A stretch of DNA of 64,000 nt from contig NC_014387.1 of the NCBI RefSeq assembly GCF_000145035.1, forward strand, positions 1,912,001-1,976,000. The letters are read 5' to 3'. How positions within the stretch are numbered: position 1 is the stretch's first letter; the number at the start of each line of letters is the position of its first letter. Made by a program: the position numbers and the translations under genes. The notes beneath the pieces were generated by a model. It made no database searches. It was not told the origin of the DNA and saw only the letters and a program-made list of their open reading frames with translations. Below are positions 1 to 64,000 of the stretch, piece after piece. This DNA is from Butyrivibrio proteoclasticus B316. Lineage in GTDB: Bacteria > Bacillota > Clostridia > Lachnospirales > Lachnospiraceae.

Positions 1-1092
1 ACTGTGAAGTTTGTCATTGACCATGTCTCTGTTGGAAGCTGAACATAGTTAAGTGATGGATCATCACCTGAAACGATACCAAGGTTCTCAATCTTTCCTG
101 AGTGAGCAGCCCAGTTACCAGCAACTACATCTGTAAGTGTTGCATTGACTGTAGCAGCAAGACCCTTCATAGCAGATGTTACGCAAACACCTTCGCCATA
201 AAGTCCATCGATTGTGCCAGACTGATCAACGTCAACACCAACAACCTTGCCGTCTACCTTCTTAGCAGCCTCACCAGCTGATGTGAAGATACCGCCGCCG
301 CAAGCAAATACGATCTCTGTTCCGTTAGAATACCATGTATCCATTGTAGCTGTAATAGCTTCGTCGCCGAAGAACTGTCCGCCGTATACATAGTTAACTT
401 CTACGTCAGAAGCAATGCCGAGCTCTGTAGCTGCAGCATCTGCACCCTGACCGAAACCGTAACCATAACGAACAACAGCAGGAACTGCCATACCGCCAAG
501 GAAACCAAGCTTCTTGTAGCCTTCCTTAACTACAGCGTAACCAGCCATGTAACCAGCAAGCTCTTCCTGGTATGTGAATGAGCATACGTTAGCAGGAAGC
601 TCTGTCATGCCAGCGCCTTCGAAGTCACCCTGTGAAACATCAAGAGCGATGATTGTTACATCTGGGTTAGCATCAGCTACTGCAGCGATCATTCCTGCGA
701 AAAGATATCCAGGAACAACAATTACGTTGTAACCATCTGCAACAGCATTGTTGAAAGCAGCTGTACGAGCCTCATCAGAGTCTTCTGTTGGCTTGTAGTA
801 CTGGAACTCAAGACCATTAGCCTTAGCGAAAGCATCTGAAGCCTCATAAGTTGTCTGGTTGAATGACATATCTGTGATGTCACCAGAGTCTGTGATCATA
901 GCGATCTTGAGGTCAGAAGCTGCCTCTGTTGCAGCAGGAGCCTCTGTGTTGTCTGCTGCTGGAGCTGCCTCTTCTGTAGCAGGAGCTTCTGTAGCAGGTG
1001 TCTCTGTTGCAGGTGCTTCTGTTGAACCACAAGCTACAAGAGAAGCTACCATTGTCGCAGCCATAAGAACTGACAAAAAGTCTCTTTTTCAT
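1..1092 (-). CDS. BMP-family nucleoside-binding lipoprotein (3' end outside window; apparent frameshift in signal peptide)
   Basis: Solute-binding lipoprotein of the BMP/Med family, which captures purine or pyrimidine nucleosides for an ABC importer. After a lipobox (VASLVACG) comes a linker of about 30 residues rich in Ala, Thr, Pro and Glu, then the BMP fold beginning LKIAMITDSGDITDMSFNQ. The C-terminus runs off the left edge. The ATG at 1090-1092 has an excellent GGAGGG site, but its frame ends within about 60 codons; the lipobox and mature protein are in another frame. Removing one base from the five-A run at 1075-1079 (five T on the coding strand) gives a normal start, MKKRLLSVLMAATMVASLV. 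The intact frame also has an internal ATG at 1062-1064, which would give a shortened signal peptide. Uridine phosphorylase just upstream supports nucleoside salvage. The shift may be a sequencing error or a real lesion. Confidence 0.82.
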
Positions 1093-1136
1093 AATTTCCC
1101 TCCATTTTGAATTGGTTGACTTTTTATAATAAAACC

Positions 1137-1916
1137 TTATAAGGCTTTATCCATAGCTATGAGGCGTTTAATAGCGCCAATTGTTGTACGGTAAACGTCA
1201 TCCATCTCGTGAACCTGTGGATTGGACAGCCCCTTCTTGGCCCTCTCCTGGTTAGCTACAACAAGCATAACCGCACCGGTTCTACATCTCAAATAATTAC
1301 CAACTATGAAAAGTGTAGATGATTCCATCTCAGAGCAAAGAGCTCCGCACTTGATCCAGGCATCCCATTTATACAAGAGCTCAGGACCAACAGGCTTAGT
1401 CTCCGGTTCATGCTGACCAAAGAAAGAATCCTTACACTGTACGACGCCAACATGATATTTAGCACCAGCTTCCTTGGCACCTTCTACCAAAGCGTTAACT
1501 ACATCAAAAGACGCTACTGCGGGATACTCAATCGGTGCATATTCCTTGGATGTGCCCTCTGCACGAATAGCTCCATTTGCAATTACAATGTCGCCACCGA
1601 TAACATCATCCTGCATACCACCAGATGTACCCATTCTAATAAAAGTATCAGCACCACACTTAGCAAGCTCTTCTACTGCAATTGCTGTTGAAGCGCCACC
1701 GATACCATGGGACATAACAGTAACCATCTCTCCATCGATAGTTCCTGTGTAAGTATTGTATTCTCTGTTATAAGCTACGAATCTGGGATTATCAAATAGA
1801 CGTGATATAGTCTCACACCTTCCGGGATCCCCCGTCAGAATAACGTAACGGCCTACATCACCTTTTTTCACATGAGTATGGTACTGATAACCAGCACCTT
1901 CTGTATAATCAACCAT
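1137..1916 (-). CDS. udp: Uridine phosphorylase (NP-I family)
   Basis: Cytoplasmic phosphorolysis of uridine to uracil and ribose-1-phosphate. The 259-residue length and the motifs fit the hexameric NP-I family: phosphate-binding GDPGR at residues 29-33, the GTSGG loop at 96-100 and the ribose-binding EMESS at 196-200. The pattern AVEELAKCGADTFIRMG is close to E. coli Udp. I chose ATG 1916 because a GGGGA site lies about 9 bases upstream; a TTG at 1931 would add five residues. A -10 TATAAT at 1963-1968 with a weak -35 ATGACT at 1986-1991 (17-base spacer) may drive it. The BMP lipoprotein follows 44 bases downstream, so the two probably form a nucleoside uptake and salvage unit. Purine specificity cannot be fully excluded by eye. 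Confidence 0.88.
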   Translation of the reverse strand: MVDYTEGAGYQYHTHVKKGDVGRYVILTGDPGRCETISRLFDNPRFVAYNREYNTYTGTIDGEMVTVMSHGIGGASTAIAVEELAKCGADTFIRMGTSGGMQDDVIGGDIVIANGAIRAEGTSKEYAPIEYPAVASFDVVNALVEGAKEAGAKYHVGVVQCKDSFFGQHEPETKPVGPELLYKWDAWIKCGALCSEMESSTLFIVGNYLRCRTGAVMLVVANQERAKKGLSNPQVHEMDDVYRTTIGAIKRLIAMDKAL

Positions 1917-2012
1917 AATTATTTTCCCCAAAAATTAATAAAGATTTTATTCCAATAACTTAATTATATGTTATTTTTAAACAAAAGTCATCAGCACTTC
2001 ATTATATAAAAA

Positions 2013-2525
2013 TTATAGCAATCCTTCAAGTACATGAATTGTTATTTTTCCGCCATTTACATCAATATTTCTGACGCAGTCCTTAATTACAGGTATGTAT
2101 ACCTTTTCATCAGAGCCTTCTCTGGCCATCTCATAAACATCATTAGCCCCGGTCTGAATAATATCTGTAACAACACCAAGCTTGTTTCCATCTTCATCGA
2201 CTATATCAAGCCCCATCAGATCTGCGCAATAATACTCACCCGGTTCAAGTTTTATGGCATCTTTACGTTCAATAGTAAGTTCACAGCCCCTGAATTTTTC
2301 AACATCATTTATATTGTTATACTGTTTGAACTTAACAATAACAAATTTTTTAAAAAATCTTGCGCTCTGCACGTCAAGCTCAATTTCCTCACCTCTCTGA
2401 GTGTGAAGTGTAACTTTCTTGAGCTTCTTGAATCTGTTAGGATCCTCGGTTGTAGGAAAGACATTTACTTCCCCCTGTAAACCATGCGTAGATGCGATTA
2501 CTCCGACTTGAAATCTGTCTGTCAT
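2013..2525 (-). CDS. rimM: Ribosome maturation factor RimM
   Basis: Assembly factor that binds S19 and matures the 30S head. The 170 residues fit the family: an N-terminal barrel with the VGVIASTHGLQGEV signature, then a C-terminal PRC-barrel (GEYYCADLMGLDIVDEDG). I moved the start to ATG 2525 because GGAGA lies six bases upstream; the longer ATG at 2537 has no ribosome site. It lies just after trmD with no room for a promoter. The usual order in Firmicutes is rimM then trmD, so the order here is reversed. No rplS follows. Confidence 0.93.
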   Translation of the reverse strand: MTDRFQVGVIASTHGLQGEVNVFPTTEDPNRFKKLKKVTLHTQRGEEIELDVQSARFFKKFVIVKFKQYNNINDVEKFRGCELTIERKDAIKLEPGEYYCADLMGLDIVDEDGNKLGVVTDIIQTGANDVYEMAREGSDEKVYIPVIKDCVRNIDVNGGKITIHVLEGLL

Positions 2526-2543
2526 TCTATTCTCCATATATTA

Positions 2544-3365
2544 TCAACTGATTGTTCCAATATTGTTATCTTCTGTTGTATTATCATTAGCCATTTCTTC
2601 ACTTGCTAACGGTTCTGCAGCTTTCTTTTTTCTGCGCTTTTTCTTCTCCGGTTTAGGTGGATTTTCTGCGAGCCACTTTTCATAAAGATCAGGTCTTCGC
2701 TCTTTTGTTCTGATAACTGACTGTTCAAGTCTCCACTCATCAACCTTCTTGTGATCACCTGAAAGAAGAATAGGCGGAACCTTTTTGCCCATCCATTCCT
2801 CCGGCCTTGAATACTGAGGATATTCCAACAGATAATTATTAAAACTCTCTGTCATCGCAGATTCATCGTTATTGAGAACGCCGGGAACCAGTCTTGAAAT
2901 AGCATCGATCATAACCATGGCAGGAAGCTCGCCTCCTGTCAGGACATAATCACCAATCGAAACATAGTCAGTAACTATTTCTTCCAGTACCCTCTCATCC
3001 ACTCCTTCATAATGGCCACACAAAAAAACCAGATTTTCTTCACTGGCAAGTTCCTGTGCCATTTTCTGGTTAAAAACTGAACCTTGAGGAGTAACATATA
3101 TTACTCTTGGAGATTTACATCCCTTATCAAGAATATCCTGTTCAATAGATTTATAGCAATCATAAATAGGCTGTGCCTGCATAAGCATACCTGCACCGCC
3201 TCCATATGTATAGTCGTCAACCTTATGATGTTTATCTTTAGAAAAGTCTCTGATATTGATAGCGTTAAAAGAAATATATCCTTTATCGCTTGCTCTTCCA
3301 GTAATACTACTGGATAAGCTTCCCATGATCATCTCTGGGAAAAGCGTCATAATATGAAAATTCAT
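2544..3365 (-). CDS. trmD: tRNA (guanine-N1-)-methyltransferase TrmD with lysine/arginine-rich tail
   Basis: SAM-dependent methylation of G37 in tRNAs, which prevents +1 frameshifting. The SPOUT trefoil-knot signatures are clear: YTYGGGAGMLMQAQP at about 53-66, LCGHYEGVDERV at 115-126 and SIGDYVLTGGELPAM at 136-150. At 273 residues it exceeds the usual 230-250; the excess is a C-terminal extension with a basic run at 240-249 followed by an acidic, Asn-rich end. The extension is not needed for catalysis in known TrmD and may bind RNA or be disordered. It sits between khpA and rimM in the ylxM operon. Confidence 0.95.
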   Translation of the reverse strand: MNFHIMTLFPEMIMGSLSSSITGRASDKGYISFNAINIRDFSKDKHHKVDDYTYGGGAGMLMQAQPIYDCYKSIEQDILDKGCKSPRVIYVTPQGSVFNQKMAQELASEENLVFLCGHYEGVDERVLEEIVTDYVSIGDYVLTGGELPAMVMIDAISRLVPGVLNNDESAMTESFNNYLLEYPQYSRPEEWMGKKVPPILLSGDHKKVDEWRLEQSVIRTKERRPDLYEKWLAENPPKPEKKKRRKKKAAEPLASEEMANDNTTEDNNIGTIS

Positions 3366-3399
3366 GAATCGTTCTCGTATATATTTTTTTATACATTAA

Positions 3400-3431
3400 G
3401 AGTCGAATAAAGCAAAAGCCCTATTCGACTC
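3400..3431 (-). other. Perfect 10-bp hairpin between khpA and trmD
   Basis: GAGTCGAATA (3400-3409) and TATTCGACTC (3422-3431) are exact inverted repeats around a 12-base loop. No U-run follows on the minus strand, so it is not a typical terminator. It may be an mRNA processing or stabilising structure that sets trmD-rimM expression relative to the ribosomal genes upstream. Confidence 0.6.
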
Positions 3432-3455
3432 ATTAACTGGCAACTTGAGGTCTAA

Positions 3456-3683
3456 TCAAACTATCTCAACGTCCACCTTGAGATTATCTCTGGTAGATGC
3501 AGCCTTAACAACAGCTCTGATTGCCTTAGCAATACGTCCCTGCTTGCCAATAACCTTGCCCATGTCTGAAGGTGCTACATGAAGCTCGATCATAATATTA
3601 CGCCCGTCTGTTTTCTCGGAAACAACAACTTCATCCGGATTATCAACTAGCGCTTTTGCGATAACTTCAACTAATTCTTTCAT
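3456..3683 (-). CDS. khpA: KH-domain RNA-binding protein KhpA (YlqC)
   Basis: Small single-KH RNA-binding protein of 75 residues. The KH GxxG loop is visible as GKVIGKQGR, preceded by an amphipathic strand-helix. In Firmicutes KhpA pairs with KhpB/Jag and influences cell elongation and sRNA binding. Its position directly after rpsP is the conserved one. A GGGGG ribosome site lies upstream of the ATG. Confidence 0.93.
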   Translation of the reverse strand: MKELVEVIAKALVDNPDEVVVSEKTDGRNIMIELHVAPSDMGKVIGKQGRIAKAIRAVVKAASTRDNLKVDVEIV

Positions 3684-3760
3684 TGATTAACCCCCGGCAA
3701 CTTATTGTTATAGTTATTTGTATGAGCCAAGAATCGGAAATAGCTCTACATATAACCTAA

Positions 3761-4003
3761 TTATTTAATGCCGGCCTGCTTAAGAAGCTTAGCAACTGAC
3801 TCAGTTGGCTGTGCACCATTAGCGAGCCACTTCTTAGCGAGCTCCTCGTTGATCTTAACTGTGCTAGGATCTGTGTTAGGATCGTATGTTCCGATCTCAT
3901 CGATGAACTTACCCTGTACAGGAGCCTTTGAATCAGAAACGATAATTCTGTAGAAAGGAACCTTCTTCTTACCAATTCTCTTTAATCTCATTTTTACTGC
4001 CAT
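3761..4003 (-). CDS. rpsP: 30S ribosomal protein S16
   Basis: 80-residue S16 with the conserved N-terminus [20 protein letters not shown] and the [19 protein letters not shown] motif. It lies between ffh and khpA as in most Firmicutes. A GGAGG site precedes the ATG. Length and sequence are typical. Confidence 0.97.
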
Positions 4004-4088
4004 TTTAAATTTCCTCCATTTAAAAAAATTAAGATAGATATTTATTTGCTTATATGTGTAAAACAGCTAATTATAGCTGATAGACATA

Positions 4089-5462
4089 TCAAAACGGGAA
4101 CTTGCCGCCCTTAAAACCGCCAAAGCCTCCGAATTTACCAAATCCACGCTTGTCACCCATAAGTCCGGGCATCTGTTTCATCATCTTCTGCATCTGTTCG
4201 AACTGTTTGATAAATCGGTTAACATCAGCAATATCATTGCCTGATCCCTTGGCAATCCTAAATTTCCTCTGAGGGCTCATAAGTTTAGGATTCTTACGTT
4301 CCTCAGGAGTCATAGAAAGTACTATTGCCTCGATTCTCGCAAGCTGTTTCTCATCAGGAAGCATATCATCACTGATCTTGCCCATTCCCGGAAGCATGCC
4401 CATAATAGATGAAAGGCCTCCCATATTGCGCATGGCCTTCATACTCTCAAGATACATTTCAAAATCGATCTTGCCCTTCTTCATCTTCTGGGCCATTTCA
4501 CGATCTTTTTCTGCATCTCTCTCGGCATTAGCCTCAACGGCCTTATCAATAAGACTCAGCACATCTCCCATTCCAAGGATACGACTAGCCATTCTGTCAG
4601 GATAGAACTGCTCCAGATCAGAAAGCTTCTCGCCCATGCCCACATAAAGAATAGGCTTCCCTGTAACCGCCTTGGTAGAAAGAGCAGCACCACCTCTGGA
4701 ATCACCATCCATCTTGGAAAGGATGATTCCATCAACTCCGACTTTTTCATTGAATTCAGAAGCAACATTAACTGCCTCCTGACCAGTCATGGCATCAACA
4801 ACAAGAAGAGTCTGATGAACGCCTACAGCGTTCTTAATATCTACAAGCTCCTGCATCATGATATCATCAATCTGCAGTCGTCCGGCTGTATCAATGATCA
4901 CTACATTGTTGCCTTTTTTCCTGGCTTCTTCAATTGAAGCCTTGGCAATATCAACCGGGTCAGCATGTGATCCAAGTGTAAAGAAATCAACTTCCTGCTT
5001 GCTGGCATTGATCTGTAACTGATCAATAGCTGCAGGTCTGTATATATCGCAGGCTACAAGAAGAGGTTTTCTGCCCTTCAGCTTGAGCTTGCCGGCAATC
5101 TTGGCTGCAGTAGTTGTCTTACCTGCACCCTGAAGACCGCACATCATAAGAACAGTAATCTCATTAGTAGGCTGAAGCTTGATCTCAGTGGTCTCAGATC
5201 CCATGAGGGAAATCATTTCCTCATTAACAATCTTGATAACCATCTGTCCAGGATTAAGACCATTTAAAACATCCTCACCAACCGCTCTCTCCTGAACCGC
5301 TGAAATAAACTGCTTAACAACCTTGAAGCTGACATCAGCTTCCAAAAGTGCCATCTTGACTTCTTTTAAAGCAAGCTTAACATCTTCTTCCGTAAGACGG
5401 CCCTTACCGCGAAGGTTTCTAAATACATTTTGAAGTTTATCTGTAAGACTTTCAAAAGCCAT
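4089..5462 (-). CDS. ffh: Signal recognition particle protein Ffh (SRP54)
   Basis: GTPase subunit of SRP, which binds signal sequences and 4.5S/6S RNA and docks with FtsY at the membrane. The 457 residues show the N domain (1-85), the G domain with P-loop GLQGAGKTTTAAK near residue 110, DTAGR, and LSKMDGDSRGGAALS, and a methionine-rich M domain (about 300-435) ending in a Gly/Phe/Lys-rich tail (FGKFGGFGGFKGGKF). Three bases separate it from ylxM, its usual partner. Confidence 0.97.
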   Translation of the reverse strand: MAFESLTDKLQNVFRNLRGKGRLTEEDVKLALKEVKMALLEADVSFKVVKQFISAVQERAVGEDVLNGLNPGQMVIKIVNEEMISLMGSETTEIKLQPTNEITVLMMCGLQGAGKTTTAAKIAGKLKLKGRKPLLVACDIYRPAAIDQLQINASKQEVDFFTLGSHADPVDIAKASIEEARKKGNNVVIIDTAGRLQIDDIMMQELVDIKNAVGVHQTLLVVDAMTGQEAVNVASEFNEKVGVDGIILSKMDGDSRGGAALSTKAVTGKPILYVGMGEKLSDLEQFYPDRMASRILGMGDVLSLIDKAVEANAERDAEKDREMAQKMKKGKIDFEMYLESMKAMRNMGGLSSIMGMLPGMGKISDDMLPDEKQLARIEAIVLSMTPEERKNPKLMSPQRKFRIAKGSGNDIADVNRFIKQFEQMQKMMKQMPGLMGDKRGFGKFGGFGGFKGGKFPF

Positions 5463-5465
5463 TTA

Positions 5466-5813
5466 TTATGTTAGCTCCTCGATTAGTTTTCCCGAAATGG
5501 ATTTAAGTCTGTCTCTAAGTTCATCACTCAGGTCATTTCCCAAGTCTGTGGCTATCACATCCAAAGCCTGGGCTTCAGCCTTGATGGCCTCAAACCTTCT
5601 GATCATATGAAGTCTGTCTTCATATCCCTGAAGAGTATTGGTGCATCTCTTGATCAGATCATGCACCCCTTGCTTGCTGATTCCATTCTCATCAGCAATC
5701 TCGGTAAGAGACATATCATTATAAACAGCGGCCTCATATATTTCCTTCTGATGTTCAGTTAGAAGCTCGCCATAAAAATCATACAACAAGCCTTGCTCTA
5801 CGATTTTCTTCAT
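5466..5813 (-). CDS. ylxM: YlxM/p13-like SRP-associated DNA-binding protein
   Basis: UPF0122 protein of 115 residues with a sigma-70 region-4-like helix-turn-helix (MSLTEIADENGISKQGVHDL). YlxM of streptococci binds SRP components and stimulates Ffh-FtsY GTPase, which fits its position immediately before ffh. I chose ATG 5813 because GAGG lies six bases upstream; a longer reading frame to 5840 would begin inside the promoter region and exceed the family length. A consensus promoter ends about 33 bases upstream. Confidence 0.9.
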   Translation of the reverse strand: MKKIVEQGLLYDFYGELLTEHQKEIYEAAVYNDMSLTEIADENGISKQGVHDLIKRCTNTLQGYEDRLHMIRRFEAIKAEAQALDVIATDLGNDLSDELRDRLKSISGKLIEELT

Positions 5814-5845
5814 ATGTACCCTCTTTACCATTAAACACAAATGAT

Positions 5846-5874
5846 ATAATATACAAAAACAAAATAAGTGTCAA
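5846..5874 (-). promoter_or_regulatory. Promoter of the ylxM-ffh-rpsP-khpA-trmD-rimM operon
   Basis: Minus-strand -35 TTGACA (5869-5874), 17-base spacer and -10 TATTAT (5846-5851). The -35 box lies inside one arm of the terminator hairpin of the gene upstream. The inferred start near 5839 gives a leader of about 26 bases before the ylxM ATG. Confidence 0.8.
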
Positions 5875-5895
5875 GTATTTTTTCTTGACACTTAT
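5853..5895 (-). terminator. Rho-independent terminator after the AraC regulator gene
   Basis: ATAAGTGTCAAG (5864-5875) pairs exactly with CTTGACACTTAT (5884-5895) around an 8-base loop. On the minus strand TTTTGTTTTTG follows. It ends the ilvA-to-araC block and overlaps the ylxM promoter. Confidence 0.82.
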
Positions 5896-5975
5896 CAAAG
5901 TACAAATCCAAGACTTAATATCAACTGTAAGTACACTATTCTTATATGCTTCAGAACCAAACTTACGAAATCAGC

Positions 5976-6866
5976 CTAACTTTTTATATCTGACGGAAGC
6001 ATCCCAAGCTGATTTTTAAAAGCTCTACTAAAAGAGGAATAGTCCTTAAAGCCACATTCAAGGCAAGCTGTAGTTGCAGGTATTCCTGACATTATCTGAT
6101 TTCTGGCATAAAGAATTCTCTTTTCGGATATATACTGATGAATGGAATAGCCAGTCTCATTTTTGAACACTCTCATCATATGATACTTACTCATATAAAA
6201 GTGGTCAGCAAGATAATCAATAGAAAGATCTCCGGACAAATTTTCTGTTATATAGTTGATAAGTTCTATAACCTTTCGATTATATCTTGCTTCAGGTTTA
6301 AAGCCAAAATCCTCACTTATGCAGGCTTTATTAAAATCGATAAGAGCCTTCAAAACATCTATCCTTGTCAGAAGTTCTCCGGCATATTCATCCTTCTCTC
6401 TCTGAATATCACGCTCTATCTTTATAAACTGTTCATATAAACTGGTGCTGACGTCTCCAGGAAATCTCACCACATAGCTACCGATTTCTTTGGCTTTGGC
6501 AAAGGCATCAAGAAGTCCGTACTTACTAAGAAAGCCATCACTAAGATACAATATCACTCTGTCATAATAATCATTTTTGCCACCATCACCAGACAGATCA
6601 CCCTCGTTTTGATATGTGACAGGTTTGTGAATAAGATGCCTGTTTACAAGCACAAAATCGAAGGGCAGGAGTTCATACTCCCGTCCTTCGATCAAATATT
6701 TAACATTACCGCCAAGTATCAGAATAACCTTGTGAAAATCATGATAATGATAAGGAACGTCTATATTTATTCGGTCCTTAATGTGAAAGAACCGAAAATC
6801 CTGTTCGAGATATCCCTTCTGTTCATAATCAGAATAAGGTATTTTTTCATCGTAATCTTTGGTCAT
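5976..6866 (-). CDS. AraC-family transcriptional regulator
   Basis: About 296 residues. The N-terminal half is a cupin-like sensor (PYHYHDFHKVILILGGNVKYLIEGREYEL pattern), and the C-terminal 100 residues are a double helix-turn-helix of AraC type (LADHFYMSKYHMMRVFKNETG, then CGFKDYSSFSRAFKNQLGM). Its effector is unknown. ATG 6866 gives a conventional start; a TTG at 6878 overlaps the stop of the GH25 gene. It ends a tightly packed block with the lysozyme, YitT and ilvA genes and may be co-transcribed with them. Confidence 0.88.
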   Translation of the reverse strand: MTKDYDEKIPYSDYEQKGYLEQDFRFFHIKDRINIDVPYHYHDFHKVILILGGNVKYLIEGREYELLPFDFVLVNRHLIHKPVTYQNEGDLSGDGGKNDYYDRVILYLSDGFLSKYGLLDAFAKAKEIGSYVVRFPGDVSTSLYEQFIKIERDIQREKDEYAGELLTRIDVLKALIDFNKACISEDFGFKPEARYNRKVIELINYITENLSGDLSIDYLADHFYMSKYHMMRVFKNETGYSIHQYISEKRILYARNQIMSGIPATTACLECGFKDYSSFSRAFKNQLGMLPSDIKS

Positions 6867-6874
6867 CTTTTTTC

Positions 6875-7969
6875 TCAATAGTCAGTTATACAAATATCAA
6901 GATCAACGTTGCCATCAATTCCGGCCACTTTACCGGAAGATGTAAACTGCCATACATCAAAATGATATGGATAATACAGAGGAGTTCCATAATATGCTAT
7001 CCAAATATCATAGTCATCAACATCCTGAGCGTCCATCAAAAGAGTGTATGATTTAACATTACCATAGATCATAGGCTTGTAGCCTGCACTTCTGACTGTA
7101 TCACAGAAAGTATGCACCACTGCCTCATACTGGTCAGATGTAAGTTCATTGGTCCTGGCAGAATCAGAGTCTGCTGATTCTACATCGATAACGACAGGAT
7201 ATTTGACCTCATAAGGCTCTATCATATCGAGAACCAGCTGAACCTCATCAAGCGCTTCTTCTTCATTAACTGCCTGTGAATAAAAGTATACGCCTACATC
7301 TATGCCACTTGCAGTTGCGCCCTTTATATTATCTTCAAAGCAGTCATCTACAAGTATCTTACCCTCTGTAGTACCTCTAAGGCCCACTCTTATAAAAGCA
7401 AAATCAATACCTGCATCTGCAACCTTGTCCCAGTCAATCTTCCCCTGAAACCTTGATACATCGACACCTTTTTTGACATTTACAGAACCATCCTCGCCGA
7501 CATATTCAAGGAAACCGTCCTCACCAACTTCAAAATCTTCCTCTGTAAAGCCATGGTGAGCTATAGAATCCAAAATAGGAAAAAAGTAATACCTTCCGGA
7601 GCTGGCAACTACCATCTGGTCCGGGAAAAGAGATCTTATAGTACTGGTAGTCCCCTCACCCGCTTCAAGCTTTTCCTGTATTTTCTCTTTTATAGAGTTT
7701 GTAGTCTCTACCCTTGTCTCTTCCTTGGCATTTTCAATAAGCTTGTCAGCTTCAGTCAACGTATAATAGCCTTCCTCATTAAGAGCCTCAAGTTCGCTTC
7801 TGACTGCTTCCTCTTCTCTCTTTAAGGAAGCATTCTTAATAAGCAGCATGACACTGAATGACAGTGCCAAAAGAGCTACTAGACTTAAAAAGATAATTGA
7901 AATTATGTTATGCGAATTTCTAACGCCAATTCGTTCTCTGGTATCCTGGGAAGTATTATTCATGCTCAC
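6875..7969 (-). CDS. Membrane-anchored GH25 (lysozyme-like) muramidase
   Basis: Predicted N-acetylmuramidase acting on peptidoglycan outside the membrane. A single N-terminal membrane segment (about 21-44) is followed by a charged coiled-coil-like stretch (48-105) and a linker. The GH25 barrel starts with GVDVSRFQG (168-176) and continues to the end. The catalytic acidic pair sits in VVIDVES (D262, E264), and the family ending GIDGNVDLDIC is present. The anchor and coiled coil would hold it at the cell surface. GTG 7969 overlaps the yitT stop; ATG 7963 is an alternative start. The order with yitT and araC gives no clear functional link. Confidence 0.9.
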   Translation of the reverse strand: MSMNNTSQDTRERIGVRNSHNIISIIFLSLVALLALSFSVMLLIKNASLKREEEAVRSELEALNEEGYYTLTEADKLIENAKEETRVETTNSIKEKIQEKLEAGEGTTSTIRSLFPDQMVVASSGRYYFFPILDSIAHHGFTEEDFEVGEDGFLEYVGEDGSVNVKKGVDVSRFQGKIDWDKVADAGIDFAFIRVGLRGTTEGKILVDDCFEDNIKGATASGIDVGVYFYSQAVNEEEALDEVQLVLDMIEPYEVKYPVVIDVESADSDSARTNELTSDQYEAVVHTFCDTVRSAGYKPMIYGNVKSYTLLMDAQDVDDYDIWIAYYGTPLYYPYHFDVWQFTSSGKVAGIDGNVDLDICITDY

Positions 7970-8847
7970 ATTCTCTCGTCAAAATAACTTTTATATCCTT
8001 CTCCAAATATCTCACTTGCGCTGGTAACTATCATAAATGCATTGGGATCTTCTTCCCTCACAATATCTTCAGCCATTGGTGATAGCCTTTTCTTGATAGC
8101 GCACATGATAACCTTTTTCTTCTCACCACTATATGCACCCTGTGCAAACACGTGAGTTGCTCCTATATCCAATTCATCAAGAAGCCTTGCCGTAATAATA
8201 TCCGGATGATCCGAGATAATATAAATCAGCTTGGCTCCATCCCTTCCATAAAGTACAAGATCAAGTACTGATGAAGTAACCATTACTGAAATGAATGAAT
8301 ATAATGCTGCTGTAATATCCTGAAACACGATACCCGCAATGATAAGGACTATCACATCGGTCATAATATATAACATGCCCGTTTTGATGTGAGGATATTT
8401 AAGTCTTAGTATCTTAATTATAACATCAGTACCGCCACTTGTAGCATGTGATTTAAAGATAATGCCCATAGCTACTGCAGAAAGAGCACTTCCAATAGTC
8501 ACACCCAAAATAATATCATTTATATAAAATGCCGATAAATAGGTACTGAAAAAATCTGTAGTTAAAGATATAACCGCAGTTGCGTAAATAGTTGAAATAG
8601 TAAATCTTATACCAAACTTCCAAATAGCCACGATCAAAATAGGAATATTCATAAAAAGAAACCACATACCGGTTCCTATAGGAACAATCCTGTTAAGAAC
8701 AATGGCAAGACCTGTTATACCACCTGGAGCTATATTGTTGGGATCTACCAAAAGTGCTGTTGCAAGTCCGTATATAGAGGATGCAAAAGTAATCAAAAGA
8801 TAGTCCTTAAGTCTGGCCTTAATGCTTGTTTTATTTGTACTGCTCAT
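7966..8847 (-). CDS. YitT-family membrane protein (DUF161/DUF2179)
   Basis: 293 residues: five or so hydrophobic segments between 15 and 190 with the family signature GLATALLVDPNNIAPGGITG, then a cytoplasmic C-terminal DUF2179 domain (KLIYIISDHPDIITARLLDELDIGATHV and KVIMCAIKKR). These proteins are common in Firmicutes in several copies. Transport function has been suggested but I know of no firm substrate. It lies two bases downstream of ilvA. Confidence 0.9.
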   Translation of the reverse strand: MSSTNKTSIKARLKDYLLITFASSIYGLATALLVDPNNIAPGGITGLAIVLNRIVPIGTGMWFLFMNIPILIVAIWKFGIRFTISTIYATAVISLTTDFFSTYLSAFYINDIILGVTIGSALSAVAMGIIFKSHATSGGTDVIIKILRLKYPHIKTGMLYIMTDVIVLIIAGIVFQDITAALYSFISVMVTSSVLDLVLYGRDGAKLIYIISDHPDIITARLLDELDIGATHVFAQGAYSGEKKKVIMCAIKKRLSPMAEDIVREEDPNAFMIVTSASEIFGEGYKSYFDERM

Positions 8848-8848
8848 A

Positions 8849-10075
8849 TTAAATATTTGTCCTTACAATCCTTGGTTTATAGCCTTCAGTGTTAAGAGCT
8901 TCAATGATCTGTTCCTTATGCTCACTTCCAAAAGCCTCAAGAGTTATTCTAAGTTCTACAGCCGCATTCCTGTTAATTGAAACAAACTGATTATGCTCAA
9001 GCTTGATCACATTACCGTTAACGCCCGCAATAACACCGGCAACTCTTGATAATTCTCCAGGTTTATCAGGAAGGAGCACAGAAACTGTAAATATCCTGTC
9101 TCTCATGATAAGGCCCTGCTGAACAACAGATGACATTGTTATAATATCCATGTTGCCGCCAGAAAGAACACAGGCAATTTTCTTGTCCTTGCAGTCGAGC
9201 TGTTTAAGAGCTGCAACTGATAAAAGGCCAGAATTCTCAACAACCATTTTGTGGTTCTCTACCATATCAAGGAATGATACTACCAGATCCTCATCAGGAA
9301 CTGTAATGATATCATCAATGTTTTCAGACAGATATGGGAAAATCTTCTCTCCTGGCTTCTTAACTGCTGTACCATCTGCAATCGTATTAACAGAAGGAAG
9401 CGCAACTACATGTCCGGCCTTGATTGATTCCTGCATACAATTTGCTCCTGCAGGTTCAACACCAATAACTTTAATCTTGGGATTGAGAAGCTTGGCAAGC
9501 GTCGAAACACCTGTAGCAAGGCCGCCGCCCCCGATTGGAACAAGGATATAATCTACAGTTGGAAGCTCCTTGATGATTTCCATTGCAATTGTTCCCTGTC
9601 CGGTTGCAACATCAAGATCATCAAAGGGATGAACCATTGTATAGCCGTATTCCTGAGAAAGCTCTAAAGCCTTCTCATAAGCCTCATCATAGACATTTCC
9701 ATGAAGAACAACCTCAGCTCCAAGAGCCTTGGTTCTGTTAACCTTTATAAGAGGAGTAGAAGTAGGCATGACAATAGTAGCCTTAACTCCGTAGCATTTA
9801 GCTGCATAAGCAACGCCCTGAGCATGGTTACCGGCAGATGCAGTAATAAGACCTTTCTTACGCTCTTCATCAGAAAGAGTTGTAATCTTATAATATGCTC
9901 CCCTAACCTTATATGCGCCGGTTCTCTGAAGGTTCTCAGGTTTGAGATAGACCTTATTTCCTGTGCAATTGCTCCAATAATCACTGTAAATAAGCTTGGT
10001 TTCAAGAGTTACTCTTTTAACATCTTCATAAGCCTCTTCAAACTTATCAAGAGTCATCTTCTTTTCATCTGCCAT
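8849..10075 (-). CDS. ilvA: Threonine ammonia-lyase with C-terminal ACT domain
   Basis: PLP enzyme that deaminates threonine (and serine) to 2-oxobutyrate, feeding isoleucine synthesis or threonine catabolism. The PLP lysine is K56 in GAYKVRGA; the phosphate-binding loop GGGGLATG is at 182-189. About 330-408 form one ACT domain (FTVSVLLPDKPGELSRVAGVI), giving 408 residues, the short TdcB/YgkX-like form rather than the long biosynthetic IlvA with paired ACT domains. ATG 10075 has GGAGGAG seven bases upstream, so a longer frame to 10117 is rejected. It is placed between ftsY and yitT, away from other ilv genes. Confidence 0.92.
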   Translation of the reverse strand: MADEKKMTLDKFEEAYEDVKRVTLETKLIYSDYWSNCTGNKVYLKPENLQRTGAYKVRGAYYKITTLSDEERKKGLITASAGNHAQGVAYAAKCYGVKATIVMPTSTPLIKVNRTKALGAEVVLHGNVYDEAYEKALELSQEYGYTMVHPFDDLDVATGQGTIAMEIIKELPTVDYILVPIGGGGLATGVSTLAKLLNPKIKVIGVEPAGANCMQESIKAGHVVALPSVNTIADGTAVKKPGEKIFPYLSENIDDIITVPDEDLVVSFLDMVENHKMVVENSGLLSVAALKQLDCKDKKIACVLSGGNMDIITMSSVVQQGLIMRDRIFTVSVLLPDKPGELSRVAGVIAGVNGNVIKLEHNQFVSINRNAAVELRITLEAFGSEHKEQIIEALNTEGYKPRIVRTNI

Positions 10076-10149
10076 TATGCCGCTCCTCCAACTAATTATT
10101 CTCATCCTCCGGTGCATGAGGTAATCAGCACCATTTTTTCAAAAAGTCA

Positions 10150-11064
10150 TCATTCAAACAAAGCATCCACAAACTCGTCTGAATTAAATCTTTCAAGATC
10201 ATCAAGGCCTTCGCCAACTCCAATATACTTAACAGGAATGTTAAGTTCGGATACTATAGCCACGGCAATTCCCCCTTTTGCTGTACCATCAAGCTTAGTA
10301 AGAACTATTCCTGTAAGCTGGGCTGCTTCTCCGAATTCTCTTGCCTGATTAAGAGCATTCTGTCCTGTAGTACCATCAAGAACTATAAAGTTCTCTCTGC
10401 AGACATTTCCAAGCTCTTTATCTATGATTCTGTTCATCTTGGCAAGCTCTTCCATCAGATTCTTCTTGTTATGGAGTCTTCCTGCAGTATCTACGATCAA
10501 GATATCAATATCTCTTGCTTTAAATGCGCCAACAGCATCATAAATAACACTGGCAGGATCTGCCCCTTCTCTGCCGGATACTATAGGTGTACCAGCTCTG
10601 TCAGCCCAGGACTGAAGCTGCTCAGTAGCTGCAGCTCTATAAGTATCCGCAGCTGCTATAAGAACTTTCTTGCCCTTTTTCTTGTAAATGGATGCAAGCT
10701 TACCTACCGAAGTAGTTTTGCCAACTCCATTAACGCCAATAACAAAAATAACTGTCTTCTTATCTTCAAAATCATAGGCATTCTCATCTGTATGCATCTG
10801 ATTTCTGATATCTTCTATAAGAAGTTGTTTGCACTCCTGAGGATCCTTGATGTGTCTGTCCTTGACCTGGCTTCTAAGTTCATCCATGATCTTGCTGGTG
10901 GCATTTATACCAATGTCACCCATTATCAGAGTTTCCTCTAACTCCTCATAGAAATCATCATCTATATTAGAATAGCCGCTAAAAACATTATCTATACCTT
11001 TAGCTATGCTATCTCTGGTCTTGGAAAGACCCTGTTGTAATTTAGAAAAAAATCCATTTGCCAT
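10150..11064 (-). CDS. ftsY: Signal recognition particle receptor FtsY
   Basis: SRP receptor GTPase. The 304 residues are mostly the NG domain with only a short N-terminal lead, typical of Firmicutes. P-loop GVNGVGKTT starts at 110, DTAGR is at 192-196, and TKLDGTAKGG lies near 256. It overlaps the smc stop by one base, so the two are translationally coupled. Confidence 0.97.
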   Translation of the reverse strand: MANGFFSKLQQGLSKTRDSIAKGIDNVFSGYSNIDDDFYEELEETLIMGDIGINATSKIMDELRSQVKDRHIKDPQECKQLLIEDIRNQMHTDENAYDFEDKKTVIFVIGVNGVGKTTSVGKLASIYKKKGKKVLIAAADTYRAAATEQLQSWADRAGTPIVSGREGADPASVIYDAVGAFKARDIDILIVDTAGRLHNKKNLMEELAKMNRIIDKELGNVCRENFIVLDGTTGQNALNQAREFGEAAQLTGIVLTKLDGTAKGGIAVAIVSELNIPVKYIGVGEGLDDLERFNSDEFVDALFE

Positions 11065-14000
11065 TAATTCGTTAGCTCCTTATCGATCAGGTTGACACTG
11101 ACAAGCGTAGAAACGCCCTTTTCCTGCATCGTAATACCATACAGTCTGTCAGCACTTTCCATTGTACCACGCCTATGGGTAATTACAATGAACTGTGTAC
11201 TGGACAGCTTATGCAGATATCTGGCAAAACGTACAACGTTATTCTCGTCAAGTGCCGCCTCAATCTCATCCAATAGACAGAATGGTGAAGGTTTAAGATT
11301 CTGAATAGCAAATAGTAACGCTATCGCAGTAAGAGCCTTCTCTCCACCGGACATCTGCATCATATTAACAAGCTTCTTACCAGGTGGCTGAGCATTAATT
11401 CTAATGCCTGCCTCAAGAACATCCTCTTCTTCATTAAGCTCGAGAGTTCCTTTACCACCTCCGAACATTTCCTTGAATACCTTGTCAAATTCTGTATTGA
11501 TCCTGTGGAACTGTTCTATGAACTGCTTACGCATTGACTCATCAAGATCCTTGATAATACCTTTAAGCTGTTCCTCAGCTTCTACAAGATCATCATGCTG
11601 AGTTTTCATGAAGGTATATCGTTCCATAAGATTCTTGTAATCTTCAATGGCATTCACATTAACGTCGCCAAGTTTTCTAATAGAGTCCTTAAGAGAAGAT
11701 GTTTCTTTTCTCATGGCCGGAACATCAGTCATATCCTCATCTCTAAGTTCAGCCGCATCTGTAAGAGTAATTTCATACTCATCCCACATGTAATTGATCT
11801 GTGACTCTATAGCTTCCTTACACTTTTCTTTTTTGGAAGTAAGACGAGTTACTTCTTTATCAAGACTGGACATCTGATTATTAAGCTCCTCTGTCTTGCC
11901 AAAGAATTCCTTCTGTGCCTCGGTAAGTTCGCCCTTCTGCTTCTTCTTATCCTCAAGTTCCTTGCTGGTCTCATCATGGACATTCGTTGAAGCTTCAATA
12001 GTAAGCCTTATTTCTTCAATATCCTTTTTGCTCTGTTCAAGTGAAAGAGCGTTGTTGTTAAGGTTTTCTACAATCTCATCAAGAGCTTTCTGTTCATTCT
12101 CAATGTCATCAGTTATACGATCAATATTGAGCTGGGCAAATTCCTGTTTCTGGGCTATCTTCTCGTATTCAATATCCCACTTTGCAACTTTCTCGTTCTC
12201 AGTTTCTTCTATTTCGTGAAGGCCTTCAAGCTCTTTCTGATACTTCTCAACCTTGGCAGAGCACTCTTTCTCAAGTTCCTCTGATTCTAAAAGAGCCGAC
12301 TCGGACTTACCTCTTTCCTCTGCAATTTCCTTGAGTTTAGCCTCTATATCATCATTTTCTGCCTTAAGGTCTGTATAATTGCCCTTCTGTTCTCTCTGAC
12401 GCTTTTCTTCATTCTCTACATTGAGTCTTGCGGTATTCTGCTCAATAAACTTACCCTGAAGTTCTGCTCGAAGTTCCTCTACCACAGTCCTCAGCTCATT
12501 ACGCTTTTCTCTGTCTTCTTCAAGTTCTTTTTTGAGCTCGTCAATTCTCTCTTTGTACTTTTTGACATTGCTCTCAAGCTCATCCATTTCACGTCTTCTA
12601 CCAAGAAGATTGCTATTATTCTTGAAAGCACCACCGCTAATAGCACCACCGGGCACAAGAAGTTCACCCTCAAGTGTTACCATTCTGATTGTATAATTAA
12701 ACTTTCTGGCTATTTTTACAGCATTGTCTACATTGTCAACAGCCACAATTCTACCGAGCATAGCCTTAGCAACGCTTCTGTACTTAGGATCGGTTGTAAC
12801 AAGTTCATCTGCCATACCCAGGACGCCTGGTTCTTCAAGAGCTTCTTTAGCCTTGAGTTCCTGAGGGTTATCAAGTGATGTCAAAGGTAAAAAAGTAGCA
12901 CGACCAGCCTTGGTATCCTTGAGGTACTTGATCATTTTCTTGGCTGTTTCTTCATCATCAGTTACGATATTCTGAATATTACCGCCAAGGGCAACTTCAA
13001 TAGCAGTTTCATACTTGGGTTCAGTTTTGATAATGTCTGCAACAACACCAATAATACCCTTAGTGTCATCCTTTCTCTCCATTACCTTCTTGACGCTGCC
13101 GCCATAACCCTCATATCTCTCAGTAAGATTTGCCAATGCTTCAAGTCTTGACTTCTCCTGCTGATATTTCTCAGTAGTCTTGCGAAGCTCAGTATCCTTG
13201 AGGTTCATACCCTCACGGATACGAACAACTTCCTGTTCAGTCTCTTTCTGCTTCTTGTTCATCTCAGAAATCGTTGCAGTAATAGCGTCAAACTCATCCC
13301 TGAGCTTCTTGATGATCTCTTCCTGTCTTGACTCATCTGATCTTGCGCGAACAAGCTTACTTGTAAGTTCAGCCTTACGGATATTTACCTGCTCTTTCAT
13401 GGTCTCAAGGGAACTAAGCTTTGATTTGATAGTAGCCCTTGTACCAAGAGTTTCAATAATTGTGTTCTTGCATTCCTCAATTTCGTCGTTAATATTAGAT
13501 ATCTTGAGAATTACAGCATCAAGCTCTTTTCTGACTTCATTACGCTTAACAGAAAGCTCCTCTACAGCCTCATCTATCTCAGCCTTATCGGCAAGATATT
13601 TGTCTTTTTCTGAATTCTTCTCAGAAATCTTGGTCTGTTCATCCTGCATTCTCTGCTTAAAATGAGCATCATTGGCAGAAGCAGCCTTGATCTTCTCATT
13701 AAGAATACCAATCTGGCCTTCTAGTTTTTCCTTTTTAACAGAAGAGTCTGTTATCCTTGCTCTTGCTTCATCTATTTCAGCATCCAGAATTTCAAGCTTT
13801 TTCTGAATGTTCTCATATTCTTCTTTTGTCTTGTCGTAGCTTGTTCTGGCCTGTTCTAAAGAATTAACAGCTATTTCAAGATTCTTCTCAGCATCTTCGA
13901 GCTGCTGTTTCTGATTTCTGTTCTCAACCAGGAACATATTAACGTCAAGTGTCTTAAGCCTCTCTCTAAATTTGAGATATTCCTTGGCTACCTCTGACTG

Positions 14001-14621
14001 TTTTTCCAAAGGTCCAATCTGTTTCTCAAGCTCCGAGAGAATATCACTAAGTCTTGTGAGGTTTATCTTCTCCTCCTCAAGCTTTTTAATTGCAGTTTCC
14101 TTACGGGATTTGAATTTAACGATACCTGCAGCCTCGTCAAAAAGATTTCTCCTATCCTCAGGCTTACTGGAAAGGATCTGATCGATCTGGCCCTGTCCGA
14201 TAATGGAGTAGCCTTCCTTACCGATACCGGTATCCATAAAGAGTTCATTGACGTCCTTGAGACGGCAAGAAGAGCCATTGATCATGTACTCACTCTCTCC
14301 GGATCTATATAATCTCCTGGAAACAGTAACCTCATCATAATCAATAGCCAGTGAATGATCTGAATTATCCAAAGTAATGGCAACATAGGCATAGCCAAGA
14401 GGTTTACGAAGCTCTGTTCCGGAGAATATAACATCCTGCATAGAACCGCCTCTCAGCTGCTTGATACGCTGTTCACCCAAAACCCATCTGACAGCATCAG
14501 CAACATTACTCTTACCTGAGCCATTAGGTCCAACTATACCTGTAATACCATTATGAAAATCAAACTTTATTTTATTGGCAAAAGATTTAAAGCCATGTAT
14601 CTCAATACTTTTTAAATACAT
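11064..14621 (-). CDS. smc: Chromosome segregation ATPase SMC
   Basis: 1185-residue condensin subunit. Walker A GPNGSGKSN is near residue 32. Long coiled coils flank a hinge at roughly 510-680 (GYGGSVKKVMERKD to GGAISGGAFKNNSN). The C-terminal half of the ATPase carries the signature MSGGEKALTA and Walker B CLLDEIEAALDENN. Full length, no breaks. It lies between rnc and ftsY as in B. subtilis. Confidence 0.98.
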   Translation of the reverse strand: MYLKSIEIHGFKSFANKIKFDFHNGITGIVGPNGSGKSNVADAVRWVLGEQRIKQLRGGSMQDVIFSGTELRKPLGYAYVAITLDNSDHSLAIDYDEVTVSRRLYRSGESEYMINGSSCRLKDVNELFMDTGIGKEGYSIIGQGQIDQILSSKPEDRRNLFDEAAGIVKFKSRKETAIKKLEEEKINLTRLSDILSELEKQIGPLEKQSEVAKEYLKFRERLKTLDVNMFLVENRNQKQQLEDAEKNLEIAVNSLEQARTSYDKTKEEYENIQKKLEILDAEIDEARARITDSSVKKEKLEGQIGILNEKIKAASANDAHFKQRMQDEQTKISEKNSEKDKYLADKAEIDEAVEELSVKRNEVRKELDAVILKISNINDEIEECKNTIIETLGTRATIKSKLSSLETMKEQVNIRKAELTSKLVRARSDESRQEEIIKKLRDEFDAITATISEMNKKQKETEQEVVRIREGMNLKDTELRKTTEKYQQEKSRLEALANLTERYEGYGGSVKKVMERKDDTKGIIGVVADIIKTEPKYETAIEVALGGNIQNIVTDDEETAKKMIKYLKDTKAGRATFLPLTSLDNPQELKAKEALEEPGVLGMADELVTTDPKYRSVAKAMLGRIVAVDNVDNAVKIARKFNYTIRMVTLEGELLVPGGAISGGAFKNNSNLLGRRREMDELESNVKKYKERIDELKKELEEDREKRNELRTVVEELRAELQGKFIEQNTARLNVENEEKRQREQKGNYTDLKAENDDIEAKLKEIAEERGKSESALLESEELEKECSAKVEKYQKELEGLHEIEETENEKVAKWDIEYEKIAQKQEFAQLNIDRITDDIENEQKALDEIVENLNNNALSLEQSKKDIEEIRLTIEASTNVHDETSKELEDKKKQKGELTEAQKEFFGKTEELNNQMSSLDKEVTRLTSKKEKCKEAIESQINYMWDEYEITLTDAAELRDEDMTDVPAMRKETSSLKDSIRKLGDVNVNAIEDYKNLMERYTFMKTQHDDLVEAEEQLKGIIKDLDESMRKQFIEQFHRINTEFDKVFKEMFGGGKGTLELNEEEDVLEAGIRINAQPPGKKLVNMMQMSGGEKALTAIALLFAIQNLKPSPFCLLDEIEAALDENNVVRFARYLHKLSSTQFIVITHRRGTMESADRLYGITMQEKGVSTLVSVNLIDKELTN

Positions 14622-14623
14622 TA

Positions 14624-15316
14624 TTACTTATTTTTCAATACAAGAAGAGCCTGATAAGCCGCCTTCTGTTCTGCAGCTTTCTTGGTTTTTCCTGTCCCCT
14701 CTCCCATATTCTTATCACCGATCCAAACGCGGACATCAAATATTTTATCATGTTCAGGACCACTTTCGCCACATATTTCATATTTAATCTGGCCAAGCCC
14801 CCCTGCCTGAACAAACTCCTGTAACAAAGATTTGCTGTCATTGAACATTGCCATACTGTCAGCATTAGTCAGTACATAAGTATCTATGAAACGCTTTGAT
14901 TCCTGAAGTCCTCCATCCAGAAAAAGAGCTCCAATTACAGCTTCCATAACGTCTGCAATAATGGATTCTTTATTCCTTCCGCCAGTAAGCTCCTCTCCCT
15001 TGCCAAGCTGAATGTATTTCTTAAGTTCTATATGCTCAGCGCAAAAAGCAAGTGCAGGCTCACAGACAAGTGATGCCCTGATCTTGGACATCTCGCCTTC
15101 CTTCTTGTCTGGATATTTCTTGAAAAGATATTCACTTGAAACCATCTCAAGAATCGCATCTCCCAAAAATTCAAGGCGCTCATAGTCAGGCTTTTTATTG
15201 ATCTTCTGCTCATTTACAAAAGAACTGTGAGTTAATGCCTGAATAAGCAAATCTATATTTTTGAATTTATATCCAATCACCTGCTGGAAGTTAATGATTT
15301 CCTGCTCGTTTAACAT
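14624..15316 (-). CDS. rnc: Ribonuclease III
   Basis: Double-strand-specific endoribonuclease for rRNA and mRNA processing. The 230 residues contain the endonuclease signature ERLEFLGDAILEMV near 45-58 and the second catalytic region DVMEAVIGALFLDGG, followed by a C-terminal dsRNA-binding domain (about 160-228, ending KKAAEQKAAYQALL). It is two bases upstream of smc. Confidence 0.97.
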   Translation of the reverse strand: MLNEQEIINFQQVIGYKFKNIDLLIQALTHSSFVNEQKINKKPDYERLEFLGDAILEMVSSEYLFKKYPDKKEGEMSKIRASLVCEPALAFCAEHIELKKYIQLGKGEELTGGRNKESIIADVMEAVIGALFLDGGLQESKRFIDTYVLTNADSMAMFNDSKSLLQEFVQAGGLGQIKYEICGESGPEHDKIFDVRVWIGDKNMGEGTGKTKKAAEQKAAYQALLVLKNK

Positions 15317-15336
15317 ATATATCCTCTCTATAAATT

Positions 15337-15363
15337 GAAAAGAGGCAGTTAAAAAACTGCCTC
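15337..15363 (-). terminator. Hairpin with U-tract between acpP and rnc
   Basis: GAGGCAGTT (15342-15350) pairs with AACTGCCTC (15355-15363) around AAAA; on the minus strand TTTTCAATTT follows. It probably causes partial termination after acpP, allowing much higher expression of the abundant carrier protein than of rnc and smc. Confidence 0.75.
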
Positions 15364-15386
15364 CTCCATTTCATTGTATATTACAA

Positions 15387-15623
15387 TTATTTACCAGAAA
15401 TTGCAGCCTTAAGAAGCTCAACAGCCTCTCCTACAGTAGAGATATTCTCTGTTTTCTCCGGCTCGATCTGTACATCGAACTCATCCTCAAGTCCCATGAT
15501 AATCTGGAAAAGATCAAGTGAATCTGCGCCGAGATCCTCTGTAAAAGTTGTATCCATTGTGATCTCCTCAGGATCAACATTGAGTACATTAGCAATAACT
15601 TCTTTCATCTTCTCAAATTCCAT
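15387..15623 (-). CDS. acpP: Acyl carrier protein
   Basis: 78 residues, strongly acidic, with the 4'-phosphopantetheine attachment motif LGADSLDLFQ (Ser35). It carries acyl chains for fatty acid synthesis and donates to PlsX, the gene immediately upstream. AAGGAAGG precedes the ATG. Confidence 0.97.
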   Translation of the reverse strand: MEFEKMKEVIANVLNVDPEEITMDTTFTEDLGADSLDLFQIIMGLEDEFDVQIEPEKTENISTVGEAVELLKAAISGK

Positions 15624-15682
15624 AATAAACCTTCCTTTTACCGCCTAGCAGTTTAGTAAATATTATTTGAATAGCAAGTATC

Positions 15683-16687
15683 TCACTGTGAGATTTTCTC
15701 ACTAATCTTTTCGCTTATCTTCTGCTGTGTAAATGTTACACACTGCAAGATTGAATTCTTGACCTCTACCTCATTGGCACTGCCATGAGTCTTAACAACA
15801 AGTCCCTTAAGTCCCAGCATTGGTGCCCCGCCATACTGGTCCATGCTATAGTCAGCAAGTGACTTCTTGAGGTCATTCTTGATAAGGAGTGCACCAATCT
15901 TGGTCTTAAGATTGCTCATAAGCCCCTTCTTGATGACATGCATCATAGACTTGGCAACACCTTCATACATCTTGAGGATCACATTACCTGTGAAAGCCTC
16001 ACAAACAATAATGTCAGCTTCTCCGGCAGGAATATCTCTTGCCTCTATACTACCTATAAAGTTGATATCCGGACAATTCTTAAGAAGTGGAAACGTCTCT
16101 TTGACAAGAGCATTACCTTTCTCTTCCTCAGCTCCTATATTGACGATAGCAACTGTAGGATTCTTCTTGCCCATTACATTTTCCATATATACTGTTCCCA
16201 TCTTGGCGAACTGTACAAGATGGTTGGATCTGGCATCTACATTCGCTCCGCAGTCAATAAGAAGTGAGCTTCCCTTCTCTGTGGGGATAAGAGGCGCAAG
16301 TGGTGCTCTGTCCACCCCTTTAAGCCTTCCTACAATTACCTGGCCTCCTACAAGTGTGGCCCCGGTACTACCTGCAGAAACATACGCATCAGCCTCTCCA
16401 TGATTGACCATATACATAGCCTTGACTATGGATGAATCCTTCTTGGTCCTGATGGCCATTACAGGAGGTTCAGCCATTTCAATTATCTCAGTGGCATTAA
16501 CTACCTCTATTCTGTTCTTATCATAGTCATACTTGGCTAATTCTTCATTAACCGCACTCTCCTGTCCTACCAAAAAGACCTTGAGAGCATCCGATTCTTT
16601 AATGGCATCAACAGCGCCCTTAACTGTAACAAAAGGAGCGTTATCTCCTCCCATTGCATCAACTGCAACTCTTACAAGTTCTGACAT
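15683..16687 (-). CDS. plsX: Phosphate acyltransferase PlsX
   Basis: Converts acyl-ACP to acyl-phosphate for phosphatidic acid synthesis. The 334 residues start with VRVAVDAMGGDNAP and contain the typical STGATLVGG and GGAPMLGLKG motifs. A GGGGGA site lies upstream of ATG 16687. It has its own promoter just downstream of the rpmF terminator and forms a unit with acpP. Confidence 0.97.
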   Translation of the reverse strand: MSELVRVAVDAMGGDNAPFVTVKGAVDAIKESDALKVFLVGQESAVNEELAKYDYDKNRIEVVNATEIIEMAEPPVMAIRTKKDSSIVKAMYMVNHGEADAYVSAGSTGATLVGGQVIVGRLKGVDRAPLAPLIPTEKGSSLLIDCGANVDARSNHLVQFAKMGTVYMENVMGKKNPTVAIVNIGAEEEKGNALVKETFPLLKNCPDINFIGSIEARDIPAGEADIIVCEAFTGNVILKMYEGVAKSMMHVIKKGLMSNLKTKIGALLIKNDLKKSLADYSMDQYGGAPMLGLKGLVVKTHGSANEVEVKNSILQCVTFTQQKISEKISEKISQ

Positions 16688-16720
16688 TTCATGTCCCCCA
16701 TTTAAAATTCGACTTATTCT

Positions 16721-16749
16721 AATATACTAGAGTGATATGCAAAAATCAA
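16721..16749 (-). promoter_or_regulatory. Promoter of plsX, overlapping the rpmF terminator tail
   Basis: Minus-strand -35 TTGATT (16744-16749), 17-base spacer and -10 TATATT (16721-16726). The -35 overlaps the end of the terminator stem and its U-tract, so a new transcript begins where the rpmF transcript ends. Confidence 0.65.
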
Positions 16750-16776
16750 GGCTTTCCGAAGTATTCGGAAAGCCTT
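16741..16776 (-). terminator. Terminator of rpmF
   Basis: Perfect 13-bp stem AAGGCTTTCCGAA (16748-16760) with TTCGGAAAGCCTT (16764-16776) and a 3-base loop; GATTTTT follows on the minus strand. Confidence 0.88.
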
Positions 16777-16811
16777 TAAATTCGAACTAAATGAAGTTGT
16801 ACTAAAACTTA

Positions 16812-16994
16812 TCAAGCCTCAGTTTCAACAATGTTCTTCTTATTGTAGTAGCCACACTTCTTGCAAACCTGATGAGGCTGCATAAGAGCTCCACAATGAC
16901 TGCACTTTACAAGAGTTGGAGCTGTCATTTTCCAGTTAGCTCTTCTCTGATCTCTATGGCCTTTTGATGACTTATTCTTTGGGCAGATTGACAT
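16812..16994 (-). CDS. rpmF: 50S ribosomal protein L32 (zinc-binding form)
   Basis: 60 residues with two zinc-knuckle pairs, CSHC and CKKC, marking the C+ (zinc-binding) paralogue. A GGAGGTG site precedes the ATG. The neighbouring plsX-acpP order is conserved widely. The usual upstream yceD/DUF177 gene is missing; a 187-base gap with no recognisable gene separates rpmF from the glycosyltransferase gene. Confidence 0.96.
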   Translation of the reverse strand: MSICPKNKSSKGHRDQRRANWKMTAPTLVKCSHCGALMQPHQVCKKCGYYNKKNIVETEA

Positions 16995-17181
16995 TTCAGT
17001 AACACCTCCTTACAGTAACCGTATAAGAAACTGCCTGTGTTGTAGGCAATTGTTTACGTTTATTCATTAGCATACCTAAGTAGTATATCTATAAGGTACG
17101 CATTTGTCAACATTTTTTTCTTTATAATATAAAGAACGAAATAATTAACCCGTCAGGGACTTTATTATACATCAATAATTC

Positions 17182-18870
17182 TCAATGTGCATCTGTTTTA
17201 TAAACCACATGATAGCCTTCGAAATTCTCTACTGTGTATGAGTCATTTCCACTGATCCTCTCAAGATCATTGCTGGACAAAACAAAGACATCATCATAAT
17301 AATCTGTATCTGTTATATCTTCAGGTAATTTGAAATCAAAATTTCCAAAGGAATCTGCCACTCTGAACTCTGCCAGTTCATCTCTGTACTCTACAGTTTC
17401 TATGTATTTATATGGATCATAATCTGTATAGTATAAAGCCAACATAAACGGTGACGATAAACCGTCGTAAGTAGAATAAATATGATCATCATCCCCGGTT
17501 ATCTCGTAAGCTCTTTTTATGGCTTCTCCATAGCCAGGCATGAAGATGCTTGTAGCGTATACATTGTAATCCCTAAAATAATCCTTGGTAAAAGACAAAG
17601 CTCCTGCCAATAGGAAAATAAGCACAATTACAAACAGTCTTCCGGATTTGGAAATAATACATTCCATTCCCTTTATAAAGAAGTAAGAAAAGGGAATATA
17701 AATGAGGACCATTCTATTAGTATCCGGAACCACTATAATGCTAAGGACAACATTAGCCAGCACCAAAAGTCCAAATATCACATCCGAAAGTTCTTTGAAT
17801 CTATCCTTAAAAGCAAGGATCAGTCCCAGAAAAGTTATAGGAAATGTAAATTTATAAAGCGTAGCATATCCCGGATAAAAATGTGCAAGCGTATGCCGCT
17901 CATCTCCTACTGATACAGACAAAATCACCGATGCAATATTAGATAAAAACTTGCTCGGAATTTCTGAAAATGCAACAAAAGCTTCTCCGGTCCTTGCCGA
18001 CGTGAATCTGTTCACCGTAAAAAACTCAGTGTATACCTCCGGAAGGCCAAAATAATTTACAAGGTAAAACCATATAAGCGGTGCAAAGACAATCATAAAA
18101 GCGACAATGGAAATGGCAAGCTGAAAACCACTGATCTTCTTCGTTACAATATAATAAATACTGATTGTTACAAGAAAAAGTGGAACAACAATCGTCGCAG
18201 CACCGTAACTGTACATACATATCGCAAAAGCCGCTGAACTGATAGCATATAGAACGGTACTCTTTCTTTTGGTAGCTAAAGTAAACAAATATACCGCAAA
18301 TATAAGGTTAAAAGGCATTATATTGCAGTCAAGACTCCATCTTGAGAGAATCACGTGCCAAGGGCAGATTGAAAGAAAAAAAGCACCTAAAAGTGACAAC
18401 TCATTTTTGAACTTATTGTTATCAAACAAAAGTCTAAGGGTCAGATAAAAGAATAATACGGTCAAAATACCACAAATAGCAGGTATCAGCCTGAGTTTAA
18501 CAATTCCGGTACCAAAGAGCCTGATTGATAGTACATTCAGATAAATCAAAAGCGGACTGCCACCGCCGCATCCCCAGGTTATAGGGTAGACAGGCCAGTG
18601 AAAACCATTTCTGTCTATTCCAAAATTAGCAAGAATATAAGCCTCATATCCAATAGACGCCTCATCCTGCTGAAGCCCAAAAGGTATTTTTCCAAGTCCA
18701 TACAACCTGAGCGCGGATGCTATGATTAATATGAACACAAATAAAGCGTTTGCCATCTTGTCTGAAACAAACGCTTTACTATTTGTCTTTTTCCTGATAA
18801 TGATTGAAATAATAACGATAGCCAGAAAAGATATGGTAGCAAAATAATTATAATAATCAATAATTCGCAT
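17182..18870 (-). CDS. GT39/PMT-like polytopic glycosyltransferase
   Basis: 562-residue integral membrane protein with about 11-12 hydrophobic segments and a C-terminal extracytoplasmic domain of about 140 residues. The first loop carries the Asp-Glu signature of the GT-C superfamily (GLQQDEASIGYEAY, then GIDRNGFHWPVYP), as in ArnT, Pmt and related enzymes that use polyprenyl-phosphate sugars. It probably transfers a sugar to a surface glycan or protein; the acceptor cannot be read from sequence. An AraC gene lies 50 bases upstream, and no cell-wall polysaccharide genes are adjacent. Confidence 0.78.
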   Translation of the reverse strand: MRIIDYYNYFATISFLAIVIISIIIRKKTNSKAFVSDKMANALFVFILIIASALRLYGLGKIPFGLQQDEASIGYEAYILANFGIDRNGFHWPVYPITWGCGGGSPLLIYLNVLSIRLFGTGIVKLRLIPAICGILTVLFFYLTLRLLFDNNKFKNELSLLGAFFLSICPWHVILSRWSLDCNIMPFNLIFAVYLFTLATKRKSTVLYAISSAAFAICMYSYGAATIVVPLFLVTISIYYIVTKKISGFQLAISIVAFMIVFAPLIWFYLVNYFGLPEVYTEFFTVNRFTSARTGEAFVAFSEIPSKFLSNIASVILSVSVGDERHTLAHFYPGYATLYKFTFPITFLGLILAFKDRFKELSDVIFGLLVLANVVLSIIVVPDTNRMVLIYIPFSYFFIKGMECIISKSGRLFVIVLIFLLAGALSFTKDYFRDYNVYATSIFMPGYGEAIKRAYEITGDDDHIYSTYDGLSSPFMLALYYTDYDPYKYIETVEYRDELAEFRVADSFGNFDFKLPEDITDTDYYDDVFVLSSNDLERISGNDSYTVENFEGYHVVYKTDAH

Positions 18871-18920
18871 TAAGAACTATCCCCAACACAATAAATAATC
18901 AAAGAGATTATAACACATTC

Positions 18921-19781
18921 TCATTTATTGCAATACTGGGAATACTTTTTAGGTGATATTCCTACGGATTTAGTAAAAGCCTTAAGGAAATTACTATAAT
19001 CGCTAAAGCCGCATTTATCGCAGACTTCGCTGACACCGGTTCCTTCAGCAAGAAGCGACTTGGCAATTGATATTCGCCTTGCAGTCATATATTTATTGAT
19101 TGTTGTTCCTGTTGCCGCCTTAAAAATCCTGCAAATGTAGGACTCACTGATATAAAAGTGCTTGGCAAGATCTCCAATACTTATCGGATACTGTATATTA
19201 TTGTTGAGATATGACAATATTGCATCAACCTGTTCGTTATATGTAGCAGTTTTCTCTGTTGCCTTGTTATTCTTCTTGTCATTTATGATCTGATTGATCA
19301 TGACAAAGAGCTCTGTAAAAGTCGCCCTTTCAAGAAGGTCATGTCCATAGCTGTTGCTGGTGATTATCTTATTAATAAAATAGAGAAATCTTCCCTGTTG
19401 TTCCTGTGTCAGATGCAGTTTATGCGAAAACTTATCTCCTCTGTCCTGAAAACAGGCATCAAGGTTAGTCTCCTCACTGGAAATACTGCGCATGTACTCA
19501 GGATCTATCATAATAACAATTCTCTCATGAAGCTCCTTATCAATCTGAGTAAGATAATGGGAATCAAACTGATTGATGAGAAAAAGATCTCCCGGTTCAA
19601 TGTCATAAACCTTATTGTCTATAAGGAACTGCTTGCCGCCGGAAATAGAAAAATACACCTCATAGCAGTCATGAATATGCATCTCCATAGCCTTCTCATC
19701 TTTATATAAATGCGCAACGGAAAAGTATTTGTTCTCTATACTCTGCGCCATTGCTTCTTTGCAGGAATTCAGCTCTTTCAT
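18921..19781 (-). CDS. AraC-family transcriptional regulator
   Basis: 286 residues with an N-terminal cupin-type sugar sensor (MHIHDCYEVYFSISGGKQFL, then DLFLINQFDSHYL) and a C-terminal AraC double helix-turn-helix (LAKHFYISESYICRIFKAATG, then CGFSDYSNFLKAFTKSVGI). Similar in layout to the regulator at 6 kb but clearly a different paralogue. Its target is unknown; the divergent or adjacent genes are a glycosyltransferase downstream and acetate kinase upstream. Confidence 0.88.
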   Translation of the reverse strand: MKELNSCKEAMAQSIENKYFSVAHLYKDEKAMEMHIHDCYEVYFSISGGKQFLIDNKVYDIEPGDLFLINQFDSHYLTQIDKELHERIVIMIDPEYMRSISSEETNLDACFQDRGDKFSHKLHLTQEQQGRFLYFINKIITSNSYGHDLLERATFTELFVMINQIINDKKNNKATEKTATYNEQVDAILSYLNNNIQYPISIGDLAKHFYISESYICRIFKAATGTTINKYMTARRISIAKSLLAEGTGVSEVCDKCGFSDYSNFLKAFTKSVGISPKKYSQYCNK

Positions 19782-19916
19782 ACAGTTAATCCTCCGCGTC
19801 CCAATAATAAAAACATCTTACATTATCACTTCAAAATTTTCAAGATTTTTATCTCTTTTTAAAAATATAAAGAATATTTTGATATTAAATTAACAAAAGG
19901 ATAATTGAATAATCAT

Positions 19917-19957
19917 AAAAAAATCAGGCTAAAGGACAATCTGTCTTTTAGCCTGAC
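19917..19957 (-). terminator. Terminator of ackA
   Basis: A 15-bp stem with one mismatch (TCAGGCTAAA paired with TTTAGCCTGA, 19924-19956) is followed on the minus strand by seven U (19917-19923). Confidence 0.9.
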
Positions 19958-19990
19958 TATATAAGTTCTATCTGAAACTATCAGTATCAA

Positions 19991-21184
19991 TTATTTGCAA
20001 AGAGCATATGTATCACGCGCAATAGCAAGCTCTTCGTTTGTAGGAACAACAAGAAGTGTTACCTTACTGTCAGCTGTAGAAATCACCTTTTCTTCGCCGC
20101 GAACCTTGTTGGCTTCTGCGTCCATCTTGGCACCGATAAAGCCAAGTCTGTCGCAAATAAGCTTACGAACAAATCCGCTGTTCTCACCAACACCGGCTGT
20201 AAAGCAGATAACATCTACTCCACCCATTGCTGCTGTATAAGAACCGATATACTTAACAACTCTGTATACAAATGCATCAACTGCACGTCTGGCACCGGCA
20301 TGACCCTCATTATAACCGGCTTCAAGATCTCTGAAATCAGAAGAAAGATTATCAGAAAGGCCAAATACACCTGACTTCTTGTTAAGAAGGTTAGTAACAT
20401 CTGCAACAGTTGAATTCTCTTTTTTCATAACAAATTCAACTACAGATGGATCGATGTCACCTGTTCTGGTTCCCATGATAAGTCCCTCAAGTGGAGTAAG
20501 ACCCATAGAAGTGTCTACACACTTACCACCATCAACAGCTGAAAGAGATGCACCGTTTCCGAGGTGGCAAACGATCATCTTAAGGTCAGCAGGATTCTTG
20601 CCAAGGATCTCAGCAGCACGCTTGCTTACGAATGAATGGCTTGTGCCGTGGAAACCATATCTTCTGATTCCATATTTCTCATAGTATGAATATGGAAGTC
20701 CGTAAAGGTAAGCTTCCTGAGGCATTGTCTGATGGAAAGCTGTATCAAATACTGCTACCATAGGAACGCCTGGCATAACCTTCTGACAAGCTCTGATACC
20801 AATAAGGTTTGCTGGATTATGGAGAGGAGCAAGATCACTTACATCCTCAATAGCCTTGATAACTTCGTCGTCAATAACAACTGACTTAGTAAACTTCTCT
20901 CCACCGTGAACGATACGATGACCAACTGCTCCGATTTCATCAAGAGAAACAACACCGTTCTCACTGTTAGTAAGAGCTTCGATTACAAGCTCGATAGCTC
21001 TGTTGTGATCCGGCATAGGCTCTACCTTGGTGATCTTGTCCTTGCCTGTTGGAGTATAGACAATCTGGCTGCCCTCAATACCAATTCTCTCGCAAAGTCC
21101 CTTGCAGATAACTGCCTCAGAATCAGAATCGATGAGCTGGAATTTTAGTGAAGAACTACCACAATTGATTACTAGAATTTTCAT
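19991..21184 (-). CDS. ackA: Acetate kinase
   Basis: Interconverts acetyl phosphate and acetate with ATP formation, a main energy-yielding step in fermentation. The 397 residues carry NCGSSSLKFQL at the N-terminus, the phosphate-binding VICHLGNGAS pattern, GFHGTSHSFV and FTAGVGENSG. No pta gene lies next to it, unlike many clostridia. A GAGG site precedes the ATG. The upstream region holds a promoter and a perfect cre match, suggesting CcpA activation as in B. subtilis. Confidence 0.97.
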   Translation of the reverse strand: MKILVINCGSSSLKFQLIDSDSEAVICKGLCERIGIEGSQIVYTPTGKDKITKVEPMPDHNRAIELVIEALTNSENGVVSLDEIGAVGHRIVHGGEKFTKSVVIDDEVIKAIEDVSDLAPLHNPANLIGIRACQKVMPGVPMVAVFDTAFHQTMPQEAYLYGLPYSYYEKYGIRRYGFHGTSHSFVSKRAAEILGKNPADLKMIVCHLGNGASLSAVDGGKCVDTSMGLTPLEGLIMGTRTGDIDPSVVEFVMKKENSTVADVTNLLNKKSGVFGLSDNLSSDFRDLEAGYNEGHAGARRAVDAFVYRVVKYIGSYTAAMGGVDVICFTAGVGENSGFVRKLICDRLGFIGAKMDAEANKVRGEEKVISTADSKVTLLVVPTNEELAIARDTYALCK

Positions 21185-21257
21185 ATATAACCTCTTTTCA
21201 CTATATTAATATCTGACTTAATAATTTAGTGTCGTCATAATAATTGTATCAGTGTAA

Positions 21258-21286
21258 AATATATAAGCAAGGGAAAAATTGTACAA
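21258..21286 (-). promoter_or_regulatory. Promoter of ackA
   Basis: Minus-strand -35 TTGTAC (21281-21286), 17-base spacer and -10 TATATT (21258-21263). The inferred start near 21251 leaves a leader of about 65 bases. Confidence 0.6.
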
Positions 21287-21300
21287 AAATTGGCAAAAAC

Positions 21301-21314
21301 TGAAAGCGCTTACA
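21301..21314. promoter_or_regulatory. Catabolite-responsive element (CcpA site) between ackA and tmcAL
   Basis: TGAAAGCGCTTACA matches the Bacillus cre consensus with a central palindrome AAGCGCTT. Its centre lies about 56 bases upstream of the inferred ackA start, close to the position known for CcpA activation of B. subtilis ackA. It also sits just before the tmcAL ATG. Confidence 0.75.
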
Positions 21315-21319
21315 TCCAC

Positions 21320-22552
21320 ATGAAAACAATAGGTATAATAGCAGAATTTAACCCATTTCATAATGGTCACTTACATTTAATCGAATATTGCAGAAAAGAG
21401 CTGCATGCAGACTATATTGTAGTAGTAATGAGCGGTGATTTCGTTCAGCGTGGTACTCCTGCCTTTGTCTGTAAATTTGCACGAACTAAAATGGCTCTCT
21501 CTTGCGGTGCCGATCTTGTTTTAGAGCTTCCGGTCTATTATTCGACAGGAAGTGCAGAGTTTTTTGCATCCGGAGCAGTAGCTTTATTAAATAAACTCGG
21601 CTGTGTTGATCAACTTGTATTTGGAAGTGAGTGCGGTGATATCACTGTTCTGGATCTTATTGCAAATGTATTAGTTGAAGAGCCTAAGCAGTTCAAAGAT
21701 GAACTATCTGAGCATATCAAAAGAGGTGATTCTTACCCTGTAGCAAGGCAAAAAGCTCTTTTAAACTATATTTCCGGGTCCGCTTTACCAATAGAAAATC
21801 CCTGCGATATTGAAAGTCTCCTGTCCTCTCCCAATAATATTCTTGGGATAGAATATATAAAGGCACTAAAGGCGACAAGCAGCAGTATTATTCCTGTCAC
21901 CATAAAAAGAATAGGCGAAAGCTATAATTCTGCGAAGATAAACGCTCTTGCAAGTGCATCAGGAATAAGAAAATACATATATGAAGAAGGGCTTAAAAAG
22001 GACTCGTTGCGCGATTCCATGCCAGGATCATGTCTTGATCTTCTAATTGAAAACTCGGATCGTTTTGCCGATATAAAGCGTTATTCCGACCTTGTATATT
22101 ACAAACTATTATTGGAAAAAGAAAGTGGCTATACAAGATACCTTGATGTAACTAACGATTTATCCAACAAAATAGTATCAAACCTTGAAAAATACGAAAA
22201 TTTTGATCAGTTCTGTCTTTTGCTGAAGTCAAAAGACATTGCTTATTCAAGAATATGCCGGTGTCTTACTCATATTTTACTAAACATAACAGCTGACAAT
22301 ATGGACAGGTATAAGTCTGATAAATACACCTCATTTGTAAGAGTCCTTGGCATGCGCATGGCTTCTTCTGCTCTCGTCAAAAAAATAAACCATTCCTGCA
22401 TAGCTATTACTAATATCAAAAATGCTGAAAAAGAACTGACAGAGCTTGAATATCAGCTGTTTAAAGAAACAATCATGGCTACTGAAATATATAATTCGAT
22501 ATGCCCAAAGAAAAATCCAAATGAGTACAGGTTAAAGCAAATAATAATCTGA
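21320..22552 (+). CDS. tmcAL: tRNA(Met) cytidine acetate ligase TmcAL
   Basis: Forms N4-acetylcytidine at the wobble position of elongator tRNA-Met using acetate and ATP. The nucleotidyltransferase-like N-terminus is clear: GIIAEFNPFHNGH (HxGH at 14-17), VVVMSGDFVQRGTPA, and the ADLVLELPVYYSTGSAEFFA signature. ATG 21320 gives the family N-terminus; a TTG at 21290 would add ten unrelated residues. No strong ribosome site is seen. Divergent to ackA, whose product, acetate, is its substrate; the shared intergenic region is suggestive only. Confidence 0.92.
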   Translation: MKTIGIIAEFNPFHNGHLHLIEYCRKELHADYIVVVMSGDFVQRGTPAFVCKFARTKMALSCGADLVLELPVYYSTGSAEFFASGAVALLNKLGCVDQLVFGSECGDITVLDLIANVLVEEPKQFKDELSEHIKRGDSYPVARQKALLNYISGSALPIENPCDIESLLSSPNNILGIEYIKALKATSSSIIPVTIKRIGESYNSAKINALASASGIRKYIYEEGLKKDSLRDSMPGSCLDLLIENSDRFADIKRYSDLVYYKLLLEKESGYTRYLDVTNDLSNKIVSNLEKYENFDQFCLLLKSKDIAYSRICRCLTHILLNITADNMDRYKSDKYTSFVRVLGMRMASSALVKKINHSCIAITNIKNAEKELTELEYQLFKETIMATEIYNSICPKKNPNEYRLKQIII

Positions 22553-22620
22553 CATTATAATATAGATTTGCCTTAACACAAATTTAAGAATTAACCCTTT
22601 GAGTGCGGATTGATGATTAT

Positions 22621-22669
22621 TTATCAACGTGATAACATTAATGTGTATGTAAAATGTTATACGTATAAC
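22621..22669. promoter_or_regulatory. Cluster of three overlapping dyads upstream of the 703-residue orphan
   Basis: Within 49 bases: TTATCA/TGATAA around ACG (22621-22635), ATAACATT (22632-22639) with AATGTTAT (22653-22660), and the perfect 14-base palindrome GTTATACGTATAAC (22656-22669). The gene starts 40 bases downstream. Such nesting suggests operator sites, but no regulator can be named. Confidence 0.5.
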
Positions 22670-22708
22670 TTTTTTCACATGTATATCCGCATTTTCGGAG
22701 GGCGCTAA

Positions 22709-24820
22709 ATGGGACTTATCAAGCTTGAAAAAGGACAGGTACTTCACAAAGCAGGCACCGATACAGTTGAGACAATAGAAGTTGTTGTCAAAGGCAGCCT
22801 CAAAATATCCAATCAATTCACTTCAATAGTCCTCACGGTAGGCGGATTTGTAGGAATTGTCGAAACTCCCGGTTCGACCTACAAATACAATATTGAAGCT
22901 TTAGAGGAAAGCTCTGTCTATTCCTACCCTTTCGAGTCCGAAGATGACATTCCAAACGTAGTTAGATCAAATCCTAAGATTGCTCCTATACTGGCTGCTC
23001 AATCTGTTGAAGCAGCTGTAAAATGCTGCGATGTTTATGAAAAAGAATTTGAAGACGCAACTTCTGAGTACGACCAGATCATGACCGACTACACAGATTA
23101 TCCAAATCTTTGTATCAAAGTCGGAGAAGTCCCAAAAGATTTTCCAGAGATCAAAGAAATCATCGCTCCTGAAAAGAGCGATTCAATAAATGAATGGGCT
23201 TTTTCATTTGTCAGAAGCCTCAAGCAAAATGAAGCTTCTTTAAAGAAGGCCTTCTACCCACTAAGTCTTGATATAGCAACAGGTGTAGTTATGTGCACCT
23301 ACAATATTTATACCAATATTTCAAAAGAATCGCAGCTTCTTGCAGAATATAGGAACACTATGAAAAAGAAGGCTGCCGCTTTTGCCACGACAATGAAAGC
23401 TATCCGTGCCAAATTAAATGACATGGAAAACAACAACGGACTTGGTGAAGGATCTGTTACTGTTGTTAACGCTCTTAGTACAATCCTGCAGTACTCCGGT
23501 GTAGCTCCTGAGATAGCTATGAAATTTGAAGAACAAATATCTTCATTTAAAGCATTAAACAACAGATACGATTCAGCGGATGAAGCAAGAGCACTTAGAA
23601 GGAGCCTTGCGACTACCTTCTACGAAGTATATACACCGGCATTTCTAAAAAGCATAAATGATAATAATATTCCTATGGAGTTAAAGATGTTCTTCATGTT
23701 TGGTTTTGTAGATGAAGAACTTGCAGGTGAAAAATACACTTCTGCACTTTACAATATGGCCAAGTCTTATGTACCTGATCCCGAAGGAAAAGTTGTCACC
23801 TGCTACGAATGGCTGATCAAGATATACAATCTTGAAGTGGAACCCTCACGAAATGAATTTGATCAGGACTGGCCAACATATCTGCGTGAGCAAAAGGTAA
23901 GCGGACAACTCAATCAAGTGCAGGTTGATCTAATGACAGATGATCCTACCAGCAGACTTAATTTTGAAGTTCACAACCTCTTTGCCCTTGGAAACAGAAT
24001 GACCTTTGGAAGAATTTCATCCTTTGTTCCTGTTTTTGATGCACAAAATGTACTGCGTCCGCTCGATATGGCGTACCAGACTGTATCTAAAGTCTATGAG
24101 TATTACACCAAGATCAGAGAAGTCGACTACGGAGTTTTTTGCAGAACAGCACTGTTTTCCAATCCCGAAATAGGTATCACATCTCTCCATTATTCGGAAG
24201 ACATTACTCCATATATGATCCTGATGCCAAATGTCGGCTCAAGAGCCTCTCTTTGGCAGGAAATAGAGGGTAAAAACAGAAGAACTCCCGCAAGAATGCT
24301 GGTTTCAATCTTTAATACGGAAAACACCGAAGAGTGTATGATAAAGCTCTTCGGCGAATTCAGGTGGGAAATGTGCAAAACTGAACAGGGCATCCACTGG
24401 AATGATGTAACTGATCCATCTCTCACATCCATGTATTGTGATTATCTTCAGTTCTATAAAAAGAACTCTGCCCTGTCATCCGACAATAAAGAAAAACTAA
24501 GGACCGACCTAAAAAAATACAGCAATAACTACAAAAATGTATTTATTGCTGATTATCTTGCTTATGTTAAATTTGAGGCAGCAGGCTCTCCAAGACTTAA
24601 CAAAGTAGTACGAGAAATACTGTTTACCTTCTGTCCTTTTGCCAAAGAGCTTCGAGAAAAAGTTGCAGATAACCCTCAGTATACTGAGCTTATAAATCAC
24701 TACAATTCCAGGACCGGAAATCTCACAAAGCCTGTTGTAAATATGATAAACAAGCTCAGAAAAGAGGATATCCCTGTGCCCGAGCCTCTTATGATTCAAT
24801 ATGAGCACCTAAAGAAATAA
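22709..24820 (+). CDS. Unknown protein with cyclic-nucleotide-binding-like N-terminal domain
   Basis: 703 residues, no signal peptide, no convincing membrane segment. The first ~105 residues resemble a CAP/CRP effector domain: KLEKGQVLHKAG, VVVKGSLKISN, LTVGGFVGIVE, then an EALEESSVYSYPF ending, with strand spacing of a beta roll. The phosphate-binding Arg/Glu cassette of true cAMP sites is not evident, so ligand binding may be altered. The remaining ~590 residues match no family I recognise; they are mostly helical by composition, with an aromatic-rich portion around 430-560. No DNA-binding domain is seen. A strong GGAGG site lies seven bases before the ATG. It is monocistronic, facing a convergent gene 7 bases away. 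Confidence 0.6.
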   Translation: MGLIKLEKGQVLHKAGTDTVETIEVVVKGSLKISNQFTSIVLTVGGFVGIVETPGSTYKYNIEALEESSVYSYPFESEDDIPNVVRSNPKIAPILAAQSVEAAVKCCDVYEKEFEDATSEYDQIMTDYTDYPNLCIKVGEVPKDFPEIKEIIAPEKSDSINEWAFSFVRSLKQNEASLKKAFYPLSLDIATGVVMCTYNIYTNISKESQLLAEYRNTMKKKAAAFATTMKAIRAKLNDMENNNGLGEGSVTVVNALSTILQYSGVAPEIAMKFEEQISSFKALNNRYDSADEARALRRSLATTFYEVYTPAFLKSINDNNIPMELKMFFMFGFVDEELAGEKYTSALYNMAKSYVPDPEGKVVTCYEWLIKIYNLEVEPSRNEFDQDWPTYLREQKVSGQLNQVQVDLMTDDPTSRLNFEVHNLFALGNRMTFGRISSFVPVFDAQNVLRPLDMAYQTVSKVYEYYTKIREVDYGVFCRTALFSNPEIGITSLHYSEDITPYMILMPNVGSRASLWQEIEGKNRRTPARMLVSIFNTENTEECMIKLFGEFRWEMCKTEQGIHWNDVTDPSLTSMYCDYLQFYKKNSALSSDNKEKLRTDLKKYSNNYKNVFIADYLAYVKFEAAGSPRLNKVVREILFTFCPFAKELREKVADNPQYTELINHYNSRTGNLTKPVVNMINKLRKEDIPVPEPLMIQYEHLKK

Positions 24821-24827
24821 ATCTTCT

Positions 24828-25667
24828 TCAGATATATTTCTTTTCAATATTCTGGATGAATTCTCGCGCAGCTACAGCATTGTCGGGCTTGGTATCTTCA
24901 AGTGTTGCATGTATAAAAGGCTTCTTTTCACATGCAAACTTAACTACTGAATTATAGTCAATATCGCCAAGTCCGCATGCCATACTCTTAACACTGTCGC
25001 CTTCTACCACAGCATCCTTGAGATGTATCATGCAAATATCTTTTTCCAGAAGATCTATTGCTTCTTCAAATACTTCCTGTCTCTGATCAAAATTATCTGT
25101 CCACAGAAGATTTACAGGGTCAAAAATAATCTGCAGGTTAGGAGACTCGATCCTATCAAGGACCTCTCTTGCTCTCTTGGGGTTCCATACAATATGTCTG
25201 TAAACAGGCTCGATTGCTACAATAACACCCATTTTTTCTGCATAGTCAACTACAGGACGCAGATTTGTAATGAATGTTTCAAGAGCCTCCTGTGAATGAC
25301 AAGCTTCTTTGTCGTAGTGGTAATCTGCATTAGGCGCTCCTGTCTCTGTACCTACCATTCCGGCACCCATAAGAGACGCAAATCTGATATGTGCCATGTA
25401 CTTGTCCTGATTGGCCTTAAGAGCCGCAGCATCAGGAGTGGCCAGGTTAAGATAACAGCCAAGAACTGCCACATCAAGGTCAGCTCTTCTAAAAGCATCT
25501 CTCATGTACATCGCATATCCCGGAGTAAGTGCATTGGTGTTTGCTGTAAAGCCGGGAACCTTAGAAAGAGCAATATGAGTACAGGAAAAGCCCTGTCTCT
25601 TAATCTCTTCTAATCTCTCCTCAAAAGGAAGCTCTTTTGTATCATGAAATCTAATTCCTATCTGCAT
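24828..25667 (-). CDS. Sugar phosphate isomerase/epimerase (xylose-isomerase-like TIM barrel)
   Basis: 279-residue AP-endonuclease-2-like TIM barrel. Likely metal ligands are the Glu in VAIEPVYRH, the Asp in IIFDPVNLL and the His in MIHLKDAV. Such enzymes isomerise or epimerise keto-sugars or act as dehydratases; the substrate is not deducible. ATG 25667 has AAAGGAAA four bases upstream, and the upstream GH43 stop is one base away, so it is translationally coupled to the GH43/CE12 operon and probably handles a monosaccharide released there. Confidence 0.85.
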   Translation of the reverse strand: MQIGIRFHDTKELPFEERLEEIKRQGFSCTHIALSKVPGFTANTNALTPGYAMYMRDAFRRADLDVAVLGCYLNLATPDAAALKANQDKYMAHIRFASLMGAGMVGTETGAPNADYHYDKEACHSQEALETFITNLRPVVDYAEKMGVIVAIEPVYRHIVWNPKRAREVLDRIESPNLQIIFDPVNLLWTDNFDQRQEVFEEAIDLLEKDICMIHLKDAVVEGDSVKSMACGLGDIDYNSVVKFACEKKPFIHATLEDTKPDNAVAAREFIQNIEKKYI

Positions 25668-25668
25668 A

Positions 25669-27600
25669 TTATTTCCTTTCCGTGTAAGTAGGTGTATGGA
25701 AAGAGACGTATAAATTATTGTCAATTCCTCCTACTGCATACATTCCAACAAGAGCGCCGGTAAAGCGCTTACCTTTATCATACCCCTCATCACAGAGATA
25801 ATAAACATTAGAAAGTGTAGAAAAAATAGTTAATTTTGAATCAGGCTCATCTAACTTAGATGACTCATTATATATAAATTCATATTTTAGAACACGCTTA
25901 AGATACTCAGTTTCCATCTTCAGATAGACTGCTTTAATTTCAAGCGGCACTTCGCATCCATAAGTTATCCTGTCTTCTGTTCCTATATGTTCTCTTGAAT
26001 ATAAAACATTTTTTCCATCCCTGTTAGTTAATCCAAACTCAAAGAAAGTATTTTCATCATAATAACCTGTTATTCCAGCAAATTGCTCATCCATTAGCTC
26101 CGGAATATCCATTATTACAGAATAGTCAAAAGAAAAGTCTGTCTGCCTTCTAAGTACTATATTCCTGCTATTTATATCACTAAGCGGATATGCGCTAGCA
26201 TGAATTACAAATGTTTGTCCATCCTTTAATGATTTCCAATCACTGTTTGCAGGATCATCGCAGATATACTTAATATCACCTTTATTGAAACTTCTGGTAG
26301 TCATGTAGTCAAAAGGAAGTCCACATGGTGATATCGCTCTGTCATTATGAGCTTTAGCCAAAGGATCCGCTGATTGCAAAGCGCTACAGGATTCATACAT
26401 GTCTTTTTCAGGAAAAGGCTTTATTTGCATACATGATGGTCCTCGCAGGCCATTTACAATAGGCCAGCCATCTGCCGTCCATGTCACAGGGTCAAGCGCG
26501 GTCTCTCTGCCCAAAATACTATATCCATCACCAATCTTCCTGCCACATAGATAAACCATATACCACCGGCCATCCTGAGTTTCAACAAGATCTCCGTGAC
26601 CGCACCTCTGGATAAGCGCATCCGGATCATCCTGTCTCATTATGGGATTATAAGGGCACGGTTCATAAACTCCCATCAGCTCTCTGCTACGAGCCACAGT
26701 TACTCTATGCCCCGGCCCCGTTCCGCCTTCAGCCTGTAAAAGATAATAATAGCCATCCTTTTTGTAAATATGAGGTCCTTCAGGAGCTCTTTTATTGCTT
26801 CCATAATATAAAAGTGTTGCATCAGAAATCTTCCTGGTCCCTGTCTTATCAAGTTCAAAAATTCTCGCTCCCCTATTTAGAAGCATATATCTGCGACCAT
26901 CATCATCATTAAACAGACCCGGATCAATACCATCTTCATCGATAAAAACAGGCTCGGAATACGGTCCCTGCGGCTTATCAGAACTAACTACAATTTGCCT
27001 TCTGTAAACAGGCCCTGTGTCGTTTAGCCTATAAGTAGCTGCAATGTAGAACTTTCCATTGTAGTAAGAAATGTCAGGGGCCCAATATCCCCTTCCACCG
27101 TCAAGTTCATCAAGACCAGCCCAATTAGGATCAGTAATTGCATGCCCAATTATCTCCCAATGTATCAGATCCTTCGAATGAGAAATGGGAATACATGGAA
27201 AAAAGATAAAGGACGAGTTGGCCATATAGTAGTCATCGCCTACTCTGCATATTGATGGATCAGGAAAAAAGCCACTTCTTATAGGATTTCGATAGAAATC
27301 TTCGTATCTGTGACCATATCTGTCTTCCAAGTATTTATCTATTTCTGCGTGGCCGTTTTCTCTTGCTATATCCCACGGGGTTACAAGCTCTTCATCACCA
27401 CATAAAGGGTCAAGTCCGCACCTCTCCGTAAGATATCTGAACATCTCCAGATTTCCGGACATCGCAGCAAAATGCAAAGCTGTCCTGTGCCCTTTGGCAA
27501 ACTCATTAAGACTTGCTCTCGAATATTCAACTATCCATTTAACAAGCTCAAAATCTCCATTTTGAGCAGCTTCATAGATACTCACTTTACCAACATCCAT
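25669..27600 (-). CDS. Ankyrin-repeat-fused GH43 glycoside hydrolase (cytoplasmic)
   Basis: 643 residues without a signal peptide. Residues 4-95 form about three ankyrin repeats (SIYEAAQNGDFELVKWIV, TALHFAAMSGNLEMFRYLTE, TPWDIARENGHAEIDKYLED). From about 104 the GH43 five-bladed propeller follows: catalytic base D114 in FPDPS, pKa modulator D226 in GIDPGLFNDDDG, general acid E274 in APEGPH. A C-terminal beta-sandwich region (about 430-643) resembles the accessory domain of beta-xylosidases. Expected to cleave beta-xylosides or alpha-L-arabinofuranosides from imported oligosaccharides. The ankyrin part is the unusual feature; it should mediate protein contact inside the cell. The reading frame across the junction is continuous. 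Confidence 0.85.
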   Translation of the reverse strand: MDVGKVSIYEAAQNGDFELVKWIVEYSRASLNEFAKGHRTALHFAAMSGNLEMFRYLTERCGLDPLCGDEELVTPWDIARENGHAEIDKYLEDRYGHRYEDFYRNPIRSGFFPDPSICRVGDDYYMANSSFIFFPCIPISHSKDLIHWEIIGHAITDPNWAGLDELDGGRGYWAPDISYYNGKFYIAATYRLNDTGPVYRRQIVVSSDKPQGPYSEPVFIDEDGIDPGLFNDDDGRRYMLLNRGARIFELDKTGTRKISDATLLYYGSNKRAPEGPHIYKKDGYYYLLQAEGGTGPGHRVTVARSRELMGVYEPCPYNPIMRQDDPDALIQRCGHGDLVETQDGRWYMVYLCGRKIGDGYSILGRETALDPVTWTADGWPIVNGLRGPSCMQIKPFPEKDMYESCSALQSADPLAKAHNDRAISPCGLPFDYMTTRSFNKGDIKYICDDPANSDWKSLKDGQTFVIHASAYPLSDINSRNIVLRRQTDFSFDYSVIMDIPELMDEQFAGITGYYDENTFFEFGLTNRDGKNVLYSREHIGTEDRITYGCEVPLEIKAVYLKMETEYLKRVLKYEFIYNESSKLDEPDSKLTIFSTLSNVYYLCDEGYDKGKRFTGALVGMYAVGGIDNNLYVSFHTPTYTERK

Positions 27601-27613
27601 GTCTTTTGTCCTC

Positions 27614-29329
27614 TTAAATTTTTGTCACATCTACGCTTATAAAATCTGCATAGCCACTATTATCTGCATTTGATGAAACAGTGCTTGTAAGGGCAAAGAT
27701 GCCTATTTTAGCACCAACCCAGGTATGATCTGAAGGAGTATACTGCACATTCAAATCTACGGCCTTTAAGAGGTCAGTGTCATCATTTAACTTAAGATAG
27801 ATTCTAAGAACCGGTGCATTTTCATTATCATCAACATTTTTAAAGAACAGATCATCAGAGTTTTCAACATTATCATTGTCAAAAAGCATTGAAAATCTGA
27901 TATTCTTAAGTCCTTCCTCTATAGAACAGCCATATTTCTTGCAGATATCACCAAAGCTATATTCTCCAATGACTCTCTCTTTTTTATCTAAGTCACCGCC
28001 ATAAGACTCAATGACCTTGACTACATAAGCATTGTCTTTACTCTCAATATATGCTGCCATATATTGGCCACCAGTCATGCAAACTCCGGTTCTGTCACCC
28101 GGCAAAAGACCTGTCGCATCAACTTTTATATCTGCTTTGAACAAAGGATAAATGATCTTTTGAGTAAGTACATTTGCGCTTTTCCAGATAACAGGCTCTT
28201 TTTCACCTGATGGATTTAAAGCATTAAGTCTAAGTCCTCGTCTGCATCCGTGCTTAAATAGCTCTGACTCTTTATCTCTGGTCTCATGATGTTCCACAGT
28301 TCCATAGAAGCTTTCATTATGATTACCAAGCCACTGCCACATAAGCCCCGGAGTACCATCATAAAACAAGTCAGATGCCTGAAGATAAGCCGGTTCATCA
28401 CTTATTCCTGTATCTGGCTTATCCATCTCATAGACAGGTTCTCCAACTCCATTATCATCAGCATTAACGCCAACAACCGGCCAACCGTTCTCCCAGTGAA
28501 CCGGCTGAAGGTGACAGATTCTTCCATAGAGGCCTCTATCCTGAAAATGTATAAACCATTCGTCCCCATTTACCGTATCTACAAGTCCGCCCTGGTGCGG
28601 TCCGTTGATAACAGTGTTTCCGGTATGCATTACCTCTTTGATCTCGTAAGGTCCATGAATGTCTCGGCTGCGCAAAACTACCTGATAGCCATATTTAACG
28701 CCGCCTGCAGGAGCCCATATATAATAATAACCATCACGTTTGTAGACCTTGGGTCCCTCGATTGTAACTGCAGGATTCTTGGGATCATTACCGTCGAATA
28801 TAAAATGATCCTCTGAAATAGCTTTAAGTCCATCACTACTCATTTCAAAGATGCCAAGAATACTCTTAAATCCAATTCTGCTCTTAGCATATCCGTGAAT
28901 AACATATGCCTTTCCATCATCATCCCAAAAAGGACATGAATCAATAAGCCCTTTTCCCTCCAGAATACATACAGGATCTTCCCATTTTCCTAGAGGATCA
29001 GTAGTTCTAACAACATAGTATCCCTCATCCGGCATACCATAATATATATAAAACATTCCATCATGATATCTTATTGCCGGAGCCCATACGCCTTCTGAAT
29101 GCCTTGGAATATTAAATCTTTCTTCAGCTATATTCTGAATTGCATAATTAACAAGTTTCCAATTAACAAGATCATGTGAAATCAGTATTGGAAGTCCCGG
29201 TGTATAGTTAAAGCTACTGGCTGTCATATAATAAGTATCCCCAACCCTGATCACATCCGGATCAGAATAATCCGCAAAAAGAATTGGGTTTCTGAATCTA
29301 CCATTTTCTAAATCCGAATAGTTAGTCAT
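27614..29329 (-). CDS. GH43 beta-xylosidase/alpha-L-arabinofuranosidase (cytoplasmic)
   Basis: 571 residues without a signal peptide. The GH43 propeller occupies about 10-310 with base D23 (YSDPD), modulator D130 (LIDSCPFWDDDG) and acid E191 (IEGPKVY). A C-terminal concanavalin-like sandwich (about 330-570, ending in SVDVTKI) matches the two-domain architecture of intracellular xylosidases. Only about 25-30 percent alike to its neighbour by eye, so the pair probably differs in linkage preference. Thirteen bases upstream of the ankyrin-GH43 gene, same operon. Confidence 0.88.
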   Translation of the reverse strand: MTNYSDLENGRFRNPILFADYSDPDVIRVGDTYYMTASSFNYTPGLPILISHDLVNWKLVNYAIQNIAEERFNIPRHSEGVWAPAIRYHDGMFYIYYGMPDEGYYVVRTTDPLGKWEDPVCILEGKGLIDSCPFWDDDGKAYVIHGYAKSRIGFKSILGIFEMSSDGLKAISEDHFIFDGNDPKNPAVTIEGPKVYKRDGYYYIWAPAGGVKYGYQVVLRSRDIHGPYEIKEVMHTGNTVINGPHQGGLVDTVNGDEWFIHFQDRGLYGRICHLQPVHWENGWPVVGVNADDNGVGEPVYEMDKPDTGISDEPAYLQASDLFYDGTPGLMWQWLGNHNESFYGTVEHHETRDKESELFKHGCRRGLRLNALNPSGEKEPVIWKSANVLTQKIIYPLFKADIKVDATGLLPGDRTGVCMTGGQYMAAYIESKDNAYVVKVIESYGGDLDKKERVIGEYSFGDICKKYGCSIEEGLKNIRFSMLFDNDNVENSDDLFFKNVDDNENAPVLRIYLKLNDDTDLLKAVDLNVQYTPSDHTWVGAKIGIFALTSTVSSNADNSGYADFISVDVTKI

Positions 29330-29407
29330 TATAACTCCTTAAGTCATATTCTATTAGTTTTGTGTTAGCTCTTTTCCCAGGCAAAAGCCCTTGTAAAAGA
29401 AATACTT

Positions 29408-30130
29408 TTAACCGTTGATTTCAATATTGTATGTTTCTTTTAAGTAATCTTTATCTGCTATAAGACTGCAATAGGGTTCAGATAACTTTTCAATCTCTTT
29501 GGCAATCATTCCGGCATATAGCATTGCCCCCTCATATTTAAGATGAGAATTATCTGTAAGTCCCTTTGGTAGCCAATCGTATATTCCGGGCTCCACATTC
29601 ATATAATATTTTTGAGCCTCTTTTGGACCAATTTTCTGCAAAAATTCCCTGCTCCTGGAATAAAGATCAACTACAGGAACATCAAACTTCTCACCTGCTT
29701 CTTTCATGCCAAGAACATATTCTTCATGCCCTGAATATTGAAGATTTCCCTCTTCATCAAAAAGTTTTCTCTCTACCGGCGTAATAAACAAAGGATAAGC
29801 TCCTTTATTTCTGGCAACGTTAACAAACTTTCCAAGATTGACAATATATTCTCCATGAGGGTCGGTGTATCTTGAAGGGTCGTTAATCTTCTCATCATTA
29901 TGCCCAAATTGTATAAAAAGAAAATCTCCCTTTGTTATGTCGTTATATATTGGTGCAAGTCTGCTCTCATCTATAAAACTTTTCGTACTTCGTCCATTAA
30001 ACGCATGATTACATACAACCACATCTGTTCTTGTGTATCTGTCAAAAGCCTGGGCTATCCCTGTTTGCGGAAATGTTACGTATTTATTAGATGCTGCGGT
30101 AGAATCTCCCGCCCAAAATATGTGTCTCAT
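29408..30130 (-). CDS. SGNH-hydrolase acetylesterase, CE12 / rhamnogalacturonan acetylesterase-like
   Basis: 240 residues. Block I GDST with nucleophile Ser10, oxyanion Gly46 in NGRSTKSF, block III GHND (Asn78) and the catalytic pair in DNSH (Asp193, His196) match the RhgT/YesT family, which removes acetyl groups from pectin or xylan oligosaccharides. No signal peptide, so it acts on imported acetylated oligomers. First gene of a unit with both GH43 enzymes and the isomerase. GAGAGG precedes the ATG. Activity on xylan instead of rhamnogalacturonan is possible. Confidence 0.87.
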   Translation of the reverse strand: MRHIFWAGDSTAASNKYVTFPQTGIAQAFDRYTRTDVVVCNHAFNGRSTKSFIDESRLAPIYNDITKGDFLFIQFGHNDEKINDPSRYTDPHGEYIVNLGKFVNVARNKGAYPLFITPVERKLFDEEGNLQYSGHEEYVLGMKEAGEKFDVPVVDLYSRSREFLQKIGPKEAQKYYMNVEPGIYDWLPKGLTDNSHLKYEGAMLYAGMIAKEIEKLSEPYCSLIADKDYLKETYNIEING

Positions 30131-30226
30131 ATATTAACCTCTCGTATATAACAAATTGATAGCAAATAGCACGATCACGCCTCTATAGCAGATTTATTTA
30201 TAAAGGAAATGCTGTGCTATTTTTTT

Positions 30227-30260
30227 AAAAAAAGAGAGAAATTCAAATCGAATTTCTCTC
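30227..30260 (-). terminator. Terminator of the oligosaccharide ABC importer operon
   Basis: GAGAGAAATTC (30234-30244) pairs with GAATTTCTCTC (30250-30260); seven U follow on the minus strand. It separates the importer transcript from the CE12-GH43 unit downstream. Confidence 0.88.
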
Positions 30261-30287
30261 CTGTTATTATTTCAAAGTAAATATTTC

Positions 30288-31163
30288 TTATTCCTTAACA
30301 GCTCCAACATTAACACCCTGTACGAAGTATTTCTGAAGGAATGGATATGCTGCCATGAAAGGAAGGATAGCAACAATAATCGCTGCATAATACAATGTAT
30401 TCTGAGATACCTTGTATGCTGTAGTAGGTGTATCACCATCCATGATCATTACTCTCAGTTTGTACTGGAAGTTAACCTGATCAGGGTTTGTAATATAAAT
30501 CTGTACTGTGCTGTAATCGTTCCATACAGTAACTGCATACATAAGACCGATAGATGCAAGAGCTGCCTTGGAAAGAGGAAGTACGATCTTGAAGAAGATT
30601 CCCATTGGTGAGCATCCATCAATCTTGGCTGCCTCAAACAATGATTCAGGAATGCCTTCGAAGAAGTTCTTCATAAGTACAAGATTATATACATTCATAC
30701 CATGTTTGATAACAAGGATCCACATTGTATCTACAAGATGAAGCTGTCTCATAACAAGGTATTCAGGAATCATACCACCAGAGAAGATCATTGTGAAAAG
30801 GAGGAAAAATGAAAGTGCATTTCTTCCTGGCATATCTTTCTGAGTAAGTACATATCCACCAAGTGTTGAAAGAACAAGACCAAGTAATGTTCCAAGTACA
30901 GTTGTAATAACTGAATTAAGGAATGGTCTATAAAGTCTGACTGTTGTAAAAATTGTGAGGTATCCGTTAAATGTGAAGTCCTCTGGCCATAACATAAACT
31001 TGTACACGCCAACTGAGTTGAAAGAGTCAACCAGTACTTTCCAAATAGGAATAAGAACTATCAAAGCGATAATAACGAATACAACATAGTTAACTATATC
31101 AAATACATGTACTTTATTCTTTTTAGCCTGTACACGCATTGAGTTCGCTTTAACCTGTGCCAT
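30288..31163 (-). CDS. Carbohydrate ABC transporter permease (LplC/YtcP-like)
   Basis: 291 residues with six membrane segments and the ABC importer EAA loop (EAAKIDGCSPMGIFFKIVLP), the coupling helix for the ATPase. Resembles the MalG-type half of B. subtilis Lpl/YtcP systems for complex oligosaccharides. No ATPase is encoded here; such importers use a shared MsmX-type ATPase. Twelve bases after the partner permease. Confidence 0.92.
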   Translation of the reverse strand: MAQVKANSMRVQAKKNKVHVFDIVNYVVFVIIALIVLIPIWKVLVDSFNSVGVYKFMLWPEDFTFNGYLTIFTTVRLYRPFLNSVITTVLGTLLGLVLSTLGGYVLTQKDMPGRNALSFFLLFTMIFSGGMIPEYLVMRQLHLVDTMWILVIKHGMNVYNLVLMKNFFEGIPESLFEAAKIDGCSPMGIFFKIVLPLSKAALASIGLMYAVTVWNDYSTVQIYITNPDQVNFQYKLRVMIMDGDTPTTAYKVSQNTLYYAAIIVAILPFMAAYPFLQKYFVQGVNVGAVKE

Positions 31164-31175
31164 AATGCTCCCTCC

Positions 31176-32132
31176 TTAAATAATTCCGCGTCCGCGAATT
31201 CTCTTACTAGCCCAGTTACAAACAAGAACCAGCACACAACCAACGATTGATTTGAACAAACCAACAGCCGTTGTATATCCATAGTCAGGAATCGCAGTAA
31301 GGAAAGTCTGACGATATACATATGTTGAAATAACATCAGAAACATCAAATACACGGTTGTTATATAAAACGAATACTGACTCGAAAAGGTTAAGAACCTT
31401 AGCAAGGTTAAGAATCAGTACGATTATTACCGTATTCATAAGTGCAGGTACTGTTACATACCAAATCTTCTGAAGTCTTGAAGCACCATCAATATCAGCA
31501 GCTTCATAGAGCTCAGGGTTTATACCTGAAAGTGTTGCAAGGAAAATAACTGTTCCCCAACCTGTTTCTTTCCAGATATTGATCAAATAGAAAATAGGTC
31601 TCCAAAGAGCTTTTGAATGAAGGAAATCGATACTCTTTGTAATAAGTCCGATTGACTTAAGTGTTTCATTAACGAAACCTGTTGATGATGTTGACAGGAA
31701 CAACTGGAAAATAGCTGCTACAACTGCCCATGACATGAAATGCGGAAGATAAATAATTGTCTGTAAAGACTTCTTTGCAAACATGTTATGCATTTCATTA
31801 AGGAAAACCGATACCACAACAGAAGTAAATGTTGTGATAAGCAGCTTAGTTATAGATATTTGCAATGTATTTGTGAAGGCAGTCCAGAACTCCTTCTTAC
31901 CAAACATAGTCTCAAAGTTCTTAAGACCAACCCATGTGATATTCTTCAGCTTATACTGATAAAAAGCATATCTGACGCCAAGCATAGGCCAATAGTATAT
32001 TATTATTACGAAAACCAGTACCGGAAGAAACATCAAATAGTATCCACGGTTGTTCCAGATACGTGTACCAAGAGGTTTCTGATTGATAGGAGCACCAGTG
32101 GATGTAGTAGTAACATTTTGTTTCTTACTCAT
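31176..32132 (-). CDS. Carbohydrate ABC transporter permease (LplB/YteP-like)
   Basis: 318 residues, six membrane segments, EAA loop YEAADIDGASRLQKIWYVTVP. The N-terminus (NNRGYYLMFLPVLVFVIIIYYWPMLG split over the first segment) is typical of LplB. MalF-type half of the importer. It follows the solute-binding protein gene after an internal terminator-like hairpin. Confidence 0.92.
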   Translation of the reverse strand: MSKKQNVTTTSTGAPINQKPLGTRIWNNRGYYLMFLPVLVFVIIIYYWPMLGVRYAFYQYKLKNITWVGLKNFETMFGKKEFWTAFTNTLQISITKLLITTFTSVVVSVFLNEMHNMFAKKSLQTIIYLPHFMSWAVVAAIFQLFLSTSSTGFVNETLKSIGLITKSIDFLHSKALWRPIFYLINIWKETGWGTVIFLATLSGINPELYEAADIDGASRLQKIWYVTVPALMNTVIIVLILNLAKVLNLFESVFVLYNNRVFDVSDVISTYVYRQTFLTAIPDYGYTTAVGLFKSIVGCVLVLVCNWASKRIRGRGII

Positions 32133-32204
32133 TGCATCCTCATCCTTTCACAAAAAATCGTTAGATTATTACTATTTTATTATAACAAATAAATAATTTT
32201 TTTC

Positions 32205-32249
32205 AAAAAAATCCCACCCTCCAAAAGAGCTTTTCCCTTGGAGGATGGG
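32205..32249 (-). terminator. Leaky terminator between the binding-protein and permease genes
   Basis: CCCACCCTCCAA (32213-32224) with TTGGAGGATGGG (32238-32249), one wobble pair, then seven U on the minus strand (32205-32211). Likely lowers permease expression relative to the binding protein. Confidence 0.82.
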
Positions 32250-32282
32250 AAAAAGTCATATCATGTATTAGCTATATGCTAA

Positions 32283-33956
32283 TTACTGAGCATTGAGCTC
32301 ATCAAGAATCTGCTGAGCAATATCGCCAAAATCAGCCTGATACTGAGCAATTGCTTCCTCAGGTGTGATTTCACCAGCAATAGCCTGCTTCATAAGTGTT
32401 GTCTTCTCTTCTACAAGAGCTGCCTCGTTCTCTGTAAGAGTATTGCAAGAAGCTGCTGCAGGAGCATCTACACAGTTCTCTGTGAAGAACTTGTTACCAG
32501 CCTGTACAAGCTCATCGCTATCAACGTAACCGTTTGTAAGAGGAGCAATTACAAGAACTGAATCAAGGTGATTCTTCTTCCATACAGAGTTAGGGTCGTT
32601 AGGAGACTGCTTAAGGTGGAACTCACCCTCTTCATATGAATAATCCTTCTTCTTCTCAGGATCATCAGCGTTTGTTGTGAACTCTTCAGCGTGGATTGAC
32701 CAGTGAACATCCTCAGCACCATATGTCCAAAGTGTCTGAACTCTGTCGCCATCAAGCATTGTCTCAAGGAGTGCATCGAAGATAGCCTGCTCACGAGCTG
32801 AATTGCCATCCTGATCATCTGTGATTACCCATACAGGAGCTTCTCTGTTGAGGTAGCCGCCCCATGTATCCTTGATCTCCTGGATAGGAGCAAGCTGAAC
32901 GAGTCTGTCATCACCAAGATCATTGTCAACTTCCTGCTTCTCCATGTTTGTTGTAAGTGTTCTAAGCCATGTACCAGCCCAGTATGTGAATACACCTTCT
33001 GATGTAGTCTGATCATTTGAGAAGAACTTCTCACGAGCCTGCTTTGTTCCAGCTTCCTCTGTATCAGGATCGATAACGCCATCAGCAACACCCTGTGCAA
33101 GTCTAGCAAGAGCATCTACTGTTGCCTGCTCCTGGAAACCGTCTACCCAAACACCATCCTTCTGATAGAATGAAGGATATGCGCCCTGCCAGAACTCTGG
33201 CATGTAGTTGATGTATGGAGCCTCATCAAGTTTACCATAACCAGCTGCGATAACACCGTATGTACCAGCTGAACCGTTTCCGTCAGGATCATTCTCTGTG
33301 AATGCCTTGAGCATTGCATAATAGTCATCAAATGTCTTGATATCTTCAGCCTTCATTCCTACTGCATCAAGCCATGACTTCTTGATGTAAGTAACACATC
33401 CGTTACCATATGTAGGAGCGAATCCGTAAAGGTGTCCCTCTGCATCCTTCATGTTCTCGTTAACTAAAGGAAGAGTAACACGTGACTGGAATTCAGCGTT
33501 TGCATAAGCATCAGCCATATCCCAAAGAAGACCAGTTGTCTGATACTGTCTAAGCATTGTAGCGCTCATGATAAGAGCATCTGGGTAAGAACCATCGCCT
33601 ACTTCTCCAGTTGTAAGAAGACGCGAAACTGTTCCAGCATAGTCTGAGTGGTCAAGCTGGTTGATAACAAGATCAATTGGGTGACCAAGCTTCTCAGATA
33701 CAGCAGCTTCCCACTGCTCTTCGAACTCTTTCTGTCCGCTCTCTACTGTAGCTGTAAGTGTTCCGTCAACTACGATGTTAAGAGTCTCAAGTGTGAAATC
33801 TTCAGCTGCTGCTGTTTCAGCACCAGCTTCTGCTGTTGTGTCAGCAGGTGTTGTCTCTGTAGCTGTTGTGTCAGCAGGTGCTGTCTCAGAACCACAAGCT
33901 GCAAGAGAAGCTACCATTGCTGTTGAAAGAAGTAATGATAAAACTTTCTTTTTCAT
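32283..33956 (-). CDS. Extracellular oligosaccharide-binding lipoprotein (LplA/YtcQ-like)
   Basis: 557 residues. Lipoprotein signal MKKKVLSLLLSTAMVASLAAC with lipid-bearing Cys, a Thr/Ala-rich linker to about 50, then a large cluster-type solute-binding fold. Its size fits the LplA/YtcQ/YesO group that binds complex plant oligosaccharides. The permeases follow directly. Promoter region carries a cre/LacI-like site, so expression should respond to carbon source. The linker to residue 50 resembles that of the BMP lipoprotein at 1 kb. Confidence 0.92.
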   Translation of the reverse strand: MKKKVLSLLLSTAMVASLAACGSETAPADTTATETTPADTTAEAGAETAAAEDFTLETLNIVVDGTLTATVESGQKEFEEQWEAAVSEKLGHPIDLVINQLDHSDYAGTVSRLLTTGEVGDGSYPDALIMSATMLRQYQTTGLLWDMADAYANAEFQSRVTLPLVNENMKDAEGHLYGFAPTYGNGCVTYIKKSWLDAVGMKAEDIKTFDDYYAMLKAFTENDPDGNGSAGTYGVIAAGYGKLDEAPYINYMPEFWQGAYPSFYQKDGVWVDGFQEQATVDALARLAQGVADGVIDPDTEEAGTKQAREKFFSNDQTTSEGVFTYWAGTWLRTLTTNMEKQEVDNDLGDDRLVQLAPIQEIKDTWGGYLNREAPVWVITDDQDGNSAREQAIFDALLETMLDGDRVQTLWTYGAEDVHWSIHAEEFTTNADDPEKKKDYSYEEGEFHLKQSPNDPNSVWKKNHLDSVLVIAPLTNGYVDSDELVQAGNKFFTENCVDAPAAASCNTLTENEAALVEEKTTLMKQAIAGEITPEEAIAQYQADFGDIAQQILDELNAQ

Positions 33957-33997
33957 AAATTTTTAGTACCTCCCAAAATATTTTTTTGAAAAATAAA

Positions 33998-34011
33998 TGT
34001 AAGCGTTTTCA
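33998..34011. promoter_or_regulatory. cre/LacI-family operator downstream of the binding-protein promoter
   Basis: TGTAAGCGTTTTCA fits the cre consensus and the dyads at uxaA and uxaC. It lies downstream of the proposed -10, where a bound repressor would block transcription. Confidence 0.7.
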
Positions 34012-34080
34012 CTTGCTTATGTGTGTACTTTATCATGTATTGAAACCCATTGCAAGCACCAATTTTGTAGGATTTGTAAC

Positions 34081-34096
34081 AAAGTTGTACAACTTT
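34081..34096. promoter_or_regulatory. Perfect 16-base palindrome
   Basis: AAAGTTGTACAACTTT is exactly self-complementary and contains the TTGTAC of a candidate -35 box. It does not resemble the LacI-type sites nearby, so a different regulator is possible. Confidence 0.5.
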
Positions 34097-34126
34097 TTCC
34101 GGAAGTGCCGTTTTTACTGGGTTTGC

Positions 34127-34138
34127 GTAAGTGCTTAC
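34127..34138. promoter_or_regulatory. LacI-type dyad GTAAGTGCTTAC
   Basis: GTAAG and CTTAC arms flank a TG core, one base off the CG core of the uxa operators. Lies about 115 bases upstream of the 33998 site, a spacing at which a dimer pair could loop DNA. Confidence 0.45.
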
Positions 34139-34366
34139 ATGTCAAAAATTACAAGAACTTTTTTAACAAATTTTGAACAGATTTTAAACAGCATGTAATT
34201 ATGCATAATTTTCATCAATCAAAATCGGCGTTCGTTAGTGCATATTGTATAGACCATTTTAAAAAATTCACACTTCTTGCTAATGAAAAATCATTAATTG
34301 CTGTTACATTTTCGTCTCACGCTCCAAATGCCCAAATGTATATTTCATGAAACGCCTTACATTTTA

Positions 34367-35869
34367 TTAAAGAGTAACTCCTCTCTTCCAGATAGCCATA
34401 TCATGGAAGCCGGCTTCTTCGCTCTTTAATTTTTCTCCCGAAGCTGTTCTAAGTATCTTCTCAAAAAGATCATCCGTAAGTTCATCAAATGTCTTGCCTT
34501 CAAGTATCTGGCCGGCCCTGAAGTCTATCCAATTGCTCTTCTTATCTGCAATAGTATTGTTGCTGGCAATTTTCATTGTTGGAACAGGACAGGCAAAAGG
34601 AGTACCTCTTCCTGTTGTAAAAAGAACAATCTGAGCTCCGGCTGATGCAAGTGCTGTAGCCGCGCAGAGATCATTTCCCGGTGCGCATAGCAGATTGAGT
34701 CCGGTAGTATCTGTCCTCTCTCCATATTCCATAACATTCATTACAGGGTAATCACCTGACTTCTGAGTACATCCAAGTGACTTATCTTCAAGTGTTGTGA
34801 TTCCACCAGCCTTATTTCCTGGTGAAGGATTTTCATAAATTGGCTCACCCTGCTTGGTGAAGTATTCCTTGAAGCCGTTTATCATATTTACTGTATCTGT
34901 AAAAGTAGCTTCATCTTTACATCTGTTCATAAGGATTGTCTCAGCACCGAACATTTCCGGAACTTCTGTAAGAATCGATGTTCCGCCGCACTCAATAATC
35001 CTGTCTGATATTCTTCCCACAAGCGGATTAGCAGTAATTCCAGAAAAGCCATCACTACCGCCGCATTTAAGTCCTATAATAAGTTTAGAAGCATCTACCT
35101 CTTCTCTTTCGTCAGTAGAAGTAGCCTCAATGATCTCTTTTAACAGATTGATTCCATCTTCCATCTCATCATCAGACTTCTGACAAACAAGGAATTTAAC
35201 TCTGGATTCGTCAACATTTCCGATATATGGCTTTAATACATCAATATTACTGTTCTCGCAGCCAAGTCCCAGAACAAGGACACCTCCAGCATTAGGATGA
35301 TTGATCAGGTCTGACAGGATCACTCTTGTATGCTCCTGATCATCTCCAGTCTGTGAACAGCCATAGTTATGAGTAAATGCAACAACCTCATCTACACTGC
35401 CCTTAATATAAGCGTTAGCTTCCTTAGCCAGTGAAGTAGCTATATTATTAACACAGCCAACAGTTGGGATGATCCATACTTCATTTCGAATTCCAACTTT
35501 GCCATTTTTCCTGACAAAGCCTTTAAAAGAAGCCTTTTTAGTTCCCATCTGAGATATTTTTCTGTCTATATCAGCCTTGTCAGGCTCATATTTATATTCA
35601 AGTATTCCTTCAAGATTGGTCTTGATATCATGGGTATGAACCCATCTTCCTATACTGATATCTTCGGTAGCATGCCCGATTGCATAACCATATTTGATAA
35701 CATTATCATTAGAAGAAAGATCCTTGATTGCTATCTTATGACCCGCAGGAATTTCCTCCTTGGCTGTAATTTCTCTGCCATCTGAAAGTGTTATCTTATC
35801 ACCTGCATTCAGCGCTTCCAGACATACAACAACATTGTCATCCGGATGGATTTGTAAAAATTTGCTCAT
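34367..35869 (-). CDS. uxaA: Altronate dehydratase
   Basis: Dehydrates D-altronate to 2-keto-3-deoxygluconate in galacturonate catabolism. The 500 residues combine an N-terminal SAF-like domain (IHPDDNVVVCLEAL to about 95) and the C-terminal catalytic portion with the iron-ligand cysteines in NYGCSQTGDD, GLGCEN and GLKCGGSDGFSG. uxaC is divergent across a 291-base region, so galacturonate enters through UxaC, UxaB (not present) and UxaA. The start ATG overlaps no other gene and has a weak AGGTTAT leader. Confidence 0.95.
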   Translation of the reverse strand: MSKFLQIHPDDNVVVCLEALNAGDKITLSDGREITAKEEIPAGHKIAIKDLSSNDNVIKYGYAIGHATEDISIGRWVHTHDIKTNLEGILEYKYEPDKADIDRKISQMGTKKASFKGFVRKNGKVGIRNEVWIIPTVGCVNNIATSLAKEANAYIKGSVDEVVAFTHNYGCSQTGDDQEHTRVILSDLINHPNAGGVLVLGLGCENSNIDVLKPYIGNVDESRVKFLVCQKSDDEMEDGINLLKEIIEATSTDEREEVDASKLIIGLKCGGSDGFSGITANPLVGRISDRIIECGGTSILTEVPEMFGAETILMNRCKDEATFTDTVNMINGFKEYFTKQGEPIYENPSPGNKAGGITTLEDKSLGCTQKSGDYPVMNVMEYGERTDTTGLNLLCAPGNDLCAATALASAGAQIVLFTTGRGTPFACPVPTMKIASNNTIADKKSNWIDFRAGQILEGKTFDELTDDLFEKILRTASGEKLKSEEAGFHDMAIWKRGVTL

Positions 35870-35900
35870 ATAACCTACCCCTTTATCTCTTAATTGCTAG

Positions 35901-35916
35901 ATGTAAGCGTTTACAT
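35901..35916. promoter_or_regulatory. LacI-family operator at the uxaA start site
   Basis: ATGTAAGCGTTTACAT, a near-perfect palindrome. It covers the inferred uxaA start near 35914, the classic repressor position. Confidence 0.75.
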
Positions 35917-35920
35917 TTTA

Positions 35921-35949
35921 ACTATATTATTACCAGGTCTTTTCGTCAA
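35921..35949 (-). promoter_or_regulatory. Promoter of uxaA
   Basis: Minus-strand -35 TTGACG (35944-35949), 17-base spacer, -10 TATAGT (35921-35926). Confidence 0.75.
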
Positions 35950-35997
35950 TAAAATTTTACACTTTCAGGATTTGCCGCTCTTATTGAGATTTTTTAC

Positions 35998-36009
35998 TTT
36001 AACGTTAAA
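35998..36009. promoter_or_regulatory. Palindrome TTTAACGTTAAA upstream of the uxaC promoter
   Basis: Perfect 12-base palindrome with a CG core, ten bases before the uxaC -35 box. Could be an auxiliary LacI-type site. Confidence 0.4.
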
Positions 36010-36019
36010 CTTTTTTCTA

Positions 36020-36048
36020 TTGTATTTGATTTCTCTCTCTTGTATAAT
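36020..36048 (+). promoter_or_regulatory. Promoter of uxaC
   Basis: -35 TTGTAT (36020-36025), 17-base spacer, consensus -10 TATAAT (36043-36048); inferred start near 36055. Confidence 0.75.
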
Positions 36049-36064
36049 ACTTTTGAAAAAATAT

Positions 36065-36080
36065 ATGAAATCGCTTACAT
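36065..36080. promoter_or_regulatory. LacI-family operator downstream of the uxaC promoter
   Basis: ATGAAATCGCTTACAT shares the TGNAANCGNTTACA layout of the uxaA site. It lies about 10-25 bases inside the transcribed region. Confidence 0.72.
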
Positions 36081-36160
36081 ATTTTTTACATTTTTTAATC
36101 TGTGGGTCTAGTTTCACTTGCTAAGAACTACTATAATATAATAATTCGGAGGTTATTTAG

Positions 36161-37579
36161 ATGAAAAAGTTCATGGATGAAGATTTTCTGCTTCTTAGTG
36201 AACCAGCTAAAAAGCTCTATCATGATTATGCAGAGAATATGCCAATTCTTGATTATCATTGCCATATCAGCCCTAAGGAAATAGCTGAAGATCGCCACTT
36301 TGACAATATCACTCAGGTTTGGCTCGGAGGTGACCACTATAAATGGCGTCTTATGAGAGCGTTTGGTCTTGATGAGAAGTATATGACAGGAGATGCTTCT
36401 GACAAAGAGAAGTTTCTTATGTTTGCAAAGTGTCTTGGACGTGCTGTAGGTAATCCTCTTTACCACTGGGCACACTTAGAGCTCAAAAAATACTTCGGTT
36501 ATGACGGAGTACTTAATGAGAAAACTGCTGAAGAAGTTTACGATATCTGCAACAAGGTTCTTCAGTCACCTGACATGAGTGTTCGTAAGCTTATCAAGAT
36601 GAGTAATGTTACTCTTATCTGTACTACAGATGATCCTATCGATACTCTTGAGTGGCATGACAAGATTCGTGAGGATGCTTCATTTGATGTTAAGGTTCTT
36701 CCGGCTTGGCGTCCTGATAAAGCCAAGAATATCAGAAAACCAGAATTCGTATCCTACATTGATACCCTTTCAGAAGTTAGTGGTGTTAAGATTAATTCTT
36801 TTGCAACTCTCAAGGAAGCTCTCAGAGTAAGACTTGATTACTTTGCTTCCAAGGGATGTAATGTTACAGACCATGCTCTTGAATATGTAATGTACAAGCC
36901 CGCTACAGAAGCAGAGATTGAAGAGATTTTTGCAAAGAGACTTGCAGGCAAGGAACTTACATACGAAGAAGATCTCAAGTATCAGACAGCATTCATGCTC
37001 TTTGAAGGCGAAGAAATTGCCAAGAGAGACTGGGTAATGCAGCTTCACTTCGGATGTAAGCGTGACAACAATACTCCAATGTTTGAAAAGCTTGGTCCTG
37101 ATACAGGTTTTGATACAATTGATGCATACTATCCTATGGGTGAACTTGCAGATTTCCTTGATGCACTTCACTCCAAGAAGATGCTTCCTAAGACTATTCT
37201 TTACAGTCTTAACCCTAATGACAACAAGATTATCAATACTACTCTTAACGCCTTCAACGAAGGCCCTGTAGTAGCCAAGATCCAGCAGGGAAGCGCATGG
37301 TGGTTCAATGATACCAAACTCGGTATGGAACAACAGCTTGCCTCTGTAGCAGAATCAGGTAACCTTTCCGGTTTTGTCGGAATGCTTACAGATTCCAGAA
37401 GTTTCACATCATATACAAGGCATGATTACTTCCGTAGAATCCTGTGCAATTACCTTGGTTCACTTGTTGAAAACGGTGAGTATCCTGCAGAAGATCTCGA
37501 TATTCTTGGCGAGATTGCAGCAGATATCTCCTACAATAATGCAGTAAGATATTTCAAATTTCCTTTAGAAACGAGATAA
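36161..37579 (+). CDS. uxaC: Glucuronate/galacturonate isomerase
   Basis: Isomerises D-glucuronate to fructuronate and galacturonate to tagaturonate. The 472 residues fit the amidohydrolase-related family; the metal-binding HxH is H33/H35 in DYHCHISPKE, and the C-terminal GSAWWFNDTKLGMEQQL and DSRSFTSYTRHDYFRR motifs are characteristic. GGAGG lies eight bases before the ATG. The LacI-family gene follows immediately, so regulator and enzyme are co-transcribed. Confidence 0.97.
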   Translation: MKKFMDEDFLLLSEPAKKLYHDYAENMPILDYHCHISPKEIAEDRHFDNITQVWLGGDHYKWRLMRAFGLDEKYMTGDASDKEKFLMFAKCLGRAVGNPLYHWAHLELKKYFGYDGVLNEKTAEEVYDICNKVLQSPDMSVRKLIKMSNVTLICTTDDPIDTLEWHDKIREDASFDVKVLPAWRPDKAKNIRKPEFVSYIDTLSEVSGVKINSFATLKEALRVRLDYFASKGCNVTDHALEYVMYKPATEAEIEEIFAKRLAGKELTYEEDLKYQTAFMLFEGEEIAKRDWVMQLHFGCKRDNNTPMFEKLGPDTGFDTIDAYYPMGELADFLDALHSKKMLPKTILYSLNPNDNKIINTTLNAFNEGPVVAKIQQGSAWWFNDTKLGMEQQLASVAESGNLSGFVGMLTDSRSFTSYTRHDYFRRILCNYLGSLVENGEYPAEDLDILGEIAADISYNNAVRYFKFPLETR

Positions 37580-37585
37580 TTGCTT

Positions 37586-38608
37586 ATGAGTAACCAGATG
37601 ACAATATATGATATTTCCAAAAAGGCTGGTGTTTCTATTGCCACAGTATCAAGAGTACTAAACGGCAGTACAAACGTTAAACCTCGTACCAAGAAAAAGG
37701 TAATGGATATCATCGAGCAGTATGGCTACAAACCCAATGCCTTTGCCAGAGGTCTTGGCCTTAATTCTATGAAGACAATCGGTATTTTATGTGCCGATGC
37801 TTCTGACCTTTATCTTGCAAAAGCTATTTATTACATCGAACAGAATTTAAGAGAAAATGGTTATCACTCCGTATTATGTTGTACTGGTTATGAAATGGCT
37901 TCAAGGAAAGATTCACTCAATCTTCTCCTGTCTCAACATGTAGACAGTGTTGTAATGGTAGGTTCTAACTTCATCATGAACAATGCCGAAGACAACCAAT
38001 ACGTCAAGGATGCGGCTGCCACTGTTCCAATCATGCTCTTAAATGCTGACTTTGATTGTTCTAATGTCTATTGCACTTTATGCGATGATTATAAGGCAAC
38101 TCAGGACGCTACTGAAAAGATGCTTGACGCTGGCATGCAGAATATTCTCTATCTGTACAATTCGAACTCCTACTCCGGTCTCAAAAAGCTCGCCGGATAT
38201 CAGAATGCTCTTTTAACTCACGATATTCCTCTCAAGAAGGAATTGCAGCAGTGCTTTAAAGGCAGCCATGAAGATATAGATGGGGTTAAGAATTTTGTAG
38301 ATCATATCTACAAAAAAGGAATCAGATTTGACGGTATAGTTACAAGCGATGATTTCCTTGCTGTCGGTGCAATGAATTTTGCCAGAGCCAACAACATAAA
38401 TGTTCCCGGTGATCTGCAGATCATAGGTTACAATAATTCTATTTTGACTCTTTGTTCGGAACCTGATATTTCTTCTGTAGATAACAGATTGGAGGATATG
38501 TGTATCCAGCTTGTTAAAACTCTTATTGGTACACTATCTCAAAACGAAATGCCTCAAAAGACTATCTTTTCCGGCGAACTGATCAAAAGGGGATCTACTT
38601 CCTTTTAA
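37586..38608 (+). CDS. LacI-family regulator, probably of hexuronate genes
   Basis: About 340 residues. N-terminal LacI helix-turn-helix and hinge (MTIYDISKKAGVSIATVSRVLNG), then a periplasmic-binding-protein-like ligand domain. Located 6 bases after uxaC; B. subtilis ExuR is a LacI-family regulator of the same enzymes, so autoregulated control of uxaC and uxaA is likely through the two matching dyads. ATG 37586 is preferred; TTG 37580 and ATG 37598 are alternatives. Inducer unknown. Confidence 0.85.
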   Translation: MSNQMTIYDISKKAGVSIATVSRVLNGSTNVKPRTKKKVMDIIEQYGYKPNAFARGLGLNSMKTIGILCADASDLYLAKAIYYIEQNLRENGYHSVLCCTGYEMASRKDSLNLLLSQHVDSVVMVGSNFIMNNAEDNQYVKDAAATVPIMLLNADFDCSNVYCTLCDDYKATQDATEKMLDAGMQNILYLYNSNSYSGLKKLAGYQNALLTHDIPLKKELQQCFKGSHEDIDGVKNFVDHIYKKGIRFDGIVTSDDFLAVGAMNFARANNINVPGDLQIIGYNNSILTLCSEPDISSVDNRLEDMCIQLVKTLIGTLSQNEMPQKTIFSGELIKRGSTSF

Positions 38609-38614
38609 TGTAAT

Positions 38615-38656
38615 AAGGCCTATTCCTACAAGATAATTGAAGGAATAGGCCTTTTT
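38615..38656 (+). terminator. Terminator of the uxaC-lacI operon
   Basis: AAGGCCTATTCCT (38615-38627) pairs exactly with AGGAATAGGCCTT (38641-38653), followed by a U-run. Confidence 0.9.
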
Positions 38657-38693
38657 CTATGCGTCAAACAAGAAATTTAAAGCATCTGTATTT

Positions 38694-40337
38694 TTACTCG
38701 AGAATTCCGCTAAGAGCAAATACAAGTGGTGAATTCCAATAAATAGTAATCTCATTTAATGAGTAGCAATCAACATGATCAATATAACACTTCATAGGAG
38801 GGAGCCCCTTGCCGCGAAGAGTTTGTGCTCTCTCATCATGAAGTCCGGAATTCGGGCCTCCGGAAACAAGCCCAGGCCACGGCTCTTCGATATCATCAAC
38901 TGCAGTTGGACGAAGATGTGGATTTTTGAATGCCTTCTCTCCGTTTCCTGTCACATAGCTGATATCCATGCTGTTACAGCCAAGTATGTAATCAAGTCCG
39001 GCTTCTAATGCCAATTTATACTCGGGCTTATTGTCAATTCTAATAGCAGTACTAAGAATCATCATATACTTGAGAAGTTCCATGTTACTGCCCCAAATGA
39101 AGTCATTTGCACCCATACAAAGTCCAAATCCGTTCTCTTTGGAAACCTTTACAAGTCTGTCTGCTTCAGCAACAAAACTATTTCTAGCAAGTGAACAAAG
39201 GGCATTTTCCTCTCTCTTTAGCAAAAGAGAAAGTGAACCAAGTCCGGCTACTTCAGCCCAGCCAAGGCATGTAAATACATTACCCTGATAGCCCTTTTTC
39301 TGCGCATACTTATCAAATTCTTCAAGTCTGTTCTTAAGTTCCTGTGCATCACTATAGTATTTGCCATCAGATGTAGCTTCATATAAAGCACAAGCAGCCC
39401 AAAATCTGTTGGAAATATCTTCAGCTTCGTCATACTGTCCTGTATTAGAGCCATCCGGATTAAAGAATAAGAGCTCATCAGGATTATCTAAAAGCCACTT
39501 ATATGCAAGAAGAGACTTCTGCATCAATTTATCTGCATATTCAGCGTCATAGTCCTTATAAACTGTATAAGCCAAAGCAAATACTGCTGCAATATCAGCA
39601 GTTGCAAGAGATGAAACAGAAAACAGGAACAATTCCTCCCTGTCATCTTCAGGCATTAAAAATGGAGCATGGTTAAAGGTTGTTACTTTGTGCCAAACAG
39701 AACCGTTTTCTCTCTGCATCTTCATAAGAAAATCCAGCTCAACCTTTACTTCAGCAAGAATTTCCGGAAGGTTGCCCTTATCTCCTGCCACCTTAGGTAT
39801 ATCATAATGAACATCCAATAGTCCCTTAAAGAATCGAACTCCATATAGTAAATGCGCCACAGCTACCGCTCCGGCTGTAGAATATCTTCCATAGTCTCCT
39901 GCATCATGCCATCCTCCGGTAACATCCACAGGTTCAACCTCTTCGCCATACACAGTAGCCTTTGTCATGTGACAAGGTTTATGATAGTACTCTCCTGCAA
40001 ACTCTTTACTGAGAGCATCTCCGCATCTCAGATAATAAAAGCACTTACAGATGTCCTTCATAAGCTTATCATAAGCGTCATTAGAAATAGTAAATAAAAC
40101 GCTTTCCTGTCCATCTGCTACAATCTTGTACTTACCTTCTTCTGTCAGAGCACTAAAATCGGCCACATTAGTATCTTCTCCAGATATCTCGTCAGTGCCA
40201 AAATGCTCAACTTTTCCGTCAAAAGCCTTTTTTCCGTTTCCATCTACTACGCTAAACTCATTAGCCTGGAAATTTAAAACAGCTTTTTTAGGAGCATTAC
40301 ATAAAAAACCAACCTGATTAACTAATACTTTTTTCAC
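38694..40337 (-). CDS. GH9 glycoside hydrolase without signal peptide (cytoplasmic)
   Basis: 547 residues. An N-terminal Ig-like cellulase domain (VNQVGFLCNAPKKAVL, to about 85) precedes the GH9 (alpha/alpha)6 barrel. Catalytic Asp pair in GGWHDAGDYG (D145, D148) and general acid E529 in DCYSLNEITIYWNSPL. The GTG start has GGAGGG six bases upstream, and the N-terminus is plainly not a secretion signal, so it should cleave imported cello- or beta-glucan oligosaccharides rather than fibre. An extended -10 (TGCTATAAT) lies about 35 bases upstream. Exact specificity unknown. Confidence 0.9.
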   Translation of the reverse strand: MKKVLVNQVGFLCNAPKKAVLNFQANEFSVVDGNGKKAFDGKVEHFGTDEISGEDTNVADFSALTEEGKYKIVADGQESVLFTISNDAYDKLMKDICKCFYYLRCGDALSKEFAGEYYHKPCHMTKATVYGEEVEPVDVTGGWHDAGDYGRYSTAGAVAVAHLLYGVRFFKGLLDVHYDIPKVAGDKGNLPEILAEVKVELDFLMKMQRENGSVWHKVTTFNHAPFLMPEDDREELFLFSVSSLATADIAAVFALAYTVYKDYDAEYADKLMQKSLLAYKWLLDNPDELLFFNPDGSNTGQYDEAEDISNRFWAACALYEATSDGKYYSDAQELKNRLEEFDKYAQKKGYQGNVFTCLGWAEVAGLGSLSLLLKREENALCSLARNSFVAEADRLVKVSKENGFGLCMGANDFIWGSNMELLKYMMILSTAIRIDNKPEYKLALEAGLDYILGCNSMDISYVTGNGEKAFKNPHLRPTAVDDIEEPWPGLVSGGPNSGLHDERAQTLRGKGLPPMKCYIDHVDCYSLNEITIYWNSPLVFALSGILE

Positions 40338-40526
40338 TGTAAGCCCTCCAAAGCACGATATTTACCTTATTATAGCAATTATTCCAAAATGGTTATACTC
40401 AATTATTGCTTATAAACAAACTTTTTTACATTCAAAAAGCTTGTATTCATCTTTACAAGGCACTTTCTTTGGAGTAACTTAATAGCATAAGTCTATACAT
40501 ATATATTTTAAGGGGGATTTTTCAAT

Positions 40527-41162
40527 TTGATTTCACAGCTTCTTGAAACGATAAACTCTAAATATCCGCTATCAAGTCGCGGCTCAGCCGGCTTTGACGG
40601 TATAAAGGTTAAAGGAATGACCTTCAATATCAGTTCTTATGAGGCAGAAGGTCTTGGTCATGTATCTACAATGCAATCCAAGGGATTCTTTGGACTTATG
40701 CAAATGGATACCCTTATCATCACACCTATAGATACAGATCTTCCAATCTATTCTTATGACCGCATTAAAGCCATGGGAAATGATAAGTTATATATCGAAG
40801 TTTATGACACTGTAATAAACAAACCTTCCTTTGCCCCTATGGACAGTGTCAAACAGAAATATAGCGATCTCCCCAAAGCTAATCTTGGAAAGCAATGGTA
40901 TGAAGATATAAGGCTGCCTCAGACAGCTACCTATTCCGGCAAAAGAACTGATTCTGACCGTTTCGACAGTATGGCTCTGGAATATATGAAAGCTTTTATA
41001 AGCATAAATGGAGCCGCTATTGAAGATCAGGAAGCCAAAAATAGTAAAACAGCTTACTATGTGGATGGTCTCTTAAGCAACGGCGGCCCTGCAACTGACG
41101 TATTCTTAAAAGCAATTGGAAAAGAGCGAACAACAACTCTTTTCAAAGAAGTTCTGTTTTAG
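40527..41162 (+). CDS. Unknown 211-residue soluble protein
   Basis: No signal peptide or membrane segment and no family I can name with confidence. The central strand-rich part (MDTLIITPIDTDLPIYSYD, then DKLYIEVYDTVI) is reminiscent of the ferredoxin-dependent bilin reductase fold, but that is only an impression. The TTG start has AGGGGG about ten bases upstream. It overlaps the convergent ROK kinase gene by 20 bases at the 3' end. The divergent neighbour is GH9. Codon use looks like the neighbours. Confidence 0.6.
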   Translation: MISQLLETINSKYPLSSRGSAGFDGIKVKGMTFNISSYEAEGLGHVSTMQSKGFFGLMQMDTLIITPIDTDLPIYSYDRIKAMGNDKLYIEVYDTVINKPSFAPMDSVKQKYSDLPKANLGKQWYEDIRLPQTATYSGKRTDSDRFDSMALEYMKAFISINGAAIEDQEAKNSKTAYYVDGLLSNGGPATDVFLKAIGKERTTTLFKEVLF

Positions 41163-42021
41163 CATCTATGGCAAGCTTAATTGCTCCCATAATGCCCTGA
41201 TCATCATTTAAACTGGCTGGAACTATATATTCATCAAGATTCTCAAGAGTCTTCGTGTTTATATATCCGGCCATTTTTTCTTTAAATACTCTTCTGATAA
41301 GAGGAAAAAGCTGCATCTGATGCATAACTCCTCCTCCAAGGATTATTTTCTGAGGGCTAAGTGTCATGCAATAATTGACAAGCGCTGTGCCTATATAATC
41401 AGCCTCAAGCTCCCATACTGCAGCATCATCAGTAAGCTCTTTGGCACTTCTCCCCCATCTCTTTTCAATCGAAGGTCCGGCTGCAAGCCCTTCCAGGCAA
41501 CTGTCATGATAAGGACAAACGCACTGTCCTTTGTCGTCAGACCTTTTAGCAATGATCACATGACCAAGTTCAGGATGCATCATCCCGTGCAAAAGTTTCC
41601 CATTAGTCATAACTCCACCGCCAATACCTGTGCCGATTGTAAGGTAAATAGCATCTGTAAGGCCTTGAGCACAGCCATATGTTATCTCACCAAGAAGAGA
41701 CCCATTAACATCTGTGTCAAATCCCACCGGAATCCCAAGTGCCTTCTCAACATATCCAACAATATTAAATTTCTTCCATGCAGTCTTGGGAGTTGAAGTA
41801 ATAAAGCCATAGGTTTCAGACTTTCTGTCGAGATCTATAGGGCCAAAGCATGCAATACCAATTGCCTCTATTCCCTTATCCCTAAAATAAGATATTATCT
41901 CAGGCATAGTTTCATCAGGTGTTGTAGTAGGAATAGAAACCTGCTCATATATCTTACCGGTTTCATCGCCTATAGCGCATACCATCTTAGTTCCGCCTGC
42001 TTCTAACGCTCCATATAACAT
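41143..42021 (-). CDS. ROK-family sugar kinase (fructokinase-like, zinc-binding)
   Basis: 292 residues. N-terminal ATP motif ALEAGGTKMVCAIGD, sugar-binding DTDVNGSLLGE, GTGIGGG loop, and a zinc site spanning ELGHV through CVCPYHDSC. The layout matches B. subtilis GmuE/YdhR-type fructokinases; the true substrate (fructose, mannose or glucose) is uncertain. GGAGGG precedes the ATG. It probably phosphorylates a monosaccharide from the glycan locus, or may belong with mnmA downstream by chance. Confidence 0.88.
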   Translation of the reverse strand: MLYGALEAGGTKMVCAIGDETGKIYEQVSIPTTTPDETMPEIISYFRDKGIEAIGIACFGPIDLDRKSETYGFITSTPKTAWKKFNIVGYVEKALGIPVGFDTDVNGSLLGEITYGCAQGLTDAIYLTIGTGIGGGVMTNGKLLHGMMHPELGHVIIAKRSDDKGQCVCPYHDSCLEGLAAGPSIEKRWGRSAKELTDDAAVWELEADYIGTALVNYCMTLSPQKIILGGGVMHQMQLFPLIRRVFKEKMAGYINTKTLENLDEYIVPASLNDDQGIMGAIKLAIDAKTELL

Positions 42022-42080
42022 ACCTAATCTCCCTCCAAAACAAACTCTTTAACCCATCGATACACCACTAAAAATTTGTA

Positions 42081-43202
42081 TCAATCAACAACACAGTCAA
42101 TGATACCGCCTCCAAGAACAATATCACCATCATACAGAACAGCTGACTGGCCGGCTGTAATAGCTCTTTGAGCTTCATCAAAAACAACTCTGGCTCTTTT
42201 TTCTCCAAGTGGAAGAACTGATGCCGGCTGCTCTTTGTGCTTGTACCTGATCTTGGCCTGACATCTAAACTCATTAGTAGGCTCTGATCCGGTAATCCAA
42301 TGGAAATCTCTGATTATCATTTCTCTTTTGAATAAATCTATGTTGTCAGCAAGTATGACTTTATTGTTCTCAACATCGAGTTTGGTAACATACAACCTTC
42401 TGTCTGCAGGAATCCCAAGTCCTCTCCTCTGGCCTATCGTATAATTGATAATACCATCATGAGTTCCCAGAACATTGCCATCTTTATCGACAAAGTCCCC
42501 CTTTGGATAGTCCTTGCCGCGATATCTGTGAATCATTCCGGCATAATCGCCATCAGGAACAAAGCAGATATCCTGACTCTCACTTTTGTGAGAGGTCACA
42601 AAGCCATTCTCCTCAGCGATTGCTCTGACTTCAGGCTTGGTAAATTCGCCAAGAGGAAAAAGAGTATGCCTTAGCTGTTCCTCAGACAGATCGTATAACA
42701 CATAGCTCTGATCTTTATTCAAGTCCTTGGCTTTTAGAAGATAAAAATGACCGTCACGCTCCTCAATTCTTGCATAATGGCCGGTAACTATATAATCGCA
42801 GCCAAGCTCTCTTGCTCTCTTATAGAGACTGTCAAATTTAAGGTACTTATTACATCTGATACAGGGATTGGGGGTTTCACCACGCTCATAGCTGCAAACA
42901 AAGGGCTCAATAACCTTATCCCTAAACTCAGCTTCATAATGATAAATGTTATAATCTATTCCAAGTTTATCGCATACAGACCTGGCATCCTTGGTGTCTT
43001 CAATACTGCAACAGGTTCCAAGAAGATCAAGTCCGACCATATCATTCTCATAAAGTCTCATTGTACAGCCAATGCAGTTATATCCCTTTTTAAGGGTAAG
43101 AGCAGCTGCCACGCTACTGTCAACGCCACCACTCATGGCTATAAGTGCAGTATTCTTCTCAACTTTTGTTTCTGTAACAGGCTTAAATTCTAATCCATCC
43201 AT
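42081..43202 (-). CDS. mnmA: tRNA-specific 2-thiouridylase MnmA
   Basis: Thiolates U34 of Lys, Glu and Gln tRNAs. The 373 residues carry the PP-loop AMSGGVDSS (22-30), the catalytic Cys in TPNPCIRCN and the second in SQDICFVPDGDY. A 16-residue N-terminal lead precedes the P-loop strand; a shorter start inside it is possible but no better ribosome site is visible. Confidence 0.95.
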   Translation of the reverse strand: MDGLEFKPVTETKVEKNTALIAMSGGVDSSVAAALTLKKGYNCIGCTMRLYENDMVGLDLLGTCCSIEDTKDARSVCDKLGIDYNIYHYEAEFRDKVIEPFVCSYERGETPNPCIRCNKYLKFDSLYKRARELGCDYIVTGHYARIEERDGHFYLLKAKDLNKDQSYVLYDLSEEQLRHTLFPLGEFTKPEVRAIAEENGFVTSHKSESQDICFVPDGDYAGMIHRYRGKDYPKGDFVDKDGNVLGTHDGIINYTIGQRRGLGIPADRRLYVTKLDVENNKVILADNIDLFKREMIIRDFHWITGSEPTNEFRCQAKIRYKHKEQPASVLPLGEKRARVVFDEAQRAITAGQSAVLYDGDIVLGGGIIDCVVD

Positions 43203-43231
43203 ACTAAAAACCTAAATCCTATAAAAATCCC

Positions 43232-44206
43232 TTATCTCACGATAGCAAAAGCAATCTGAGCTACATAAATAAGTATCATGATAATACCTTCTGGTCTGTT
43301 GAGCTCTTTTTTACTAACAAGGAAAAGATATGTAATAAGGCTCATAAATATAAGAACAATAAGATCAAAAAATGATGCAAAATTAACAGCCACAGGATGA
43401 AGCACTGCGGAAACTCCAAGGATAAGCATCAGATTAAAAATATTCGATCCTATTACATTTCCTACAGCAAGCCCTGTTTCATTCTTGCGGGCAGCAATAA
43501 CAGATGTAACAAGCTCAGGAAGTGAAGTTCCAAAAGCAACAACAGTAAGACCGATAAGTGTCTCTGTCATTCCGAAGAATCTGGCTATCTCTTTGGCGCT
43601 ATAAACAACTGCCTGACCTCCGGCCACAATAGCTGCAAGTCCAAGAATAATGAATAAAAGGCATTTCCAAACAGGCATCAGTTCTTCCTCTGACTCCTCT
43701 GTCTTGTTGCTCTTGGCGGCTCTGATAAGCCATAGTATATAACATACAAAAATAATGATCAGAGCAGCACCTTCTACTCTTCCGATAACGCCGGCATTGT
43801 CAGCCATATCATGCGAAAAAACTCCTCCGGCAAACACGCTTCCTGAAAGAGTAAATACAAACACAAGCAATGTTACAATAATTGAAAAAGGGAAATCTCT
43901 CTTAAAGATATCCTTGTTACCAGGAACAGTGCAAAAAAGAGCACACGCACCAAGTACAACAAGAAGATTGAACATATTGGATCCCACAACATTACTGAGG
44001 GCAATCTCATTAGATCCCTGAAGAGCAGCTGTAGAACTTACCGCAAGTTCAGGAGCACTTGTTCCAAGTGCAACGATCGTAAGACCAATAATAAGACTAG
44101 GTACCCTGAACACTTTAGCAAGTGTAGCAGAGCCATCAACAAAATAGTCAGCTCCCTTAACAAGAGCCACAAAGCCAATAATTAACAGTAACAGATTTAG
44201 TAACAT
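43232..44206 (-). CDS. Sodium/calcium exchanger-type cation antiporter
   Basis: 324 residues with about ten membrane segments and two inverted alpha-repeats carrying GTSAPEL (about 47-53) and GTSLPEL, the ion-binding motifs of the CaCA family. A yybP-ykoY riboswitch lies in its leader, linking it to manganese; the real substrate may thus be Mn2+ or Ca2+. AAGGAGG lies upstream of the ATG. Confidence 0.93.
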   Translation of the reverse strand: MLLNLLLLIIGFVALVKGADYFVDGSATLAKVFRVPSLIIGLTIVALGTSAPELAVSSTAALQGSNEIALSNVVGSNMFNLLVVLGACALFCTVPGNKDIFKRDFPFSIIVTLLVFVFTLSGSVFAGGVFSHDMADNAGVIGRVEGAALIIIFVCYILWLIRAAKSNKTEESEEELMPVWKCLLFIILGLAAIVAGGQAVVYSAKEIARFFGMTETLIGLTVVAFGTSLPELVTSVIAARKNETGLAVGNVIGSNIFNLMLILGVSAVLHPVAVNFASFFDLIVLIFMSLITYLFLVSKKELNRPEGIIMILIYVAQIAFAIVR

Positions 44207-44231
44207 ATTTTTTCCTCCTTAAAAATATGCA

Positions 44232-44366
44232 GAAAAAAAGAGACCTTTTTTCCACAAAAAAATTGTGGTAAAAGTCTCGCTAATTATAACATATCCCGAG
44301 GATAAATCCTGTGCTGACGATATATGTTACATGTGATAGTCACATGCCAGCTACTCCCTATTACCT
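44232..44366 (-). ncRNA. yybP-ykoY manganese riboswitch with expression platform
   Basis: On the minus strand the conserved GGGAGTAGC, CGTCAGCAC, CCTCGGGA and GCGAGACTTTTACC elements occur in family order. The last segment pairs with GGTCTC to form a terminator with a U7 tail (44233-44279). The family binds Mn2+ and turns on efflux-type genes. It leaves 25 bases to the exchanger ATG. Confidence 0.92.
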
Positions 44367-44372
44367 TTGTTT

Positions 44373-44402
44373 ATTATAGCACAGCCCAAAAATAAATAGC
44401 AA
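44373..44402 (-). promoter_or_regulatory. Promoter of the riboswitch/exchanger transcript
   Basis: Minus-strand -35 TTGCTA (44397-44402), 18-base spacer, -10 TATAAT (44373-44378). The inferred start falls just before the riboswitch. Confidence 0.7.
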
Positions 44403-44403
44403 T

Positions 44404-44460
44404 AAAAAACCTGCAAAGCCCAAAACAAGGTTTTCTAATTCCTGTTAAGCTCTGCAGGTT
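44404..44460 (-). terminator. Terminator of mscL
   Basis: AACCTGCA arms (44408-44415 with 44453-44460) close a longer branched stem; six U follow on the minus strand. It overlaps the promoter for the exchanger by design or compaction. Confidence 0.7.
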
Positions 44461-44473
44461 AATATAACTCAAA

Positions 44474-44956
44474 TTATAAGTCCGATGTACAGCAAGGACA
44501 TTTAGTGGCTTCAATATTAATCTCACTCTTACACTTAGGGCAAATCTTGGTTGTAGCCGGTGCTTCTGCTTCTTCCTTGGCAAACTTATTAGAAACGTTG
44601 TTCATAAATTTAACAAGTAAAAAGATAACAAGTGCCATCAGCACAAAGTTGATAACTACAGTAATAAATGTTCCATAGTTAAGAGTAGCCGCTCCTGCCT
44701 CTTTGGCTGCCTCAAGAGTAGCATAATCACCGCCATCAAGAACTACAAATTTGTTATTGAAATCTACTCCACCGGTAAGAAGGCTGATAACTGGCATAAT
44801 AATATCATCTACGAGTGATGAAATTATTTTCTGGAAAGCACCGCCGATAATAACACCGACTGCCATATCCATTACATTTCCGCGCATAATGAATTCACGG
44901 AATTCCCCTGCAAGACTCTTGCCCTTGCCAGCTGCTTTTTTCATTTTTTCTGTCAT
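44474..44956 (-). CDS. mscL: Large-conductance mechanosensitive channel with C-terminal zinc ribbon
   Basis: Emergency osmotic release channel. The 160 residues have the MscL N-terminus FREFIMRGNVMDMAVGVIIGGAF and two membrane segments (about 28-52 and 92-116). The C-terminal helix is replaced or followed by a zinc ribbon with CPKC and CPCC pairs (last 24 residues). Such ribbons occur in other Firmicute MscL proteins. An extended -10 (TGGTATAAT, 45051-45059) lies about 95 bases upstream. Confidence 0.93.
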   Translation of the reverse strand: MTEKMKKAAGKGKSLAGEFREFIMRGNVMDMAVGVIIGGAFQKIISSLVDDIIMPVISLLTGGVDFNNKFVVLDGGDYATLEAAKEAGAATLNYGTFITVVINFVLMALVIFLLVKFMNNVSNKFAKEEAEAPATTKICPKCKSEINIEATKCPCCTSDL

Positions 44957-45176
44957 TTCTCCTGCTTTCTACACAAATACAGTTGTGTTCCCCAAAAAGT
45001 CTGTTGTTAACTTAATAATAAATAGAAATTAAATTTCATTATCACTTGAAATTATACCATATATTGACTAAAATAAAATAGTCGTCACAAATTATTGTAG
45101 AACGATAAATAACAGTTTTCTGTTTTTTCAGATAGAAATACGTTGCTCTAACAATTAAATAGTATTTTTTAGATTT

Positions 45177-45247
45177 GCAGGCATAGTACATCGGTAGTAT
45201 ATCAGCTTCCCAAGCTGAGGAGGCGGGTTCGATTCCCGTTGCCTGCT
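45177..45247 (+). tRNA. tRNA-Gly (anticodon CCC)
   Basis: 71 nucleotides fold as a cloverleaf: acceptor GCAGGCA with TGCCTGC, D stem GTAC/GTAT, anticodon stem TCAGC/GCTGA around TTCCCAA (anticodon 45209-45211), T arm GCGGG-TTCGATT-CCCGT, discriminator U. CCA is not encoded. The 220 bases before it hold the mscL leader and a GACTA/TAGTC hairpin at 45066-45083, nothing else recognised. A short hairpin (45274-45290, AGTCAG/CTGACT) plus TCTTTT follows as terminator. Confidence 0.95.
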
Positions 45248-45273
45248 TTTTATTTTGCAATAAAAACGTAAGC

Positions 45274-45296
45274 AGTCAGGTTAGCTGACTTCTTTT
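45274..45296 (+). terminator. Short terminator after tRNA-Gly
   Basis: AGTCAG, GTTAG loop, CTGACT, then TCTTTT. Confidence 0.55.
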
Positions 45297-45320
45297 CATT
45301 TGAACAGCTCATCATAATTG

Positions 45321-45354
45321 AAAACGGCTACCGCATTAAGCGATAGCCGTTTTC
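45321..45354. terminator. Bidirectional hairpin terminator after the CBM protein gene
   Basis: AAAACGGCTACCGC pairs with GCGATAGCCGTTTT (one mismatch); U-runs on both strands. Serves the minus-strand CBM gene and may back up the tRNA terminator. Confidence 0.82.
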
Positions 45355-45378
45355 TTCTGAGAAAGAGTTTATTTTACA

Positions 45379-47505
45379 TCACTGAAGTATGTAATCAATT
45401 GTATTTCCTGTAAGGCCAGAGCCCTGGATTCCAAAGAATGCGCTACCACCAGCGTTGATCTGAGAATTCCATGCCTCAGGAGTAATTACATAATACTCTC
45501 CATCTGTGGCAATCTTTACGCACCAGCTTGAATCAATTGTAATCTGGCTCTTTTTAATTCTAAGTGTCCAGCTATTTACTGAACTGCTGCTGTTATTAAC
45601 AACTGCCATGTTGATTGTTACATATCCCTGTCCATTTATTGTGTAATCAAGTGTAAGATCATCATTAATTACAACTGGATCGGGATCTACTGGTGTTGGG
45701 TCTGGATCTACTGGTGTAGGATCTGGATCTACCGGTTCAGGGTCTACTGGATCCGGGTCAACAGGCTGTGGTTCATCTTTCACTTCACCTTCAGCAAACA
45801 ATTCAATCTTATCATTTACATGTGATGAACCCTGGAAACCAAATTCTACTGAACTACCTGGCTCAATTACAGAGTTCCACTCTACAGGAGTGATAACATA
45901 GTAATTACCTTCTTCTGAAACCTTGATATTCCAGCTGGCATCGATACCTACATCATTTTTATTAACCTTAACTGCCCAAGTCTCAACCTTCTGAGATGAG
46001 TTATTAGTAACCTTAACACTTACCTGATAGCCTGAGCCCCAGTTATTAAGTGTATACTCAGTTGTTAAGCCTTCAGCTACAGGCTGTGGATCTGGATCTA
46101 CCGGTGTTGGGTCTGGATCTACAGGGTCAGGATCAACCGGATCAGGATCAACTGGTGTTGGATCTACCGGATCAGGAGTCTGACCATCTTTGATGATTGA
46201 CCATGAATCAAAATCTATAACACCATGCTTAGGAACAAAATAAAGATCGTATGTACCATGAAGATCCGGGAAGTTCAGATATACTGTTGTCCACTCATAA
46301 TCTGAGCATGGAATATTGAGGAACGCAAGCCTTGGCCCATAAGTATCTCCATCATGGATTTCAAGAACGTGAGAGCAATCTGACTTGTAAGTAATAGCTA
46401 TCTTCTCAGCGCCATCAAACTCAACATTCTTAACTACATATGTAACACGAGGACGAAGTCTCTCAACATAAGTTCTGCCATCAGCAGTTTTAACATCAAG
46501 TTTCTCCATAACAGTTGCATCTTCTGCCTCAACTGTAGTATATGGATTAACCTTATCAGTAACAACAGGCTCCGGATCATCTATTGGTTCTTCAGGATCA
46601 GGATTTGGCTTAACAGGAGCTGTCATAGCCTTCCAAGAATCAAAGTGAACTGTAGCACCTGCCATCTTGGCTACAAAGTAAAGGTCATGAGTTCCCTGAA
46701 GGTTCTGAGAAACCTTTACAGCTCTCTCAACAAATTCTTCAGTTGGATTAACCTTAACACTTGAAAGCAGTTCTCCATCTACAGCGTCAATTCTTACTTC
46801 AAGAATTGCTGCCTTTGTAGCCTTAGAATTAACTATAAGTGCTGCTACACCTTTAGAGAAATCTACATTTGAAGCTACAGCGTAACCATCAGCTCTGATA
46901 GCAAGATATGTAGTATTGCCGGAAGTCATCTCTGCTGCAAATTTTCTGTTAACACAGCTCTCTGCTTCTACTGTTGTATAAGGATCAATTGAACCATAAA
47001 CAGGTGTTGGATCTGGCTCAGTAGCAGTCTCTCCCTTTTCAGCACTCCAGTAATCTACAGAAGCATTTCCTACAACGCCGACAAAAGCAATTGTATGTTT
47101 GCCCTCAAGATTCTTCATTTTGGCGCTAAAAGTCTTAAACTCGCCATTTGTAGAACCTATCTTGATATTTCCAAGAACCTCTCCATCAACACCATCTTTT
47201 CTTACTTCAATTACAGAAGCAGAATCAGCTCTTGCTGTAAGTGAGATCTTAGAAAGGCCTTCGCTGAAATCAACATCCTTAACAAGCCAGTAATCGCCGG
47301 CTTCAATTTCTGTCAGAACAGTAATCTTGCTGTTATTGTATACCTCAGGAGACTGTACTACGCCTTCTCTGCCAAAGTTGAGCTCTGCCTGAACTACTCC
47401 GTAAGGATCGATCTTAGGAGCTGCAAGAGCTGTAACGCTAGTTGCAGAAGCTACACTAGTTGCAACTAAAAGTCCACAAATAAGCATTGAAATACTTCTC
47501 TTCAT
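45379..47505 (-). CDS. Secreted multi-CBM protein: three CBM6-like and two CBM2-like modules, no catalytic domain
   Basis: 708 residues with a Sec signal peptide (cleavage near ALAAP, about 29). Three related beta-sandwich modules of CBM6/CBM35 type occupy about 31-158, 172-294 and 318-437, each starting with DPY(T/G)xVxAE and ending near a conserved DSW. Pro/Asp/Val linkers (442-475, 577-610) connect two CBM2-like modules (477-572, 611-708) with the pattern YYVITPxxWN and FGxQGS. No glycosidase, esterase or dockerin is present. It probably sits on plant cell-wall cellulose and hemicellulose outside the cell; attachment to the cell is not evident. AGGGGG precedes the ATG. Confidence 0.85.
45673..45765 (-). 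repeat. Linker-coding tandem repeat (second Pro-Asp linker)
   Basis: Degenerate 12- to 18-base units built on GGATCTACTGG encode [11 protein letters not shown]. Coding, in frame, between the two CBM2-like modules. Confidence 0.8.
46082..46185 (-). repeat. Linker-coding tandem repeat (first Pro-Asp linker)
   Basis: Same unit as the linker at 45.7 kb, between the third CBM6-like module and the first CBM2-like module. Confidence 0.8.
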
Positions 47506-47549
47506 TCGCTAAAAACCCCCTATAGTTTTTATGCACAGTATTCAGTTTT

Positions 47550-47572
47550 CAAAGCGCTTAAACGTTTTCGTT
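47550..47572. promoter_or_regulatory. LacI/cre-like double dyad in the CBM gene leader
   Basis: AAAGCGCTT and AAACGTTT lie back to back, both with CG cores as in cre sites. Located about 50 bases before the start codon. Confidence 0.5.
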
Positions 47573-47606
47573 GCCCGAGCAAGTAAATTGTAACAATTAA
47601 TGTAAC

Positions 47607-47643
47607 AAATGGCATGCCAGATATTGCTACCCGCATGCCATTT
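47607..47643 (-). other. 11-bp perfect hairpin in the CBM gene leader
   Basis: AAATGGCATGC (47607-47617) and GCATGCCATTT (47633-47643) pair exactly around 15 bases. No U-run follows, so it is an RNA structure or operator, not a terminator. Confidence 0.65.
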
Positions 47644-47722
47644 ATTGCTATTTTTCTGAAATTTCGTTATTTTAGGCGCTTTAAACATATTGTTTTTACG
47701 CCTTTTGTGCAATTTTCAGACA

Positions 47723-47750
47723 ATTATAAAGTTATTACATTTTTTGTCAA
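47723..47750 (-). promoter_or_regulatory. Promoter of the multi-CBM gene
   Basis: Minus-strand consensus -35 TTGACA (47745-47750), 16-base spacer, -10 TATAAT (47723-47728). Leader of about 210 bases. Confidence 0.8.
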
Positions 47751-47784
47751 TAATTGCATGACAAAATTAATATTTTGTCTAATA

Positions 47785-50256
47785 TCAGCTGTTCTCATTT
47801 ACATAGATAGATAATCGGCTCTGAATGATATCTGCAGCCTCTTTAGCGCTCTTCTGACCGCTGTAATATGCCGAAGCTTCCTCAAAAATAATATTATTAA
47901 CATTTGAGTTGTAATTATTAACAAGAGTAAGTGACTTGATAAAATTGGTTACCTCCAGGACCTCATCTTTAGATAGAGGCTTGAGAGGAATATCCTGGCC
48001 GCCAATGTAGCATGTATCCTCATACTCCACCTTCTTGCCATCTTCAATATAATATGGCTTGTGAGTAATCTCTTCAGCCTTTTTATCATAGCTTGATTTT
48101 CTGATAGGGAAACAGTAGCAATCATCCTGATACTCTTCTGTAAGGAACATCTTAAGGTATTCCCATGCGGCATCTTTATTCTTGCTCTGTGAACTAATTG
48201 CAAGGCGCTTGCTTGGATAAATGATTGAGTTGTTGATACCCATATCATTTGGATATCCTACAAAAGAAATATCCGTTCCAAACATTCCCTGTTTCCAATA
48301 CTGATATTCGCGGAAATCACTAAAGGACATAATGCAGAACAATGCATCATCAGTCCTGTACAAAGTATCTTTATAATCTTCCCACACATTATCAGGATAT
48401 TCTTCTACAAAGTCCTTGCTGAATTCAAGGAATTCAATGAATGATTCACTGTCAAAGTGACAGGTCTTATTTTCCCAGTCAATATAAGTATTTCCTGAAT
48501 ATCTGATTCCCTGCTCAAGGAAGCCCTCTCTGGTCTCAAGACCAAATGCTGTCTGCTTGTTTGAACCCATTGATTTCATCAATTCATCACAATCTTTAAA
48601 GGTAAGATAGTCTCTTCCTTCTGCATACTTGGACTTCATGATCATAGTTGAAAAATAGAAGCTTGGAACAAGCTGGTAAAGCTTATCCCCTGTCTTAAAT
48701 GCATCAACTATGTTCGTGATCATATCATTTTCTGTAATATCAGGATCATTTTGTAAGTAGTGAGTAAGATCAGTAAATAAGCCCTTGTTGATATAACTAT
48801 CAACTGGAAGATCATCAGAAATCACAAGAATATCAGGTGTATTTCCCGAAATAATATCCATATTAAGCTTTTCTGATCCGGCATTATAGTTCTCTTCGGT
48901 AGCATATGAAGAATAGTCAACAAACTTGATCTTATATTCACTATTGTTTTTATTAAATGCAAAAGCAAGTTTTCTTACATCATAATCAATATAGTTTCCG
49001 CCAAGAGTAATTATCTTCTTTTCCTTAACATCTTCAGGGGCGACTTTGGTCAATCTTGCAAGGTAGAAGTTATAATCAGCATCAGGAAGGCATGCTACAA
49101 ATTCGCCATCACTTATTGCAGCTGCAGAAGGAATAGAGCCACTGCTTTCTATGTCTGAATCAATATAATCAACAAGCTTAGTCATTGAATCACTTGCAAT
49201 ATCATAACCAAATATGCCGTTACTATCACTCATGTAAAGGTCATACCCATTACCACCAAAAAATGATTTCTCAGAATATGCGGTTATTGCTTTAGACGGA
49301 GTTCCTATAGTGCCGGATTCAGGGTCAAAAGTACACAGATTATTTCCGTTATCATCATAATATGAAACAAACAGCTGTCCTTTAAAGCCTTTATAAAGCT
49401 GATAGTACAAATAATCGGAGGTGCTTTTATTCTCTATTATTTTCTTAAAGCCTTTATTAGAAGAATAACTGATAATTCCCTGTTCCAGACTCATGATACA
49501 AGTTCCATCGTCAGTAACAGCAAAACTGTTTACTGAAATATACTCTTCTTGTGGGAATTCAGCTTTTAGATCAACTTTTTCAAGAAGATTTCCATCCTTG
49601 TCATATTTAACAAGATATATTTCATCGTCACCGGATTCTTCAGGCATCATCTTAGAATCAAAGTCATCTTCCGATGATACATCTTCAGTAGCTTCACCTT
49701 CTGAAACATCTTCAGCAGCCTCTGTAATTTCAGTTGCCTCTGCAGATGCCGAAGCTGTCGGCTCTTCCGTCAAAGATGCCTCCACATCTGCACTGTTTTC
49801 CAGCTCAGAGCTTTCCGGAGTTTCTGCATCATCGTAAATATGCATTTCGCCATCTTCATCCTCATAGCTCCAGGAATAAACATTGTCAATTCCGTAAATA
49901 TTGCCATCTGCATCAAAGCTTATATAAGCAAAATTCTCATTTTCTGTGCAAGGAATCTTTACTGTTTCAACATCAGAGCCATCAGAATTAAAGCTATAGA
50001 TTTCTATATGGTCATCTATGTTATAAGTCGAAGCATAAACCCTGTCTCCCACATTGGAAACTCTGTTTATCTTGCTCATATATTCTGCAAAGTCATAAAT
50101 CTCTGTTGCAAATACATAATCCTTGGAAGACTTGGATGCTTCATTTAATATGCTGTCATCCGAACCACTTTTCTTGCCACAACCATATGTACTGACAGCA
50201 AGCACTGTTGCCAACGACAGACACAACCCCTTCTTGATAAATCTCCTCATTTTCAT
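47785..50256 (-). CDS. Solute-binding lipoprotein with N-terminal propeller-like domain
   Basis: 823 residues. N-terminal signal MKMRRFIKKGLCLSLATVLA ends at STYGC, a poor but plausible lipobox. Residues about 40-385 have repeated strand motifs (FDADGNIYGIDN, FAVTDDGTCIMSLEQG, LFVSYYDDNGNNLCTFD) typical of a beta-propeller, interrupted by an acidic Ser/Glu/Ala-rich insert near 140-215. From about 410 a cluster-type solute-binding fold follows (KIITLGGNYIDYDVRKLAFAFN ... NTPDILVISDDLPV). Last gene of the mosaic operon; the MalF/MalG-like permeases upstream are its natural partners. ATG 50256 is preferred for AGAGG five bases away. Ligand unknown. Confidence 0.82.
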   Translation of the reverse strand: MKMRRFIKKGLCLSLATVLAVSTYGCGKKSGSDDSILNEASKSSKDYVFATEIYDFAEYMSKINRVSNVGDRVYASTYNIDDHIEIYSFNSDGSDVETVKIPCTENENFAYISFDADGNIYGIDNVYSWSYEDEDGEMHIYDDAETPESSELENSADVEASLTEEPTASASAEATEITEAAEDVSEGEATEDVSSEDDFDSKMMPEESGDDEIYLVKYDKDGNLLEKVDLKAEFPQEEYISVNSFAVTDDGTCIMSLEQGIISYSSNKGFKKIIENKSTSDYLYYQLYKGFKGQLFVSYYDDNGNNLCTFDPESGTIGTPSKAITAYSEKSFFGGNGYDLYMSDSNGIFGYDIASDSMTKLVDYIDSDIESSGSIPSAAAISDGEFVACLPDADYNFYLARLTKVAPEDVKEKKIITLGGNYIDYDVRKLAFAFNKNNSEYKIKFVDYSSYATEENYNAGSEKLNMDIISGNTPDILVISDDLPVDSYINKGLFTDLTHYLQNDPDITENDMITNIVDAFKTGDKLYQLVPSFYFSTMIMKSKYAEGRDYLTFKDCDELMKSMGSNKQTAFGLETREGFLEQGIRYSGNTYIDWENKTCHFDSESFIEFLEFSKDFVEEYPDNVWEDYKDTLYRTDDALFCIMSFSDFREYQYWKQGMFGTDISFVGYPNDMGINNSIIYPSKRLAISSQSKNKDAAWEYLKMFLTEEYQDDCYCFPIRKSSYDKKAEEITHKPYYIEDGKKVEYEDTCYIGGQDIPLKPLSKDEVLEVTNFIKSLTLVNNYNSNVNNIIFEEASAYYSGQKSAKEAADIIQSRLSIYVNENS

Positions 50257-50283
50257 AATCTCCTCTCTTAAGAACATTAAGTA

Positions 50284-51552
50284 TTATTCGCTATCCTTAG
50301 ATGCCAAAAGCCTTTCTTTTTGTTTTGACTCAAGTTCATATTTTTTATCTGCCACGTACGAAAGAAGCCCTTCAACTGTCCATTTTTTATTCCTATATGC
50401 AATCACAACAAGCACTGCGACCAAAACTGCGAGGGCAACTATGCTTATCAATCTGATCATGTTCAATATGGCGAGCACATCTTCATATCCTCTTGCCACA
50501 TTCTCCCAGTATGGATAAAAAATAGGCTTGTCCCACATGCTTCTGATTCCAAAGTTAGAACTCACTTCCAAAAGCTTAAAGAATGAAAATCTGTCTGAAT
50601 TATCAACCACATTGATATACTTATCATCGAGTCCTGAACATTCCTTGATGATCTTGGCAAGAAGACCATCTACAGGGCTTGGGCAGACAATTTCATAGCA
50701 GTTGATGCCACCTATATTGGCGTTAAGGCCATCTTCTGACAGTTCTTTATCCATAGTCTTACCACTTAAAATCTCTCCGTACTTTGACAGAGAGTCATAA
50801 GACATATACACAATACTGGAAGTCAGCCCAGCAGCCTCATTAAATCTGCCTTCTTTTCTTTTTACAACTCCTGCGACATAGTGATTGATCCCGCCTATAG
50901 TCACGCACTGCCCCACTATATCATTAGAGCCAAAGAGCTGCCACGCAAGATCCTCATCAATGACAATCTTATCCTTCATAAGATCATCAGCCATAAAAAA
51001 TGACCCGCTTACAAGTTCAAGGGGATGGAAAAAGAAAAAATCACCGTCAACTCCAATAGAGATAACATTCTCAGCAGTTCTATTTTCAAAAACAATATTT
51101 GATATTCCCTGCGCACTATAGCAGCTGTTGTAAACTTTTATAACATCATTGTTTTCAGACTGGCTGTTATCAGAACTTCCGCTATTATCACTACCGCCAA
51201 GTTCTACAGTATCAACTATTTTTTTCCCGCCTGCAGATTCTTTTTCTTTATCATCAATTGCTACAACTCCTGCATCGGCAAGCTTTTTAACCATAGAGTA
51301 TTCGATTCTCTTAATATCTTCCGGAGCTATCGATCTGTCTTCTGTAAAAAAGAGGCTTACCTGAGCAACATTACCGTCATAGTCCCATCTGCTTGCAGCA
51401 AGCTGTTCTGGCAAATGCGAAACAATTATCCTGCAGAGCATTCCCATGATAACATCAATAAGCAGTAAAACCACGATAATGATAAGGACAATATTTCTTT
51501 TTTTATTAGAAAAAAACTTCTTAATCTGTTTCCAAATCAATTCAAAAAACAT
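50284..51552 (-). CDS. Reduced MacB-like membrane protein (periplasmic-core domain, no FtsX domain)
   Basis: 422 residues. One N-terminal membrane segment (about 20-45), an extracellular MacB-like core (about 60-350, with VSGSFFMADDLMKDKIVIDEDLAWQLFG and IVGQCVTIGGINHYVAGVVK), one C-terminal membrane segment (about 363-386) and a short basic tail. A real MacB permease has four membrane segments with the FtsX domain; here three are missing, so it cannot form the usual transporter. It overlaps the HlyD-like adaptor gene by one base, matching the MacA-MacB pairing. Probably a structural or sensory partner. Confidence 0.78.
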   Translation of the reverse strand: MFFELIWKQIKKFFSNKKRNIVLIIIVVLLLIDVIMGMLCRIIVSHLPEQLAASRWDYDGNVAQVSLFFTEDRSIAPEDIKRIEYSMVKKLADAGVVAIDDKEKESAGGKKIVDTVELGGSDNSGSSDNSQSENNDVIKVYNSCYSAQGISNIVFENRTAENVISIGVDGDFFFFHPLELVSGSFFMADDLMKDKIVIDEDLAWQLFGSNDIVGQCVTIGGINHYVAGVVKRKEGRFNEAAGLTSSIVYMSYDSLSKYGEILSGKTMDKELSEDGLNANIGGINCYEIVCPSPVDGLLAKIIKECSGLDDKYINVVDNSDRFSFFKLLEVSSNFGIRSMWDKPIFYPYWENVARGYEDVLAILNMIRLISIVALAVLVAVLVVIAYRNKKWTVEGLLSYVADKKYELESKQKERLLASKDSE

Positions 51553-53147
51553 TATTCGTTTGCAAGCCTCACCTGTTCTCCTGCCTTAACAGGCTTATTA
51601 GAAGTTGTGATGACAAACTCATCTCCATCAAGAGCAGCTGTGATAGCTGAATAATTATCATCTGAAGCAACTACGTCAACATCAACTTTAGTAGCAATAT
51701 ACCTGTTTCCAAGAGGGCTGGATTTAGACTTAACAGCCAATACAAACTTGGATGTAGTTCCTGTCTTAATAGCACTGTTTGGAACAACCATATCATAGTC
51801 TACGGCTCTCTCTCCTATAGAAAGAGCTATACTTTGTCCGGGTGTTACATCTGTACTCTCAATCTTAAAAGTGAGCAGTTTTTTGCCGGATGGATCTGTT
51901 TTATCATTTTTAATAGATGTGAGTGTTGCTCTAAAGTCATCACTAAACATCCAGGAGTTCTGTGGTCTTGCAGCATCTCCGACATGAAGTTTCTGTGCCT
52001 GGGCATTGGTCACAGAAAAACTTGTAGTCATATCTTTGCCATCTATCTGAATTACAGCGATTGTCTCATCAGCTGATATTGACTCACCAGATGCCTTATT
52101 AACCTGAGAAACGATTCCAGCTACAGGTGCTTTAACTGAAGCTCCGACTGACTCCTTTTCAAGCTGGGCAATTTTCTCTTTCTGCTCCTTGATACTGTCT
52201 CTTTGATCACAAAGAGCTATTTCAACGTTAATGCTCTTAACCTGCTTATCCTTCTCTTCTTCAGCCTTTTCCAACTCTTTCTTGGCTGCAGTTTCATTAG
52301 CCTTGGCTTCTATAAGTTTCTGATCATAGCCGATTCCAACCTGACTCTTGTATGTCTCAAGCTCAGTTGTCTCTCTTTTATTCTCGTCTTCAATATGAGT
52401 CCATTCTTTTTTAGCCTTTTCAATAGCTTCTGTATCGTTTGGATCATATGTGTAGTCGATCAGCTTCTTCTGATAGTCAGCATTGGCATTCTCATAATTG
52501 TAAGTAAGAGTCTGGTACTCGATTTCATTTTTGTCATGGTTCTGCAGATCTGTCAGATATTCAACAGCCTTAGTAGCTGCATCTGCAACCGCTTTGGCAG
52601 CATCATATCTGTCATTTACCGCTTTGAGCTGGATCTGATAAGTATCATAGGAAGTAGTATTTCCACTTCTTACTTTGGAAATTACATCATCAGGAACATC
52701 ACCCGAAAACAGTGACTGTTCATATGCAAGTTCAAGTTTCTCCAGATTTTCTCTGGCTGTCTTAAGTTCTTCTGACTCTTTGTCCTCAAGATAAAAGAGA
52801 ACATCGCCTATCTCAACATGAGAGCCTTCCTTAACTGCTACTCCTGAAACCTTTCTTGTCTCCTTGAGAGTAACATTGTAAGGATCTTCCGCATTTACAG
52901 TTCCGGTTCCTCTGATCTGCGGGCTAACCGAGCCTCTTGAAATCTGCTGAGTAGCAACCTGAGGAAGTGTGTAATTCATAATTGTATTAGAAAAGAAAGT
53001 AAGAATTAGCATGACAGACAAAAATGCTATTGCGACATTTTTGATCATATCCTTTTTATTAGCCGGTTTCTTATCTCTGCTGGAAGAAACAACGTTTCCA
53101 TCAACTACCTCAACAACATCGTTATCTTTTGAAAATAAATCTGACAT
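51552..53147 (-). CDS. HlyD/MacA-like membrane-fusion (adaptor) protein
   Basis: 531 residues. One N-terminal membrane segment (about 37-57), then an RGxGTVNAED barrel-sandwich start, a long coiled-coil hairpin (about 130-345), lipoyl-like return (ASVKAPVAGIVSQVNKASGE) and C-terminal beta-barrel domains. In Gram-positives such adaptors accompany MacB-like exporters and sensors. The gene precedes the reduced MacB-like gene with one-base overlap and follows the MalG-like permease gene by 45 bases. Confidence 0.88.
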   Translation of the reverse strand: MSDLFSKDNDVVEVVDGNVVSSSRDKKPANKKDMIKNVAIAFLSVMLILTFFSNTIMNYTLPQVATQQISRGSVSPQIRGTGTVNAEDPYNVTLKETRKVSGVAVKEGSHVEIGDVLFYLEDKESEELKTARENLEKLELAYEQSLFSGDVPDDVISKVRSGNTTSYDTYQIQLKAVNDRYDAAKAVADAATKAVEYLTDLQNHDKNEIEYQTLTYNYENANADYQKKLIDYTYDPNDTEAIEKAKKEWTHIEDENKRETTELETYKSQVGIGYDQKLIEAKANETAAKKELEKAEEEKDKQVKSINVEIALCDQRDSIKEQKEKIAQLEKESVGASVKAPVAGIVSQVNKASGESISADETIAVIQIDGKDMTTSFSVTNAQAQKLHVGDAARPQNSWMFSDDFRATLTSIKNDKTDPSGKKLLTFKIESTDVTPGQSIALSIGERAVDYDMVVPNSAIKTGTTSKFVLAVKSKSSPLGNRYIATKVDVDVVASDDNYSAITAALDGDEFVITTSNKPVKAGEQVRLANE

Positions 53148-53176
53148 CTCCCAATTACTCCTAACCTTTTTACTTT

Positions 53177-53195
53177 TGATCTGCAGTGCAGATCA
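53177..53195. other. Perfect 9-bp inverted repeat at the malG-like 3' end
   Basis: TGATCTGCA and TGCAGATCA flank one base; the repeat includes the stop codon of the permease gene. Loop too short for a stable RNA hairpin at full length, so a protein site or chance. Confidence 0.4.
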
Positions 53196-54119
53196 CCCCT
53201 TAATTCCTCCCTGGTATGAGATACCCTCTACCAGATAATCCTCGCCGTACAGAAATATCAGAAGCGGCGGGACCAGATATATTACAGCAACTGCAAAAGC
53301 AAGACTGATTTCACCTGCGTTTATCTTGGACAGGAACACCGACAAAGGATGCATATCCGGGTCCGGTAAAAGAATAAGCGGCTGCTCAACCATATTCCAA
53401 TAATCAAAAAATACTAAAATTGCTATAGAAGCAATTCCCCCCTTACAAAGAGGAAAACATATCCTCGAAAAAATGTACCATTCATCTGCTCCATCAATCG
53501 AAGCAGCCTCCATCACCTCAGTAGGTATCCTTCTCATAAATTTGGTGAGAAGATAAACCGCAAATGGTGAGAAAATACCCGGAAGCCATATGGCCCATTT
53601 TGTACCATAAATACCTATTGCCTTGGAAACCAGAAAATTCGGAACAAGCGTAACCTGGTACGGCATCAGCATCATGATAATATATGCAAAAAATATAGCA
53701 TTCTTAAGTTTACCTTGATACCTGGCAAAACCATAGCTTGCCAAAGTAGCAATTCCAAGCTGAAAAACAACAATCGGCACAACATATATAAGTGAATTCC
53801 AGAACTTAAACAAATATTCCGGACTCTTGAACAATACTGTATAGTACTGGGCAAAAGAAACCATATCCGGTATAAACTTAAGATTTACAGTCTTGGATAT
53901 GAATACCTTGCCGCCCTTTTCCGTAGTTGCAAATATGCTGCCGTAATTGGCACTTATTTCCGATGCAGCCATAAAAGAATTCGTAACCGTAAGTATAGTC
54001 GGTAAAAGAAATATGAAGGCAAAAACAATAGCTGCTAACGTTACAAGAATTGTCTTAAAATTATTTATATGTATTTTTTTCTTTTTATATTTGTTTCTAA
54101 AATTTACCTGTGCAGTCAT
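53193..54119 (-). CDS. MalG/AraQ-type ABC permease
   Basis: 308 residues with six membrane segments and EAA loop EAASIDGADEWYIFSRICFP. Pairs with the MalF-like gene directly upstream. The true start is ATG 54119, with GGAGGG nine bases upstream and overlapping the end of the preceding gene; the upstream extension to 54173 is not real. Confidence 0.9.
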   Translation of the reverse strand: MTAQVNFRNKYKKKKIHINNFKTILVTLAAIVFAFIFLLPTILTVTNSFMAASEISANYGSIFATTEKGGKVFISKTVNLKFIPDMVSFAQYYTVLFKSPEYLFKFWNSLIYVVPIVVFQLGIATLASYGFARYQGKLKNAIFFAYIIMMLMPYQVTLVPNFLVSKAIGIYGTKWAIWLPGIFSPFAVYLLTKFMRRIPTEVMEAASIDGADEWYIFSRICFPLCKGGIASIAILVFFDYWNMVEQPLILLPDPDMHPLSVFLSKINAGEISLAFAVAVIYLVPPLLIFLYGEDYLVEGISYQGGIKG

Positions 54120-54123
54120 ATGT

Positions 54124-55047
54124 TCATCCCTCCAGATCTCTTCCAAACCAGTTTTCGACTGCATACATAGCATAAACCAAAACTGTTACTACGATGAACA
54201 TAATAATTGCAGCTGCTGAGAGCTTCTGATAATCAAGTGAAGCAAATGTATTGTTCATAAAGTGCTGAAGCATATAAAGTGTCTGATATGGATAATCTCC
54301 CGTCATCAGATATACTTCCCTAAATACCTTGAAGGAACTGATAAGGGACATTATCGCTACAAACAGGATAGTTGAAGACATATATCTGACTTTCACTATC
54401 CAGAACACTTGAAGCTTATTGGCATTCTCCAGAGCCGCCACTTCCAAAAGATCCTTGGGAATACTTGCAAGTGCTGACATGAACAGGATCATGTTGTAGC
54501 CCAGGTTCTTCCATAAAAACAGCGCAACAATTACAATATACGCCTTGTCTGATTTGAGCCAGTCTATCTTGTCCTGCCCAAATACATTTAAAAAGTTATT
54601 AACTATGCCGTTCTGATGAAACATTACCTGCCAGATCAGAACAACCGACGCTGTCGGCACCATCAAAGGGCTTAAGAAAAAAGTCCTGAAATAGCTCTTA
54701 AAGGGAATCCTTGATTCCATAACAGCCGCCAAAAAAAGCGATAGTAAAACCGCAAGCGGTACAGCCATCAGTGAAAAAATAAAGGTGTTAGAACCCGCCT
54801 GTTTGAAAGCTGCATTGTTCCAAACATTTACATAGTTCTGAAATCCTACAAATTCCTTCTGAATAGGGTTATTTATCAGTGAATAATAAATAACAACAAT
54901 AAACGGCGCCACAAAAAACAGCATGACACCAAGAAGTGAAGGCAGAAGAAAAAGCCAGGAGATCAGCTTTTTCTTCTGTAGTGATGAAAGCTTATGATCA
55001 AAACGATTATTTAATTTATTATGGTGAGATAAACAAAACTTTTTCAA
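54124..55047 (-). CDS. MalF/UgpA-type ABC permease
   Basis: 307 residues, six membrane segments, coupling loop EVAALENANKLQVFWIVKVR. The canonical EAA-Gly-loop (EAAxxDGA) is altered to EVAALENANK, losing the conserved Gly-Ala, so ATPase docking may differ. TTG 55047 is the only plausible start, three bases after the stop of the YtrC-like gene. The N-terminal 25 residues are unusually polar. Confidence 0.86.
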   Translation of the reverse strand: MKKFCLSHHNKLNNRFDHKLSSLQKKKLISWLFLLPSLLGVMLFFVAPFIVVIYYSLINNPIQKEFVGFQNYVNVWNNAAFKQAGSNTFIFSLMAVPLAVLLSLFLAAVMESRIPFKSYFRTFFLSPLMVPTASVVLIWQVMFHQNGIVNNFLNVFGQDKIDWLKSDKAYIVIVALFLWKNLGYNMILFMSALASIPKDLLEVAALENANKLQVFWIVKVRYMSSTILFVAIMSLISSFKVFREVYLMTGDYPYQTLYMLQHFMNNTFASLDYQKLSAAAIIMFIVVTVLVYAMYAVENWFGRDLEG

Positions 55048-55050
55048 AAC

Positions 55051-57231
55051 TCAATTGGTATCTGCATAAATATAATCAGGTACCTTCCCCATTTCAAATG
55101 AAAAGTAGCTCTGCTGAGCATTCATCATGTCTTTTTTATTATTCTTAAAGTTTACGATAACAACAAACTGTTCATTTAAGTTCCTCTTGTACCAGGAACA
55201 ATAATAGTCGTTGCATATCACTTTTTCTATTATATCCCTAATCTTATCATTTTCGGTATATACAAATGATTTAGAATCAACATTTATAGAATTTATGTCA
55301 AAATCCTCATCTTCCATATTGTAGCCGGGATAATAGTTAGTTACTTCAATAGAATCAATTGAATCGATATCTATTGAATCATCCACAAAGACACCATATT
55401 TTTTAAGAAGCTCTATCGTATTAGTGTACGTCTTATATACATTAAAACCGCAGTTACAGTAGCCATCATAGACACTATTCAAATAGTCCACTCTGCCAAT
55501 TGGTACCTGAGTGCTGACCAATTTATAACTGAAACTGTTCTCCAGATCCTTGCAATAAGCATCGCTAAGCTCAGCGTAAGTCATCTCCGTTGTAGTCATT
55601 ACTCTTCCCGGAGCATTGTACTGAATTTTCCTGGTCTTATGGTTTAATTCATCAAACTCTCTTACCTTATCGTCATGAAAAACAGGTGCTGATCCTCTAA
55701 TATATTCTTTAGAATCAATGATAGATGACAGCAAATTCTCATCAATATCGTAAGGAATACATATTTCCCTGTAAACCATTTTTCCATTCTTTAACCTGTA
55801 AAGAACAGTATTATTCCTGCCAAGATCCTGATAGTTGCCTTCTCTGTCAAATTTAACCCACTCTTTTTGAGTCTTAAGGCCTGCCTGAACAAGCTTGTTA
55901 AATGTCTCAATATCAGTTAATTCCATATAATCCTCTGGCAAAGAGACATAATTCATATCACTATGACCATCATAAAGCCTGAAATCATAATCTTCTCTAA
56001 GAAGTGCACAGCTCTCAACCTTGGAAGCGCTTGGGATATAGCTGTCATAGCCAATAAGATCACCTCTGAACACAATAAAGATAAGAGATACGATTGCAAG
56101 AGCCATAACGTTCTGTGCCATACCTTTGAATACACTTCGAATATTGCCGTCAAAGAGAACCTCAATTACGCAACCGGTTATGATAACTGCCATCAGCATA
56201 ACAGCAAACATAATTGTGACAAAACGAGAACTATACCACATGTAATAGTTCATCTCATAGAAAACCACTCCGCATCCAATGCCCAAAAGTACACAGGATA
56301 TTACTTTGACCAGCCATCTAAACGGCCTGTAGCAGATAGTTTTACCGGCATGCTCAGCTTTTCTGAATCTGCTGACTAAAATAACAAGTGCAAAAGCTAT
56401 CATTCCTGTTATAAGGATATCAATCTCATAATCAACAGTCATGTCTATCCACTTATTCAAAATGTCAAAACATGCAATATTTGTACTATTAAGCTTTAAA
56501 TCGTTAACAAGTCTAAGCACTGCCACCCTGTCAAAAAGCGGAGAGCCTATAATGCCATATGTGTCCCTGTTAGCATAAGTTGCAAAGAATATGTTTTTCA
56601 AAGCCTTCAGTTCATATCCAAAAGCTGTAGTCACTGCCATAAAAAAGGCAAGAACCAGCATTGATATTAGTGGCGTGCCACTAAGCATAATGGCCAGAAC
56701 CGTAATATTATAAATTGCAAAAAACAGTACGATTGCTTTTACTGTTTCATAGAGAACTACTACTATTACAGCCCCGTTAACGGCTCCAAGAATAGCAGCC
56801 AATAAAAGAGCAACAATATTTACAGACAAATACATAAGAATAAATGTAGTAATAGCGTTAAAATAGTTCTTCTTGATCCTCTGCCCTCTTGTAGTAGGCT
56901 GACTTAAGTAAAAATCAATCTTATTTGATTCAAACACATAAGAAAAGCCTTGAAAAGCAAAGGCAATTGCAATAAGTACAACCAATATCCAGCCAAGCTG
57001 TTCCATCCCCAGAACTCTGAATGCAGCATTTATCTTTTCCATTTTGATACGTTCTGGCGACTGATGAAACACTCTTCCGTAATTTATTGACCTGGCCACC
57101 ATAAATGCTGTGCCGAGTACATAATAGATTGCCATAAGGACAAATCCCAGCATAGATGACCACAAAGTTCTTGTAATATATTTTTTGTGATTAGATATTC
57201 TGTTACTCAAGGATAAACTTGCGGATGTCAT
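55051..57231 (-). CDS. YtrC-like ABC-2 permease with large extracellular C-terminal domain
   Basis: 726 residues. About ten membrane segments lie within the first 400 residues, with the ABC-2 cytoplasmic loop FYLSQPTTRGQRIKKNYFNA and a YtrC/YtrD-like segment (CYRPFRWLVKVISCVLLG). Residues about 405-726 form a soluble extracellular domain rich in Asp, Tyr and Asn that I cannot assign. ATG 57231 has GGAGG nine bases upstream and overlaps the ATPase gene by 29 bases. It should couple to that ATPase. Substrate and direction unknown. Confidence 0.82.
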   Translation of the reverse strand: MTSASLSLSNRISNHKKYITRTLWSSMLGFVLMAIYYVLGTAFMVARSINYGRVFHQSPERIKMEKINAAFRVLGMEQLGWILVVLIAIAFAFQGFSYVFESNKIDFYLSQPTTRGQRIKKNYFNAITTFILMYLSVNIVALLLAAILGAVNGAVIVVVLYETVKAIVLFFAIYNITVLAIMLSGTPLISMLVLAFFMAVTTAFGYELKALKNIFFATYANRDTYGIIGSPLFDRVAVLRLVNDLKLNSTNIACFDILNKWIDMTVDYEIDILITGMIAFALVILVSRFRKAEHAGKTICYRPFRWLVKVISCVLLGIGCGVVFYEMNYYMWYSSRFVTIMFAVMLMAVIITGCVIEVLFDGNIRSVFKGMAQNVMALAIVSLIFIVFRGDLIGYDSYIPSASKVESCALLREDYDFRLYDGHSDMNYVSLPEDYMELTDIETFNKLVQAGLKTQKEWVKFDREGNYQDLGRNNTVLYRLKNGKMVYREICIPYDIDENLLSSIIDSKEYIRGSAPVFHDDKVREFDELNHKTRKIQYNAPGRVMTTTEMTYAELSDAYCKDLENSFSYKLVSTQVPIGRVDYLNSVYDGYCNCGFNVYKTYTNTIELLKKYGVFVDDSIDIDSIDSIEVTNYYPGYNMEDEDFDINSINVDSKSFVYTENDKIRDIIEKVICNDYYCSWYKRNLNEQFVVIVNFKNNKKDMMNAQQSYFSFEMGKVPDYIYADTN

Positions 57232-58108
57232 ACCCAACTACCTCCGTTTCACTGATAAATATCTCCTCAAGAGAAAGTGGCAGCACTTCAAAGAAAACAG
57301 GATTACCACGTTTAAATGCAGCCTCGATCTCTTCTCTTTCTCCCCTCATGGTAATTGTATGAAGGCGTCCTCTCTTATCATGAAGCAATATATCAAGTCC
57401 CTCAAGAGCTCTTTCTTCATCACCGTCACCAGCGAATACACATTGAACCTTCTGCATTTTGAGTTTCATGTCGCTAAGGTCCTCTGAGAGAATAACACCG
57501 CCCTGATGAAGAAGACCTATATGATCGCAGATATCTTCAAGCTCTCGTAGATTATGAGAAGCTATAACAGGCGTTAGTCCTCTGTCAGCCATCTCAGCTG
57601 CAAACAAGCTCTTAACCCCCTGTCTCACAACCGGATCAAGACCATCAAAGGTCTCATCGCATAACAGGAACTTGGTTCCCGAACATATCCCAAGGAGAAT
57701 TGACACCTGCTTTTTCATACCTTTTGAAAAAGTACTGATCTTGCGCTTTATATCCAGTCCAAAGCCGCTGCACAATTTAAAAAATCTGAGTTTGTCGAAC
57801 TTGTCATATATTTCTTCGTAATAATCAGCCATCTCTTCCGGTGTGCTATTAGGAAGAAAATACTGATCATCTGATATAAAAAAGATGTCCTTTTTAACCT
57901 CAGGATTATCATATACAGGTCTGTTGTCTATACAGACAATTCCCTTATCAGGTTTGATAACCCCGGCAATAATCCTCAGGATCGTACTCTTACCTGCACC
58001 ATTTGTTCCGACGAGTCCAAACACTTCACCATCTCTGATTGACAGTGATACATGATTGACTGCCTTGATGTCGTCAAATGATTTGTATAATTCCAGTAAC
58101 TCAATCAT
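57203..58108 (-). CDS. ABC transporter ATPase (YtrB-like)
   Basis: 301 residues. Walker A GTNGAGKST near 38, signature FSKGMKKQVSILLG, Walker B FLLCDETFDGLDP, switch His in ASHNLREL. Belongs to the exporter (ABC-2) branch, not the sugar-importer MsmK branch. Overlaps the GntR gene by four bases (ATGA). It is the only ATPase of the operon. Confidence 0.93.
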   Translation of the reverse strand: MIELLELYKSFDDIKAVNHVSLSIRDGEVFGLVGTNGAGKSTILRIIAGVIKPDKGIVCIDNRPVYDNPEVKKDIFFISDDQYFLPNSTPEEMADYYEEIYDKFDKLRFFKLCSGFGLDIKRKISTFSKGMKKQVSILLGICSGTKFLLCDETFDGLDPVVRQGVKSLFAAEMADRGLTPVIASHNLRELEDICDHIGLLHQGGVILSEDLSDMKLKMQKVQCVFAGDGDEERALEGLDILLHDKRGRLHTITMRGEREEIEAAFKRGNPVFFEVLPLSLEEIFISETEVVGYDIRKFILE

Positions 58109-58524
58109 GCCTTGCCTCCCTTATCATTTCCCCTTGTTTGTAGACCACCATTTTGGCTACTAATCTGACCTATCTTACTCTTTATCTCTTTGATAAGATC
58201 TTCAATAGGAATTCCGATTTCTTCAGCTTCTCTGAACAACTTGACAATAGCATCAATCAGCTCGCTTTTCTTATTATCCATAAGTGAAGCATTGCCTTTA
58301 ACAAAATTCCCCCTTCCCTTCACTGTATAGATAAAGCCCTGACGTTCCAGCTCTGCATAAGCCTTCTGTACAGTGTTGGGATTAGTAGATAATTCCATAG
58401 CCAGACTCCTGACCGATGGCATCTGCTCATCAGCCTGCAAAATACCCTTGTACATCTGAAGTTTGAAATTCTCTACAATTTGTTCATAGATAGGTCTGCT
58501 GTCCTGATAATCAATTAGATTCAT
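58105..58524 (-). CDS. GntR-family repressor, YtrA subfamily
   Basis: 139 residues: winged helix (PIYEQIVENFKLQMYKGIL, MPSVRSLAMELSTNPNTVQKAY, VKGRGNFV) plus a short C-terminal helical tail of about 55 residues, the layout of YtrA, which represses ABC operons in response to cell-envelope stress in Bacillus. First gene of the operon. A symmetric site at 58617-58637 lies in its promoter. Confidence 0.93.
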   Translation of the reverse strand: MNLIDYQDSRPIYEQIVENFKLQMYKGILQADEQMPSVRSLAMELSTNPNTVQKAYAELERQGFIYTVKGRGNFVKGNASLMDNKKSELIDAIVKLFREAEEIGIPIEDLIKEIKSKIGQISSQNGGLQTRGNDKGGKA

Positions 58525-58616
58525 ATCATCCCCACCATAATCAATTAGTTGCTGCAGTCATAACTCTGCAAGTGTTATATTTGTTACATTTTATGACTGA
58601 CCAGATGTATATTAAC

Positions 58617-58637
58617 TGTACTAGCATAACTAGTACA
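58617..58637. promoter_or_regulatory. Operator of the YtrA-like repressor
   Basis: TGTACTAG and CTAGTACA, exact inverted repeats around CATAA. They fill the spacer of a candidate promoter (-35 TGTACT 58632-58637, 17 bases, -10 TAATAT 58609-58614), where binding would exclude polymerase. Confidence 0.72.
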
Positions 58638-58689
58638 CTTATACACTACTACCATACACGAAATAATGCAAGCATTTTTGTATGAATGC

Positions 58690-58733
58690 AAAAAGATTTC
58701 CTACTTTAACATAGTATACGAAGTAGGAAATCT
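58690..58733 (-). terminator. Terminator of the UPF0210/PFL gene
   Basis: AGATTTCCTACTT (58694-58706) with AAGTAGGAAATCT (58721-58733), then five U on the minus strand. Confidence 0.87.
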
Positions 58734-58797
58734 TCTATCATCTAAATATTCTATTCTTGCAGGCCATTTACGCTTTTGCCTACTAGAAGTTCATTCA

Positions 58798-60162
58798 TTA
58801 ATTCTTAAAACTATGGACAGGTGCCGGGATTCTTCCACCACGATCAACAAAAGCATCACATGAGAACTGGTTTACAGGCATGATTGGTGCATATCCAAGA
58901 AGTCCTCCAAACTCAACTGTCTCACCAACTCCCTTTCCAATTACAGGAATAAGTCTTACCGCAGTAGTCTTCTGATTGATCATACCTATAGCCATTTCAT
59001 CAGCAATGATTCCTGCTATTGTAGTATCCCTGGTATCTCCCGGGATAGCGATCATATCAAGGCCAACTGAGCATACACAGGTCATGGCTTCAAGTTTCTC
59101 AAGAGTAAGTGCTCCCGCTTCTACCGCATTTATCATGCCCTGATCTTCACTGACAGGGATAAACGCTCCTGACAAACCTCCAACATATGAGGATGCCATG
59201 ACACCACCTTTTTTGACCTGATCATTTAAAAGAGCAAGTGCCGCTGTTGTTCCCGGTGCACCGGCATGTTCAACGCCTATTTCATGAAGAATATCAGCTA
59301 CACTATCTCCAATTGCAGGTGTTGGCGCAAGAGATAGATCAATGATTCCAAAAGGAACTCCAAGTCTCTCAGATGCCTCTCTTGCCACAAGCTGACCAAC
59401 TCTTGTTACCTTAAATGCAGTCTTTTTGATCGTCTCGCATAGAATTTCAAAGCTCTCTCCTCTAACCTTTTCAAGAGCTGTCTTAACAACTCCGGGGCCG
59501 GATACACCTACATTTATTATCTTGTCAGCTTCTGTCACACCATGGAATGCACCTGCCATAAATGGGTTATCATCAGGAGCATTGCAGAATACAACAAGCT
59601 TGGCGCATCCAAGAGAGTCATTCTCTTTGGTAGCTTCTGCTGTCTCTTTAACAATGGTGCCCATAAGTCTCACGGCATCCATGTTGATCCCTGTCTTGGT
59701 TGAACCTACATTTATCGATGAACAAACAACATCTGTCGTTGAAAGTGCAAGAGGAATTGACTCTATTAAAAGCTTATCAGCAGGAGTCATTCCCTTGCTT
59801 ACAAGAGCTGAATAACCACCTATAAAGTTAACTCCTACTGCCTTGGCAACCTTATCAAGAGTCTGTGCTATGCTCGCAAAATCCTCTTTGGTCCTGCAGG
59901 CAGCGCCTCCGATAAGAGCAATAGGGGTAACAGATATTCTCTTATTAACAATCGGAATACCAAATTCTCTTGATATCTGCTCACCTGTAGCAACAAGATC
60001 CTTGGCTGCTTCATAAATCTTGTTGTAGATATTCTTGTTAAGCTGTTCCAAATCCGAACTGATACAGTCAAGAAGACTGATGCCAAGTGTAATTGTCCTG
60101 ACATCAAGGTTCTCTTTTTCTATCATCTCATTAGTTTCTACTACTTCATTAACATTAATCAT
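58798..60162 (-). CDS. PFL-family protein (UPF0210/DUF711)
   Basis: 454 residues, distant from pyruvate formate-lyase in fold. Typical motifs: [12 protein letters not shown] near the N-terminus, [15 protein letters not shown], and [21 protein letters not shown] at the end. The function is not established. An ACT-domain gene lies just upstream, the conserved pairing in Firmicutes. ATG 60162 has AGGAG six bases upstream; the ATG two codons earlier is too close. Confidence 0.93.
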
Positions 60163-60184
60163 GCCCATCTCCTAATACACAAAG

Positions 60185-60226
60185 GACCCTGCAACACCGT
60201 GCTAAAAAGCATGGCACTACAGAGTC
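60185..60226 (-). other. Long imperfect hairpin between the ACT and PFL genes
   Basis: About 19 pairs with several wobbles around UUUU. No U-tail follows. Possible processing or attenuation structure. Confidence 0.45.
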
Positions 60227-60232
60227 TTATTA

Positions 60233-60505
60233 TTAAATTCTATGCATAGAGTCAAAGATTTCTTCTCTCTGACACTTGATCACAACGCCAATATTTCTGC
60301 CAAGCTCATCGAGATCATCCGCAACAACGTTGAATTCTCTTGATGTGCCAGCCATATCGACGATCATCATCATATTAAAATAGCCACTTACGATAGTCTG
60401 GGAAATATCAAGAATGTTAATGCCGGCATCTGCAAGATATGTACAAACCTTGGCGATAATGCCTACTGTGTCCTTACCAACAACTGTGATAATAGTCTTA
60501 TTCAT
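60233..60505 (-). CDS. ACT-domain protein (UPF0237)
   Basis: 90 residues, one ACT fold (TVVGKDTVGIIAKVCTYLADAGINILDISQ). The Gly-containing loop suggests small-ligand or amino-acid binding. Conserved partner of the UPF0210 gene. GGAGG precedes the ATG. Confidence 0.95.
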   Translation of the reverse strand: MNKTIITVVGKDTVGIIAKVCTYLADAGINILDISQTIVSGYFNMMMIVDMAGTSREFNVVADDLDELGRNIGVVIKCQREEIFDSMHRI

Positions 60506-60601
60506 AAGCTCCTCCGATATATCTTAATACTGGTAAAACCTACTAATAAAAAAAGCTATCAGTAATCTTGTAAAAAGTCAATCAAAACATTTTTCGCTAC
60601 A

Positions 60602-61399
60602 TTAAAAAGAAATAACCAGAGAAAGTACAGACCTCTCAGCAACCATTATAGGGAAATCAGAACTGCTATATGGATTATCATTCATATCTATTTCTACGCG
60701 AACCGTCTCAAAAGCAAGTTCCGGAAGATTGTTCTCTTTGGATAAATGTCCCAGAAAAATGCCCTTTATTTTGTCATTAAGGAGCTTACATAACAACTCA
60801 CCACTCTTTTCATTGGATAAATGGCCTGTATCACCGAGAATACGTCTCTTTAGCTGATAGGGATATGGGCCTGTCTGAAGCATTCGGATATCATGATTAG
60901 CTTCAAGCAAAAGAGCATCGCAATCCCTAAGACAGTCAACGGTATAATCTGTATAACATCCAAGGTCAGTTGCAACTCCAATTTTCTTATCACCACAGAA
61001 CACTCTATAGCCACATGGCTCATTAGCATCGTGTGAAATAGTCATCGGGTTGATCATCATATCTCCCACAGTAACCATCTTATCCGCACAAACAGTGATA
61101 AATCTTGAGTCAGTCATTTCACCTTTTTTGTCGCTGTTTCTGATACCTTCTATAGTTCCATTTGTAGCGTAAATTGGAATATCATATTTCTTGAGAATAG
61201 TATGAAGCGCAGCAATATGGTCCACATGTTCATGCGTTACAAAAATAGCATCAAGGTCGCTTAAGCTAAGTTCAAGTTCGTTAAGTCCCTGCTCTATTCT
61301 CTTCTTGCTGACTCCGGCATCTATCAATATATGGGTATTATCAGAACCAATATATGTACAATTACCGCTACTCCCACTGGCAATACTCGTAAATCTCAT
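60602..61399 (-). CDS. walJ: Metallo-beta-lactamase-fold hydrolase, YycJ/WalJ type
   Basis: 265 residues, start SIASGSSGNCTYIGS typical of the group; metal motif HEHVDH near 57-62, and further ligands in HDANEP, GCYTDY and GHLS. WalJ has nuclease activity on DNA and coordinates cell-wall and division in Gram-positives. Here it is not next to walRK. It lies 116 bases after an FtsA-like gene. Confidence 0.88.
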   Translation of the reverse strand: MRFTSIASGSSGNCTYIGSDNTHILIDAGVSKKRIEQGLNELELSLSDLDAIFVTHEHVDHIAALHTILKKYDIPIYATNGTIEGIRNSDKKGEMTDSRFITVCADKMVTVGDMMINPMTISHDANEPCGYRVFCGDKKIGVATDLGCYTDYTVDCLRDCDALLLEANHDIRMLQTGPYPYQLKRRILGDTGHLSNEKSGELLCKLLNDKIKGIFLGHLSKENNLPELAFETVRVEIDMNDNPYSSSDFPIMVAERSVLSLVISF

Positions 61400-61457
61400 A
61401 AAAACAAACCATATCTTTCATTCATTTGTAAAACAATGATAATTCTAACATAATTCT

Positions 61458-61497
61458 AAAAAGCTCTCTACCCAAGATTTTCTAAGGTAGAGAGCTT
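61458..61497 (-). terminator. Terminator of the FtsA-like gene
   Basis: AAGCTCTCTACC (61461-61472) with GGTAGAGAGCTT (61486-61497); UUUU follows on the minus strand. Confidence 0.88.
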
Positions 61498-61515
61498 ATA
61501 TTTGTATATATTAGC

Positions 61516-63687
61516 CTAATTTCTCCAGTAGACTTCGATTTTGTCTCCTTCATTTATAGGTTGCATATAATCAGGCGTTCCTCCATTAAGAGTTGTTACT
61601 ATCGCCCTTCCGTTAGGCTTGGAAAGATCAAAATCAATAGCATCAAAAATATCTACAAAAATATAATCCGCTTTTCCATGGAGCGTAGTAGGTTCATTAT
61701 TGATCACTACATGAAGATCATGAGCAAGAATATTTCTGATAGGCTCCTGTGGCTTATCATATGCCTCTTCATCTTCAGTCTGAAAGTCATCAAAGCTAAG
61801 CTGTCCATCCTTGCCTTCAACTATCTTGACGCTGTCATTATCACTTTCGTAGGCTTCTTCATTAGCAAGCTTGATAGCTTCTTCATCAGCATCAGGAAAA
61901 TCTTCATAGTAGTCCATGATCATTTCTTCCTGATCCTTGAATTCAACCTTAAAGTTCTCATAGACAGGCGTGCTTGCGTCTCCCCGCTCATTATTAACAA
62001 TGATCACAGTATCTTCTGTAAGTGTAATATCCATCAGCTCTGCGATCTGCGCGGCTGTATTATAATCAAGGACCTTGACTTCATCTCCCGGTCTTATGCT
62101 GTAAAAGGCTGTCTGGGCCTCACCATTTACAGTTGCATATCTCGAAGCCTCAATATTCTTACCATTTACATTTACATTAAACTTAGTCTTAAATTCCGGA
62201 ATGCTCTCAATGGTCGCTTTACCGGGTTCACCGGCAGTAGATGGCTTAACATCAATAATATCATTAGCATGGATCTTGCTGTGAATATCAGCAGGCTTAC
62301 CATTAAGAGAAATAACAGCAGCCTCACCGGGTTCTCCGCGAGATGTTCTCTCTTTGCCATTAACAGTAAACTTAAGCTCTTCGCCTCTCTTCGGGAAAAG
62401 ATCTTCATTAGGGAATGCAACCTGCATAGCTGCATCCACAATTTGGAGCTTACCATTGTCATAAAGCTTGGTCTGAGTGCCATTAAAAGATACAAAAATG
62501 AAATTATTGGCTTCTTCGTAATAGCTAAAGCAGATACCAAGAGGCGTTACAAGAAGTGAGTCTCGTTCAATATCATTGTTATTCAGGAAAGTAATTTCCT
62601 TCATTACTTCCTCACCGCGCAGAGCAACTCTTTCCTCTGGTATACCCATCTCCTTGGCTATTGCTTGCGTATAGCCCGGAACGCATCCGCCACCGCCTAC
62701 TACAAATACAGCGCTGACAGGATTATCTCCGTTTAGTTTTTTAATTTCTTCAACAGCTTTTTTAGCCATCATTTCAACCTGAGGTTTGATGATCTGGGCT
62801 ATCTCTTTAGCAGTGATAACCTTATCAAGCCCCATGATATCAACATATTTAACTTCATCCTGATGGCTTCCCTTTATTTTGATCTCATCCGCTGTATTGA
62901 AATCAACAAGGCATTTCTTGGCAATTATCTCCGTAATATCATCACCTGCTATTGGAAGCATTCCATAAGCAGTAATAGATCCGTCATCAGTTACACATAT
63001 ATCTGATGTACCCGCTCCAACATCCACAAGTGCAAGATTCAGCATCCTGAATCTGTCAGGAATAGCAACCATCATAGCTGCTATAGGCTCGAGGGTAAGA
63101 TTTGCAACATTAAGTCCGGCTCTCTCACAAGCCTTATATAGTCCGTCAACACAGTCATCGGGAAGGAAGGTTGCTATTAGTTCAACACTCACTTTGCCGG
63201 CTTTATGTCCTTCAAGATTGGCTATCTGATAGCCATCCAGATAATAATGCATTACTGAATATCCAACCAGATAAAACTTAAGGCCGGAACTGTTTTCTTC
63301 CAGAAACTGTGAATAAGCCTTCTCAACAGCAGATGAATCCAGATTATAAATATCCTCATCTGAGATTTCATGTTCATCAGGATACTCATAGTCATAGTTT
63401 ATCCTGACCGTCTTGAGCACACGTCCGGCAGCTGCTATACAAACATCAGTTAAATGAATATCTGTCTGCTGCTCAAGCTGCTCTTTGACTAGACGGATTG
63501 TCATTCCAACCTTACCTATGTCGTGGATCTGTCCATCAAGCATTGCACGTGTCTGATGTTTCTCAACAGCCTGCGCAATTACAATGAACTGGCCGTCCTT
63601 CATATAGCCGACTGTACCAACAACACTTCTGGTTCCAATATCAAGTCCAAAAACAACCTTCTGATCAACTTGCTCCAAACTAGGCAT
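61516..63687 (-). CDS. FtsA-like actin-family ATPase with long C-terminal extension
   Basis: 723 residues, against about 420 for FtsA. The actin-fold part covers 1-400: phosphate-1 GLDIGTRSVVG (14-24), a 1C-like subdomain, phosphate-2 LVDVGAGTSDI near 219 and adenosine loop VVGGGGCVPGY. From about 430 to the end come several VNGK-type strand-turn modules (FTVNGKERTSRG, ISLNGKPADIHSKIH, VNVNGKNIEASRYATVNG, VVINNEPTTLHGK), each reminiscent of small beta-grasp folds, plus an acidic helical insert (about 580-650). No membrane-anchoring amphipathic helix at the end, unlike FtsA. Probably a divergent division or cell-shape ATPase; PilM-like function is an alternative. Confidence 0.75.
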   Translation of the reverse strand: MPSLEQVDQKVVFGLDIGTRSVVGTVGYMKDGQFIVIAQAVEKHQTRAMLDGQIHDIGKVGMTIRLVKEQLEQQTDIHLTDVCIAAAGRVLKTVRINYDYEYPDEHEISDEDIYNLDSSAVEKAYSQFLEENSSGLKFYLVGYSVMHYYLDGYQIANLEGHKAGKVSVELIATFLPDDCVDGLYKACERAGLNVANLTLEPIAAMMVAIPDRFRMLNLALVDVGAGTSDICVTDDGSITAYGMLPIAGDDITEIIAKKCLVDFNTADEIKIKGSHQDEVKYVDIMGLDKVITAKEIAQIIKPQVEMMAKKAVEEIKKLNGDNPVSAVFVVGGGGCVPGYTQAIAKEMGIPEERVALRGEEVMKEITFLNNNDIERDSLLVTPLGICFSYYEEANNFIFVSFNGTQTKLYDNGKLQIVDAAMQVAFPNEDLFPKRGEELKFTVNGKERTSRGEPGEAAVISLNGKPADIHSKIHANDIIDVKPSTAGEPGKATIESIPEFKTKFNVNVNGKNIEASRYATVNGEAQTAFYSIRPGDEVKVLDYNTAAQIAELMDITLTEDTVIIVNNERGDASTPVYENFKVEFKDQEEMIMDYYEDFPDADEEAIKLANEEAYESDNDSVKIVEGKDGQLSFDDFQTEDEEAYDKPQEPIRNILAHDLHVVINNEPTTLHGKADYIFVDIFDAIDFDLSKPNGRAIVTTLNGGTPDYMQPINEGDKIEVYWRN

Positions 63688-63721
63688 ACTTTAGTCCCCT
63701 CAATACTAATTATGTAACCTG

Positions 63722-64000
63722 TTATCTAGTCTCAAATTCTGAAAGTCTTTGGTCAATCTGAGCTGCAGCTTCCTGCAGACTCCCACTGTTGTCGATCACA
63801 AATTGACAATGCTTCCTGAAAGTAGCATCATCAAGCTGCTTACCAAGGATATCCGTTATCTTCTCATCCGAATATCCTCTTGACGAACGAAGCCTCTGAC
63901 GTCTGACATTCTCCGATGCATATACATACCAGAGTTCATCAGCTATCTTGTCATATCCATTCTCTATTAAAAGAGCTGCTTCAACAAAAACAAAATCAAG
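63722..64000 (-). CDS. coaE: Dephospho-CoA kinase, C-terminal part (5' end outside window)
   Basis: Last step of CoA synthesis. The 92 visible residues (LDFVFVEAALLIENGYDKIADELWYVYA) cover the conserved LLxExG region, the adenosine loop NVRRQRLRSSRGYS and the C-terminal helix. The N-terminal P-loop lies beyond the right edge. Same strand as the FtsA-like gene, 34 bases upstream. Confidence 0.93.
   Translation of the reverse strand, partial: LDFVFVEAALLIENGYDKIADELWYVYASENVRRQRLRSSRGYSDEKITDILGKQLDDATFRKHCQFVIDNSGSLQEAAAQIDQRLSEFETR

Follow-up and report, generated by a model that had tools for sequence, protein, structure and literature searches.

Comparison of loci across the Clostridia reveals that a run of eight genes in Butyrivibrio proteoclasticus B316, although tightly spaced on one strand, is not one unit but a four-gene core, MalF-MalG-HlyD-MacB_PCD with solute-binding proteins (SBPs), preceded by a GntR-ATPase-DUF6449 cassette. 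The core is an uncharacterised import-export hybrid that is kept by many gut and rumen bacteria. On the strength of these comparisons we favour, with modest confidence, the reading that it encodes an oligosaccharide-type importer powered by a MalK/MsmX ATPase and bearing a fixed HlyD-MacB_PCD surface assembly. A literature search of open-access papers did not find the combination of Lachnospiraceae, HlyD, MalF and MacB. The window referred to below is the whole 64,000-nucleotide stretch of B316 DNA that was analysed, and the features discussed are collected in Table 1.

Table 1. Features of the operon and the region 5' of it, in window coordinates.
Feature	Coordinates	Strand	Basis
Hairpin, terminator-like, 13-bp arms and T tail, separating the operon from the upstream gene	58694..58733	-	By eye
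Putative YtrA-type operator, AGTGTA-N13-TACAGT, 5' of the GntR gene	58615..58639	-	Motif comparison
GntR regulator, YtrA type, 139 aa	58105..58524	-	Pfam GntR; best NCBIfam PmtR, below cut-off
ABC ATPase, exporter (ABC-2/YtrB/PmtA) branch, 301 aa	57203..58108	-	Pfam ABC_tran and NCBIfam relatives
YtrC-like permease with DUF6449, 728 aa, cassette gene 3	55051..57237	-	Pfam DUF6449
MalF/UgpA-like permease, EAA loop altered, 307 aa, core gene 1	54124..55047	-	Pfam BPD_transp_1, alignment
MalG/UgpE-like permease, EAA loop canonical, 308 aa, core gene 2	53193..54119	-	Pfam BPD_transp_1
HlyD/MacA-like adaptor, N-terminal TM helix, 531 aa, core gene 3	51552..53147	-	Pfam HlyD_3; NCBIfam RND_mfp below cut-off
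MacB periplasmic core domain flanked by two TM helices, 422 aa, core gene 4	50284..51552	-	Pfam MacB_PCD, AF2, Foldseek
Lipoprotein, all-beta N-terminal half and SBP_bac_1, 830 aa	47785..50277	-	Pfam, AF2

All eight open reading frames described in an earlier note on this DNA are present, and each overlaps its neighbour or lies at most a few dozen nucleotides from it. The MalG start is most likely the ATG at 54119, so that MalG would not overlap MalF. The hairpin was not among the sites of the hairpin scan, whose loop limit was 8. By Pfam, the operon has a pair of BPD_transp_1 permeases and one SBP_bac_1 protein, the gene set of a CUT1 importer, and no MalK-type ATPase gene, so that the core lacks its own ATPase within the window. 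The placement of the ATPase in the exporter branch, as claimed in that note, agrees with its closest NCBIfam relatives, PmtA, DrrA, a lantibiotic-protection ATPase, LptB and GldA, all of the export branch and all below cut-off. The claim that the MacB-like protein lacks an FtsX domain also holds, as Pfam matches neither FtsX nor an ATPase domain in it and a TM helix is predicted at either end; Foldseek matches the AF2 model of the protein (mean pLDDT 87.9) to 5xu1, MacB and YknZ. The altered EAA loop noted in MalF is confirmed by alignment: among the 144 rows of the main set the G position is S in 77, G in 34 and N in 23, and the final P is R in 123 and P in 1. In MalG the D-G and P are kept in 143 of 143 rows. 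The proposal of a propeller-fused SBP stands in part, since the N-terminal half is predicted by AF2 to be all-beta, with about 26 strands, but Pfam assigns it no propeller family, the one weak Reg_prop match coming from one relative, and "propeller" is thus a putative name. Cys33 of the SBP is invariant in 65 rows, and the nearest solved structures are sugar-binding proteins, the closest being CbpC (7x0o). The alignments were made from subsets, each with the window added (A1, 43 of 57; A2 and A3, 42 of 54; A4, 64 of 78; A5, 42 of 57).

All four core genes share one strand in 147 of the 165 distinct loci with this MalG, found across the Clostridia and including the cbpC operon of Clostridium thermocellum; these locus counts combine the results of searches with MacB_PCD, with MalF and with MalG. 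The median gaps between core genes over 154 loci are -2.5, 18 and 5 nt, and the recurrence together with the short gaps rules out chance adjacency. In a separately counted set of 80 loci fetched by MalF alone, 72 have both HlyD and MacB_PCD, 7 end less than 3.2 kb past MalG and one (L162) lacks both, so that the pair is found in 72 of the 73 loci not cut off. The order is swapped in three loci (L267, L276 and L277), where HlyD-MacB_PCD precede MalF-MalG, indicating that the partnership survives reordering. By sequence, the core MalG is a clade apart: of the 79 genomes in the window's genus, 74 give it a score above 500 bits, and the next matches reach at most 145 bits. Related permeases with no recognisable MacB_PCD occur in L278, L280 and L283. 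Weak MacB matches were rejected as family members, because 101 genomes match at E ≤1e-3 but only 40 fall below 1e-15, with the next best at 6.8e-8; the three such places that were fetched (L095-L097) have no MalF or MalG alongside.

The distribution of the cassette marks it as a lineage-specific addition ahead of the core. Within the window's genus 74 genomes bear the core; the cassette adjoins it in 45 of them and is not beside it in the other 29, a few of whose contigs end near the core. When loci were sorted by a hand-made list into the window's genus and others, DUF6449 lay beside the core only in the former, and across the 37 core loci from Lachnospiraceae outside that genus (L058-L094) no DUF6449 gene occurs within 3.5 kb of the core; 33 of these are informative, and the contig begins inside the core in L060, L066, L067 and L087. 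Parts of such cassettes appear to join the core repeatedly and separately: a different ABC-2 ATPase-permease pair stands just 5' of the core in L267, MalF of L093 is closely preceded by an ABC ATPase that could not be classified, and in L170 and L195 MalF is overlapped by a related GntR gene, with neither ATPase nor DUF6449. Upstream of GntR, the motif GTACTA-N7-TAGTAC is found with no mismatch in 17 of 21 distinct regions, one mismatch in three and four in one; the seven cassette-less loci tested show three or four mismatches, and none of 2000 base shuffles gave a perfect copy. The predicted operator of the window differs at a single position from the YtrA site reported for B. subtilis, AGTGTA-13bp-TACACT (PMC8060467). 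With a membrane partner (DUF6449), a regulator and an operator to itself, the YtrB-type ATPase appears to belong to a separate transporter under a common promoter.

In seven distant loci (L219, L234, L262, L263, L284, L285 and L286) a MalK-type ATPase gene lies directly 3' of MacB_PCD, at gaps of +3 to about -50 nt by the first possible start, and Pfam confirms OB_MalK in the first four of these. MalK-type ATPases also lie inside the cluster in L278 and L282. OB_MalK (PF17912) is matched in 42 of 44 core genomes, the two without a match being drafts (G082 and G357, 93 and 91% complete), and once in the window genome, where no permease gene was seen next to it. Since MalK-type ATPases follow the core in those seven loci and OB_MalK is so widely present, the exporter-type ATPase of the cassette is unlikely to drive MalF/MalG. 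The altered MalF loop suggests that ATPase docking on MalF may differ. In 24 MalF ORFs of distant loci the motif ends in P in 16, V in 4 and R in 2, with 2 off-pattern, so the loop change is not tied to the adaptors. By eye, the MalF loop is similar in the cassette-less L073, and we therefore claim no link between loop and cassette.

Kyte-Doolittle scans of MacB_PCD proteins predict one to three membrane segments in one clade and at least four outside it, in a FastTree tree of 58 chosen loci whose split is trusted but whose root is not. This distribution makes the "stripped MacB" look like a derived reduction. Two loci of one genus (L058 and L082) have a MacAB-type set about 1.3 kb beyond the core. 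Among 101 neighbour proteins scanned of 151 listed, from 89 loci of Lachnospiraceae and other Clostridia, no Pfam family occurs more than five times; such mixed neighbours indicate no single nutrient and rule out a catabolic operon for one sugar. The same 101 neighbours include no recurrent signalling partner, response regulators numbering at most three, and a two-component system lies within the L282 cluster. In one family, f62, GH94, GH9-CBM3 or GH5 genes lie 3' of the core in 7 of 12 loci. A transporter C mutant of C. thermocellum is reported to show normal growth with glucose, cellobiose or Avicel, and a loop is reported to block the pocket of CbpC (PMC9601137), whereas a review table lists sub-micromolar Kd values for glucose to cellopentaose (PMC11212667).

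A model that follows the earlier note puts all eight proteins in a single complex at the envelope, with the YtrB-type ATPase as its only motor. We regard this as decidedly improbable. The close spacing and overlaps, the 45 of 74 genomes that keep the cassette next to the core, the one conserved putative operator, and the other ABC-2 pair of L267 and lone GntR genes of L170 and L195 would agree with it. However, the cassette is not beside the core in 29 of 74 genomes, nor in any of the 33 informative loci from Lachnospiraceae outside the genus, which led us to reject a single eight-gene unit, and the YtrB-type ATPase with its own partner, the MalK-type nature of the ATPase genes directly 3' of the core in distant relatives and the MalK-type ATPase of the window genome all argue against the complex. 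The conservation of gene order in relatives, on which that note had staked its proposal, gave a divided answer: the import/export mosaic that it described is upheld, the four core genes lying on one strand in 147 of 165 loci across the Clostridia, but the eight-gene order breaks down in part, the cassette being detached in many relatives.

It is also unlikely that HlyD and MacB_PCD act by themselves in export or stress sensing, with an ATPase borrowed from elsewhere, and are linked to the sugar importer only by co-expression. The four or more segments predicted outside the reduced clade suggest that an exporter-like permease may once have worked, and the B. subtilis ytr operon is now proposed to encode two independent transporters (PMC12772383). 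Against this, no MacB-type ATPase gene recurs by the pair, the recurring 3' ATPase being MalK-type; the permease bundle is gone in the reduced clade and the MalF/MalG partnership retained; and the pair accompanies all but one of the uncut MalF-found loci. A ligand sensor, in which MalF/MalG with a divergent EAA loop would act as a receptor reporting SBP occupancy to the envelope, seems to us very improbable. The conserved loop alteration in the main set, the absence of common catabolic neighbours, the reported blocked pocket and missing growth phenotype for CbpC (PMC9601137) and the two-component system of L282 are consistent with sensing, but the P ending in 16 of 24 distant MalF ORFs, the canonical MalG loop in every row, the in-operon MalK of seven loci and the lack of a recurrent signalling partner among the 101 neighbours scanned are not.

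We return to the importer reading. The comparisons show the gene set and its conservation, MalK inside the operon of distant relatives, the distribution of the MacB forms and the operator motif; from these we infer a physical complex, its direction of transport, the role of the adaptor and the class of ligand. MalF, MalG, HlyD, MacB_PCD and the SBP would together make up the functional unit, an ABC importer of type I (MalFGK2-like) for oligosaccharide-type ligands, and its permease pair would be energised by a MalK/MsmX-type ATPase whose gene lies elsewhere in the genome. SBPs with a lipid anchor would capture the ligand. On top of the importer, the membrane-anchored HlyD and MacB core domain would form a permanent extracytoplasmic assembly, probably a collar or a short passage across the cell wall, which would keep the SBP in place or steer long ligands towards MalF/MalG. 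Its MacB component would derive from an exporter subunit which, in a clade including Lachnospiraceae, lost its membrane bundle and kept the adaptor-holding domain. A YtrA-regulated ABC-2 cassette would have been added ahead of the core in the window's genus, putting it under a YtrA-type operator. More tentatively, and with more doubt than belief, we speculate that these loci represent a Clostridia-wide class of ABC importers in which a captured exporter adaptor and periplasmic core form a permanent wall-spanning entry conduit, a monoderm counterpart of Mce rings in lipid import; if so, the captured MacB of Lachnospiraceae has visibly shed the membrane bundle used in export. ABC importers and exporters are commonly regarded as distinct architectures, and HlyD and MacB parts receive efflux annotations by default. 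The association of these parts with an import-type permease pair in many gut and rumen Clostridia suggests that some "efflux" annotations may be wrong, and the reduced and multi-segment MacB forms offer a natural experiment on the repurposing of transporter parts.

Several known systems share parts of this arrangement. In Mce importers a ring or conduit sits on the extracytoplasmic side, with the ATPase sometimes encoded apart; their permeases are unrelated and none of the eight window proteins has a Pfam match to the MCE domain, so that the likeness of layout is one of analogy, not homology. MacAB, the Gram-positive YknXYZ and the pneumococcal 5xu1 exporter set a HlyD/MacA-like adaptor beside a MacB core domain, but the window lacks a MacB-type ATPase or FtsX match and couples these parts to an importer pair. 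A MacB-type exporter has four TM helices, and the window protein two. With B. subtilis ytrGABCDEF the window shares a YtrA-like GntR with a nearly matching operator, a YtrB-like ATPase and a YtrC-like permease, the last assigned by name and order rather than by comparison with YtrC. It differs in lacking a second YtrD permease, a YtrE ATPase and a full-length YtrF, which is described as the MacB-core protein of that operon (PMC8060467), and in the importer pair and HlyD interposed. CUT1 importers (MalFGK2, LpqY-SugABC, AraNPQ-MsmX) resemble the window in permease pair, SBP class and, probably, an ATPase encoded elsewhere, the sharing of MsmX among importers being reported as established (PMC7658222); the window differs in its propeller-like SBP half, in the altered EAA loop of MalF and in the two adaptor genes of exporter type that are fixed to the importer. 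For the CbpC operon ("transporter C", Cthe_2125-2128) of C. thermocellum, locus L264 has CbpC together with MalF, MalG, HlyD and MacB_PCD, the same core as in the window, and its SBP ORF resembles 7x0o in the stretch compared by eye. In the sections of Yan et al. that we consulted, an acrA gene is named in the transporter figure legend only, and the HlyD and MacB_PCD partners, which offer a testable reason for the conflicting CbpC data, are not discussed (PMC9601137). Unlike the window, this operon has no GntR cassette, its CbpC (460 aa) is without the propeller half, an AAA-like gene lies between CbpC and MalF, HlyD is split over two overlapping ORFs, and the MacB protein has six predicted segments against two in the window.

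The eight minus-strand genes that the earlier note described as one mosaic operon are present in the window as stated, each with a Pfam family, in a genome of 4.40 Mb on 4 contigs. They can be read as a core of MalF, MalG, HlyD and MacB_PCD genes with solute-binding proteins (SBPs), preceded by a cassette of GntR, ATPase and DUF6449 genes. Coordinates are collected in the table, where L-numbers denote fetched loci.

Coordinates of the operon and of associated features in the window and in fetched loci
Feature	Location	Coordinates	Detail
Eight-gene operon	window	58524-47785	minus strand
Insertion in SBP	window	49640-49830	residues about 151-214; acidic or Ser/Asn-rich, low model confidence
Insertion in MacB_PCD	window	51140-51230	residues about 108-137; acidic or Ser/Asn-rich, low model confidence
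Promoter-like sequence	window	47723-47750	perfect TTGACA-16-TATAAT, before the repeat protein gene
Secreted repeat protein	window	45379-47505	708 aa, proline-rich linkers; 3' of operon, same strand
YtrA-like GntR gene overlapping MalF	L170	7604-7984	52% identical
YtrA-like GntR gene overlapping MalF	L195	9408-9779	58% identical
Split HlyD	L264	8634-9987	two overlapping ORFs, 300 and 152 aa
Region with a two-component system	L282	8391-16049	two-component system between MalF and a 465-aa lipoprotein-like gene

The core recurs across Clostridia. At family level, MacB_PCD gave E < 1e-15 in 40 of 396 genomes and, by our own count of the table, 29 of 280 genera; the order-level search added a strong match in one genome from another family (G580), and the class-level search gave 28 of 391 at E 1e-14. 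MalG was detected in 47 of 391 at class level (E 1e-60) and in 5 of 259 at phylum level, 2 of them from the window's genus. MalG exceeded 200 bits in 178 fetched loci (165 distinct), and all four core genes lie on one strand in 147 of the 165; by our own reading the remaining 18 comprise 11 contig ends, 4 resolved ORF-choice conflicts and 3 apparently real cases (L278, L280, L283). Among 80 loci found by MalF only, 72 carry HlyD and MacB_PCD, 7 are cut off and one (L162) is without both. Sixteen of 23 loci found by MalG carry both, 4 end within 3.2 kb and 3 are without a scored MacB_PCD, including L282, which has a 15-bit candidate. In L267, L276 and L277 the core partners stay together in a rearranged order. 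Two or three diverged SBP paralogs stand in tandem after the core in L100, L101, L108 and L109, which suggests ligand diversification. In L058 and L082, both from genomes of one genus, a MacAB-like set (ATPase, HlyD-like and MacB-like permease clusters) lies one gene past the core.

The cassette follows another distribution. In a synteny set of 60 fetched loci, 3 of which (L095-L097) are not core, the core with SBPs before or after it occurs in 37 loci from Lachnospiraceae outside the window's genus, and the cassette in none of the 33 whose upstream side is visible. From the window's genus 20 loci were fetched, and 13 of them carry it with the core; among all core loci fetched, those with DUF6449 no more than 3.5 kb from the core are all ones that we assign to that genus. 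Of 79 genomes of the genus, 74 have core MalG above 500 bits, and the other 5 are each less than 90% complete. In these 74 the best DUF6449 match is beside the core in 45 and at another place in 23, and 6 have none, with some contigs ending near the core among the 29 that have none beside it. Shared neighbours (gene clusters c6, c8, c10 and c11) flank some loci with and without the cassette, so it was gained or lost at one site. The GntR genes that overlap MalF in L170 and L195 stand there without a neighbouring ABC-2 ATPase or DUF6449 gene; an ABC-2 ATPase and an ABC2_membrane permease precede HlyD in L267, and an ABC ATPase without OB_MalK precedes MalF in L093. We read the cassette as an added ABC-2 transporter that would lend its regulator to the core.

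The operon's ATPase does belong to the export branch, as had been proposed. A MalK-type ATPase gene lies directly 3' of MacB_PCD, mostly overlapping it, in L219, L234, L262 and L263, where Pfam confirms OB_MalK and TOBE_2, and in L284, L285 and L286, whose products score 402-411 bits to the L263 protein by blastp; such a gene follows a short HlyD-like ORF in L278 and lies upstream in the cluster in L282. OB_MalK (PF17912) occurs in 42 of 44 core genomes. The window genome has one copy, L287, whose 370-aa product shares 55% identity with the L263 ATPase; its neighbours encode a PucR-type regulator, a GGDEF protein and a DUF624 protein, with a DUF3502 lipoprotein further away. The sharing of one ATPase among many sugar importers is established (excerpt of PMC7658222), and is described for transporter B of Clostridium thermocellum (excerpt of PMC9601137). 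MalG keeps the D-G and P of its EAA loop (143 rows). The MalF loop, altered according to the earlier note, was tallied over 144 rows, with S 77, G 34 and N 23 at the G position and R 123 and P 1 at the final P position; in 24 MalF ORFs from more distant loci the motif ends in P (16), V (4) or R (2), the pattern not fitting 2, so the alteration characterises part of the family. We lean slightly towards an importer that would be driven by a MalK/MsmX-type ATPase and carry HlyD and MacB_PCD as a fixed surface assembly. We infer a physical complex from the conserved linkage, as we infer the ligand class and the direction of transport.

The predicted MacB-like structure (mean pLDDT 87.9) has a long transmembrane helix at 17-45, another within 348-387, a periplasmic core domain between them and a further helix at 393-421; its top structural matches are 5xu1, MacB and YknZ. 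A crude hydrophobicity scan of 154 distinct MacB_PCD proteins gave 129 with two transmembrane segments and 17 with at least four, the 17 all from L260-L279. In a MalF+MalG tree of 58 loci, a branch with support 0.998 (tree as written) separates 40 loci with one to three segments from 16 with four or more, and the 2 loci without a scored MacB_PCD fall on the latter side. Pfam FtsX matches none of ten multi-segment or distant proteins, so the membrane bundle is divergent in multi-segment forms too; all ten match Pfam MacB_PCD, one below cut-off. With four segments taken as ancestral for MacB-like proteins, we read this split as one reduction.

The window SBP model (mean pLDDT 85.9) is all-beta over about 56-427 with an SBP fold after that. 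No solved structure is closer to it, in sequence or in fold, than CbpC (7x0o) of C. thermocellum transporter C. The SBP ORF of L264 reads like the CbpC chain over the one stretch compared, and the operon there runs CbpC, AAA-like protein, MalF, MalG, HlyD in two ORFs and MacB_PCD. Reports on this transporter conflict: Yan et al. describe a normally growing mutant and a blocked CbpC pocket (excerpt of PMC9601137), whereas a review tabulates binding of glucose to cellopentaose with Kd 0.28-0.49 micromolar and credits transporter C with facilitating the uptake of cellodextrins (PMC11212667). An excerpt of PMC8303734 notes changes in the operon's expression. In family f62, represented by one genus (L248-L259), 12 loci were fetched, and 7 of them (L248, L249, L253-L256, L258) have genes for a GH94 phosphorylase or a GH9-CBM3 or GH5 cellulase downstream of the core, at a distance of 35 nt in L249, of about 100 nt in L256 and of several kb in others; these genes point to beta-glucan oligosaccharides as the ligand there, the 12 loci not being independent.

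The cassette resembles the Bacillus subtilis ytr operon, and by this parallel may respond to wall stress (excerpt of PMC12772383). An operator, GTACTA-N7-TAGTAC, precedes GntR in 21 distinct upstream regions, mutually related rather than independent, of which 17 are perfect, 3 have one mismatch and 1 (L103) has four; the 7 cassette-less loci tested show three or four mismatches, and none of 2000 base-shuffled versions of the window's upstream region contained a perfect copy. The longer form in the window reads AGTGTA-N13-TACAGT, which is one base apart from the B. subtilis YtrA site as given in an excerpt of PMC8060467.
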